This document shows positions 1 through 43,355 of a stretch of 43,355 nucleotides of DNA, in pieces. The notes below the pieces were generated by a model, which saw only the letters and a program-made list of their open reading frames with translations, made no database searches and was not told the origin of the DNA. Source of the DNA: Alphaproteobacteria bacterium (GTDB lineage Bacteria; Pseudomonadota; Alphaproteobacteria; UBA2136; UBA6156); assembly GCA_027483385.1 (NCBI GenBank), contig JAIXUT010000070.1, forward strand, positions 1 to 43,355, given 5' to 3'. How positions within the stretch are numbered: the stretch's first letter is position 1; every line of letters starts with the position of its first letter. Both the position numbers and the translations under genes were made by a program.

Positions 1-1
1 A

Positions 2-754
2 GGCCTTTCGCCGCAGCAAATTAAGCAGTTCATGGATATTTTTGCCTGGGATATTGATTACACCCGCGATATCCAGCCGGGCGACACCTTTAAAGTAACG
101 TACGAAGAAACCCAAAACGACTTGGGCCAGCGCGTGAAAACCGGCCGAATTCTGGCTGCCGCCTTTAGTGTGGGCGGCGAACTGCGCCAAGCCTTCTGGT
201 GGGGCAAAAGCAACGAGTATTTAAGTGAAAAGGGCGAGAGCAAGCGCAAGCTGCTGCTGCGCACGCCGCTGGAAGTGTACCGCATTTCTTCAGGATTTGG
301 CCTCCGTACCCACCCCGTGCTGGGGTTTAGCAAGCTGCACACGGGCACCGATTTTGCGGCCCCGATTGGCACGCCAGTCAAAGCCAGTGGCGACGGCGTG
401 ATTACCTTTATTGGCCCCAAAGGCCCCAACGGGAACCTGATTAAAATTCGGCATAACGCGAAGTTTGAAACGGCCTATGCGCATTTGCACCGCTTTAGTA
501 AGGGGCTACGCGTGGGCAGCCGCGTGAAGCAGGGCCAGATTATTGCCCAAGTGGGCAATACGGGCCGCAGCACGGGGCCGCACTTGCACTACGAGGTGCA
601 GGTCAGCGGGGTTTCGGTGAACCCCATGCGGGCCGACTTGCCCACCAGCAACCCGCTGGGCCGAAAGGAACTGGCCAGCTTTAAGGCCAATGTGGCCAGC
701 ATCCAAACCGCCTGGCGCACCGCGATGGGCACCACCCGCGTTGCCAGCCGGTAG
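2..754 (+). CDS. M23 family metallopeptidase, murein endopeptidase (5' truncated by window)
   Basis: This is the C-terminal part of a LytM/M23 zinc endopeptidase of the MepM type, which cuts peptide cross-links in peptidoglycan in the periplasm. The frame stays open to the left edge, and the track's ATG at 32 lies inside a conserved stretch (QQIKQFMDIFAWDIDY), so the true start is outside the window. Visible parts are an N-terminal domain ending near the GDTFKVTYEE strand, then the peptidase core with the first zinc ligands in HTGTDFAAP, the AYAHLHR strand, a GNTGRSTGPHLHYEV motif carrying the last ligands, and the SVNP end typical of the family. A 22-bp gap separates it from the lipoprotein gene downstream. 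The family assignment is firm; exact bond specificity cannot be read from sequence. Confidence 0.93.
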   Translation, partial: GLSPQQIKQFMDIFAWDIDYTRDIQPGDTFKVTYEETQNDLGQRVKTGRILAAAFSVGGELRQAFWWGKSNEYLSEKGESKRKLLLRTPLEVYRISSGFGLRTHPVLGFSKLHTGTDFAAPIGTPVKASGDGVITFIGPKGPNGNLIKIRHNAKFETAYAHLHRFSKGLRVGSRVKQGQIIAQVGNTGRSTGPHLHYEVQVSGVSVNPMRADLPTSNPLGRKELASFKANVASIQTAWRTAMGTTRVASR

Positions 755-770
755 GGTTTTGCGCTAGGTT
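741..770 (+). promoter_or_regulatory. Candidate leaderless promoter for the MBL lipoprotein
   Basis: TTGCCA (741-746), an 18-bp spacer and TAGGTT (765-770) sit so that the expected transcription start falls on or next to the ATG at 777. No Shine-Dalgarno sequence fits between them. The -35 matches TTGACA at five of six bases and the -10 is weak, so this is a suggestion only. Confidence 0.3.
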
Positions 771-776
771 GCGGGG

Positions 777-1853
777 ATGAAACTCCCTGCCATGTTGCTT
801 ACATTGTTGCTTACCGCCTGCGGCACACCCACCTACCAAGGGCCCATCAGCGCCAATTTCGATGGCGAACGGTTTTTAAACCCAGGGCGGCCCATGACCA
901 ACACCTTTGGCAGCTTCCTTAAATGGCGCTTTGGCTTGGGTGAACAGAGCAGCCAACGGGCGGTGTGGCCCACCTACGCCGCGCCGCGCGGCTCGGGGGC
1001 TGGCGGTTTTGCCAAGCCTGCGGCGCGGGTTGAGGGAAATAAACTGGTGGTCACGGCCATCGGCCACGCCAGCTTTTTGCTGCAAACGCAGGGGATGAAT
1101 ATTTTGCTGGACCCGGTGTTTGCCGACCGCGCCAGCCCCGTCAGCTTTGCGGGCCCCAAGCGGATAACCCCACCCGGCGTGGCGTTTGCCGATTTACCGC
1201 CGATTGATGTGGTGCTGGTTTCGCACAACCACTACGACCACCTGTGTATTGAAACCCTGCGGCAGCTGGTGCAGGCCCATAACCCGCAAATTATTGTACC
1301 GCTGAACAACGCGCCGACCATTTTGGCCGCCGTGCCCACCGCCCGCGTGACGGAAAAAGACTGGGGCCAGAGTGTGGCGTTGAATGATGCAGTAAAAGTA
1401 ACTTTGGAACCCATGCAGCACTGGGGCGCGCGGACGCCATTCGACCGCCGCAAGGCCCTGTGGGCCGCCATGGCGCTGCAAATCAAGAACGGCGGCACCG
1501 TGTACTGGGTGGGCGACAGCGGCTACGGACTCGGCGCCAACGCAGGGGTGTGGTTTGCCGAAGCGGGCGTAAAATACCCGGACATCAGGCTCGCGATTCT
1601 GCCGATTGGTGCCTACGAACCCCGCTGGTTTATGCAGTATTCGCATATGAACCCCACCGAAGCAGTTAGTGCGTTCCAGAAAACCAAGGCAGCTTATGGC
1701 ATTGGCCACCATTTTGGGGTGTTTCAATTAACCGACGAGGCTTGGCAGCAGCCCACCGGTGACCTGCAGGTGGCGCTCGGGGCCGCCAAAATTCCCGCCA
1801 CCACCTTCCGCGCCCTGTGGGCCGGGCAGGTGTGGGATGTGCCGGTGAAGTAG
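777..1853 (+). CDS. Metallo-beta-lactamase-fold lipoprotein (NAPE-PLD/RomA-like hydrolase)
   Basis: This 358-residue protein begins with a lipoprotein signal peptide whose lipobox is LLTAC, with the acylated Cys near residue 15, so it is probably anchored in the envelope. The body is a metallo-beta-lactamase fold of the COG2220 group: GHASFLLQTQGMNILLDPVF at the start of the fold, the metal motif SHNHYDHL (HxHxDH), the later ligand strand VYWVGDSGYG, and AILPIGAYEPRWFMQYSHM, which is characteristic of N-acylphosphatidylethanolamine phospholipase D-like proteins. Relatives hydrolyse phosphodiester or lactone bonds. A phospholipid substrate would fit the envelope location but is inferred. No Shine-Dalgarno precedes the ATG. 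Confidence 0.85.
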   Translation: MKLPAMLLTLLLTACGTPTYQGPISANFDGERFLNPGRPMTNTFGSFLKWRFGLGEQSSQRAVWPTYAAPRGSGAGGFAKPAARVEGNKLVVTAIGHASFLLQTQGMNILLDPVFADRASPVSFAGPKRITPPGVAFADLPPIDVVLVSHNHYDHLCIETLRQLVQAHNPQIIVPLNNAPTILAAVPTARVTEKDWGQSVALNDAVKVTLEPMQHWGARTPFDRRKALWAAMALQIKNGGTVYWVGDSGYGLGANAGVWFAEAGVKYPDIRLAILPIGAYEPRWFMQYSHMNPTEAVSAFQKTKAAYGIGHHFGVFQLTDEAWQQPTGDLQVALGAAKIPATTFRALWAGQVWDVPVK

Positions 1854-1891
1854 GGGCTAGGCGCAGCCGATGAAAGCTGCTTAACTTAGCT

Positions 1892-2851
1892 ATGGATTTA
1901 CCCCTGACTGGCGTTCTGGCCGCGATTGGCAGCGGGTTGGCCTTTGCGCTGTACCAGATCATTATTAAGCGCATGCACGGGCCAGCCTTGGCAAAACAGC
2001 TTACAAAGCTGGCAAATGTGCGGGCGGATGCGCGGGTGGCCAAGCAAAAGGCGGCACAGGGCGCGCTGGTGGCGCTGCACCCGCTGGCCATCCCCAGCTG
2101 GCTTGGGCTGCTGTTCCCGTTTTGGGCCCTGGCGCTGTTGGCCAGCTGGCAAAGCGGAGTGTTAAGTTTTAATTTTAGCCCCGAAGCCCTGCGCTGGCCG
2201 TTGGCGTGGGCGGCTTGTACGGTGGTTTCCACCACTGGGCTGGTGTGGTTGTTGCGCACGTTTTCATTGGCGGAAGTGGCGGGGTATAAAAAGGCGTTCA
2301 TTACCCTGGGCGCCTTGGGGGTGGATATGCTGGTATTTGGGTTGCATTTTCCGCTACTTACGTTGTTGGCCATTGCGTTGTTGTTGGGTGGGGCGCTGGG
2401 GCTTGGTTCGGCGCGGAATAGGCTGCCTGCGCCAACCGAATGGGGCGTGATTATGCTGTGGTGCGGGGTACTGGTGCTGCAAATTGCGCTGTACAAATAC
2501 GGCCTGCAACAACAACTTGCCAGTGGGGGGCACGTGCTGGCCCACACACTGCTGGCGCAAACCTTTGCTACCGCCGCCTACGCGGCGTTATGGCTGTTGC
2601 CCGCCGTGCGGCGCCAAATTGTGCCTAAATACGCCTACATTCTGGCCTTTTGGGGAGCGGCGCTGGCGGGTACCTTGCTGGAAGGCTTTGCCTACGCCGC
2701 GCTGCCATTGGCGCTGGTGTTGGTGATTACCATGCTGCCAGCGGCTTTAATGGCGGGGCATGATGTGTGGCGCGGCGACCTGCCCAAAGTGCCCCGCACC
2801 TGGTTGGCGCTGCTGGTGTTGGCACTGGGCTTTGCGCTGCTGGTGTTTTAG
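1892..2851 (+). CDS. Multispanning membrane protein, EamA/DMT-like transporter
   Basis: This 319-residue protein has about ten hydrophobic segments in the two-times-five pattern of drug/metabolite (EamA) transporters. Segment 1 (GVLAAIGSGLAFALYQIIIK) and the stretch LRTFSLAEVAGYKKAFITLG resemble EamA repeats. A charged loop of roughly 35 residues (KRMHGPALAKQLTKLANV onwards) lies between the first two membrane segments, which is longer than usual. The gene sits 15 bp upstream of a flippase-like gene and probably shares its transcript. The substrate is unknown. Flavolipid, amino-acid or lipid-carrier transport cannot be distinguished. Confidence 0.6.
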   Translation: MDLPLTGVLAAIGSGLAFALYQIIIKRMHGPALAKQLTKLANVRADARVAKQKAAQGALVALHPLAIPSWLGLLFPFWALALLASWQSGVLSFNFSPEALRWPLAWAACTVVSTTGLVWLLRTFSLAEVAGYKKAFITLGALGVDMLVFGLHFPLLTLLAIALLLGGALGLGSARNRLPAPTEWGVIMLWCGVLVLQIALYKYGLQQQLASGGHVLAHTLLAQTFATAAYAALWLLPAVRRQIVPKYAYILAFWGAALAGTLLEGFAYAALPLALVLVITMLPAALMAGHDVWRGDLPKVPRTWLALLVLALGFALLVF

Positions 2852-2866
2852 GGGTACTGAGGCGGT

Positions 2867-4072
2867 ATGGTGGCGAAAAAACTCTTGCGCGAGGCCGCGA
2901 ACTTAGTCAGCGGCTATGGCCTGGCATTGGTGCTGGGCTTGGTGGCGAGCATTATCCTGACTCGCGTGCTTGGCGAAGAAGCCCGTGGTGCAATGGCGTG
3001 GCTGTTAACTTTACAAGGCTTGGCGGTGCAGGCGGCGGCATTAATTTCGTACCCCGCCGCGCGGCAGCTGGCAGCGGCCACGCCGCAGGCGCAATGGCCC
3101 CAAATGCTGGGCAGCTTCAGTGCCTTTGCCCTGTTTGGCATGGCGATTGCCCTGCCGTTTTTACTCTACGGGTTATTTTGGGTACCGCTGGGGCAAGTTT
3201 ACGGGCTGTTGCTGGTGGTGCTGTTTGCGCAAATTCCGTTCATGATTATGGCACAGGTATGGATGGGGATTATTCTCACCGAGCCCCGCTGGTGGGTACC
3301 CATGGTGCAAGGCAGTGGTGGAAAGGCCTTGATGCTACTTGGGGTGTTGGGCTTGTGGGCGTTGGGGGCGATTACGCTTGAGGTGGTGATTTGGTTGCAG
3401 GTGCTGACCAGTTTGTTGCTGATTGCGCTGTTTTATGCGCTGCTTAAAATCCCGTTCAAAAAATGGCGGATTGAGCCCGCGCGGTGGGCTGCGGCTTGGC
3501 CATTGATTGGCGCCAGCTGGGCGGCGATTGGGTTGTTGTTTGCCCTACCCAAACTGGTGATTTTGCAGCTGGGCAACATGGGCCAGTTGGCGGCGGCGGG
3601 GCACTACGCGGTGGCCAGCGGGCTGTTTGAGGCGGCCTTGGCCATCCCCACCCTGGCCACCAGTGTCTTAATCACCCACTTTACCCGCCATGGTGGCGAT
3701 GGTGCCGTGCGACGCAAGGTAACGTTGGCGGTGTTAGGCGTCATGGGGCTGGTAGGCGGTGCGGCGGCGGCTGTGGCACCGTGGCTGATTCCGTTTCTGT
3801 TCGGCGCGCCGTTTGCCGCCAGCGTGCTGCCGTTCCAGATTCTTATGGCGTGTTTAGTATTGGCGGCGTTGCACCAAGCTTGGTTCAGCCGCCTGATGGC
3901 GGTGGCAGCCACCCGTGCTGTGGTGGTGCCGCCGTTGCTGGGTTGTGCCGCCGTGGCATTTGGGTGCTGGTACTTTGGGGCGGCACTTAATGGGGTGAAC
4001 GGGGCGCTGGTAACTCTGGCTGGTTATGCGGTGTTAACGCTGGCCACCTACGCTTTAAAAAAAGGCCACTAG
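2867..4072 (+). CDS. Wzx/MOP-like polysaccharide flippase
   Basis: The 401-residue product is almost entirely hydrophobic, with about twelve predicted membrane segments. Its N-terminus (ANLVSGYGLALVLGLVASII then LTRVLGEEARGAMAW) has the look of O-antigen/lipid-linked oligosaccharide flippases of the MOP superfamily, where the first helix is followed by an xRxLGxExxG turn. Such proteins flip undecaprenyl-linked sugars across the inner membrane. No glycosyltransferases are nearby, so the substrate is unknown. The gene follows the DMT-like transporter and ends 10 bp before the convergent recG stop, with no obvious hairpin between them. Confidence 0.65.
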   Translation: MVAKKLLREAANLVSGYGLALVLGLVASIILTRVLGEEARGAMAWLLTLQGLAVQAAALISYPAARQLAAATPQAQWPQMLGSFSAFALFGMAIALPFLLYGLFWVPLGQVYGLLLVVLFAQIPFMIMAQVWMGIILTEPRWWVPMVQGSGGKALMLLGVLGLWALGAITLEVVIWLQVLTSLLLIALFYALLKIPFKKWRIEPARWAAAWPLIGASWAAIGLLFALPKLVILQLGNMGQLAAAGHYAVASGLFEAALAIPTLATSVLITHFTRHGGDGAVRRKVTLAVLGVMGLVGGAAAAVAPWLIPFLFGAPFAASVLPFQILMACLVLAALHQAWFSRLMAVAATRAVVVPPLLGCAAVAFGCWYFGAALNGVNGALVTLAGYAVLTLATYALKKGH

Positions 4073-4082
4073 CCTGCGCCCA

Positions 4083-6269
4083 TTAGCCCGCGCGCAGATA
4101 GGTTGCGGCGGCGTGTTTATCAAAGACTTCGAGCAATAAGGCCAGCGCATTGCGCTGGGCGCCATTGAGGGGCTGCGTTAACGCCGCTTCGGCCAGTTCC
4201 CGCGCCACAGGAATGAGGTGTTTGTGCTGGGCCAAGTCGGCCAGCCGCGTGCGCTGCTGGCCCGCTTGGGCGGTGCCCAGCACTTCGCCGGCACCGCGCA
4301 GTTCCAAATCCTGTTCGGCCAAATAAAAGCCATCTTCGCTGTTGCGTAGCGCCGCCAACCTGGCCTGCGCGTAACCGCCCAAGGGCGGCGCGTACACCAG
4401 CACGCAGCTGCTTTGCAGTTTGCCGCGCCCCACCCGCCCCCGCAGCTGGTGAAACTGCGCCAGGCCAAAGCGTTCGGCATGTTCAATTACCATCACGGTG
4501 GCGTTGGGGACATCCACGCCCACTTCCACCACTGTGGTGGCCACCAGCAATTGGAGTGTCCCAGCTTTAAAGGCTTGCATGATGACGGCCTTTTCGGCGG
4601 CCTTTAATTTGCCATGCAATAGCCCCACGTTGCCCTCGCCGTAGAGCTGTTTCAGCCATATATAGCGCGACGTGGCATCGGCCAAGTCCAGCTCCTCGCT
4701 TTCTGCCACCAACGGGCATACCCAGTAGGCCTGTTGGCCTTTGGTAAACACGCTGCGCAGGCGTTCAGCCAGTTCGCCAAGCTTGTCGTTGCTCATCACT
4801 TGGGTGGTTATCGGGGTGCGGCCCGGCGGTTTTTCGCGCAGTGTGGAAACATCCATATCGCCGTAGGCTGTTAAAGCCAGCGTGCGCGGGATGGGGGTAG
4901 CGGTCATCACCAGCACATCGGGCGGCAGCGGCTGGTTGGCACTAAGGTTGGCGCGGGCTTTTACGCCAAAGCGGTGCTGTTCATCAATAATCACCAACCC
5001 CAGTTTATCGAACACCACGTCGTCTTCCACCAACGCATGGGTGCCGATGAGCAGGTTAATAAACCCCTCACGCAGGTGCTGCTTCAGCTTTTTCTTTTGC
5101 GCTGCCGTTTGGCTGCCCACCAGCAGCGCCACGGTAATCCCGAGCGGCTGCAATAACTGCTGGGCATTAAAAAATAACTGCTGGGCTAGAATTTCGGTGG
5201 GGGCCATCAGGGCCACTTGGTGACCGTTTTCGATGACGTGCAGCGCACTTAACAATGCCACCAGCGTTTTGCCGCTGCCGACGTCGCCCTGCAGCAGGCG
5301 CAGCATCGGGCGGGGGGCCTGTAAGTCGGTTACAATTTCACTTAAAGCCATAGTTTGATCGGCCGTTGGCGTGTAGGGCAGGGTGCGGAGTAATTTTTCC
5401 CGCAGTGCCGTATGCCGCCCGTGGGCGAGGCCTTTGAGCATGCGGGTTTGGGCGCGGGCGTGCTGCAGGGCCAGCTGGGTGGCGTAAAGTTCATCGAGGG
5501 CCAGCCTCACACGGGCTGGGTGGGATGGGGCCAAATCCTCGGGGCAGGTTGGTTGATGGGCCTGCTGCAGGGCGGCCGCAAAGGTGGGGAGTTGAAAGGC
5601 CTCGCGCTGGGCTTTGGGCAACCATTCGGGCAGGGGGTGGGCTTCGGCCAATGCCAGTGCCGCTTGCGCCGCGCGGTGCTGCCAGCCCTGCGCCAGCCCG
5701 GCGGTACTTGGGTAGACAGGCCAGATTTTCGCAATATTTTCGAGGCCCCGGGTGCCGCCCCAGACGTCGGGGTGCAGCATTTGTTTGCCCGCATTCTGGC
5801 CTTTGGGGTTTGCCTCCAGTTTGCCGCTGATGATAACTTCGGCGCCTATTGGAAACGCCCGTTCCAGCCAAATTTGTGGGTGAAAAAACAAGACCCGCAG
5901 GGGGCTGCCTTCAAGGTCGGCGACTTCAATGGTTAACGGGCGCTTGGTACCACGCGGCGGGAAGGGGCTGCGCCGCAGTACCTTCACCACCAAGGTTGTC
6001 CGTTCGCCCAAGGGGGCATTGGCCAGAGTGGCGGTGGCCGACCTATCCAGCAGCGTGCGCGGCAGGTGCAGCAATACGTCCATGGTGCGGGGGCCGCAAA
6101 GTTCCTGCAGTTTGGCAAAGGCGGCTGGCAGCATGCCTGGGGGTTTAGGGAAATTCTCCAGCAGCACATGGCCGCCGTTGGCATGGGCAGGGGTGGCGGC
6201 CCGAGAGACTGCACTGGCCACAGGTGCCTTGCCCTTGGGGGCAAGTTGTGGTTGGTTGCCGCGCATCAT
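4083..6269 (-). CDS. recG: ATP-dependent DNA helicase RecG
   Basis: RecG is a superfamily 2 translocase that remodels stalled forks and branched DNA. The protein shows the N-terminal wedge region (LPRTLLDRS), Walker A GDVGSGKT, the DExH-type motif IIDEQHRFG, motif III MTATPIPRT and motif VI QLRGRVGRG, then the RecG C-terminal region. The start is uncertain. The track begins at a TTG (6305), ATG-ATG codons lie at 6269 and 6266, and a GTG at 6167 lies just before the first recognisably conserved residues (ENFPKPPGMLPAAF). I use 6269. With either ATG, the start codon overlaps the divergent sdhE ATG; with the GTG, about 100 bp would be free for promoters. Confidence 0.95.
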   Translation of the reverse strand: MMRGNQPQLAPKGKAPVASAVSRAATPAHANGGHVLLENFPKPPGMLPAAFAKLQELCGPRTMDVLLHLPRTLLDRSATATLANAPLGERTTLVVKVLRRSPFPPRGTKRPLTIEVADLEGSPLRVLFFHPQIWLERAFPIGAEVIISGKLEANPKGQNAGKQMLHPDVWGGTRGLENIAKIWPVYPSTAGLAQGWQHRAAQAALALAEAHPLPEWLPKAQREAFQLPTFAAALQQAHQPTCPEDLAPSHPARVRLALDELYATQLALQHARAQTRMLKGLAHGRHTALREKLLRTLPYTPTADQTMALSEIVTDLQAPRPMLRLLQGDVGSGKTLVALLSALHVIENGHQVALMAPTEILAQQLFFNAQQLLQPLGITVALLVGSQTAAQKKKLKQHLREGFINLLIGTHALVEDDVVFDKLGLVIIDEQHRFGVKARANLSANQPLPPDVLVMTATPIPRTLALTAYGDMDVSTLREKPPGRTPITTQVMSNDKLGELAERLRSVFTKGQQAYWVCPLVAESEELDLADATSRYIWLKQLYGEGNVGLLHGKLKAAEKAVIMQAFKAGTLQLLVATTVVEVGVDVPNATVMVIEHAERFGLAQFHQLRGRVGRGKLQSSCVLVYAPPLGGYAQARLAALRNSEDGFYLAEQDLELRGAGEVLGTAQAGQQRTRLADLAQHKHLIPVARELAEAALTQPLNGAQRNALALLLEVFDKHAAATYLRAG

Positions 6270-6570
6270 GGCCAGCACCCTACCCAACCCGACCGATGCC
6301 GACAAGGTAAACCAACACGAACTGTTGGAACGCGAAGTGCGTTACCGCCTTTCGTACCGCGGTACGCTGGAGCTGGATAACATTTGTCGCGCCGCCTTAC
6401 CCCAGATTGCCACGCTTGGCACTGCTGAACTGACCGCCCTGCGCGATTTTTTGCTGCACAAGGAAGGCGACCTCATGGCGTGGCTGGTTGATGGCTTGCC
6501 CGTGCCCGCCGACCAGCAAGCGCCTGTGGCGCAGTTACGCGGCTGGTTTTTGGCCAGCCGAAGTATCTAG
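6268..6570 (+). CDS. sdhE: Succinate dehydrogenase assembly factor 2 (SdhE/YgfY family)
   Basis: This 100-residue protein helps attach FAD covalently to the flavoprotein subunit of succinate dehydrogenase. The hallmark RGxxE motif is present in YRGTLELDN, followed by the helical stretch LRDFLLHKEGDLMAWLVDG typical of the family. The ORF track shows only a longer frame (5929-6570) that runs through recG on the other strand. The ATG at 6268 gives the family's normal size. It has no visible Shine-Dalgarno and overlaps the candidate recG ATG on the opposite strand. The order recG / sdhE-mfd is a known alphaproteobacterial arrangement. The sdhABCD genes are not in this window. Confidence 0.88.
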   Translation: MASTLPNPTDADKVNQHELLEREVRYRLSYRGTLELDNICRAALPQIATLGTAELTALRDFLLHKEGDLMAWLVDGLPVPADQQAPVAQLRGWFLASRSI

Positions 6571-6574
6571 CTGC

Positions 6575-9500
6575 ATGAAGGAACTGTTCGCGCAGTTTAA
6601 AAAGCACGGCACCAGCACCGCAACACAGGTGCCGCCCAGTGCCTGGCCGTGGCTGGCAGCACAAACGTATAAGGCAGTCAAAACCCCATTGCTGCTGGTT
6701 GCCCCCGATCAAGGCCTGGTGGGTACAATGGCGGCCAGCCTGCGCGCCCTGTTGCCTGAAACCGAGGTGCTGGAATACCCCAACTGGGACGTGATGCCCT
6801 ACGACCGTTTGGGCCCCGAAGCCGCAATTGTGGCCGCCCGCCAACAGGTGCTTCAGGCGGTGCAGCAGCCAAACTATGCAGGCGTGGTGGTGGCCAGTTT
6901 GCCCAGCCTGGCGTTGCGTTGCCACCCAGCCGTGGCCAGCCCGCTGACATTAAAAGTTGGGCAGCAAATGCCATTGGCCCGTTTGCAAAAAACCTTGGCC
7001 GAGTTTGGCTACAGCCGCACCGAAGTGGTGCAGCACAGTGGCACTTTTGCGGTGCGCGGTGGGTTGCTCGATTGCTGGCCACCGACGCTGGAGCAGCCGG
7101 TGCGACTCGATTTTTTTGACACCGAACTGGAGCAAATCCGCACCTTCGATGCCAGCAGTCAGCAAAGCCTGGGGCGGCTGGAAACAGTGACACTGCCGCC
7201 CGCCAGCGAACTGCTGACCCCCGCCCGCATCGAAACTTTTCGCACCCGCTACCGTGAGATATTTGCTGCCGAAATGCAGGGCACGACTGATGAGATTTAC
7301 GCGGACGTGAGTGCGGGCATCTGGCCCGCCGACGCGGGCCAGTTGGCGCCCTTGCTGCAGGCCGAACCTTGGCCCAATTTGCTGGCGGCTTTGCCCAAGC
7401 CAACAACCCTGATAGTGCCGCACGATGCCGCCGCGCAACTTAGCGCCTGGTACAGCCTGGCGCTTGGCGCCCAGCAAAGCCGCGCCGATGCCGCCAAGCA
7501 AGAGGTTGGTGGCCGCGTGCTGCGGGCCTTGCCGCCCGAAATACTGATGCTGCCGCCCGAGCAATTGCAGGCCAATTTGCAAGCCTTTCAGCAGCTGCAT
7601 CTCACAGCGTTTGGCGACGCAGGTGGCCAGAGCGCGGGCCTGCTGGCCCAGATGCTGCCGCCCGGCAACCGCCACGCGGCATTGGAAGCGGCCATCAAAA
7701 AAGTTCAAGCGCGGCTGCAGGAAGGCTGGGCGGTGGTACTGACGGCGCCCCACGCCGAGGGCCTGAAGTTATTTCTCCGTGCGCTGGAAAACGGCGGCTT
7801 GGCCGCCCCTCGGCTGCTGCCAGAATTTGGCTTTAAGGCAGGGTTACAGGCCTGCGTTGCGCCCTTTACGGCGGGTTTTGAAGACCTCGAAAACCGCCTG
7901 AGTGTGCTGACGGAAGCCGATATTTTTGGGGCACGTTTAGGGAGCGGTAAACCCAAAAGCCGCACCCGCACCGCCGAAGAAATTATGGCCACGCTGTCAA
8001 CCTTAAAAGACGGCGACTACGTGGTGCACGAAGCCCACGGGATTGGCCAGTACGTGGGGCTGGTGGCCCTGAATGTGGGGGGCACCCAGCAGGAATTTAT
8101 TAAGCTGATTTACGCCGGCGATGACCGGCTGTTTGTGCCTATCGAGCAGCTTGGTTTGGTCAGCCGCTATAAGGGCGCCGAAGCGGGGGCGGTGAACCTG
8201 GATAGGCTTGGCACGGGCGGCTGGGAAACCCGCAAGGCGAAGGTGAGGGCGGATTTGTTGGCGATGGCCGATGAACTGTTGGCCACGGCGGCGGCGCGCA
8301 GCCTGACCGAACGGCCCCCCGTGGGCGTGGTGGGCGGGCTTTACGATGAATTCTGTGCGGGCTTTCCGTACGAACTGACGCCCGACCAAGCCCGCGTGGT
8401 GGGAGAAGTGGAGGCTGATTTTGCCGCTGGCACCCCGATGGACCGGCTGGTTGTCGGCGATGTGGGGTTTGGCAAAACCGAAGTGGCGCTGCGGGCGGCT
8501 TTTTTGGTGGCGCAAAGTGGGCGGCAGGTGGCGGTGGTGTGCCCCACCACCTTGCTGGCGCGGCAGCATGCGCAGGTGTTTGCCGAACGCTTTGGCGCGG
8601 TGGGGCAGGGGGTGGGGCATCTTTCGCGCTTAGTAACCACGGCGGAGGCCAGCAAAACCAAAGCCGCATTGGCAACTGGGGCCTGCAAGGTGGTGATTGG
8701 TACCCATGCGCTGCTGGCGAAAGGGATGAAATTTGCCAACCTCGGGCTGGTGATTATTGACGAGGAGCAACGTTTTGGTGTGGCGCACAAGGAAAAATTA
8801 AAGGCACTGAAAGGGGATATTGACGTGCTGACGCTTTCGGCCACCCCCATTCCGCGCACGCTGCAGCTGGCCGTAGGTGGCGTGCGGCAGTTAAGCCTCA
8901 TCGCAACCCCACCGGTGGACAGACACGCGGTACAAACCCACGTCCTGCCCTGGGATACCCCGACCCTGCAAGGCGCCCTAAGCCGCGAACTGGGCCGTGG
9001 CGGGCAGGCTTATGTGGTGGCGCCGCATGTGGAAGATTTGCCCAAGCTGGCCAAAGCGATTGCCGAATTTTTGCCCCATGCCCGTTTGGCGATTGCCCAC
9101 GGCCAGCTCCCCGAAACCGAGCTGGAGCGCGTGATGCTGGCGTTCTATGCCCATGAGGTGGATATTTTAATTGCCACCACGATTATTGAAAGTGGGCTGG
9201 ATGTGCCGCGCGCCAATACCCTAGTTGTGACGCGGGCCGACCGTTTCGGTCTGGCCCAGCTCTACCAACTGCGTGGCCGTGTGGGCCGCAGTACCGCGCA
9301 GGCCTTTGCCTATTTTATTCTGCCCGAAGGTGGGTTTGGCCAGGGGCAGGGGGCAATTCGGTTAAGCCTGTTGCAGCAACTGCAGGGCCTGGGCGCAGGC
9401 TTAACCTTGGCCAATTACGACATGGATTTGCGCGGTTTCGGCAACGTGCTGGGCAAGGAACAGAGCGGGAACATTCGGGATATTGGTTTTGAACTTTATG

Positions 9501-10048
9501 CCAAATTGTTGCGTGAGGCGGTGCAAACCAAACAGCGCCAACAGGCCCAGAAAAATAAGGAAGCTACCGCCGCACTGCCCGCCACACCACTGGTATTGGC
9601 GGCGGAAAACGTAACGCTGAAATTGGGCGCGAGCTACCTGATCCCCGCCAGCTACGTGCCGGATGAAGCCTTGCGCTTGCAGCTGTACCGCCAGCTGGCC
9701 GCCGCCACGAATTCTGAATCCTTGGCCGCATGCGGTGCCGAGCTGCGCGACCGCTTTGGCGCCCACCCCCCCGAAGTTGCCGCGCTGTTGCAGGTGGTGG
9801 GGCTGCGCAATCGCGCGGCATTGCTGAACATCGCCAAAGTGGAAGTGGGTGAGAAGGCCACGGCGGTGAGCTTCCATAAGGGCCGTTTTGGTAACCCGGA
9901 TGGGTTAATCACGCTCATGCAAAAGCTGGCAGGAGTGGTGCAGGTGCGGCCCGACAGCAGCATTGTCTGGCACCGCCGCCTGGCCGATGACCCGTTAATC
10001 GGGGTAGGGGTGATTTTAAGCGAGCTTGAAGGGGTGGCAGCTGCTTAA
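6575..10048 (+). CDS. mfd: Transcription-repair coupling factor Mfd
   Basis: Mfd removes RNA polymerase stalled at DNA lesions and recruits the UvrABC excision system. The 1157-residue protein has the UvrB-like N-terminal module (EYPNWDVMPYDRLGP), the RNA-polymerase interaction domain (GDYVVHEAHGIGQYVGL), Walker A VVGDVGFGKTE, the helicase motif IIDEEQRFG, motif III SATPIPRT, motif VI QLRGRVGRS and a C-terminal D7 domain. The track's start at 6488 would overlap sdhE heavily. The ATG at 6575, four bases after the sdhE stop, gives MKELFAQFKKHG and the usual length. Its stop TAA abuts the convergent stop of the next gene (TAATTA). uvrA and uvrD are also in this window. Confidence 0.96.
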   Translation: MKELFAQFKKHGTSTATQVPPSAWPWLAAQTYKAVKTPLLLVAPDQGLVGTMAASLRALLPETEVLEYPNWDVMPYDRLGPEAAIVAARQQVLQAVQQPNYAGVVVASLPSLALRCHPAVASPLTLKVGQQMPLARLQKTLAEFGYSRTEVVQHSGTFAVRGGLLDCWPPTLEQPVRLDFFDTELEQIRTFDASSQQSLGRLETVTLPPASELLTPARIETFRTRYREIFAAEMQGTTDEIYADVSAGIWPADAGQLAPLLQAEPWPNLLAALPKPTTLIVPHDAAAQLSAWYSLALGAQQSRADAAKQEVGGRVLRALPPEILMLPPEQLQANLQAFQQLHLTAFGDAGGQSAGLLAQMLPPGNRHAALEAAIKKVQARLQEGWAVVLTAPHAEGLKLFLRALENGGLAAPRLLPEFGFKAGLQACVAPFTAGFEDLENRLSVLTEADIFGARLGSGKPKSRTRTAEEIMATLSTLKDGDYVVHEAHGIGQYVGLVALNVGGTQQEFIKLIYAGDDRLFVPIEQLGLVSRYKGAEAGAVNLDRLGTGGWETRKAKVRADLLAMADELLATAAARSLTERPPVGVVGGLYDEFCAGFPYELTPDQARVVGEVEADFAAGTPMDRLVVGDVGFGKTEVALRAAFLVAQSGRQVAVVCPTTLLARQHAQVFAERFGAVGQGVGHLSRLVTTAEASKTKAALATGACKVVIGTHALLAKGMKFANLGLVIIDEEQRFGVAHKEKLKALKGDIDVLTLSATPIPRTLQLAVGGVRQLSLIATPPVDRHAVQTHVLPWDTPTLQGALSRELGRGGQAYVVAPHVEDLPKLAKAIAEFLPHARLAIAHGQLPETELERVMLAFYAHEVDILIATTIIESGLDVPRANTLVVTRADRFGLAQLYQLRGRVGRSTAQAFAYFILPEGGFGQGQGAIRLSLLQQLQGLGAGLTLANYDMDLRGFGNVLGKEQSGNIRDIGFELYAKLLREAVQTKQRQQAQKNKEATAALPATPLVLAAENVTLKLGASYLIPASYVPDEALRLQLYRQLAAATNSESLAACGAELRDRFGAHPPEVAALLQVVGLRNRAALLNIAKVEVGEKATAVSFHKGRFGNPDGLITLMQKLAGVVQVRPDSSIVWHRRLADDPLIGVGVILSELEGVAAA

Positions 10049-10741
10049 TTAATGCAGCACGCGCCCGCCTTTGCGGGGGGCTTGGTCGTCGTTCGGGCGG
10101 GATTCGTCTTCCAGTACAGCCACGCTGTCTTCACGGGTTTTGGTGTGCTTGGCTTTGGGAATATGCCGCTGCACGGCCTGCCAGACCGTGCGGTGGGTGG
10201 GGGAAACCTGGGCGCTGCCGATGGCATTTTCGGCCACCAAGACCAGCTCTAAGTTCTCGGCCAGCTCCAGCGTTTCCAGCTGATTGGGGCGCAGTTCGGC
10301 CACGTAGGCCAAAATTTGCAACGGCAACTGGGCGCCGGTGTCTTCATCGGTCATGGCCAGCAGTGGGGTGGCGGCCACGGCATCGGCGGCAAAGGTGCGG
10401 GAGGGCAGCAGATTGGTAAAGGTTTCGCTTAATTGGCGCTGCAGCGTGTGGCGCAGCGCGGTGGGCATATCCGGGTGCTTGCCAAGCCCTAGGCAGCTGA
10501 CAAACCGCGCCCGGGTGTCGTTCCCCACTTTGGGGCGCACCATAAGCAACTGCCGCTGGCCGCCCTGCCACAGCCACAGTACGGCCACACCCGCCAGCCC
10601 CACGGCATGGGCGGGGGCGAGCATCACGGGGCGTTCATAAAGCTTCGAAAAGACTTGATTCACCAAGCTTTGCCGCAAAGTTACCCACTGCTGCCAAAAT
10701 AACTGTAACGGCAGCTGCAACGGCTTTAATAGGTTTTGCAT
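10049..10741 (-). CDS. Uncharacterised protein (weak Nudix-like resemblance)
   Basis: I do not recognise this 230-residue protein with confidence. I chose the ATG at 10741 because GGGAG lies about eight bases upstream; the track's longer start at 10789 lacks support. The N-terminus is amphipathic (LLKPLQLPLQLFWQQWVTL). The centre reads as an alpha/beta fold: a hydrophobic strand (GVAVLWLWQG), a conserved-looking RPKVGND turn, FVSCLGLGKHPD, then a helix RQLSETFTNLLP. That layout vaguely resembles Nudix-fold proteins, but no GX5EX7REUXEEXGU box is present, so catalysis is doubtful. The tail (REDSVAVLEDESRPNDDQ) is polar and probably disordered. It is convergent with mfd with no spacing and divergent from a small membrane protein. 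Confidence 0.6.
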   Translation of the reverse strand: MQNLLKPLQLPLQLFWQQWVTLRQSLVNQVFSKLYERPVMLAPAHAVGLAGVAVLWLWQGGQRQLLMVRPKVGNDTRARFVSCLGLGKHPDMPTALRHTLQRQLSETFTNLLPSRTFAADAVAATPLLAMTDEDTGAQLPLQILAYVAELRPNQLETLELAENLELVLVAENAIGSAQVSPTHRTVWQAVQRHIPKAKHTKTREDSVAVLEDESRPNDDQAPRKGGRVLH

Positions 10742-10834
10742 AAAATCTCCCAACACGTTCTTTATAGGCGCCTTCCGGCAGGCCGACAAGAGGGGGGGCT
10801 TGCGCCCCGCCTACGGCTGCCCCACATTAGGGCC

Positions 10835-11053
10835 ATGACAGTTCTGTTTGGTCTTGCCCTGATTGCGCTTTTCATGCTGGCCTATGGCTATGGCCTGGTT
10901 GCCGCCTTTGCCATGTGGGCCATGGCGCTGGCGATGATTTTTTTGAACCCCGTGCCCGACCAAACCCTGACAATGTGGCTGGTGGTGGCAGGGCTTGCCG
11001 TCTTTGTCATTCAATTGGCGCTAGGCCTTAAGCCAGAAGAAAAGAAAAAATAG
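10835..11053 (+). CDS. Small two-helix membrane protein
   Basis: The 72-residue product begins MTVLFGLALIALF and has two long hydrophobic segments separated by a short NPVPDQ turn, ending in a charged KPEEKKK tail that is probably cytoplasmic. The track's longer start (10736) would run into the promoter region of the divergent gene, and the ATG at 10835 is preceded by a weak AGGG. It lies 68 bp upstream of uvrD. I do not recognise a family and nothing indicates a function. Confidence 0.6.
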   Translation: MTVLFGLALIALFMLAYGYGLVAAFAMWAMALAMIFLNPVPDQTLTMWLVVAGLAVFVIQLALGLKPEEKKK

Positions 11054-11121
11054 CCCCCACGGCGGGCAGATTTAGATAGCTTTGGGCTAGGCTGCCCAAG
11101 CGTTTCGGCCTAATGTAAGCC

Positions 11122-13485
11122 ATGCTTGCCCTTTTTGAAGATTCCCGCCCCAACCCCTACGCCGCCTTGCTGGAAGGCCTTAACCCGCAGCAGCAGGCGG
11201 CGGTGCAGCATACCGAAGGGCCGCTGCTGGTGCTGGCTGGTGCAGGGACTGGCAAAACGGCGGTTCTCACGCGCCGGATTGCCTATATTTTGCTGACCCA
11301 AAGCGCCCAGCCGCAGGAAATTCTGGCCGTGACCTTCACCAACAAAGCGGCGAAGGAAATGGCCCACCGCACCGAGCAGCTGATTGGCTACCCGCCCAGC
11401 GGTATGTGGCTTGGCACTTTTCACCGTCTGGGCGTGCGGTTTTTGCGGGCCCATGCCGAGGCGGCAGGGCTACAAACGGGGTTTAATATTCTCGATACTG
11501 ACGACGTGAACCGCCTGGTGGTGCAGCTGGCGAAGGATTTTGACCTGGATAGTGCGCAGTACCCGCCGCGCCTGTTGGTCAGCTTGTTAAGCCGCTACAA
11601 GGATTACGGCTGGGCGCCAAGCGAAGTGCCGACCGACCAACTGGGCAGCCTGGGCGCCCGCATGCAGCGGTTTTATGAAGCGTACCAGAACCAATTGCGA
11701 GCCCTCAATGCCGTGGATTTTGGCGACCTGCTGCTGCAGCCCCTGCGGGTGCTGGAGCGCGAGGCCAGCATTCGGGAGCACTACCAAACCAGCCTGAAAT
11801 ATATTTTGGTGGATGAGTATCAAGACACCAACGTGGTGCAGTACCGCTGGTTGCAGCTGCTGGCCGCCAAGCACAAAAACCTGTGCGTGGTGGGGGATGA
11901 CGACCAAAGCATTTATAGCTGGCGCGGCGCGCAGGTGGCGAATATTTTACGCTTTGAAAAGGATTACGGCGGCACCAACGGTGGCGTTGAAGTGGTGCGG
12001 CTGGAACAGAACTACCGCAGCACGGGGCATATTCTGGCGGCTGCGAACGGGATTATTGGCCATAACCAGCAGCGCCACGGCAAGGAACTGTGGACAGACG
12101 CAGGCGACGGCGACAAGGTGGAATTGCATGCGTGCTTCGATGACCGCGAGGAAGCCCGCTTTGTGGCCGAAACGGCAGCTAAATTTGCCCGCAGCGGTGG
12201 CAAGTTTCAGCAGGTGGCGGCCTTGGTGCGCACGGCAGCCCAAACGCGTAGCTTGGAAGAAGCCCTGATTCGGAGCGGCATTCCGTACATTGTGGTAGGA
12301 GGTTTAAAATTTTACGAGCGTAAGGAAATCCGGGACGCCTTGGCCTACTTGCGGCTGGTGGTGCAGCCGCGTGATGACTTGGCCTTTATGCGGATTATTA
12401 ATGTGCCGCGCCGCAGTGTGGGCGAGGTGACGATGGCCACCATTACGGCGGCCGCGCGGGAACATAGTGAAAGCCTACTGGCCGCCACCGCACGCTTGCA
12501 CGCAGCGGGCGAGTGGGGCGGAAAACTTGGCGCTGCGTTGGGTACGTTTTTGGAGCAACTGAAAAACTGGCAACTGCTGGCCCAGACCACCAGCCCCGAC
12601 CAGCTGGCCGAGCGCGTGCTGGAAGAAAGCGGTTACTTGGCCATGCTGCGCGATGACAAGGAAAACAGTAAAGCCGATGGCGACGGCGCCGACGGCAAAG
12701 CGCGGATTGAGAACCTGAAAGAATTGCTGCGCGCGCTGCAGGAATACCCAGATGTGCCGAGTTTTCTTGATCACGTCGCGCTGGTGGCCGACGCCGACAC
12801 CAAGGCCGATGGCGATAACATGAGCCTGATGACCATGCACGCCGCCAAGGGGCTGGAATTCCCGCTGGTATTTTTGCCGGGCTTTGAGGAAGGGCTGTTT
12901 CCAAACCAGCGCGCGCTGAACGAGGAAGGCCAAAAAGGGCTGGAAGAAGAGCGCCGGCTGGCCTACGTGGCGCTGACCCGTGCGCGGCAGAAGCTGATTA
13001 TTTCCTACGCCAATGCGCGGCGCCTGTGGGGCCAGATGCTGCCAGGCGCCCCCAGCCGCTTTTTAAGTGAAATCCCGCCCGCGCATTTGCAAATTGTGAA
13101 CAGCGGGATGGCGCGGCCCAACTATGGTTTTGCCAGTGGAGGCGGCTACGGCAGTTCCCCAAATTATGGGGGCAGTGCGTATGGCGGCCAGCGGCCAGCG
13201 GTGGGCAGCCGCGCCGACTCCCGCACCAGCAAGTACGGCGGCAGCGACTACGCCAGGTCGGCCACGCCATTGGTGCCGCTGACCAATGCGCCCAGCCAAA
13301 CTACACCGAGCCTGAGCGACGCCAACTGGCAGGTGGGGGAAAAGGTCTTTCATCAAAAATTTGGCAACGGGCGGCTGTTGGCGGTAGAAGGTAACGGCGA
13401 GGCCGCACGGCTCACCGTCAATTTCACCCACGCGGGCAACAAAACGCTGGTGGCGGGTTTGGCGAAACTGGAAAAGGTGGCCTAG
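11122..13485 (+). CDS. uvrD: ATP-dependent DNA helicase UvrD/PcrA
   Basis: This 787-residue superfamily 1A helicase acts in nucleotide excision and mismatch repair by unwinding the incised strand. Motifs appear in order: Walker A AGAGTGKT, motif Ia VTFTNKAAKEM, Walker B VDEYQDTN, motif III GDDDQSIYSWRGA, motif IV EQNYRST, motif V MTMHAAKGLEFP and motif VI VALTRARQK. After about residue 660 comes a Gly/Tyr/Ser-rich linker (GFASGGGYGSSPNYGG), then a C-terminal Tudor-like module (VFHQKFGNGRLLAVEGNG) of the kind PcrA and UvrD use to contact RNA polymerase. The EEP-family gene starts four bases after its stop, so the two are probably cotranscribed. Whether to call it uvrD or pcrA is convention. 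Confidence 0.95.
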   Translation: MLALFEDSRPNPYAALLEGLNPQQQAAVQHTEGPLLVLAGAGTGKTAVLTRRIAYILLTQSAQPQEILAVTFTNKAAKEMAHRTEQLIGYPPSGMWLGTFHRLGVRFLRAHAEAAGLQTGFNILDTDDVNRLVVQLAKDFDLDSAQYPPRLLVSLLSRYKDYGWAPSEVPTDQLGSLGARMQRFYEAYQNQLRALNAVDFGDLLLQPLRVLEREASIREHYQTSLKYILVDEYQDTNVVQYRWLQLLAAKHKNLCVVGDDDQSIYSWRGAQVANILRFEKDYGGTNGGVEVVRLEQNYRSTGHILAAANGIIGHNQQRHGKELWTDAGDGDKVELHACFDDREEARFVAETAAKFARSGGKFQQVAALVRTAAQTRSLEEALIRSGIPYIVVGGLKFYERKEIRDALAYLRLVVQPRDDLAFMRIINVPRRSVGEVTMATITAAAREHSESLLAATARLHAAGEWGGKLGAALGTFLEQLKNWQLLAQTTSPDQLAERVLEESGYLAMLRDDKENSKADGDGADGKARIENLKELLRALQEYPDVPSFLDHVALVADADTKADGDNMSLMTMHAAKGLEFPLVFLPGFEEGLFPNQRALNEEGQKGLEEERRLAYVALTRARQKLIISYANARRLWGQMLPGAPSRFLSEIPPAHLQIVNSGMARPNYGFASGGGYGSSPNYGGSAYGGQRPAVGSRADSRTSKYGGSDYARSATPLVPLTNAPSQTTPSLSDANWQVGEKVFHQKFGNGRLLAVEGNGEAARLTVNFTHAGNKTLVAGLAKLEKVA

Positions 13486-13488
13486 GCA

Positions 13489-14343
13489 ATGGAACTTTTA
13501 AACTGGTTCTGGGTGATGCTGCACAGCCTGGCTTATGGGGTGGTGCTGGGTTTAATTTTGGCGCTGCTTTTCACCCTTTGGGCCTGGCGGGCGGGGTACG
13601 GCTGGCAAAGTTTGTGGGGCGTGGTGCTGGCAGGGGCAGTGGTGCTGGTACTGGCGGCAGGCCTTGGGGTTTTGTTGCCAACCGCAGCGCCCGCGCTGCC
13701 GCAAGGTTCTAGCCTGCGGGTGGCACAGCTCAATACCCTATTTTACACTGCCGCACGCCCTGAAAAGTTAGCTTTTGCTGCGCGCAGCGGGGCCCAGGTG
13801 GTGAGCCTGCAGGAGGTGAACCCGGCATTGGCGGCGCAGCTGCCAAGCATCAGTGGCACCTACCCGTTTCAACTGCTAACCCGCGACCGTTTGCCCATGG
13901 CGCTGTTAAGTATTTACCCGCTCACCCGCACCCAGGCGTGGGGCGAGCGGGCAGTGATGTACCATGTGGCGCGGCCTGCTTTGCAGGGCGGCGCGTTTTA
14001 TGTCCTGCAGGCCCATTCGCAGTCGCCTTACAGTATCGCGGCAGTGCGCGAACGCGATGCGACTTTAAATACGCTGATGAAAGCTCTCCCCAATCTGCCA
14101 CGGCCCCTGCTGCTGGTGGGTGATTTCAATACCGTGCCATGGGACGCTGCCCTTGCTCCCCTGCAAGGCCAATTCAAGCTAGCGGGCGACTGGCGCGGCT
14201 GGCTGCCAAGCTTCCCAAGCTTTATACCCTTAACCCCGATCGACCACCTCTGGGCCTCGGTACCGCACTGGCCTGAGTCTTCGGTGCAGCGGGTGCGCGT
14301 GGCGGGGAGTGACCATGTGGGGCTGGTGGTGGATTTTAAATAA
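13489..14343 (+). CDS. Membrane-anchored endonuclease/exonuclease/phosphatase family protein
   Basis: The 284-residue protein starts with two or three hydrophobic helices (about residues 8-65) and then an EEP-fold domain like that of YafD. The catalytic motifs are visible: RVAQLNTLF, LQEV, GDFNTVPWD, PIDHLW and the terminal GSDHVGLVVDF with the catalytic Asp-His. EEP enzymes are metal-dependent phosphodiesterases acting on nucleic acids, phospholipids or phosphorylated small molecules. The membrane anchor makes an envelope-side substrate likely, but it is not identified. It follows uvrD by four bases; its lack of a Shine-Dalgarno suggests translational coupling. Confidence 0.8.
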   Translation: MELLNWFWVMLHSLAYGVVLGLILALLFTLWAWRAGYGWQSLWGVVLAGAVVLVLAAGLGVLLPTAAPALPQGSSLRVAQLNTLFYTAARPEKLAFAARSGAQVVSLQEVNPALAAQLPSISGTYPFQLLTRDRLPMALLSIYPLTRTQAWGERAVMYHVARPALQGGAFYVLQAHSQSPYSIAAVRERDATLNTLMKALPNLPRPLLLVGDFNTVPWDAALAPLQGQFKLAGDWRGWLPSFPSFIPLTPIDHLWASVPHWPESSVQRVRVAGSDHVGLVVDFK

Positions 14344-14374
14344 AAAGGGCCCCGCTCCGGAAAAGGAGCGGGAC
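14342..14374 (-). terminator. Rho-independent terminator
   Basis: Read on the minus strand, GGTCCCGCTCC pairs with GGAGCGGGGCC across a TTTTCC loop (11 bp, one G-T pair) and is followed by CTTTTT. It lies 26 bp past the stop of the exported-protein gene, so it ends that transcript. On the plus strand no T-run follows. Confidence 0.85.
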
Positions 14375-14399
14375 CAAGGACACGGGTAATAGCCAGCAG

Positions 14400-14957
14400 T
14401 CAGCGAGAGACCACCCGTTTGGCTGGAAGGGAAACATGGTAGAGGTTGCTGAAGCCGCTGCCAGTTGTCCACAGCCGACCCGTGATGCTGTCCGCTTCAC
14501 GCCTCGTGATAAAAAGGAGGCGATTTTGAGTCAGCACCGTGGGAGAACCACGGAGTTGAAAAGATAACACCCTGCAGGACAGCGAAATCACATCGGCTGG
14601 GCGTTCTTCTGGCAAGTCTCCTGCAAAAGTGCCGCACTTGATGAAATTGTCGACACTCACGGCAATTTCGTCGGTGGCCATTTCAGTGACCCACAGCGGA
14701 ACTTTGTAGGCGTTTTCACGCAGCCACGGCATCAGTTTTGCCCAATCACTCTGCGCCGGTACCCGCGATGAAGAACGCGATGAAGGTGCGGTGAAGCCTA
14801 AACGCAGCCCCATCATCGAGATGAGATGATCGGCATGCGCTTGCGTCAGCTCGTAGGGCTTGGGCGGTGGCAGGGGGGTGGCCAAGGCCGCGCCTCCCAT
14901 CATCAGGCCCGCGTTTCCAAAAACTAGGCACAGCAAGATAACTTTCAGGATCTTCAT
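14400..14957 (-). CDS. Exported protein of unknown function
   Basis: The track's 231-residue frame has an upstream extension with no support. The ATG at 14957 has GGAGGG close upstream and gives a 185-residue protein opening with a clear Sec signal peptide, MKILKVILLCLVFGNAGLMM, with probable cleavage after GGAALA. The mature part begins with a Pro-rich patch (TPLPPPKPYE), has a Ser/Arg run (SSRSSSR), and continues as a mixed alpha/beta sequence with two Cys residues (KCGTF and LSCRV) that could form a periplasmic disulfide. I do not recognise the family. It is a monocistronic unit with a good ribosome site and its own terminator, divergent from kdsA. Confidence 0.7.
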   Translation of the reverse strand: MKILKVILLCLVFGNAGLMMGGAALATPLPPPKPYELTQAHADHLISMMGLRLGFTAPSSRSSSRVPAQSDWAKLMPWLRENAYKVPLWVTEMATDEIAVSVDNFIKCGTFAGDLPEERPADVISLSCRVLSFQLRGSPTVLTQNRLLFITRREADSITGRLWTTGSGFSNLYHVSLPAKRVVSR

Positions 14958-15009
14958 GTCAGCCCTCCAAGCAGACAGATTAAGGAAACGCGGTGATGAT
15001 ACGAAGCAG

Positions 15010-15028
15010 TAAGCTTGCCGAAAGCTTA
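15010..15028. promoter_or_regulatory. Inverted repeat in the kdsA divergent intergenic region
   Basis: TAAGCTT, five bases, then AAGCTTA form a perfect 7-bp inverted repeat 53 bp upstream of the kdsA ATG. It may be an operator, but with one occurrence and no T-run that is a guess. Confidence 0.25.
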
Positions 15029-15080
15029 TTTGCTGCACAAGGGGGTGGCCCAACTTTCTTTTTTTTGGCAGGATGCGCCT

Positions 15081-15932
15081 ATGAAGACTTTGCATCTCGG
15101 CGCCAGTGGCGTGCAGCCAGTGTTAATGGCGCAAAACCTGCCACTGGTGCTGATAGCGGGCACCTGTGCGCTGGAAAGCCGCGATACCACCCTGCGAACT
15201 GCCGAAACGCTGCAGGAGGTCTGTCAAAACCTCGGCATCGGGCTGATTTACAAGGGCAGCTTCGATAAGGCCAACCGCACCAGCGGGGCAGGGGCGAGGG
15301 GCCTTGGGCTGCATGAGGGCTTAGAAGTCTTGGCCGAAGTGCGGCGCACGTTTGGTCTGCCAGTATTAACCGACGTGCACGAAACCATTCAGGTGCCTAC
15401 CGTGGCCGAAGTGGTGGATGTGCTGCAAATCCCCGCCTTTCTGGCCCGCCAGACCGACTTACTGGTGGCCTGTGGGCAAGCGGTGGCGGGACAGGTGGGT
15501 AAGGCGGTGAACTTGAAAAAGGGCCAATTTATGGCGCCGAACGATATGACCCCCGCCGCGCAAAAAATTGCCAGCACGGGTTGCGACCAAATTATCCTCA
15601 CCGAGCGCGGTACCAGCTTTGGCTATGGCGATCTGGTGGTGGATTACCGCGGCTTTCAGATCATGGCCGCCAGTGGTTGGCCGGTGGTGTTCGATATCAC
15701 GCACAGCATCATGCGCCCCAGCGGCAAGGGCGACAGCAGCACGGGCGACCGCGCCTTTGCGCCAGCCTTGGCCCGCGCGGCGGTGGGGGTGGGCGTGGCC
15801 GGGCTGTTTGCCGAAACCCACCCCGACCCAAGCCGCGCCATTTCCGATGCCGACACGCAGCTGCCGCTGGATACTATGCACGATTTCCTGCGCCCGCTGG
15901 TCGAGCTGGATAAACTGGTGAAGGGGTGCTGA
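15081..15932 (+). CDS. kdsA: 3-deoxy-8-phosphooctulonate synthase (KDO-8-P synthase)
   Basis: KdsA condenses phosphoenolpyruvate with arabinose 5-phosphate to make KDO-8-phosphate, the precursor of the inner-core sugar of lipopolysaccharide. The 283-residue TIM barrel shows the family landmarks: VLIAGTCALES, YKGSFDKANRTS, PVLTDVHE, QIPAFLARQTDLL, NLKKGQFMAPNDM, TERGTSFGYGDLVVD and FDITHSIMRPSG. I chose the ATG at 15081 (MKTLHLGASG), with AGGA about ten bases upstream, over the track start at 15015, which adds an unconserved 22 residues. The stop TGA overlaps the next ATG by one base. Its presence implies an LPS-bearing Gram-negative. Confidence 0.95.
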   Translation: MKTLHLGASGVQPVLMAQNLPLVLIAGTCALESRDTTLRTAETLQEVCQNLGIGLIYKGSFDKANRTSGAGARGLGLHEGLEVLAEVRRTFGLPVLTDVHETIQVPTVAEVVDVLQIPAFLARQTDLLVACGQAVAGQVGKAVNLKKGQFMAPNDMTPAAQKIASTGCDQIILTERGTSFGYGDLVVDYRGFQIMAASGWPVVFDITHSIMRPSGKGDSSTGDRAFAPALARAAVGVGVAGLFAETHPDPSRAISDADTQLPLDTMHDFLRPLVELDKLVKGC

Positions 15933-16285
15933 TGCCGCATTCGGTGCTGTGGCAATGGATCGCGCCACGCTGGCGCGGCTGGGTGCTGCCCGGGATGGTG
16001 ATACTGCTTATGCTTTATACTGCTGACCAACTCTTTACCGGCGAACGCGGTATGGTAACTTGGCGCGTGATGCGCAGCCAGATTGCCGATTTGCAAGCCG
16101 ATATTGCGCAAATTGAACGCCAAAATGCTACCCTGAACGGCCAGATTGACCGCTTGAAAGGCGTGAAGCAACCCGATGGTAGTTTTTCTCCGCCCGATAA
16201 GGATTTTGTGGATGAACTGCTCCGCCGCGATTTGGGAGTATTGAAAGACGGCGAAGCGGTGATATTGCTCGAAGGAACCCGTTAA
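15932..16285 (+). CDS. ftsB: FtsB/DivIC-family septum formation initiator
   Basis: This 117-residue bitopic protein has a short cytoplasmic N-terminus, one membrane segment (GWVLPGMVILLMLYTADQLF), a coiled coil (QIADLQADIAQIERQNATLN) and a C-terminal periplasmic segment (DFVDELLRRDLGVLKDGEAV). That is the architecture of FtsB, which bridges FtsQ and FtsL in the divisome. The ATG at 15932 overlaps the kdsA stop (TGATG), so translation is probably coupled; the track's GTG two codons earlier is also possible. In many alphaproteobacteria this gene follows eno, so its position after kdsA is a local variation. Confidence 0.8.
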   Translation: MPHSVLWQWIAPRWRGWVLPGMVILLMLYTADQLFTGERGMVTWRVMRSQIADLQADIAQIERQNATLNGQIDRLKGVKQPDGSFSPPDKDFVDELLRRDLGVLKDGEAVILLEGTR

Positions 16286-16288
16286 CTC

Positions 16289-17313
16289 ATGCGCCAGGCC
16301 TACGTGGTGAGTGGTCGCTGGCGAAGAAAAATTATTTGCACCGAGCTTGTATCGCAACCTCTGATGCCAGGTACTGTGCGTGTAAAGGTGAACTATATTG
16401 GGGTTAATTTTGCCGATACCATCGTGCACAAGGGCCTTTATGCGGCGGCGAAAAACTGTACGAATATAACGCCAGGTTTTGAGTTTGTCGGTGAAGTTAT
16501 TGAAGCATCGCCACAGACGCATTTTCATAGTGGCGACAAGGTTTTTGGCCTGACATTATTTGGTGCCTACACCACTGAAATTGTTGTTACACAGGAACAA
16601 TTACGTAAAATTCCAGCTGGCTGGCAAGCGGCTGAAGCAGCAGGTATGTTGGTGGCCCACCTGACAGCCATGCATGCCCTTAAATCGGCTGCGCATTTAC
16701 AGGCTGGCGATAAAGTTTTGGTACATTCTGCTGCTGGTGGGGTAGGATTGGCGTTAACACAGCTGGCGTTGCACCGTGGTTTAACTGTGTATGGGGTGGT
16801 TGGCACAGCCTCAAAAATTGCAATCGTCAAATACTTTGGCGCAGTTGCAGTGGTTTTGAAAGATCGGTGCTGGCATGCCCTTAATTTACTGAAGGCTCCA
16901 TTATTTCAGGCAATTTTTGATAGCAATGGAATAACAACGCCACGTAAAGGTTTAGAGCATTTAAACCCAACGGGAAGCTTGGTGATATACGGCTTTGGCG
17001 ATATTCTGCCACGAAGACGTAGCATTCAGTGGCTTAAGATTTTGATGCAGGCTTGCCGCGTGCCGCGTATTTCATTGCTTAAGTTAACGGCGCATAACCA
17101 CGCTGTGGTTGGCTTTAATCTGGCGTTTTTGTTTAATCATCAGCAGCTACTGGGAACGTACTTTGACCAGCTGCTAGAATTAATGGAGCAAGGCAAAATC
17201 AAATCATTACCGAGCATCATTATGCCTTTCAATGATGTTGGGTCAGCACATGAGCTGATTTGTTCAGGCCTATCCCAGGGCAAAATTATTTTGCAAATTG
17301 ATCGGGGCTGTCC

Positions 17314-17317
<4 letters not shown>
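16289..17317 (+). CDS. MDR-superfamily NADPH:quinone oxidoreductase-like protein, low GC
   Basis: The 342-residue protein is a zinc-free medium-chain dehydrogenase/reductase of the quinone reductase/VAT-1 type. It has the GroES-like N-terminal domain ([28 protein letters not shown]) and a Rossmann domain with the nucleotide-binding turn [14 protein letters not shown]. The C-terminal half contains [10 protein letters not shown] and ends GKIILQID, like VAT-1 homologues. The substrate is not known. Its base composition stands out: sample lines are about 42-43% GC by hand count, against nearly 80% in a line of the neighbouring kdsA. It starts four bases after the ftsB stop with no clear ribosome site and overlaps the uvrA stop by three bases, as if inserted between two operons. 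Confidence 0.82.
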
Positions 17318-20286
<2,969 letters not shown>

Positions 20287-20341
20287 GAGATGTTAGTACC
20301 ACGCCTGAAATAAAGCGGGGAGGGGGAAAATTGAAAAATGT

Positions 20342-20377
20342 GCAAAAATTTACCTCCTCGGCCGGGGCCGAGGAGGT
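20342..20377 (-). terminator. Strong rho-independent terminator of the orphan operon
   Basis: Reading minus, ACCTCCTCGGCC and GGCCGAGGAGGT form a perfect 12-bp stem with a very short loop, followed by AAATTTTTGC. It lies just past the stop at 20388 and before uvrA, so it ends the two-gene transcript and separates it from uvrA. Confidence 0.85.
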
Positions 20378-20387
20378 GCGTCGTGCG

Positions 20388-20690
20388 TCAGGCCGAGGCC
20401 TGGAGTTCTGGTGAAGTGGGCTTGGGCGTGGGCCGCTTCACTTGGGCCCGCACCGCAATAGCGCGGATATCGCTTTCCGGCAGTCGGTGCAGCCCCATGC
20501 TTTCATCCATGAACCACAGCAGGTTGCTACGGTCGAGAATGAGGCGCTGCGCGCGGAGGGCGGGCGGCATGTTGCGCAAGGCCTTGACCGCGGTTTTGAG
20601 CTTGCGGGGTTTGTCCTTGGTGTAGATGAACGCCACCTTGGTGCCGTTCATCACGCATTGCAGTACGCGGTTCAGGGGCCAGATACTCAT
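20388..20690 (-). CDS. Unknown small basic protein, second gene of a two-gene operon
   Basis: I do not recognise this 100-residue protein. The ATG at 20690 overlaps the stop of the preceding gene as ATGA, so the two are translationally coupled; the track start at 20714 would overlap further without a ribosome site. The sequence opens MSIWPLNRVLQCVMNG, then FIYTKDKPRKLKTAVKALRN, which is strongly basic, then a predicted alpha/beta segment (AQRLILDRSNLLWFMDESMG) and a polar tail. There is no signal peptide or membrane segment, so it is probably cytosolic. A strong terminator follows directly. Confidence 0.7.
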   Translation of the reverse strand: MSIWPLNRVLQCVMNGTKVAFIYTKDKPRKLKTAVKALRNMPPALRAQRLILDRSNLLWFMDESMGLHRLPESDIRAIAVRAQVKRPTPKPTSPELQASA

Positions 20691-20986
20691 TCCACCACCT
20701 GCTGGTTTAGCCATGCATGCACGACCCTGGCCAACGGCGTGGTATCTTGTAACGGGATGTCGGTGCCCGTATCAGGGCAATACACGCGCAGGATAGTGGC
20801 GGGTGGTTTGGGTACCCAGACCACCGATTCTCGCTCAGCACACTGACGCGACTGAGTAAAAAACACTTCTTTGGCGGCACCAATTTCTGGCAAAACCGCA
20901 ATTTCGGTAACGGAGGGTTCTCCCAATACCGGACGCAGGATACGCAACACGCGATGCACGCGGTCAGTGACTAAAAGTTCGGCCAT
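20687..20986 (-). CDS. Unknown small protein, first gene of a two-gene operon
   Basis: This 99-residue protein starts at an ATG (20986) with a good ribosome site (GGAGA about eight bases upstream). It reads MAELLVTDRVHRVLRIL, then a strand-rich middle (ESVVWVPKPPATILRVYCPD) and an amphipathic end (LARVVHAWLNQQVVE). It has two cysteines, no signal and no membrane helix. I see no family match. It overlaps its partner as ATGA and lies divergent from rsh with only about 67 bp between start codons, so their promoters must be intertwined. The track hides this region behind an overlong rsh frame. Confidence 0.7.
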   Translation of the reverse strand: MAELLVTDRVHRVLRILRPVLGEPSVTEIAVLPEIGAAKEVFFTQSRQCAERESVVWVPKPPATILRVYCPDTGTDIPLQDTTPLARVVHAWLNQQVVE

Positions 20987-21019
20987 GGGAAATCTCCTTC
21001 TGGCGTGGGTTAAAGCGGG

Positions 21020-21048
21020 TTGCCTTAAAAACCGCCTTGCGCCACAAT
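21020..21048 (+). promoter_or_regulatory. Candidate promoter placing the transcript start at the rsh GTG
   Basis: TTGCCT (21020-21025), a 17-bp spacer and CACAAT (21043-21048) would start RNA at about 21054-21055, which is the GTG start of rsh. No Shine-Dalgarno is visible. Both boxes match consensus at four of six bases. Confidence 0.3.
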
Positions 21049-21053
21049 GGCGT

Positions 21054-23336
21054 GTGCGTCAATACGAACTCATCGAAAAAGTGAAGGGGTATAACCCCAA
21101 GGCCGATATTGGTCTGATAAACCGTGCCTACGTGTACAGCATGAAGGCCCACGGCCATCAGCAACGCGCCAGCGGCGAACCCTACTTAACCCACCCTTTG
21201 GCGGTGGCGGGGATTCTGGCCGATTTACAGCTCGATGATGCGAGCATCTGTGTGGGGCTGCTGCACGATACCTTGGAAGATACGCTGGCTACCTATGATG
21301 AAATTGCCACGCTGTTTGGCCCCGATGTGGCCGAATTGGTGGAAGGTGTGACCAAGCTTTCCAAAATTTCGTTTGAAGATAAAACTGTTGAACAGGCCGA
21401 AAATTTCCGCAAATTGCTGCTCGCGATGAGCAAGGATATTCGGGTGTTGCTCATCAAGCTGGCCGACCGCTTGCACAATATGCGCACACTCGGCGCCAAG
21501 CGTGCCGAAAGCCAGCGCAAAACCGCCAAGGAAACCCTCGATATTTACGTGCCACTGGCCGACCGCATTGGGGTGCACGGCGTGAAGGCCGAGCTGGAAG
21601 ACCTGGCCTTTCGGGTGTTAGAACCTGATGAATATGCCTTAATTGAACGCCAGATGACAGAATGGCGGGCCCAAGATGACCTGGTAGGCCGGGTGTTGAC
21701 CGAACTTAAAACCAAGCTGGCAGAAGCAGGGATTGCCGCCGATGTGACCGGCCGCGAGAAATCGATCGCCAGTATTTACCATAAAATTGTCCGCAAAAGC
21801 CTAGCGTTCGACCAACTGACCGATATTGTGGCCTACCGCATTTTGGTGGCCGATAAGCCCGCCTGCTACGCCGCTTTAGGGTTATTGCACGACCAATATA
21901 AGGCCATTCCAGGGCGCTTTAAGGATTATATCAGCGCGCCAAAGCCCAATGGCTACCAGAGCCTGCACACCAGCGTGGTCGGGCCGTTTAACAACCGTAT
22001 GGAGGTGCAAATCCGCACGCAGGCCATGCACGATGTGGCGGAAAACGGTGTGGCGGCGCACTGGGTGTATAACCACATTAAAGCGCCGGAAAAAGGGGAT
22101 GACCTTGGGAAGGAAAATAAGGCCCAACTGGCCGCCACCAAAGCCAAGGGCCGCAGTGCACCATCCCCCGAGCGCCTGACCGAAGACGCCCAAAAGCAAC
22201 CCGCCACCAACCCCTACCGTTGGCTTAAAGGGTTGGTCGAGCAGCTGCAGGGGTTGGAAGACCCAGCCGAGTTCTATGAAAACGCACGGCTGGAATTGTT
22301 TGCCGAACACGTGTTTGCGATGACGCCGAAAGGCGATGTCATTCAGCTGCCCAGTGGGGCAACGCCGCTCGATTTTGCTTACGCGGTGCACACCAAGGTG
22401 GGCAACCATGCCGTCAGCGCCAAAGTTAATGGCAGCGTGGTGCCGTTGCGGCGGCAGCTGGAAAACGGCGACGTGGTGGAGATTGTGACCAACCCCAACC
22501 AGCACCCCAACCCGGGCTGGCGCGAGCTGGTGGTGAGTTCGCGTGCGCGGGCGCAAATTAACCGCTATCTGCGCCAACAGGAACGCGAGGAACAAGTTCG
22601 TTTAGGCCGCGAGATTTTGGAAAAAGCCGCGCGGCGCGATGGCTGGCGTTGGGATATTAAAGAGCTTGGCCAGCTCATCAAAAAACTACCTGTGGGCCAA
22701 ATTACCGAAACCGATGATATCTTTGCCGCCTTGGGCCAGGGGCGGTTGTTCCCGCGCCAGATTTATGAAGTGCTCTACCCCTCTGCGCCTGTGGCAACAC
22801 CCGCGCAAGTGGTGCTGCGGCAGCTGGATGCCGGTAAAAAACCAAGCAAAATGAACGAAGGAGCTCTGGGCCCAAGTGCGGCCCTGGACGGCGTAATGGC
22901 GGGTATGAGCGTGCATTACGCCAAGTGTTGCAGCCCATTGCCCGGCGAAGAGGTTGTGGGGATTCTCACCACGGGGCGTGGCCTGACCATTCATATGCGC
23001 ACTTGCCGGAACTTGGAACAGCTGGCCGACCAGCCCGACCGCTGGCTGCCCGTAAAATGGAGTGCGGCGGCCGAGCGCGGTGAGCTGCGCGGGTTTATTT
23101 GCCGCTTGCGGTTTCATCTGCGCAACGATACCGGCAGCTTTGCCGCCATTACCAGCACCATTGCCAACCAAGATGCCAACATTATTGAAATTGCCACCGA
23201 ACACCGGGGGGCTGATAGCATGAGTATTCGGTGCGAAATGGAGATACGCAGCAAGGACCATCTCAACCGCCTGATTGCCAACCTCTCGGGCCTCAAGGCG
23301 ATGCTGCGGGTGGAAAAAATTTACGGCTGGAATTAA
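21054..23336 (+). CDS. rsh: Bifunctional (p)ppGpp synthetase/hydrolase, RelA/SpoT family
   Basis: This 760-residue protein makes and degrades the stringent-response alarmone (p)ppGpp. In order: an HD hydrolase domain (THPLAVAG, GLLHDTLEDT, KLADRLHNMRTL); a synthetase domain (GREKSIASIYHKI, FDQLTDIVAYRILV) with RFKDYISAPKPNGYQSLHT, where RFKD is the RXKD version seen in bifunctional enzymes instead of the EXDD of RelA; a TGS domain (VFAMTPKGDVIQLPSGATPL); the Cys-containing AKCCSPLPGEEVVG region; and a C-terminal ACT domain. The track frame starts at 20871 inside the divergent gene. Homology begins at VRQYELIEKVKGYNP, so I use the GTG at 21054. A single Rsh upstream of acpS-lepB-rnc-era is typical of alphaproteobacteria. 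Confidence 0.95.
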   Translation: MRQYELIEKVKGYNPKADIGLINRAYVYSMKAHGHQQRASGEPYLTHPLAVAGILADLQLDDASICVGLLHDTLEDTLATYDEIATLFGPDVAELVEGVTKLSKISFEDKTVEQAENFRKLLLAMSKDIRVLLIKLADRLHNMRTLGAKRAESQRKTAKETLDIYVPLADRIGVHGVKAELEDLAFRVLEPDEYALIERQMTEWRAQDDLVGRVLTELKTKLAEAGIAADVTGREKSIASIYHKIVRKSLAFDQLTDIVAYRILVADKPACYAALGLLHDQYKAIPGRFKDYISAPKPNGYQSLHTSVVGPFNNRMEVQIRTQAMHDVAENGVAAHWVYNHIKAPEKGDDLGKENKAQLAATKAKGRSAPSPERLTEDAQKQPATNPYRWLKGLVEQLQGLEDPAEFYENARLELFAEHVFAMTPKGDVIQLPSGATPLDFAYAVHTKVGNHAVSAKVNGSVVPLRRQLENGDVVEIVTNPNQHPNPGWRELVVSSRARAQINRYLRQQEREEQVRLGREILEKAARRDGWRWDIKELGQLIKKLPVGQITETDDIFAALGQGRLFPRQIYEVLYPSAPVATPAQVVLRQLDAGKKPSKMNEGALGPSAALDGVMAGMSVHYAKCCSPLPGEEVVGILTTGRGLTIHMRTCRNLEQLADQPDRWLPVKWSAAAERGELRGFICRLRFHLRNDTGSFAAITSTIANQDANIIEIATEHRGADSMSIRCEMEIRSKDHLNRLIANLSGLKAMLRVEKIYGWN

Positions 23337-23390
23337 CCCAAAATTTACCTGTTAAACGGCTTACTCGCGCAGATAATTCGGGGAATGGGG

Positions 23391-23419
23391 TGGACAATCC
23401 CCGTAAGGTTGGCTAGAGA
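23391..23419 (+). promoter_or_regulatory. Candidate promoter of the DUF2062-era operon
   Basis: TGGACA (23391-23396), a 17-bp spacer and TAGAGA (23414-23419) lie about 40 bp upstream of the first ATG, followed by an AT-rich stretch (TAAATTATATTTTT). The -35 is good and the -10 weak; TAAATT or TATATT slightly downstream could be the true -10. Confidence 0.3.
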
Positions 23420-23457
23420 TAAATTATATTTTTCCGTAACAACAAGGGGGCTGGCGA

Positions 23458-24060
23458 ATGGAATTGCTGCAAGTGCCAGCCAGTCGTAAACGTGGCATTC
23501 ATGCAAGTAAACGGCCTGCGACGGTTGGGTCGATGATTCAGGAGTCGGTGTATCCGACCATGGGTTATAAGGCCCTGGGCCGCTGGTTTTTGCTCAAAAT
23601 TATTCGGCAAACCCACGATGAACACAAGGTGGCGATGGGGGCGGCGATTGGCATGTGGGTAAATTTTTTACCCTTGCCAGGGTTGGGTGGAGTGATCTCA
23701 ATCATTCTGGCGTGGATATTTCGGGCTAATATTCCAGCGGCTTTTATTGCGCAAATCCCCAGCAACCCCTGGACATTCCCGCTGCTATGGTGGGTGAGCT
23801 ATGCGGTTGGGCGGCAAGTGGTGCCCGTACAGGAAGGCAGTATTTCGTTTGGGATGCTGATGCAGAACTTTAGTTGGGAATACCTTGGTGCCAACATCGT
23901 GCCATTGCTGGAAGGGGTGCTGCTGCCGATGGCGGTGGGTGGGCAGATTATTGGGATCATTCTGGGCCTGATTACCTACCGCATTATGTACCTGCAGGTT
24001 GGTTTATTTTGGGATAAACGCCGCGCCCGTCAGGCCGCTTTGGCCGCATTAAAGGTTTAA
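23458..24060 (+). CDS. DUF2062 domain membrane protein
   Basis: The 200-residue protein matches the DUF2062 pattern: an amphipathic N-terminus, then HKVAMGAAIGMWVNFLPLPG, AWIFRANIPAAFIAQIPSNP with the conserved Asn-Pro, and a final membrane helix (GGQIIGIILGLITYRIMYL). Three or four membrane segments are expected. The molecular role of the family is unknown. It opens the operon: a GGGGG ribosome site precedes the ATG, and acpS starts four bases after its stop. The same gene lies between rsh and acpS or nearby in several alphaproteobacteria, from memory. Confidence 0.85.
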   Translation: MELLQVPASRKRGIHASKRPATVGSMIQESVYPTMGYKALGRWFLLKIIRQTHDEHKVAMGAAIGMWVNFLPLPGLGGVISIILAWIFRANIPAAFIAQIPSNPWTFPLLWWVSYAVGRQVVPVQEGSISFGMLMQNFSWEYLGANIVPLLEGVLLPMAVGGQIIGIILGLITYRIMYLQVGLFWDKRRARQAALAALKV

Positions 24061-24064
24061 TATC

Positions 24065-24409
24065 ATGCTGGCAGGGGTTGGCATCGACCGCATTGAGGTT
24101 GGGCGTATTGCGGCAACCGAGGCAAAATTTGGCGAAGCCTTTACCACCCGTTTATTAACCCCCACCGAACTTGCCCAAAAGCACTGGGATGCACCTGCTC
24201 TGGCGCGGCGCTGGGCGTGCAAGGAGGCGGTTGCCAAAGCCTTGGGGACTGGCATTGGCGCGGCCTTAAGCTTTCAGGATATTGAAGTAAGCTACAGCCC
24301 CCAAGGGGCGCCACAGTGCACTGTGCGCGGCCACGCTGGCCAGCTGATGGTAAGTGTGACTGATGACGCCGGTGTGGCCACGGCAATCGCACTATGGGCG
24401 CACATGTAA
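24065..24409 (+). CDS. acpS: Holo-[acyl-carrier-protein] synthase
   Basis: AcpS transfers 4'-phosphopantetheine from CoA to the serine of acyl carrier protein, activating it for fatty acid synthesis. The 114-residue protein has the first metal-binding motif GVGIDRIEVGRI, the TPTE turn, the second motif CKEAVAKALGTGIG with the catalytic Glu and Lys, and SFQDIEV. The last strand (LMVSVTDDAGVATAIALW) departs from the usual SISHD pattern but aligns in position. It lies between DUF2062 and the RnfH-like gene, whose ATG overlaps its stop (TAATG). Confidence 0.93.
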   Translation: MLAGVGIDRIEVGRIAATEAKFGEAFTTRLLTPTELAQKHWDAPALARRWACKEAVAKALGTGIGAALSFQDIEVSYSPQGAPQCTVRGHAGQLMVSVTDDAGVATAIALWAHM

Positions 24410-24729
24410 TGCCAACCCCAGCGCAACACACGCGGTGTATGGTGGAGGTGGTGGCATGCGGCGAGGGAATTCATTTTTCCCGCCGGATGCCGGTTCCAGC
24501 ACAGCAAACTTTAGGATGGGCAGTGAACGCTAGCGGACTGTTTGCGCTGCACCCTAAACTGCAAGGGGCCAAGCTTGGGGTGTGGGGCCAAGTGTTGCCG
24601 CCAGCCACGGTGGTGCAGCCCCACGACCGTATTGAAGTTTATCTGCCCGTACTGCCCGCTGCGGTACAGGCTCACCGCGCACATCTGCAAAAATTCAAAA
24701 AACCGATGAAAGCTCCTTCCGATGCATAG
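24409..24729 (+). CDS. RnfH-family ubiquitin-like protein
   Basis: The 106-residue protein belongs to the RnfH (UPF0125) family of beta-grasp proteins. Diagnostic stretches are CMVEVVACGEG, then QTLGWAVNASGLFALHP, AKLGVWGQVLPPATVV and the near-invariant HDRIEVYLPV, followed by a basic C-terminal helix. Family members usually sit beside ratA/pasT in proteobacteria, and the biochemical role is unsettled. Here it lies between acpS and lepB: its ATG overlaps the acpS stop by one base and its own stop overlaps lepB by eight bases. An upstream ATG at 24394 is possible but overlaps acpS further. I leave the symbol blank because orthology rests on motif reading. Confidence 0.75.
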   Translation: MPTPAQHTRCMVEVVACGEGIHFSRRMPVPAQQTLGWAVNASGLFALHPKLQGAKLGVWGQVLPPATVVQPHDRIEVYLPVLPAAVQAHRAHLQKFKKPMKAPSDA

Positions 24730-25453
24730 CTTTTTGGCCCAGGCATGGTCGTTTATTAAAACCGTGGCAATTGCGGCCTTTCTGGCGTTTTTTGTGATTC
24801 GGGGGTTTATTTTTGAACCGTTCCGTATCCCATCGAGCTCGATGATGCCGAATTTGTTGATTGGCGATTACCTGGTGGTGAGCAAGTTTGCCTATGGCAA
24901 CCGCTTGCCCTTAACCAACTTCTTTTTTTGGGAACGTGATGTTGAACGCGGCGATATTGTGGTTTTCCGGCGTACGGGCAGCGGCTTGCCTGGCAGTTTT
25001 TTTGGGCTGGGGCCGACGTTGTTTATTAAGCGCGTGGTGGGGCTGCCGGGAGATACGATTGCCTTTGAAAATCAGCAACTCATCATTAACGGCCAAACAA
25101 TTTCCAGCACCAGCCTGGGGGCTTACCCCTTGGCGTTGCCGCAAGGCGAAGTACAGGCCGACTTAAAGCGCGAAGATTTACTGGGCGTGCAGCACAGTAT
25201 TTTACAAATCCCGGGTGAAGCGGGGCCGCGGGTGGCGGAGTCGCTGATTCCTGCACGGCACTATGTGGTGGTGGGTGATAACCGCGACAACAGCCGCGAC
25301 AGCCGCTACTGGCAAGAACCCGCCTGGGGGTTTGTGCCCAAAGATGACATTATGGGCCGGGCCGAGTTTATTGTCTGGAGCTGGAACGACAACTGGCGGC
25401 CACGGCTGGAACGCGTGATGACCAACCTGCGGGCTGTGCATGAAGCTCGGTAA
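24722..25453 (+). CDS. lepB: Signal peptidase I
   Basis: LepB cleaves Sec and Tat signal peptides from exported proteins at the periplasmic face of the inner membrane. The 243-residue protein has one N-terminal anchor (TVAIAAFLAFFVIRGFIF), the nucleophile in PSSSMMPN (Ser about residue 40), the general base Lys in IKRVVGLPGD, and the box GDNRDNSRDSRYW. It overlaps the RnfH-like gene by 8 bp and rnc by 14 bp, so it is made from the same mRNA. Substrates in this window would include the several exported proteins described below. Confidence 0.96.
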   Translation: MHSFLAQAWSFIKTVAIAAFLAFFVIRGFIFEPFRIPSSSMMPNLLIGDYLVVSKFAYGNRLPLTNFFFWERDVERGDIVVFRRTGSGLPGSFFGLGPTLFIKRVVGLPGDTIAFENQQLIINGQTISSTSLGAYPLALPQGEVQADLKREDLLGVQHSILQIPGEAGPRVAESLIPARHYVVVGDNRDNSRDSRYWQEPAWGFVPKDDIMGRAEFIVWSWNDNWRPRLERVMTNLRAVHEAR

Positions 25454-26087
25454 CCTTGCAAACTTAATTGGGTTTACGGGCGATACTGCTCTGTTGCAGC
25501 AGGCTTTAACCCACCGCAGTGCGGGCAGCCCCAGTTACGAGCGGCTGGAATTTGTGGGCGACAGAGTGTTAAACTTGGCGGTTGCCGCGTGGTTGTATCG
25601 TTTGAACCCAGGTACCACAGAAGGCCAACTTTCGTTGCAGCATACCGCCTTGGTGCGCGAGGGCAGCTGTACCAGCGTGGCCGAGCAGTGGGGCCTGTGG
25701 CCGCTGATTGAAATGACCAACAAGACCAAGCAATCTGTGCCCACGCAACGCCGTGTGCTGGCCGATACCACCGAGGCTGTGCTGGGCGCGCTGTTTCTAA
25801 TCCATGGCATGGAGGCCGTGCAGCGGTTGGTGGAACGGGACTGGGCCGCTTTATTAAACTTGCCCGAAGGCGGGAAGGATGCCAAAACTTGGCTGCAAGA
25901 GCACCTGCAGGCCGCAGGCCACGCCTTGCCAGTTTACACCACGCTGGCGCAAGCTGGCCCCGACCACGCCGCCGCATTTACTGTTGAAGTAGCCTGCACG
26001 CTTGGCCGTATTGAGGCCACGGGGCCTAGTAAACAAGCGGCCAGCCTGGCGGCCGCGGCCGCGTTAATCAGAAAGCTAAATTTATGA
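25440..26087 (+). CDS. rnc: Ribonuclease III
   Basis: RNase III cuts double-stranded RNA, processing rRNA precursors and some mRNAs. The 215-residue protein has the signature ERLEFVGDRVLNL, the second catalytic pair in LADTTEAVLGALF, and a C-terminal double-stranded RNA-binding domain (DAKTWLQEHLQAAGHALPVY to KQAASLAAAAALIRKL). The start overlaps lepB by 14 bp and the stop overlaps era as ATGA, the classic lepB-rnc-era coupling. Confidence 0.95.
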   Translation: MKLGNLANLIGFTGDTALLQQALTHRSAGSPSYERLEFVGDRVLNLAVAAWLYRLNPGTTEGQLSLQHTALVREGSCTSVAEQWGLWPLIEMTNKTKQSVPTQRRVLADTTEAVLGALFLIHGMEAVQRLVERDWAALLNLPEGGKDAKTWLQEHLQAAGHALPVYTTLAQAGPDHAAAFTVEVACTLGRIEATGPSKQAASLAAAAALIRKLNL

Positions 26088-26974
26088 ACGAAACTCAACC
26101 TATCCCAGCTGTTGCCACGCGTTGCGCCTACGTGGCCCTGATTGGCCAGCCCAATGCGGGGAAATCGACTTTAATGAACGCATTGGTAGGAGCACGGGTA
26201 GGGATTGTTTCGGCCAAGCCCAACACCACGCGGTTGCTGGTGCGCGGCGTGCAAACCATGGGCAATACGCAGCTGGTGTGGCTGGATACCCCGGGGCTGA
26301 CCAGTGACATTGGCAACGCCAAAAAGGGCTACGACCGCGCCCTGATGCAACAGGCCAGCACCGCGATGAACGAGGCCGATGTGGTGGTGATTGTGGTGGA
26401 AGCCAGCAAGGCCATTCGGGGAATTGCGCAGGAGACTGCGTGGTGGGAGGCCGCGCAGGCCCAAGCTCAGCCCGTGATTTTGGTGCTCAGCCAAGTGGAT
26501 AAGCTGAAGGAAAAGAAGCTGCTATTGCCGCTGCTCACTCAGCTGCAAGGCGCGCCGCTGGCGGCGGTGATTCCGCTTTCGGCCCAAAAAGGCACGGCTA
26601 TTAAGGAATTGGCGGCAGCGGTGACCAAGCTGGCGCCCGTCGGGCCCCACCTATTTCCGCCCGAAATGCTGACCGACCAGCCCTTGGCCGAGCGGTTATC
26701 GGAACTCACGCGCGAGCAACTGATGCGCATTTTGCAGGCCGAAGTGCCTTACGGCATTACGGTGCAGACCGAAGACGTAGAACCGCCGCACGACGACCTG
26801 CCGATGCGGATTGCCCAATTTATTGTGGTGAGCAAAGCGAGCCACAAGGCTATGGTGCTGGGCGCGGGCGGGCAGATGATTAAACGCCTTGGCACGCAAG
26901 CGCGCCACGCCATGCAGGAGGTTTTGGGGCAGGGCGTGCGGCTGGAGCTGCAGGTGAAAATGCTTAAAAAGTAG
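26084..26974 (+). CDS. era: GTPase Era with atypical G4 motif
   Basis: Era is a GTPase that binds the 3' end of 16S rRNA and helps mature the 30S subunit. The 296-residue protein has G1 GQPNAGKST, a G2 region KPNTTR, G3 DTPG and G5 SAQKG, then a KH domain (RIAQFIVVSKASHKAMVLG, GAGGQMIKRLG). The guanine-specificity motif G4, normally NKxD, reads SQVD in VILVLSQVDKLKEK; the Asp that contacts guanine is kept but Asn and Lys are lost. The DNA reads AGC CAA GTG GAT, so this is not a frame error. It is the last gene of the six-gene operon, with no clear terminator after it. Confidence 0.94.
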   Translation: MNETQPIPAVATRCAYVALIGQPNAGKSTLMNALVGARVGIVSAKPNTTRLLVRGVQTMGNTQLVWLDTPGLTSDIGNAKKGYDRALMQQASTAMNEADVVVIVVEASKAIRGIAQETAWWEAAQAQAQPVILVLSQVDKLKEKKLLLPLLTQLQGAPLAAVIPLSAQKGTAIKELAAAVTKLAPVGPHLFPPEMLTDQPLAERLSELTREQLMRILQAEVPYGITVQTEDVEPPHDDLPMRIAQFIVVSKASHKAMVLGAGGQMIKRLGTQARHAMQEVLGQGVRLELQVKMLKK

Positions 26975-27071
26975 GCTGAAGCGTGCCCCGCGCGCCACAA
27001 GCTTGACGTGTAAACTTACTTTGCAAACCTTCACGCTACCCGAACCGCCGTTCTGTTGTTAGATTAACCAA

Positions 27072-27851
27072 ATGCCCAGCTATAGCATTTTGCTCATGCG
27101 CACCGATGCCACCGATAAACGGCCCTTGCGGCTGAATATTGGCCGCAACATGTTTTGGGTGTTAACTCTTGGGGCCTGTGCCTTGCCGTTGTTGGGGTTT
27201 GTGCTATCGGCGGGCTGGATTGCCCCCAACTGGTTAAAATTTAACATGAACAACATGCAAGAAGCGGTGAAGGAAGCCGAAGCCACCTTGCAGCCGTTGC
27301 AGCAGCAAAATGCCCAACTCGCCGAACGTAAAGCTTTGTTGGAAACTCAAATCGCCACCATGCGCGGCCAGCTGGCCGAGGCCGAAACCAAAACCACCAT
27401 GGCCGAAACTGCCCGTACCGAAGCCGCCACCCGTTTGGGCCAATTGGAAGCCGAGGTGGTGAACCTGAAGCAATCGGTGGCGAAGTATGAAGCGATGCTG
27501 AAGCCGAAATCGGCCACATTACGCGAGCTGTTGCAGTGTAACGACCTCACCGCCACCGCGAAGGCCGGTAAAGTAGAATACGCCACCACCTTTTCCCGCG
27601 TCCGGCGCGATGCCACTTTGCCAAGTAAGCTGACAGTACAGGTACGCGTAGCCCAAGGCGATAACGCCATGTTGCTGGAGCAATCTAAGCAAAGTGCGAA
27701 CGTGGTGAATCATACCCTTGAACTGGCGAAATCGGCCAAAATAAATGGCAGCCTTACACTGGCCGCCAACCAAGCGGGTGGTATGCGAATGCTGGACGTG
27801 AAGGTGATGAATGGCGCCACTCAAGTGGGCTATTGCTGGAAGAGTTTTTAG
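27072..27851 (+). CDS. Single-pass membrane protein with periplasmic coiled coil
   Basis: The 259-residue protein has a basic cytoplasmic N-terminus (about 27 residues), one membrane helix (NMFWVLTLGACALPLLGFVL), a long coiled coil (about residues 60-140, with QQQNAQLAERKALLETQ and GQLEAEVVNLKQSVAKYEAML) and a C-terminal beta-rich domain (AGKVEYATTFSRVRRDATLP, LTVQVRVAQGD). The layout recalls DUF6776-type envelope proteins, but I cannot confirm membership. Two cysteines lie in the C-terminal domain (LLQCND and GYCWKSF). It follows era after about 97 bp and ends convergent with the next gene, with overlapping stop codons. Confidence 0.65.
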   Translation: MPSYSILLMRTDATDKRPLRLNIGRNMFWVLTLGACALPLLGFVLSAGWIAPNWLKFNMNNMQEAVKEAEATLQPLQQQNAQLAERKALLETQIATMRGQLAEAETKTTMAETARTEAATRLGQLEAEVVNLKQSVAKYEAMLKPKSATLRELLQCNDLTATAKAGKVEYATTFSRVRRDATLPSKLTVQVRVAQGDNAMLLEQSKQSANVVNHTLELAKSAKINGSLTLAANQAGGMRMLDVKVMNGATQVGYCWKSF

Positions 27852-28357
27852 AGGCTTGTAAACCAACGGTTGACTTGCCGACGTTTAGTAAAAATCAATA
27901 CGCGGTTGGCTGGGTAATGGGCCAATTCATCCCACCATTTTTGGCGGTTATCACGTCGCCAGCGCCAGACCCACTGCAGAAACGGCCACTGAATTGCGTC
28001 ATCAAAACCTGTGGCCAAATCGGCGCGCCGTTTAAGGCCTAGCTTGTGCAAAGCATAGCGCCGTAAAATTTGCCCGAGGCAGTACAAGGTCCCGAAATCG
28101 AGAAAGATAATCAGGTCAGCACGCATCCGCAAAGGCGCGGAAAGCCGAAAAAAATTGCCGTCGGCCACCCATGCGCGCTGCTTGGCCAATTTGCTGAAGC
28201 TTAACTGAATGGTGCGGTCGGCCTTCATGGTCCAGCCAGGGTGGTGGGCCAGGTTATCGAGGTGTGTGACGGGTAAATTTAGCTTATTTCCAAGCGCACG
28301 GGCCAGCGTACTTTTGCCCGCACCACTCATCCCTAAAATTAAAATGCGTTTGGGCAT
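27848..28357 (-). CDS. P-loop kinase-like protein (adenylate-kinase/FlaR-like)
   Basis: The 169-residue protein has a Walker A motif near its start (GMSGAGKSTLARALG), then THLDNLAHHPGW, a typical acceptor-site strand, WVADGNFF, and the strand ADLIIFLDF. This is the pattern of the small adenylate-kinase-like proteins often annotated as topology modulation protein or FlaR. The substrate is unknown and the name is historical. It is the last gene of the minus-strand run FNR, pilin-like, pth, ychF, 17 bp after ychF. No Shine-Dalgarno is obvious. Confidence 0.78.
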   Translation of the reverse strand: MPKRILILGMSGAGKSTLARALGNKLNLPVTHLDNLAHHPGWTMKADRTIQLSFSKLAKQRAWVADGNFFRLSAPLRMRADLIIFLDFGTLYCLGQILRRYALHKLGLKRRADLATGFDDAIQWPFLQWVWRWRRDNRQKWWDELAHYPANRVLIFTKRRQVNRWFTSL

Positions 28358-28374
28358 CGTGAGTAAAAAAGAAA

Positions 28375-29466
28375 TTAAACGTTAAACCGAAAGTGCAGCA
28401 CGTCGCCATCTTGCACGATGTAGTCCTTGCCTTCCATGCGCAATTTACCCGCCTCCTTGGCGCCGAGCTCGCCTTTAAACTGCACAAAATCGGCGTAGGC
28501 GATGCACTCGGCCTTAATAAAACCCTTGGTGAAATCGGTATGAATCACGCCCGCCGCTTCTGGCGCGGCGGCACCTTTCCGGACTGTCCAGGCCCGCACT
28601 TCCTGCACGCCAGCAGTGAAGTAGGTAATCAGGCCAAGCAAGCTGTAGCCCGCGCGAATCATAATATTCAGGGTTGGTTCGGTCAGGCCTAAATCGCCTA
28701 AAAAATCGGTACGCTCGGCGGCGGGTAATTGGGCCAGCTGGGCTTCAATTTCAGCACTCACCACCACGCAGGCCGCGCCGCGTTGGCTGGCCAGGGCCTG
28801 CACCTGCACGGAAAGTTCGTTGCCGCTGGCAGCTTCACTTTCGCCCACGTTGGCTACATACAGCACAGGCTTGGCAGAAAGGAAGCCCATTTGTATGGCG
28901 TAGCGCTTGAAATCTGGCGTGGTCAGCAGCGGGCGGATGGCGTCGCCCTTGCTGAGCGCGGCCAAAATAGGTTGCAGCAAAGCCAATTCTTCGGCGGCGT
29001 GCTTATCGGATTTGGCTTTTTTTTCAATCGCCGCCAGGCGCTTTTCGGCGGTGCTGAGGTCGGCCAGCAGCAGTTCGGTTTCAATCACTTCAATATCGCG
29101 CAAAGGGTCGACGCTGCCACTGACGTGCGTCACTTCGCCCTGAAAGCACCGCACCACGTGGGCAATCGCGTCGCATTCCCGAATGTTGGCTAAAAATTGG
29201 TTGCCCAGGCCTTCGCCTTTGCTGGCACCTGCGACTAGGCCAGCGATGTCGACAAAATCGAGCTGGGTAGGGACAATTTTTTGTGGTTTTACCAGCGCGG
29301 CGAGGGCTTCGAGGCGGCTGTCGGGCACGGCCACGCGGCCCGTATTGGGTTCGATGGTGCAGAACGGAAAGTTCGCTGCCTGCGCCGCCATAGTTTGCGT
29401 GAGCGCATTAAACAGGGTGCTTTTACCCACGTTAGGGAGGCCGACAATGCCGCAACTAAAACCCAT
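28375..29466 (-). CDS. ychF: Redox-regulated ATPase YchF (OLA1 family)
   Basis: YchF is a universal Obg-like P-loop protein that binds ribosomes and prefers ATP over GTP. The 363-residue protein begins MGFSCGIVGLPNVGKSTLFN, has G3 DIAGLV, and carries NVGESE where GTPases have NKxD, the known NxxE variant of this family. A coiled-coil insertion (RLAAIEKKAKSDKHAAEELA) and a C-terminal TGS-like domain (ARVIHTDF-type: GVIHTDFTKGFIKAECIAYA, then GKDYIVQDGDVLHFRFNV) complete it. I start at the ATG at 29466 rather than 29520, because family homology begins exactly there. It follows pth after 25 bp. Confidence 0.96.
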   Translation of the reverse strand: MGFSCGIVGLPNVGKSTLFNALTQTMAAQAANFPFCTIEPNTGRVAVPDSRLEALAALVKPQKIVPTQLDFVDIAGLVAGASKGEGLGNQFLANIRECDAIAHVVRCFQGEVTHVSGSVDPLRDIEVIETELLLADLSTAEKRLAAIEKKAKSDKHAAEELALLQPILAALSKGDAIRPLLTTPDFKRYAIQMGFLSAKPVLYVANVGESEAASGNELSVQVQALASQRGAACVVVSAEIEAQLAQLPAAERTDFLGDLGLTEPTLNIMIRAGYSLLGLITYFTAGVQEVRAWTVRKGAAAPEAAGVIHTDFTKGFIKAECIAYADFVQFKGELGAKEAGKLRMEGKDYIVQDGDVLHFRFNV

Positions 29467-29491
29467 TTTGTAACCCTTTCGCTTGCAGTTG

Positions 29492-30055
29492 CTATGCCGC
29501 AGAATTGCCCAGTTTGGCAAGGGTTTCAGTGGGGGCAGCGAGCAAGCCTGGCAGGGCCTTCACCAAGCGTTGGTTTAAATCCTGTAAAGTGGCCGCTTCG
29601 GCTGGGGTAAAATTTTGCAACACGTAGTCTTCCACAGGCTGCGGGCCGGTCGGGCGGCCAATCCCTAATCGCACGCGGTGGTAGTTCGCGCCCAAAGCGG
29701 CGGTGATCGATTTCAGCCCGTTATGGCCTGCGTCACCGCCGCCCTGTTTGTATTTGGCTTTGCCCAGGGTTAAATCCAGTTCATCGTGCACCACCCATAG
29801 CTGGCTTGGGGGCACTTTGTAAAAGGTAGCAGCGGCCTGCACGCTTGATCCACTCAGGTTCATAAAGGTGTGCGGTTGTAATAGCAGTACATCGTGTTCG
29901 GCCACCTTACCTTTGCTGCTAAGCCCATGAAACTGCTTTTTCCAGGAGGGGAGGTCATAGGCTTCGCGCACCAGTTCGGTAAACAAAAAACCCGCGTTGT
30001 GGCGGGTACGGGCATATTGCAGCCCAGGGTTGCCGAGGCCGCACAGAATTATCAT
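29492..30055 (-). CDS. pth: Peptidyl-tRNA hydrolase
   Basis: Pth releases tRNA from prematurely dropped peptidyl-tRNA. The 187-residue protein shows GLGNPGLQY at its start, the catalytic His in RHNAGF, the Asn in THTFMNLSG (HTFMNLSG), HDELDL, and the GGGDAGHNGLKSI loop. I use the ATG at 30055 (MIILCGLGNPG) since the track extension has no homology. Its start overlaps the stop of the upstream pilin-like gene (ATGA), so its translation is probably coupled to that gene. pth followed by ychF is a widespread pair. Confidence 0.96.
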   Translation of the reverse strand: MIILCGLGNPGLQYARTRHNAGFLFTELVREAYDLPSWKKQFHGLSSKGKVAEHDVLLLQPHTFMNLSGSSVQAAATFYKVPPSQLWVVHDELDLTLGKAKYKQGGGDAGHNGLKSITAALGANYHRVRLGIGRPTGPQPVEDYVLQNFTPAEAATLQDLNQRLVKALPGLLAAPTETLAKLGNSAA

Positions 30056-30507
30056 AGGCAATCTATACCCCCCGTACAGGCCATCGCGGCTTGCTGTTCG
30101 GGAGACATTACAACCTGTGGTGCAGGGCAAACTGGTGGATTAAAGCTGCGGGTGCTCATGCCCGATTGATTGAGCAAGTTGCCTAGGCCCATCAGGAATC
30201 CTTCCACCAACCCTGGAATACTGGGCACCGCCGCACCAATGATGATGGAAAGAATGGCGCCAAACCAGCCGCCGCCCATGACAAGGCTCCAGAGCCCACT
30301 GAACACCAATAAAAGCCCTAATATCAGGCCTAAATTACCGGCAATCAGGGCGCGGGTATCGCAATACAGGCCTTGGGCCAGCAACCGTGAGGTCTCGCCA
30401 GTAGAAGTAGCTGGTGGGCTAGTATTGGCTAAAACTTCATGCCCCACCACCAAAAAACCCAGCAGCAGCAGGCATATCCCGAAAAGCTCACGCGGTGAGG
30501 GGTTCAT
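30052..30507 (-). CDS. Small membrane protein with TrbC/VirB2 pilin-like layout
   Basis: The 151-residue protein has a hydrophobic N-terminal segment (ELFGICLLLLGFLVVGHEVL) that could be a signal peptide cleaved after LAN, a short polar stretch, then two closely spaced hydrophobic helices (LIAGNLGLILGLLLVFSGLW and WFGAILSIIIGAAVPSI) separated by GGG. This is the layout of TrbC/VirB2 conjugative pilins. The tail is Cys- and Pro-containing (NPPVCPAPQVV). No other type IV secretion gene is present, so the likeness may be superficial. An earlier start at 30534 exists. It overlaps pth as ATGA and follows the reductase gene by 33 bp. Confidence 0.55.
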   Translation of the reverse strand: MNPSPRELFGICLLLLGFLVVGHEVLANTSPPATSTGETSRLLAQGLYCDTRALIAGNLGLILGLLLVFSGLWSLVMGGGWFGAILSIIIGAAVPSIPGLVEGFLMGLGNLLNQSGMSTRSFNPPVCPAPQVVMSPEQQAAMACTGGIDCL

Positions 30508-30540
30508 GGTATTAAGTGTAGGGCGCAGCCGCATGAAATG

Positions 30541-31581
30541 CTAGATTTTATCCATAACCTGCCCGCTTGGCACACCCTTGCTGGTGCTATATTGCACCTT
30601 GTACTTCTTTTCGGGGTGAATCAGGGCCTGGCAGGTTTTGGCGGCCACCGCAGCTTCGGCAAAACCGGTGAGAATCAGCGGCACTTTGCCTTCATAAGCC
30701 GCCATATCGCCAATGCATAACAACCCTTTACGGCGGGTTTGCATGGTGGTGCGGTCAACTGTAATCGTGCCGCGTTCCAGGCCCAAATCCCAACCTTCGA
30801 GTGCCCCCACTTGGGGCTGTAGGCCAAAACAGCATACCAAGGCCGTGGCGGCGAGGGTAGTCGGCTGGCCATTGGGGTCGGTCAGCGTCAGGCTGGTTAA
30901 ATGGCCATCTTCACCATGAAGCGCAGCAATTTCGGTGGGGGTATGCAGCGTGACTTGGCCAGCTTGCACATGGGCCTGCAATTGCGCCAGACTGGCTTCG
31001 GCGGCCCTGAAATCGGTGCGGCGGTGCACCACGTGCACGTGCTGGGCGAGGCTCGCCAGTTCGATAGCCCAGTCGACGGCGCTGTCGCCACCGCCTGCAA
31101 TCACAATGGTTTGCCCCGTAAACTTCGCCTTGTGTGTGATGGCGTAGCTAACCGCGCCACTGGCCTCAAATTCTGGTAAATTGGCCAAGCCCGCAGGTTT
31201 GCGCGGCGCGAACAGGCCCCCGCCGCCCGCGATAATCACCACCTTGGCCTGCACGGTCTGGCCGTTTGCGCGGGTTAACATAAAGCCTGTATTGTCGGGC
31301 AATTCTTGCAAATCGGTCACAGCCTCGTGCAACAAATAGGTGGGTTGGTAGGGTGCGGCCTGTTGCTGCAGGTTCTTGATTAAATCGGCGGCCAGAATGT
31401 AGGGGTGGCCTGGGGCGTCGTAAATCGGCTTTTCGGGGTAGAGCGCCGTTAATTGCCCGCCAACCTGGGGGAGGCTATCCAGCACCACGGCCTTATAGCC
31501 CATAAACCCTGCTTCAAAGACCATAAACAGGCCGGCGGGGCCGGCGCCAATAATCGCAACATCGGTGGTAAAATCGGGCAT
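30541..31581 (-). CDS. TrxR-like ferredoxin/flavodoxin-NADP+ reductase
   Basis: The 346-residue flavoprotein has an FAD-binding start (DVAIIGAGPAGLFMVFEAG), the GGQLTALYPEKPIYD stretch diagnostic of the YumC-type, thioredoxin-reductase-like ferredoxin-NADP+ reductases, an NADP-binding site (TIVIAGGGDSAVDWAIEL, VVHRRTDFRA) and the second FAD motif GLLCIGDMAAYEG. The redox CxxC of true thioredoxin reductases is absent, which supports the FNR assignment. It transfers electrons between NADPH and a ferredoxin or flavodoxin. It is the first gene of the five-gene minus run and is divergent from a lipoprotein and the HdrB-like gene. Confidence 0.88.
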   Translation of the reverse strand: MPDFTTDVAIIGAGPAGLFMVFEAGFMGYKAVVLDSLPQVGGQLTALYPEKPIYDAPGHPYILAADLIKNLQQQAAPYQPTYLLHEAVTDLQELPDNTGFMLTRANGQTVQAKVVIIAGGGGLFAPRKPAGLANLPEFEASGAVSYAITHKAKFTGQTIVIAGGGDSAVDWAIELASLAQHVHVVHRRTDFRAAEASLAQLQAHVQAGQVTLHTPTEIAALHGEDGHLTSLTLTDPNGQPTTLAATALVCCFGLQPQVGALEGWDLGLERGTITVDRTTMQTRRKGLLCIGDMAAYEGKVPLILTGFAEAAVAAKTCQALIHPEKKYKVQYSTSKGVPSGQVMDKI

Positions 31582-31596
31582 GCAAGATTGCTAACA

Positions 31597-31610
31597 CCCT
31601 TGACCAAGGG
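31597..31610. promoter_or_regulatory. Palindrome in the fnr/lipoprotein divergent region
   Basis: CCCTTG, two bases, CAAGGG is a perfect inverted repeat centred in the 55 bp between divergent start codons. It overlaps the candidate -35 (TTGACC) of the plus-strand gene, so it could be an operator. It is a single copy, so this is tentative. Confidence 0.3.
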
Positions 31611-31629
31611 GGGCAACCCTCGGCATTGT
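31600..31629 (+). promoter_or_regulatory. Candidate leaderless promoter for the small lipoprotein
   Basis: TTGACC (31600-31605), an 18-bp spacer and CATTGT (31624-31629) would start RNA at about the ATG at 31637. No Shine-Dalgarno precedes that ATG. The -10 is weak. Confidence 0.3.
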
Positions 31630-31636
31630 GTGAACA

Positions 31637-31750
31637 ATGAAAAAACATTTATGGGTATGGTGCATGGTACCAATGTTCCTGGCTGGCTGTGCGCAGGTGG
31701 TTGCGCCGCCCAAGCCCGCCGATAAAATCGAAGCTTCAAAGCAGTATTAG
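31637..31750 (+). CDS. 37-residue lipoprotein (not in ORF track)
   Basis: An ATG at 31637 opens MKKHLWVWCMVPMFLAGC, which has a basic n-region, a hydrophobic stretch and a lipobox LAGC with Cys at position 18, then a 19-residue mature tail (AQVVAPPKPADKIEASKQY) ending at TAG. This is the architecture of tiny proteobacterial lipoproteins. It is too short for the track. It lies directly upstream of the HdrB-like gene (18 bp before its ATG) and is probably cotranscribed with it. The Pro/Lys tail suggests a small envelope tether or leader protein. No function can be assigned. Confidence 0.65.
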   Translation: MKKHLWVWCMVPMFLAGCAQVVAPPKPADKIEASKQY

Positions 31751-31767
31751 TGAATAAGGATAATAAT

Positions 31768-32673
31768 ATGGGCCTTTCCCAAAACTTGAACTATGCCTAT
31801 TACCCAGGTTGTGCCGCCAAACAAATCCAGAAGGAGGCGGATTGGTCAGCCCAAGCCATTTGCAAGCAACTGGGGATAACCCTGCGCGATATGCCAAGCG
31901 CTACCTGCTGCGGGGCAGGGAATTTGCAGGAGCACGACTTGGCCGCTGCCTTGGCAATTAATGCCCGGATTTTTAGCCAGGCCGAAGCGATGGGGATGGA
32001 TATTGTGACCATCTGTAACACCTGCTTGCAAACCTTTGCCTATGCCAATCACCGCCTGGTGAACGAACCAACTTTACGGGCTGAAATTAATGCCGTGCTG
32101 GAAAAGGCTGGCGTGCGGCCCTACCAAGGCACGGTTGAGGTGAAGCACTTAATTTGGGTGCTGGTGGAAGAAGTAGGCACCGAAAAACTGAAGCAGCACC
32201 TTAAAAACCCCTTAAATGGCCTTAAAGTCGCGCCGTTTTACGGCTGCCACGCCATGCGCCCAAGCGAAATTTTTATGGGGCGCGGTGGTACTGTGAACGG
32301 GCCCAAATATTTGGAAACCCTGATTGCCACCCTGGGCGGTAGCAGCGTGGATTACTACGGCAAGGATAAATGCTGCGGCTTCCATTATATGTTGGTGAAC
32401 GAAAAAGAATTTCTGCACATGAGCGGCGGACATAGCCTGGAAGCCAAAAATGCTGGGGCGGACGTGATGGTCTCGCCCTGCACTCTGTGCGATTTTGCGC
32501 TTGGCGCCTACCAAAGCCGTAGTGAAAAAGCGATGGGGGTGAGCATCGGGCTGCCTGAAATGAATATTTCGCAACTGGTGGGTAAGGCGTTTGGGCTGGA
32601 TGAAAAAACGCTGGGTTTTAGCCGCCTGAGTGTGGACCCAAGCCCTGCGCTGCAAGCCCGTGGGATTCGTTAA
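31768..32673 (+). CDS. HdrB/SdhE-type CCG-domain iron-sulfur protein
   Basis: This 301-residue protein has two cysteine-rich CCG domains of the kind found in heterodisulfide reductase subunit B and in the E-type succinate:quinone reductase subunit. The first is Cys15, then CCG at 47-49, then CNTC at 83-86. The second is built from FYGCHAMRP, KCCGFHY and SPCTLC. These motifs bind unusual 4Fe-4S clusters that handle thiol/disulfide or quinone chemistry. The ATG at 31768 has AAGGAT upstream and is preferred to the track's GTG at 31750. No HdrA, HdrC, SdhA or SdhB lies nearby, so its electron partners are elsewhere; the divergent ferredoxin-NADP reductase is a speculative one. Confidence 0.85.
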   Translation: MGLSQNLNYAYYPGCAAKQIQKEADWSAQAICKQLGITLRDMPSATCCGAGNLQEHDLAAALAINARIFSQAEAMGMDIVTICNTCLQTFAYANHRLVNEPTLRAEINAVLEKAGVRPYQGTVEVKHLIWVLVEEVGTEKLKQHLKNPLNGLKVAPFYGCHAMRPSEIFMGRGGTVNGPKYLETLIATLGGSSVDYYGKDKCCGFHYMLVNEKEFLHMSGGHSLEAKNAGADVMVSPCTLCDFALGAYQSRSEKAMGVSIGLPEMNISQLVGKAFGLDEKTLGFSRLSVDPSPALQARGIR

Positions 32674-32699
32674 TTAAAAACTTAGGAAGGATACACCCG

Positions 32700-33002
32700 A
32701 TGAAAAATGACCTGTTTACATTGGCCCTGATTTTGTGCGTAATGTTCCTTGCAGCCAACGGGATGGCCCAAGAAGCAGCGGAGGGGACTGAAACCTTTGC
32801 GCCCGTGGTGGAAGGGTTGAATCAGGCTATGCAAACGCCTTTAAATAGGCCCATCAGCGGCGAGGGACTGGAAGCCTGGTTTTTTAGTTTTCTGGAAAAA
32901 TTGTTTAACTTGGTCGGGCAATTTATTATTCAAATCTTGCAGCAGGTTTTCGCAGGGATTGGTGGACTCTTGACGGGCGGAGCCCCTGCCACCAACGTTT
33001 AA
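32700..33002 (+). CDS. Small exported membrane protein of unknown function
   Basis: The 100-residue product has an AGGAAGG ribosome site and a likely signal peptide (MKNDLFTLALILCVMFLAAN, with cleavage around GMAQ). The mature part is acidic at first (EAAEGTETFAPVVEGLNQ), then has one amphipathic-to-hydrophobic segment (KLFNLVGQFIIQILQQVFAG) and a Gly-rich end (GIGGLLTGGAP). It could be peripheral to the membrane or insert a helix. I do not recognise it. It sits between the HdrB-like gene and the M48 protease, 19 bp upstream of the latter, in one apparent transcription unit. Confidence 0.65.
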   Translation: MKNDLFTLALILCVMFLAANGMAQEAAEGTETFAPVVEGLNQAMQTPLNRPISGEGLEAWFFSFLEKLFNLVGQFIIQILQQVFAGIGGLLTGGAPATNV

Positions 33003-33021
33003 ATAAATTGGGGGTTGAAGT

Positions 33022-34584
33022 ATGAAACATTTCGCTGTTGGGCTGGCAGCAGTTGTGCTGCTGGGTGGGTGTGCCGCCAATCCGGCCACGGGCGGACGTA
33101 GCTTTAGCCTTGTCAGTGCTGCGCATGAACGTGAAATTGGCAACCAGACCGCCAACGAGCATTTAAAAAAATACGGCCTCTATCGGCCCGAAAGCCGTGT
33201 AACGGCTTACGTGATGAACCTGTGCCGCACCACTTGGGCCGCCACCGAAATGGCGGCCGAGCCCGTGCAGTGCATCTTTTTAAACAGTGAAGAATTTAAT
33301 GCCTGGGCCACACCCGGTTACATTAATGTGTATCGTGGCCTGTTGCCCTACATGCAAAGCGAAGCCCAGTTGGTAAGCGTGATTGGCCACGAGGCAGGCC
33401 ACGTGACCGCCAAACACGTGGGCAGCCGGATGACGGCAGGCGTGGTGGGCGGTGTGCTCGGGGCGTTGGCGGGTGCGTATATCGGCCAACAAACCAACAA
33501 TGGGGCAGCGGTGCAGGCCACCAATATGCTGATTGGCGCAGGGGTAGGGGCTGGCATCGCTGCCTACAGCCGTAGCCAGGAAACCCAGGCCGATGAACTG
33601 GGCATGCGCTACATGGAACGCATGGGTTACGACAAGCGCGAAAGTGCGGGCATGGTGCAAGCCATGCTGCGCCACGAGCAGTACCAAAAAGAGGTTGCAC
33701 GGCTGTTTAACAACGGCCAAGCGGTGGGGCAAGGCGGCCTCAGCGGCCTGTTTGCCAGTCACCCCGCCACCGAAGGTCGGGCCGCCTACGCGGCCCAAGT
33801 GGCGGGCGGCTGGCCCGATGGTGGCCTGCGCTTGCCTGCAGGAATTACGCCAGCCACCACCGCCGATGACCCGCAAGGCAGCAAGCGCTTTCATCAGCAA
33901 ATTGAAGGATTAAGTTACGGCCCGCAGCCCCAGTATGGCATTGCCAGCCGCGATACCTTAACCTTCCCGCAGGCCCGCGTTGGGTTGCAGTTCCCCAGTG
34001 GCTTTTTGTTCGAGTTTGCAGGCTTTAACGATGCTAAAAAAACCACTCTGTGGCAGGCCGTTCATGCCGAAAGCCTGGTACAGGCCCGCGTGGTGATGGT
34101 GCCTTTTAAGGCGGGGATGAACGTGGGCTTTGTGTTGCAAGATGCACTGGGCTTTAAGGGGGAGTTACAACGACTGGAGCTGAAAGCTGCCAACAAACCC
34201 CAATATGCCGAAGCCTACACGGGCGTTGCCACTGCGGGTAGCAAGCCCGCCAGGCTGGTGGCTTTTGCTTTACCTGGCACAGAAAATTTGGTGGTGGTGA
34301 ACTTTATTTTCCAAAATGCCAATCAGCGTGAGCGCGAACAGGCGGCCCTGTTGGCCAGCTTGCAGCAAAGCATATTTTATAGTGCCGAGGCTGCCAAGCG
34401 CTTGCAACCGCTGGAGATTCGGACGTTCATGGCAAGTGCGGGTGACACCGTGGCCCGCCGTGCCGCCCAATTGCCGCAAGGGGCGCTCCGCAGCGAATGG
34501 TTTCGTGCCCTGAACGGCATGGAGGCTGACGAGGAACTGCGGGTGGGCCAGTGGTACAAGCGTGTGGCCGACGTTAACAATTAA
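33022..34584 (+). CDS. M48-family metalloprotease lipoprotein (BepA/LoiP-like)
   Basis: The 520-residue lipoprotein has a lipobox LLGGC (Cys17) and an M48 zinc protease domain: SEEFNAWATPGYINVYRGLL, the HExxH motif as IGHEAGHVTAKH, a Gly-rich helical insertion (AGVVGGVLGALAGAYIG), and the third-ligand region SQETQADELGMRYM. A second domain of about 230 residues follows (QARVGLQFPSGFLFEFAGF, ENLVVVNFIFQNANQ) and ends in a segment like those of TPR-free Loi-type proteases (IRTFMASAGDTVARRA). Such proteases trim misfolded outer-membrane proteins in the periplasm. The two SIMPL proteins follow in the same orientation. Confidence 0.9.
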   Translation: MKHFAVGLAAVVLLGGCAANPATGGRSFSLVSAAHEREIGNQTANEHLKKYGLYRPESRVTAYVMNLCRTTWAATEMAAEPVQCIFLNSEEFNAWATPGYINVYRGLLPYMQSEAQLVSVIGHEAGHVTAKHVGSRMTAGVVGGVLGALAGAYIGQQTNNGAAVQATNMLIGAGVGAGIAAYSRSQETQADELGMRYMERMGYDKRESAGMVQAMLRHEQYQKEVARLFNNGQAVGQGGLSGLFASHPATEGRAAYAAQVAGGWPDGGLRLPAGITPATTADDPQGSKRFHQQIEGLSYGPQPQYGIASRDTLTFPQARVGLQFPSGFLFEFAGFNDAKKTTLWQAVHAESLVQARVVMVPFKAGMNVGFVLQDALGFKGELQRLELKAANKPQYAEAYTGVATAGSKPARLVAFALPGTENLVVVNFIFQNANQREREQAALLASLQQSIFYSAEAAKRLQPLEIRTFMASAGDTVARRAAQLPQGALRSEWFRALNGMEADEELRVGQWYKRVADVNN

Positions 34585-34610
34585 ACGATTCAGAACAGGA
34601 AGCCGCCGCA

Positions 34611-35339
34611 ATGACTGAAAAATCCACGCCAAACCTTTCGCCCGAGTGGCAACTGAACCAGCTGGTGTGGGTAGTGGCCGCGTTGGCCTTTGCTTGGGTG
34701 CTGGGTAGCCAGATTGCCAGCATCAAAACCGCCGACCGCACGGTGCAGGTGCGTGGTGCAGCCGAGCTGCCCGTGCGCGCCGATATTGCGACCTGGACTT
34801 TGGGCGTGACCGGCACCGCCGAAACGTTGGCAGCTGCGCAAGCGCAGGTAAGTACCGACAGCCAAAAAATTCGGGATTTTTTGGTGGCGCAGGGTGTGCC
34901 AGCGGCCGATCTGGGGAGCCTCAATATTACCGTGACCGATGCCCGCGCCAACCAGTACAACAACAATTTTACCGGCCCGCGCTTTAGTGTGCAGGGTGGG
35001 GTTTTGGTGCGCACAGCCGCCCTGGAAGCCCTGCAGCAGGCGCGCAATAACCTGGATAAACTGGTGGGTGCGGAGGTGATTTTAACGAGCAGCTGGGGCC
35101 CCAACTATGCCTTTACCAAACTGAATGACTACAAGCCTGAATTGTTGAGCAAGGCCACAGCGGCGGCGCGGGAAGCGGCAGAACAATTTGCTGCCGATGC
35201 GGGTGCCACGGTGAAGGGGATTCGGCGTGCCACGCAAGGCAGCGTGGAAGTTTTGGGCCGCGATGAATTTACGGGCGAAAGCGAGCAGCTGGAAAAACGC
35301 CTGCGCTTAGTGACCACCGTAAATTATGATATTCGCTAG
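34611..35339 (+). CDS. SIMPL-domain (DUF541) protein, membrane-anchored
   Basis: The 242-residue protein has an N-terminal anchor (LVWVVAALAFAWVLGSQIAS) after a short cytoplasmic tail and a SIMPL/DUF541 domain starting RTVQVRGAAELPVRADIATW, with TGTAETLAAAQAQVSTDSQK and the C-terminal helix LLSKATAAAREAAEQFAADA. The family (for example BP26/Omp28 and YggE) forms oligomeric periplasmic rings of uncertain role in envelope stress. An AGGA lies upstream of the ATG. It starts 26 bp after the M48 gene and precedes a second SIMPL gene. Confidence 0.87.
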   Translation: MTEKSTPNLSPEWQLNQLVWVVAALAFAWVLGSQIASIKTADRTVQVRGAAELPVRADIATWTLGVTGTAETLAAAQAQVSTDSQKIRDFLVAQGVPAADLGSLNITVTDARANQYNNNFTGPRFSVQGGVLVRTAALEALQQARNNLDKLVGAEVILTSSWGPNYAFTKLNDYKPELLSKATAAAREAAEQFAADAGATVKGIRRATQGSVEVLGRDEFTGESEQLEKRLRLVTTVNYDIR

Positions 35340-35368
35340 TAATAAAAAAAACAAAAAAGTACCGAACC

Positions 35369-36145
35369 ATGAAACACACTTTACTTGGCGCAGTCCTCAT
35401 GAGTGGCGCTGCTTTGCTTGCCTTGCCAACCATGGCGCAAGATTGCAGCCAGTGCCGTAAGGATGACGGCAGCACGGCGCTCACACTTTCTGCCGAGGCC
35501 CGCCGCACGGTGGCGCAAGACCGCGTGACGGCGGTATTGAATGTGGAAGGTACCGGCAAGAGCGTGCAAGAAGCGCAACGCAAAGTGAACGAAAAAATGC
35601 AGCAGGCGCGCGGCCTTTATAGCAAAGTGCAGGGCCTGAAGGTGACGACTGGCAGCTACAACACCTGGAAGAATTACCCACCCGAGCCAGCCCCCAAGCC
35701 CAACGGCCAACCTGCCTGGAGCCCTGCCGAGCGTGAAGCCAAGGCGTTCTGGCAGGCCAATCAGCAGCTGAATATTGACGGCGCCAACCGCGATGACATT
35801 TTAAAATTGGTCGGCAATTTGCAGCAGGCAGGCTTTGGCGTGAACGGGATTAATTTTTACCTTTCCCGCGAGGCCAGCGATGCGCTGCGCGATGAACTGA
35901 CCACCGAGGCGCTGAAAAATATTAAAACCCGCGCGGGCAGCATGGCCAGGGCGCTGGGCATGAACAAGGTGCGCTTTGTGCGGATTGATACCAACGGCTT
36001 TAACCCGCAGCCCATGCCTTACGCCCTGATGGCGCGCTCGGCAAAAGTAGAGATGGCTGGTGATGCGATGCCCGAGCCCGTGGCCCAAGGTGGCGAAAGT
36101 GATGTGCAGGTGAGTGTGACAGCCGAAGTGCGTCTGAGCGAATAA
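35369..36145 (+). CDS. SIMPL-domain (DUF541) protein, exported
   Basis: The 258-residue protein has a cleavable signal peptide (MKHTLLGAVLMSGAALLALP, cleavage after TMA) and a SIMPL domain: ALTLSAEARRTVAQDRVTAV, NVEGTGKSVQEAQRKVNEKM, SYNTWKNYPPEP, and the C-terminal helix LTTEALKNIKTRAGSMARAL. A CxxC pair (DCSQCRKDD) lies immediately after the signal, unlike its neighbour. It is soluble where the upstream paralogue is anchored, so the two could form mixed assemblies. A terminator closes the unit just downstream. The ribosome site is poor and A-rich. Confidence 0.88.
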   Translation: MKHTLLGAVLMSGAALLALPTMAQDCSQCRKDDGSTALTLSAEARRTVAQDRVTAVLNVEGTGKSVQEAQRKVNEKMQQARGLYSKVQGLKVTTGSYNTWKNYPPEPAPKPNGQPAWSPAEREAKAFWQANQQLNIDGANRDDILKLVGNLQQAGFGVNGINFYLSREASDALRDELTTEALKNIKTRAGSMARALGMNKVRFVRIDTNGFNPQPMPYALMARSAKVEMAGDAMPEPVAQGGESDVQVSVTAEVRLSE

Positions 36146-36155
36146 CCTGCCCGTA

Positions 36156-36184
36156 ATAAAAAGCCGCCTTAGGGCGGTTTTTTT
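36156..36184. terminator. Bidirectional rho-independent terminator
   Basis: AAAAAGCCGCC and GGCGGTTTTTTT flank a four-base loop, giving a GC stem with an A-run on one side and a T-run on the other. It lies between the convergent SIMPL gene (+) and holC (-) and can end both. Confidence 0.9.
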
Positions 36185-36187
36185 GGT

Positions 36188-36688
36188 CTAATTCTTGGCC
36201 ACCCAGCGGCCTTCCTGTTGGGCAAAGTATTGCAGCGGGTGCCCTGCGGCTTTGTAAGTTTTGTACAGGCTGCGGGCACGTTCCACTTCCGCAGGCACTG
36301 CTGAAAACAGGTAGCAAAGTTTGGGGCATTCCGTTTGCAGCAGCGGCCCTAGCGCAGCTTCGGCCCCCGCCAGTACCACGGGTAAGCGGGGGCCATTGGT
36401 GGCCGAAAGGTGTGGAGTGGGAGATGATTCTTCTTCGGTATTTACAATTAAAATCGGCTGCTGGGCACTGTTGCCGTGCAAGGGCATGCCGTGGGGCAAA
36501 AAGCTGCTGGCACTTAAAGTGCCCAACGTGCCCCAGAGCCCTTCATCGAGGCGCTGCGCCCGCGCCACCGTGGGTGCCACCAGCAGCACGGGGTGGCTTG
36601 CCGTGGCCCGTTGTAACAGGGCAGGCAGCACCGCATCAATCGCCGCTGGCGTGGCTTCCTGCACTTGGTAAAAGGCGAGAGGGGTCAT
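36188..36688 (-). CDS. holC: DNA polymerase III subunit chi
   Basis: HolC links the clamp-loader complex to single-strand-binding protein at the replication fork. The 166-residue protein opens MTPLAFYQVQ, has the helix AAIDAVLPALLQRATASHPV, the LWGT...SFLPHG stretch in which the Trp and PHG are conserved in the family, QPILIV, and the closing YKTYKAAGHPLQYFAQQEGRW typical of chi. Its ATG overlaps the upstream GNAT stop as ATGA. In many alphaproteobacteria holC neighbours pepA; here pepA is about 5 kb away on the same strand. Confidence 0.88.
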   Translation of the reverse strand: MTPLAFYQVQEATPAAIDAVLPALLQRATASHPVLLVAPTVARAQRLDEGLWGTLGTLSASSFLPHGMPLHGNSAQQPILIVNTEEESSPTPHLSATNGPRLPVVLAGAEAALGPLLQTECPKLCYLFSAVPAEVERARSLYKTYKAAGHPLQYFAQQEGRWVAKN

Positions 36689-37140
36689 AGTGTACGCACC
36701 ATTTGTACGCAGCCCTCCGCTATCGGGCTATTTAATTCCAGGGCATCCCAAACCTCTTCACGAAAGCCAGATGCCCGGTAGTAGCCCACGGCATCTTCAT
36801 CGGCATTCACTACAATTTCTTTGCCGCCGTGCTTAAGGGCCAGTTGGATTGCCTGTTCCAGCATTACGCGGCCATAGCCTTTGCGTTGATGCGTTTTTTC
36901 AATCGCTACCAGGCGTACGCAAAAGCGCCCATGGCTCAAATCATCAAGCCGTGTGGTGCCAATACCCTGACCGTTAAGTTTTAAAAGTACGGGGGTATTG
37001 GCTGGCTTAAGTTCATCAGGATGGTTGGGGTTATAGGTCGGTGAGGTACGCCCCCGGGCATCCCACAATTCGGCTTTGCGAATACGGTGATAGGCGGCCC
37101 ATTCTTCAGGTGTACTCACCTTAATGAGTTCAAGCGGCAT
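36685..37140 (-). CDS. GNAT-family N-acetyltransferase
   Basis: The 151-residue protein has the GNAT fold. The acetyl-CoA-binding motif A is VRLVAIEKTHQRKGYGRVML, followed by AIQLALKHGGKEIVVNAD and the motif B segment AVGYYRASGFREEVWD. The acceptor is unknown. I start at the ATG at 37140 (MPLELIKVST), which is one base after the SOUL gene stop; the track start at 37173 lies inside that gene. The stop overlaps holC. It is the middle gene of the SOUL-GNAT-holC run. Confidence 0.88.
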   Translation of the reverse strand: MPLELIKVSTPEEWAAYHRIRKAELWDARGRTSPTYNPNHPDELKPANTPVLLKLNGQGIGTTRLDDLSHGRFCVRLVAIEKTHQRKGYGRVMLEQAIQLALKHGGKEIVVNADEDAVGYYRASGFREEVWDALELNSPIAEGCVQMVRTL

Positions 37141-37141
37141 G

Positions 37142-37750
37142 TTATTTGCTTTCGACTGGCAGCCAAATTTCATTACGGCGCCACCAGGGTAATGTCCATG
37201 GGGGGTTGTAGCCCTGAATTTCAGCAGCTCCAGTGGGCTTAAGCTTTTGGCCGCTTAACCAGGTGCGCAGCAGGCCTTCGTTGGTGGCTTTGGCGGATTC
37301 TGTCAGCCAGCCGCTGAAGGTGACGGCCGCCACGCGGCGGGCCGGAAGTTCGACAATCTGGATGCGGCTATCAGCAGGTTTGGGCAGGGTGGTGCTGGTG
37401 TAGCGTTCGGGCAGGTAAAAGCGCATGAAGGTGCGGTTGGTACCTTCATTCACGGTCACGGGCGCTGTCATGCCAATGCTTTGCGTCTGCACCGTCACGG
37501 GTGCGGTCATGCCAATCGGGCCGGTGGGGTATTCCTTGAAAATATAATCGGCCAGAATGCGGAACGCCGAATTGGAAGAGGCTTCTGGGCCCGTCAGGGT
37601 TACGTCGGCGGCCAACTGAGGCGAATAATCCCGAATTTCGTAAGCGCCGTCGCGTGAGACCATTGTGTAGGTGGGTTCGGGCGTTTCGGCGAACACGTTC
37701 CCGAGCAGGGTACTTAAGCCCATGATGAACCCTCCTATAATTTTTTGCAT
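37142..37750 (-). CDS. SOUL-family heme-binding-like protein, exported
   Basis: The 202-residue protein has a signal peptide (MQKIIGGFIMGLSTLLGNVF, cleavage near FAE) and a SOUL/HBP domain: YTMVSRDGAYEIRDYSPQLA, NSAFRILADYIF and the doubled IGMTAPVTV element that is normal in this family, then FMRFYLPERY and RVAAVTFSGW. SOUL proteins bind heme or related tetrapyrroles weakly, and the bacterial role is unclear. GGTGA lies near the ATG. Upstream is an AT-rich 12-bp palindrome (TTTTTATAAAAA) between it and the sensor kinase. Confidence 0.9.
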   Translation of the reverse strand: MQKIIGGFIMGLSTLLGNVFAETPEPTYTMVSRDGAYEIRDYSPQLAADVTLTGPEASSNSAFRILADYIFKEYPTGPIGMTAPVTVQTQSIGMTAPVTVNEGTNRTFMRFYLPERYTSTTLPKPADSRIQIVELPARRVAAVTFSGWLTESAKATNEGLLRTWLSGQKLKPTGAAEIQGYNPPWTLPWWRRNEIWLPVESK

Positions 37751-37780
37751 AGATTCACCCTTGCATACTTTTTATAAAAA

Positions 37781-39226
37781 TTACACAGGCAATGTCAGCT
37801 TAAAAGCACAGCCGCCGCCAGCGCGACTGCTGACCGACGCCTGCCCGCCATGCTGGCGCATCACTTCGGCCACCAGCGCCAGCCCCAGGCCCGCACCACC
37901 GTGATGGCCTTCGTGGGGCACATCGGGGCCTTGCCAGAAGCGCGTGAACACCAGCGCCTGTTCCGAGGCGGGGATGCCAGGACCACGGTCGTTGACAGTC
38001 AGTTCGATGCGGTTGCCGCTGCTTTCCAGTGTCACTTCAATATTGCCCTTTTTGGGCGAGTGGCGAATGGCGTTGTCAATCAGGTTGCTGATGGCTTCAG
38101 TGAGCAGCCCTGCGTCGTGCCGCGCTAGCAGGGGGGTACTTGGGCCGCTGTAGGCCAAATTCACGCCCGCCTGACGGGCCAGCGGCACCAGGCTGGCCAC
38201 CACAGTGCGGGTGGTTTCGCCGATATCGGCCACCGCCAGGTTGGCGCTGTGCTGGCTTAACACCGCGTAGTGCAGCAGCTGGCGCACCAGACGGCTCATC
38301 CGCTGGACATCCTTGAGTAAAAGTTCCTTGCCTTTAAAGTCATCGAGCTGTTCCAGGCGCGCCTGCAGCACGGCCAGTGGCGTTTTAAGCTGGTGTGCGG
38401 TATCGGCGGTGAGGCCCTTTTGCGCGTCAATCGTGCGGGTGAGTTGCCCCAGCAGGGTGTTGAAGCTATCGACCAGTGGGCGCACTTCACGCGGGACATT
38501 TTCCAGTGCCAGGGTTTCGCCACTTAAAGCATCGAGAGCCCGCACCTTGCCGCTGAGGCGGTAAAGCGGATTAATAGCACTGCGCAAGGTCAGCCACCCC
38601 AGCAACAGCGCCACAAGTAGCAGGGGCACAGCATAGCTTAACAGGCTGTAAAAGGTTTCGGTGGTGGCCGTGCCAAGCAGGGCGTCATCGATGGTACGGT
38701 TCTGCCCCACGGTGAGGTAATATACCCCACGCGGCGTGTTGACGGGCATGGAGAGGATGTACATGGCTTCGTTGCGGCCATCGCGCGCCACGGTGTTAAG
38801 GAGTACGGGCCGATTGGCTTTCAGGCCCAAGGCGGGTGCCAGGTAAGCGCGGGCCATGGGCACGCTTTCCAGGGTAATGCGGCCCTCGGCGTTTTCCACC
38901 ATAAAGGTGTAGCCATCGAGGCGCTGGGCGTAGGCGTTTAAAGTTTCGTTGGCCAAGCGCATTTGCAGGGGGCCACCCGGAATATCCTGCAAGCCCGCCA
39001 CCAGTTCGGCGGCTTGGCGGCGGAGGAATTCATCCTGGATGCGGTCGCCCGCCTGATTGAGTAGCCAAGCGGTGAGGCCGACCACAGTCAGCATCAGCAC
39101 CAGCAACAGCACGCCCGTGCGGAACATCAGGCGCCCCAGCAGGCTGCCCGCCCGCGTACGTGGCATGATGAGCTTTTGCAGCGGTTTCGGGAGCTGGCGG
39201 GGCAGCGGCAGATGGGGGAGGGGCAC
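37781..39226 (-). CDS. Sensor histidine kinase of a two-component system
   Basis: The 481-residue kinase has two membrane helices (GVLLLVLMLTVVGLTAWLLN and SYAVPLLLVALLLGWLTL) flanking a periplasmic sensor of about 120 residues, a HAMP-like linker (SAINPLYRLSGKVRALD), the H-box ADTAHQLKTPLAVL, and the ATPase domain with N-box NLIDNAIRHSP, G1 NDRGPGIP, F-box RFWQGP and G2 GGAGLGLALV. The H-box spelling is that of the TctE/QseC group. The start is a GTG at 39226, 25 bp after the regulator stop; an ATG at 39166 is an alternative. The signal is unknown. Confidence 0.92.
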   Translation of the reverse strand: MPLPHLPLPRQLPKPLQKLIMPRTRAGSLLGRLMFRTGVLLLVLMLTVVGLTAWLLNQAGDRIQDEFLRRQAAELVAGLQDIPGGPLQMRLANETLNAYAQRLDGYTFMVENAEGRITLESVPMARAYLAPALGLKANRPVLLNTVARDGRNEAMYILSMPVNTPRGVYYLTVGQNRTIDDALLGTATTETFYSLLSYAVPLLLVALLLGWLTLRSAINPLYRLSGKVRALDALSGETLALENVPREVRPLVDSFNTLLGQLTRTIDAQKGLTADTAHQLKTPLAVLQARLEQLDDFKGKELLLKDVQRMSRLVRQLLHYAVLSQHSANLAVADIGETTRTVVASLVPLARQAGVNLAYSGPSTPLLARHDAGLLTEAISNLIDNAIRHSPKKGNIEVTLESSGNRIELTVNDRGPGIPASEQALVFTRFWQGPDVPHEGHHGGAGLGLALVAEVMRQHGGQASVSSRAGGGCAFKLTLPV

Positions 39227-39251
39227 GGAGTTACCTGTTACGTTGAAGGAT

Positions 39252-39944
39252 TTATTTGGCGGGTTTTATTTCATCGGCCATGTAGCCTACGCCGCGCACG
39301 GTCACGATTTCCAGCGTCGCACCGCTGCCTTCCAGCAGTTTGCGCAGACGGTGCACGGCCACTTCCAGCGCGTTGCGGCTGTCGGCGCCTTCTTCCTTGT
39401 GGCTGTTGCCGTACAAGGCTTGTTCCAGCACATCCTTGCCCACCACTTCGCCTGCCCGTTGCAGCAAATGCCGCAGCAGCACCACTTCGCGCTTGCCAAA
39501 CAGGGCGGCCTTGCCCCCAATTTTGACTGTATCATGCAGCGTATCGAGCACCACGTTGCCTGCTTCCAGCTGCAAGCCTTTGGCGCCAGCGGTGCGGCGT
39601 AACAAGGCTTTCAGGCGCGCAATAAGTTCGAACAACGAAAATGGTTTGCCCAAGTAATCATCCGCACCCGCTTCCAGCCCCGTGACGCGGTCTTTGGGCA
39701 GGCCAAGCGCGGTGAGCATCAGAATTGGCACGCCGTTGCCTGCGGCCCGCAGTTCTTTCACCAAATCGAGGCCATCGCCATCGGGCAGGCGGCGGTCGGA
39801 AATCACCGCATCGAAGGGTTGCGCGAGGGCACTGCGGGCATCGGCCAGATTATGCACCACATGGGCAGCATAGCCGTGCTGGCGCAGGGTTTGGTCCATT
39901 AACCCGGCAAGGCTTTTTTCATCTTCGATGACCAGAATCCGCAT
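39252..39944 (-). CDS. OmpR/PhoB-family response regulator
   Basis: The 230-residue regulator has a receiver domain (MRILVIEDEKSL, phosphoacceptor Asp50 in AVISDRRLPDGDG, MLTALGL, the switch Lys in LGKPFSLFEL) and a winged-helix DNA-binding domain (LFGKREVVLLRHLLQRAGEV, NALEVAVHRLRKLLEG, VRGVGYMAD). It belongs to the TctD/QseB-like subgroup that pairs with the kinase encoded directly downstream. AAAGGAT precedes the ATG. An inverted repeat about 20-54 bp upstream could be an autoregulatory site. Confidence 0.94.
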   Translation of the reverse strand: MRILVIEDEKSLAGLMDQTLRQHGYAAHVVHNLADARSALAQPFDAVISDRRLPDGDGLDLVKELRAAGNGVPILMLTALGLPKDRVTGLEAGADDYLGKPFSLFELIARLKALLRRTAGAKGLQLEAGNVVLDTLHDTVKIGGKAALFGKREVVLLRHLLQRAGEVVGKDVLEQALYGNSHKEEGADSRNALEVAVHRLRKLLEGSGATLEIVTVRGVGYMADEIKPAK

Positions 39945-39964
39945 GGCATAATCCTTTATATTTG

Positions 39965-39998
39965 TAAGGTTGTGTGCAGTTTTGCAAAGATAACCTTA
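39965..39998. promoter_or_regulatory. Inverted repeat upstream of the response regulator
   Basis: TAAGGTT (39965-39971) and AACCTTA (39992-39998) form a perfect 7-bp inverted repeat with a 20-bp spacer, just upstream of the regulator gene. The placement suits autoregulation, but no second copy was sought systematically. Confidence 0.35.
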
Positions 39999-40040
39999 AA
40001 AGGCAAGGGTAAGGCGGGCGCGTGTAAGGCAGCGGTTAGG

Positions 40041-40835
40041 CTATAGGTTAAGGTAAGCGATGTGCTGCAGAAAAAGCCCGTCGGGCGCAAAGGTGGTGCC
40101 GGCCTGGCGGCGGTCGTGGGCGGCGAGCAGCCCCCGTAAATCGGGGTCGCGTTCGTTCATCCCCACCTGCACCAAGGTGCCAACCAAGTTACGCACCATA
40201 TGGTGCAGGAAGTGGTCGGCACCGAGTTCGAGTTCGTGCAGCTGGTCGCCCACTTGTATAAAACGCGCATGGGTGAGGGTGCAGATGGGGTTGCGGCTCT
40301 GGCATTCGGCGTCGCGCAGGCTGCTAAAGTCGGTCGGCGCATCCACGGGCAGGCTGGCAATGGCCTGCTGCATGGCGGCAAGGTTAAGTTCGGTGCCAAA
40401 CAGCGGCGGGGCATGGCCAACAAAGTGCAGCAAATCGGGCCGCATTTGCCGCCCCGCCCACAGCCGGTACACATAGTGCCGCGCGGTGGCGCTGAAGCGG
40501 GCATGAAAGGTGAGGGGCACCGCCTCTGCGGCAATGCAACGAATGCTGAGGGGCAGGTAGCGGTTCAGGCCATCGATGAAGGTATGGACGGGGCGGTTGC
40601 TGAAAATATCTGGAATATCGGCATGCGCCACCTGGCCATGGGCATGCACGCCCGCATCGGTGCGGCCTGCGGCAATCAGTTCCTTGGGCTGCAGGGTGTG
40701 CGTGACCAACAATTGGTTGAGGGCCTCGGCCACCGTGCCCTGCACACTGGGCTTGACTGGCGTGCCCTTGGCCGACTGATACTGCCAGCCGCCATACGGG
40801 TGGCCGTTGTATTGCAGGGTTAGTTTCAGGCGCAT
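40041..40835 (-). CDS. truA: tRNA pseudouridine38-40 synthase
   Basis: TruA converts uridines 38-40 of the tRNA anticodon stem to pseudouridine. The protein (264 residues from the chosen start) shows LTLQYNGHPYGGWQYQ, the catalytic Asp in AAGRTDAGVHAHGQVAH, the helix VHTFIDGLNRYLP, FHARFSATARHYVYRLW, FSSLRDAECQSRNP and the final HHMVRNLVGTLVQVG. The start is ambiguous: the ATG at 40835 (MRLKLTLQYNG) matches the family, an ATG at 40850 adds five residues, and the track start at 40862 is a TTG. A terminator separates it from the upstream peptidase gene. Confidence 0.95.
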   Translation of the reverse strand: MRLKLTLQYNGHPYGGWQYQSAKGTPVKPSVQGTVAEALNQLLVTHTLQPKELIAAGRTDAGVHAHGQVAHADIPDIFSNRPVHTFIDGLNRYLPLSIRCIAAEAVPLTFHARFSATARHYVYRLWAGRQMRPDLLHFVGHAPPLFGTELNLAAMQQAIASLPVDAPTDFSSLRDAECQSRNPICTLTHARFIQVGDQLHELELGADHFLHHMVRNLVGTLVQVGMNERDPDLRGLLAAHDRRQAGTTFAPDGLFLQHIAYLNL

Positions 40836-40860
40836 GGGCGTTTGTGGCATAGCCGCGGCC

Positions 40861-40886
40861 AAATGAAAACCCCGGCGTAGCGGGGC
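40861..40886 (-). terminator. Short terminator-like hairpin after the M42 gene
   Basis: On the minus strand CCCCG and CGGGG pair around a six-base loop and are followed by TTTTCATTT. The stem is only 5 bp, so readthrough into truA is likely. Confidence 0.6.
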
Positions 40887-40901
40887 TTAGGTGGGAATAT
40901 T

Positions 40902-41993
40902 TTAGGCTTTGGCCACAAAATGGTGCAGTGTTTGGAGCATACCAGCGTAGGCTTTCAGGCTCGCGGCTTCTAAGCTGTGGAGGCCATAGATGGGGGTGAC
41001 GATACACCCCAAACGCCCCTTAAACCCTGCGCTGCGGGCCTGTTCGGCGTCGGTGCCACCGCCTTCAAAGGTGCGGCGTTCAAAGCCAGCCTTAGTGCGT
41101 TCGGCGGCGGCTTCCAGTTCTTCCGTTAAGCTCTGGCTATACGGAAAACGCCCGGCCTTTTGCTTGATGACAAAGTTATTGATGTCATCCACTTCCTCAC
41201 CAATCGAGGTATCCACCGCAATGAAGTCGGTCATTTCGGGCCGTAGCACACTGGTGCCGCCCATGCCTGCTTCTTCGGCCGCACTCCAGAGCAAATCCAG
41301 GGTAAAGCGCGGGGTAATTTTTTGCGCCTTCATAAGTTCCAGCAAACTGAGTAACCCCGCGCAGCCAAGGGTGTTATCCAGCCAGCGGCCCCGAATGCTG
41401 CTGTGGGCTTCAGTAACCACCAATTGCGGTGCCAGCCACACCAGCTGACCAGTTTTAACCCCCAACTTCTGAAGGGTTTCCTTGCCGTTCTTTTTGGTGC
41501 AAGCAATGCAGGCATCGGGGCGCAGCCGAATGTGCTTCCATTTGTGCGCGCGCTTTTCAAAACCTTCGCCGCCCACACGGTGAATTGGGGTTTCGGTGTG
41601 GGTAATCACCCCCGCCAGCAGCCCTTTGGAGGTGGCGATGCTGGCGATGACGCCGTCCATCACGTGGCCAGGGTAAAGCCCGCCAATGGCACTAATTTTG
41701 ACGGTGCCATCGTCAAACAATTCATCGACCATCAGGCCAATGCGGTCGAGGTGCGCACCCAGGCCCACCACGCGGGCTTTGTCCTTACCCAGCACGGTAA
41801 TGCGCAGGGTGTCATCGGGCTGGCGATGGGTGATGTAGCCCAGCTTTTTGGCTTCGCGCACGACGTAGTCGGCCACTGCGCCCACCCGGTTGGTGGCGGC
41901 AGGGATTTGCAGCAGGGCTTCGGTGTGGTGCAGCGCCCGCGCCAGCAAGGGCGACGTTGGGACGATAGTTTTTTTGGGCGTATTTTTGGGCAT
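40902..41993 (-). CDS. M42-family aminopeptidase
   Basis: The 363-residue protein is a dinuclear metallo-aminopeptidase of family M42 (the FrvX/glutamyl aminopeptidase-like tetrahedral enzymes). Metal ligands and catalytic acids are visible in LGAHLDRIGLMV, RWLDNTLGCAGLL, SAAEEAGMGGTS (the Glu pair), AVDTSIG and YGLHSLEA. A basic stretch precedes the core (MPKNTPKKTIVP). It trims peptides after the proteasome-like proteases. M42 enzymes are better known from archaea and Firmicutes. It lies 14 bp downstream of pepA with no Shine-Dalgarno, so it probably depends on pepA translation. Confidence 0.9.
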   Translation of the reverse strand: MPKNTPKKTIVPTSPLLARALHHTEALLQIPAATNRVGAVADYVVREAKKLGYITHRQPDDTLRITVLGKDKARVVGLGAHLDRIGLMVDELFDDGTVKISAIGGLYPGHVMDGVIASIATSKGLLAGVITHTETPIHRVGGEGFEKRAHKWKHIRLRPDACIACTKKNGKETLQKLGVKTGQLVWLAPQLVVTEAHSSIRGRWLDNTLGCAGLLSLLELMKAQKITPRFTLDLLWSAAEEAGMGGTSVLRPEMTDFIAVDTSIGEEVDDINNFVIKQKAGRFPYSQSLTEELEAAAERTKAGFERRTFEGGGTDAEQARSAGFKGRLGCIVTPIYGLHSLEAASLKAYAGMLQTLHHFVAKA

Positions 41994-42007
41994 CGGAAGT
42001 TACTTTT

Positions 42008-43354
42008 TTATGCAGGAATTTTACGCGGGCGGCCACGCTTGCCACCTGTGGCAGCTTTGGGTGCCACAACGCTGGCCGCAGTAATTTTGGCGGGACGGCC
42101 ACGGCGTTTGCCAACTTTGGCCGATGGGGCTTCTTGTAAGCCTTCCAGCCATTCCACCAGCAGGCGTTGGCCAAAGCCCGTTCCGCCCTTCAGGTGTTTA
42201 TTACCACCAATTTCAAATTTATCCGACCAAGCAACACTGGCAATATCGAGGTGTGCCCAAGGTGTTTTACCAACAAACCGTTTGATAAAGTTAGCGCCAA
42301 CTGAAGAGCCGCCTGCACCACCTGCACTGTCGTTACAGATATCGGCAACCTCACTTTTACTGATAAAACAATCGTCAGTAGGCATATTCCAAAGTTCTTC
42401 ACCGACACTAATTCCTGCTTTAAGTAATGCATTTCCAAGCGCATCCTTGTTGGTAAATAGCCCGCCATAACGGCCCCCTAAAGCTACACCAATCGCACCA
42501 GTCAGTGTCGCCAAATCTACCACCGCAGCGGGGGTAAATTTATCGATGGTGTAGGCCACCGCATCGGCCAGCACCAGGCGGCCTTCGGCGTCGGTGTGGC
42601 CAATTTCCACCGTGGTGCCGTTGTAGGCCGTATAGATACTATCCATCACAAACGGGGTGGTGCCAATCATGTTCATGGCGCACGCCATGGTGCCAACAAC
42701 ATTCACTTTGGCCTTGCGGGCAGCCAGGGCCTGCATGGCGCCCAGCACGGAGGCCGCACCCGACATATCAAACTTCATGCCGCGCATGCTGTTACCGGGC
42801 TTCACGTTATAGCCGCCAGTGTCGAACATAATCCCTTTCCCGACAATCGCGTAGGTGGGGGCATCTTTGCCCGCACCCTGGTAATGCATGGTGATGAGGC
42901 GGGGCTGGTCTTCGGGGGCGGCGGCGCCGCCAACGGCAAGCATGAGGTTGCAGCCCATTTTTTTGAGCTGCTTTTCATCAAACACCTCCACCTTCACACC
43001 AATCTTTTCAAGCTTCTTGGCAGCATCGGCCATGTACTGGGGGTTGGCCAGATTGGGCGGCGTGTTTTGCGCGGTACGGGTTAAGTCATTCGCGGCCAGC
43101 AGCTTTTGGGTATGCGGCCATTGCTCTTCAATTTCGCGCGCGCTGCGGGTGGATGTGAGAATGCTCAGTGCCTCAAAACGGGGGGCGTCGTGGTCCTTCA
43201 GTTCGGTTTTAAATTGGTCGAAGCGGTACATGGCCATGTGCACGCCTTCGGCCATTTTTAGCGCACAGGTTGGGGTGTTGGCTTCTAGTTCGCCGAGTGC
43301 TACGCAGGCTTCTTTCACGCCCATGGCATCGAGCACTTTGCCCAGCGCCAACCC
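42008..43354 (-). CDS. pepA: Leucyl aminopeptidase (M17) with AT-hook-like C-terminal tail, 5' truncated
   Basis: This is the C-terminal 448 residues of an M17 aminopeptidase, a hexameric di-metal enzyme that removes N-terminal residues from peptides. The frame is open at the window's right edge; the track start at 43351 is a TTG and not the real start. The catalytic core is complete: AIVGKGIMFDTGGYNVKPGN, MKFDMSGAASV, and TDAEGRLVLADAV with its metal-binding Asp and Glu and the catalytic Arg. The signature is GHTDAEGRL rather than NTDAEGRL. The family normally ends at TGFGQRLLVEWL. Here about 40 residues follow and contain KRRGRPAK and KRGRPRK, both AT-hook-like. A low-GC patch lies inside the gene. 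Confidence 0.93.
   Translation of the reverse strand, partial: GLALGKVLDAMGVKEACVALGELEANTPTCALKMAEGVHMAMYRFDQFKTELKDHDAPRFEALSILTSTRSAREIEEQWPHTQKLLAANDLTRTAQNTPPNLANPQYMADAAKKLEKIGVKVEVFDEKQLKKMGCNLMLAVGGAAAPEDQPRLITMHYQGAGKDAPTYAIVGKGIMFDTGGYNVKPGNSMRGMKFDMSGAASVLGAMQALAARKAKVNVVGTMACAMNMIGTTPFVMDSIYTAYNGTTVEIGHTDAEGRLVLADAVAYTIDKFTPAAVVDLATLTGAIGVALGGRYGGLFTNKDALGNALLKAGISVGEELWNMPTDDCFISKSEVADICNDSAGGAGGSSVGANFIKRFVGKTPWAHLDIASVAWSDKFEIGGNKHLKGGTGFGQRLLVEWLEGLQEAPSAKVGKRRGRPAKITAASVVAPKAATGGKRGRPRKIPA
42181..42480. other. Low-GC patch inside pepA
   Basis: Hand counts give about 45% GC over these 300 bases, with individual 60-base lines at 38-53%. The flanking lines are about 63% (42061-42120) and 68% (42541-42600). 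The frame is intact throughout and encodes conserved catalytic-domain sequence. The boundaries are approximate. Confidence 0.6.
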
Positions 43355-43355
43355 C

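Follow-up and report, generated by a model that had tools for sequence, protein, structure and literature searches.

A conserved C-terminal tail with two AT-hook-like motifs on the leucyl aminopeptidase of an alphaproteobacterial family

The window, by which we mean the whole 43,355-nt stretch of DNA analyzed, has at its end a gene for an M17 leucyl aminopeptidase (PepA). The sequence makes it probable that this is an ordinary enzyme of its family bearing a disordered, basic tail with two AT-hooks, and that the tail serves as a tether to AT-rich DNA. The first-pass annotation had described a C-terminal tail of about 40 residues with two RGRP motifs, and so it proved: the tail has 41 residues, and both of its motifs, KRRGRPAK and KRGRPRK, contain the RGRP core. 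The features are as follows.

42008-43354, minus strand: M17 leucyl aminopeptidase (PepA), 448 amino acids visible, 5' end truncated by the contig edge
42011-42133, minus strand: C-terminal tail, a 41-residue extension of the normal M17 sequence with a strongly basic composition (net charge, about +11)
42086-42109, minus strand: AT-hook-like motif 1, KRRGRPAK
42020-42040, minus strand: AT-hook-like motif 2, KRGRPRK
42008-42010, minus strand: stop codon TAA closing the tail
40902-41993, minus strand: gene for an M42-type aminopeptidase that immediately follows pepA, in the same orientation and outside the tail

Because the contig ends at 43355, the start of pepA is absent, and the listed start of the open reading frame (ORF) is not the true N terminus. 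At its other end the frame reads GFGQRLLVEWLEGLQ, then EAPSAKVGKRRGRPAKITAASVVAPKAATGGKRGRPRKIPA and the stop codon; the tail, EAPSAKVGKRRGRPAKITAASVVAPKAATGGKRGRPRKIPA, begins after VEWLEGLQ, the last conserved M17 residues. The body of the enzyme is that of an M17 peptidase. It scored 350.7 bits against the M17 catalytic domain in Pfam (PF00883; cut-off, 25), and the catalytic and metal-binding residues K, D, K, D, D, E, and R were invariant in the 16 aligned proteins, the window's included. We take these seven positions, matched by motif, to be K250, D255, K262, D273, D332, E334, and R336 of lens leucyl aminopeptidase. The M17 signature NTDAEGRL is HTDAEGRL or HTDAEGRM in the window's genus and in G015 (42575-42598, minus strand, in the window); the metal-binding D and E are retained.

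A first structure model, with 5 sequences, was poor (pLDDT, 45); a second, with 14 sequences, was usable. The model of the full-length PepA of a relative (locus L033, genome G003), computed as a monomer, had a pTM of 0.84, and most of its fold was confident. It resembled known M17 structures, among them that of E. coli PepA (1gyt), and thus has the two-domain M17 fold; for the Pseudomonas aeruginosa enzyme the TM-score, taken by target, was 0.84 to 0.86. The tail of the same protein had pLDDT values of 30 to 38 and is predicted to be disordered. By analogy with other M17 enzymes, PepA would form a hexamer.

An AT-hook is a GRP core with basic flanks, often with prolines (PMC11354804), and KRRGRPAK and KRGRPRK, each with a GRP core between basic residues, fit that description. 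Against the Pfam AT_hook model the window's hooks reached 12.1 bits, under the cut-off of 17.4. In a genome-wide search the PepA proteins of five relatives (G003, G005, G007, G009, and G010) exceeded the cut-off, G003 only if a neighboring hit was counted, and in whole-protein scans the same relatives' proteins also fell below it. That the window's hooks are short and score below the cut-off, as do those of several relatives, counts against the tether.

We asked, as the first-pass annotation had proposed, whether the tail and its RGRP cores are found in close relatives. The tail survived this check, being conserved in the family and specific to the lineage. A pepA gene was found in 10 of 11 family genomes, the exception being G004, which is 54% complete, and all 10 genes encode a tail. 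At least one RGRP core was present in nine tails and two cores in seven. The three exceptions to two cores are G002, with RGRK plus RGRP; G008, with a shortened tail and a single RGRP; and G006, with a degenerate tail in which only PGRPAAKQK is left. The hooks are therefore not strictly required. They are kept, however, while the identity of the family's PepA proteins to that of the window falls to 56 to 81%. The eight genomes that have hook 2, RGRPRK, use eight different codon strings for it, and the protein is the same in all; the Ala-rich linker between the hooks varies in both length and sequence and is little conserved. A core that stays fixed as RGRP in the protein, under changing codons and beside a drifting linker, suggests selection acting on the hooks and is the pattern expected of such selection.

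Outside the family, the PepA proteins of five sister families (f2 to f6; six aligned proteins) have no tail and end directly after the last helix. When the tail with its anchor was used as the query against 289 genomes of the class, the only matches at E ≤ 0.001 were G000 and G007. Against 399 genomes of the phylum the sole strong match was G000, and there were ten weak matches with E values from 0.0017 to 0.009. These genomes are samples, and only a limited set of candidates is scored by the first-look filter, so rare tails elsewhere are possible. Among the genomes sampled, and at the sensitivity used, the tail is family specific. Maximum-likelihood analysis of the core enzyme placed all ten family proteins in one clade (support, 100/99). 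With a single tailed clade, the simplest history is one gain, apparently in the family's common ancestor, followed by erosion in G006 and G008. A tandem-repeat origin of the tail was considered and rejected, since no array was found.

The pair of hooks is also unlikely to occur by chance. Two RGRP cores appeared in about 5 × 10^-5 of shuffles of the window's tail. For counts across a proteome we used the relative G007, whose genome is nearly closed (two contigs, about 1.5 Mb). Any RGRP occurred in 11 of its 1,549 predicted ORFs, and two occurred only in PepA; the ORFs were called mechanically, and some of the other RGRP-containing ones are not real genes. Conservation across the family is a stronger argument that the tail is real than these chance statistics.

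If the tail is a tether, each RGRP core would enter the AT-rich minor groove in the way that the hooks of WhiB7 and HMGA do. A hexamer, if formed, would offer up to 12 hooks and so bind polyvalently, and the enzyme could be held on AT-rich stretches of the chromosome and possibly bridge them. From the motif sequence and the analogy to WhiB7, CarD, and HMGA we infer a preference for AT-rich DNA over indiscriminate binding of DNA, RNA, or polyphosphate. As a suggestion only, the tail may keep the peptidase at the nucleoid; alternatively, it may add a tail-based grip to a PepA-like shaping of DNA at promoters or recombination sites. It is quite unlikely, though conceivable, that this housekeeping aminopeptidase, as a hexamer, has become a polyvalent nucleoid protein with up to 12 hooks that bridges AT-rich DNA, perhaps within a peptide-recycling chain with Lon and the neighboring M42 peptidase.

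The M42 gene was found in 6 of the 11 family genomes, adjoining pepA in all 6, and in none of 20 other genomes of the order and class (31 searched in total). In the window its product has a basic, Lys-containing N terminus, MPKNTPKK, and most of its relatives have N termini rich in Lys and Ala. A tight coupling between the tail and the M42 gene was rejected because the tail is present in G001, G002, G003, and G008, in which the search detected no M42 gene. Basic tails also occur on further proteins of this lineage. Lon (loci L165 to L181) has Lys-rich C-terminal tails across the whole order, longer in several family members than in the sister families. In G007, topoisomerase I has a tail rich in Lys and Ala, as do a transporter and a FadB-like enzyme (these G007 proteins were named by reading their sequences, without a family scan).

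Such tails are one ground for supposing that the PepA tail is a general polycation for RNA, ribosomes, or polyphosphate, and not for AT-rich DNA, along the lines proposed for proteases that alternate between DNA and polyphosphate. Besides Lon across the order, topoisomerase I, an RNase R-like protein, and the M42 neighbor have tails rich in Lys and Ala. Lon binds both DNA and polyphosphate (PMC7566177), and AT-hook-like motifs may bind RNA (PMC11354804). With a transporter and a FadB-like enzyme among the carriers, a basic tail alone is no proof of DNA binding. However, a polycation needs only charge, yet RGRP is kept letter for letter through synonymous codon changes while the Ala-rich linker drifts, and the Lys/Ala tails of the other proteins inspected do not repeat the RGRP motif. 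Basic tails are thus common in the lineage, but paired AT-hooks are, in the G007 genome scanned, special to PepA. We regard the polycation explanation as unlikely, though worth keeping in mind.

It is improbable that the tail is a functionless, nearly neutral, low-complexity extension favored by G+C-rich codon drift. On the side of this reading, RGRP is encoded by CGN GGN CGN CCN, the tailed loci have a G+C content of 0.52 to 0.61 versus 0.44 to 0.46 in the three sister-family loci measured, and the tail has degenerated in G006 and become shorter in G008. Nevertheless, the core residues are fixed across a large divergence despite third-position variation, two hooks persist, and only one ORF of G007 has the pair. 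Hardly credible is a localization or interaction signal that works without nucleic acid, for example one for docking a partner or one resembling a nuclear-import signal in a host: the M42 neighbor likewise occurred in no searched genome outside the family, and basic RGRP stretches can look like nuclear localization signals, but the tail is kept in the four genomes where no M42 gene was found, and a search of 21 genomes for an ATP/ADP translocase, a sign of energy parasitism, was empty, as it also was in the control genomes, so that this absence is unproven.

The tether to AT-rich DNA can be compared with known systems. PepA of E. coli (also XerB or CarP), with which the window's enzyme shares family and fold, is a hexameric, DNA-binding aminopeptidase that wraps about 230 bp at carAB; it lacks a canonical DNA-binding motif and contacts DNA through a surface groove and basic patches on the N-terminal domain (PMC6245113). 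The window's PepA differs in adding the C-terminal AT-hook tail. The first-pass annotation had suggested such a fused tail as a way, distinct from the globular surfaces of E. coli PepA, of placing the enzyme on AT-rich DNA, and a minor-groove tether distinct from the PepA body is still the likeliest reading. The net charge of the PepA N-terminal domain was similar in tailed proteins (−1 to +5) and tail-less ones (−2 to +7).

When the sequence of the G010 PepA tail was compared with the solved chains of the PDB, the one chain matched was Mycobacterium tuberculosis WhiB7, a weak match (E = 0.66) that aligned at the AT-hook. The hook of WhiB7 binds AT-rich DNA (PMC10432532). It is C-terminal, as in PepA, and its sequence, KRPRGRPRK, is identical to the G010 PepA hook and nearly identical to that of G008. 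However, WhiB7, a transcription factor of the Fe-S type that works with the sigma factor SigA, has a single hook, and the rest of the protein is unrelated to PepA. In CarD of Myxococcus xanthus the C-terminal tail is disordered, carries RGRP four times, and binds the AT-rich minor groove (PMC8156234). Like PepA, CarD has repeated RGRP hooks in a disordered C-terminal tail fused to an unrelated folded domain, but it regulates transcription globally and has an acidic region and four hooks, against the two of the peptidase. CarD still works when an H1-like basic tail is substituted (PMC8156234), which calls for caution, since there a basic disordered tail is enough. The tails of Lon and topoisomerase I in this lineage are, like that of PepA, basic C-terminal extensions on enzymes and probably disordered, and both enzymes are associated with DNA elsewhere. 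Their tails, in contrast, are Lys/Ala repeats without an AT-hook pair, and those of Lon are found across the order, whereas the PepA tail is found in one family.

AT-hooks are described as rare in bacteria (PMC8156234; PMC10432532), and those met in the literature searched were on transcription regulators. M17 enzymes and AT-hooks are each known; a search of open-access papers, judged by titles and abstracts, turned up no bacterial leucyl aminopeptidase that combines them. If the tether is real, a lineage-specific pair of hooks on a conserved metabolic enzyme would illustrate how an enzyme can acquire a grip on the minor groove. The enzyme so fused already moonlights on DNA in E. coli, and the tail would bear on the DNA role of PepA outside the enterobacteria.

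Several further observations were made. That the tail compensates for a loss of HU/IHF was considered and rejected, as the numbers of Pfam HU/IHF family proteins in the family genomes were like those of other Alphaproteobacteria. A predicted 102-amino-acid ORF of G007 (L061; contig C2, 283403-283711) has one AT-hook-like motif, GRGRPRK, and a hydrophobic C-terminal stretch; a 106-amino-acid frame of G001 matched by the AT_hook search bore no resemblance to it. The G+C richness of the tailed loci L007 to L011 and L032 to L035, relative to L013, L015, and L016, may have favored codons for Arg, Gly, and Pro. The region upstream of pepA in G007 ranked 87 of 1,116 upstream regions by A+T content, which is suggestive at most of an AT-rich target there.
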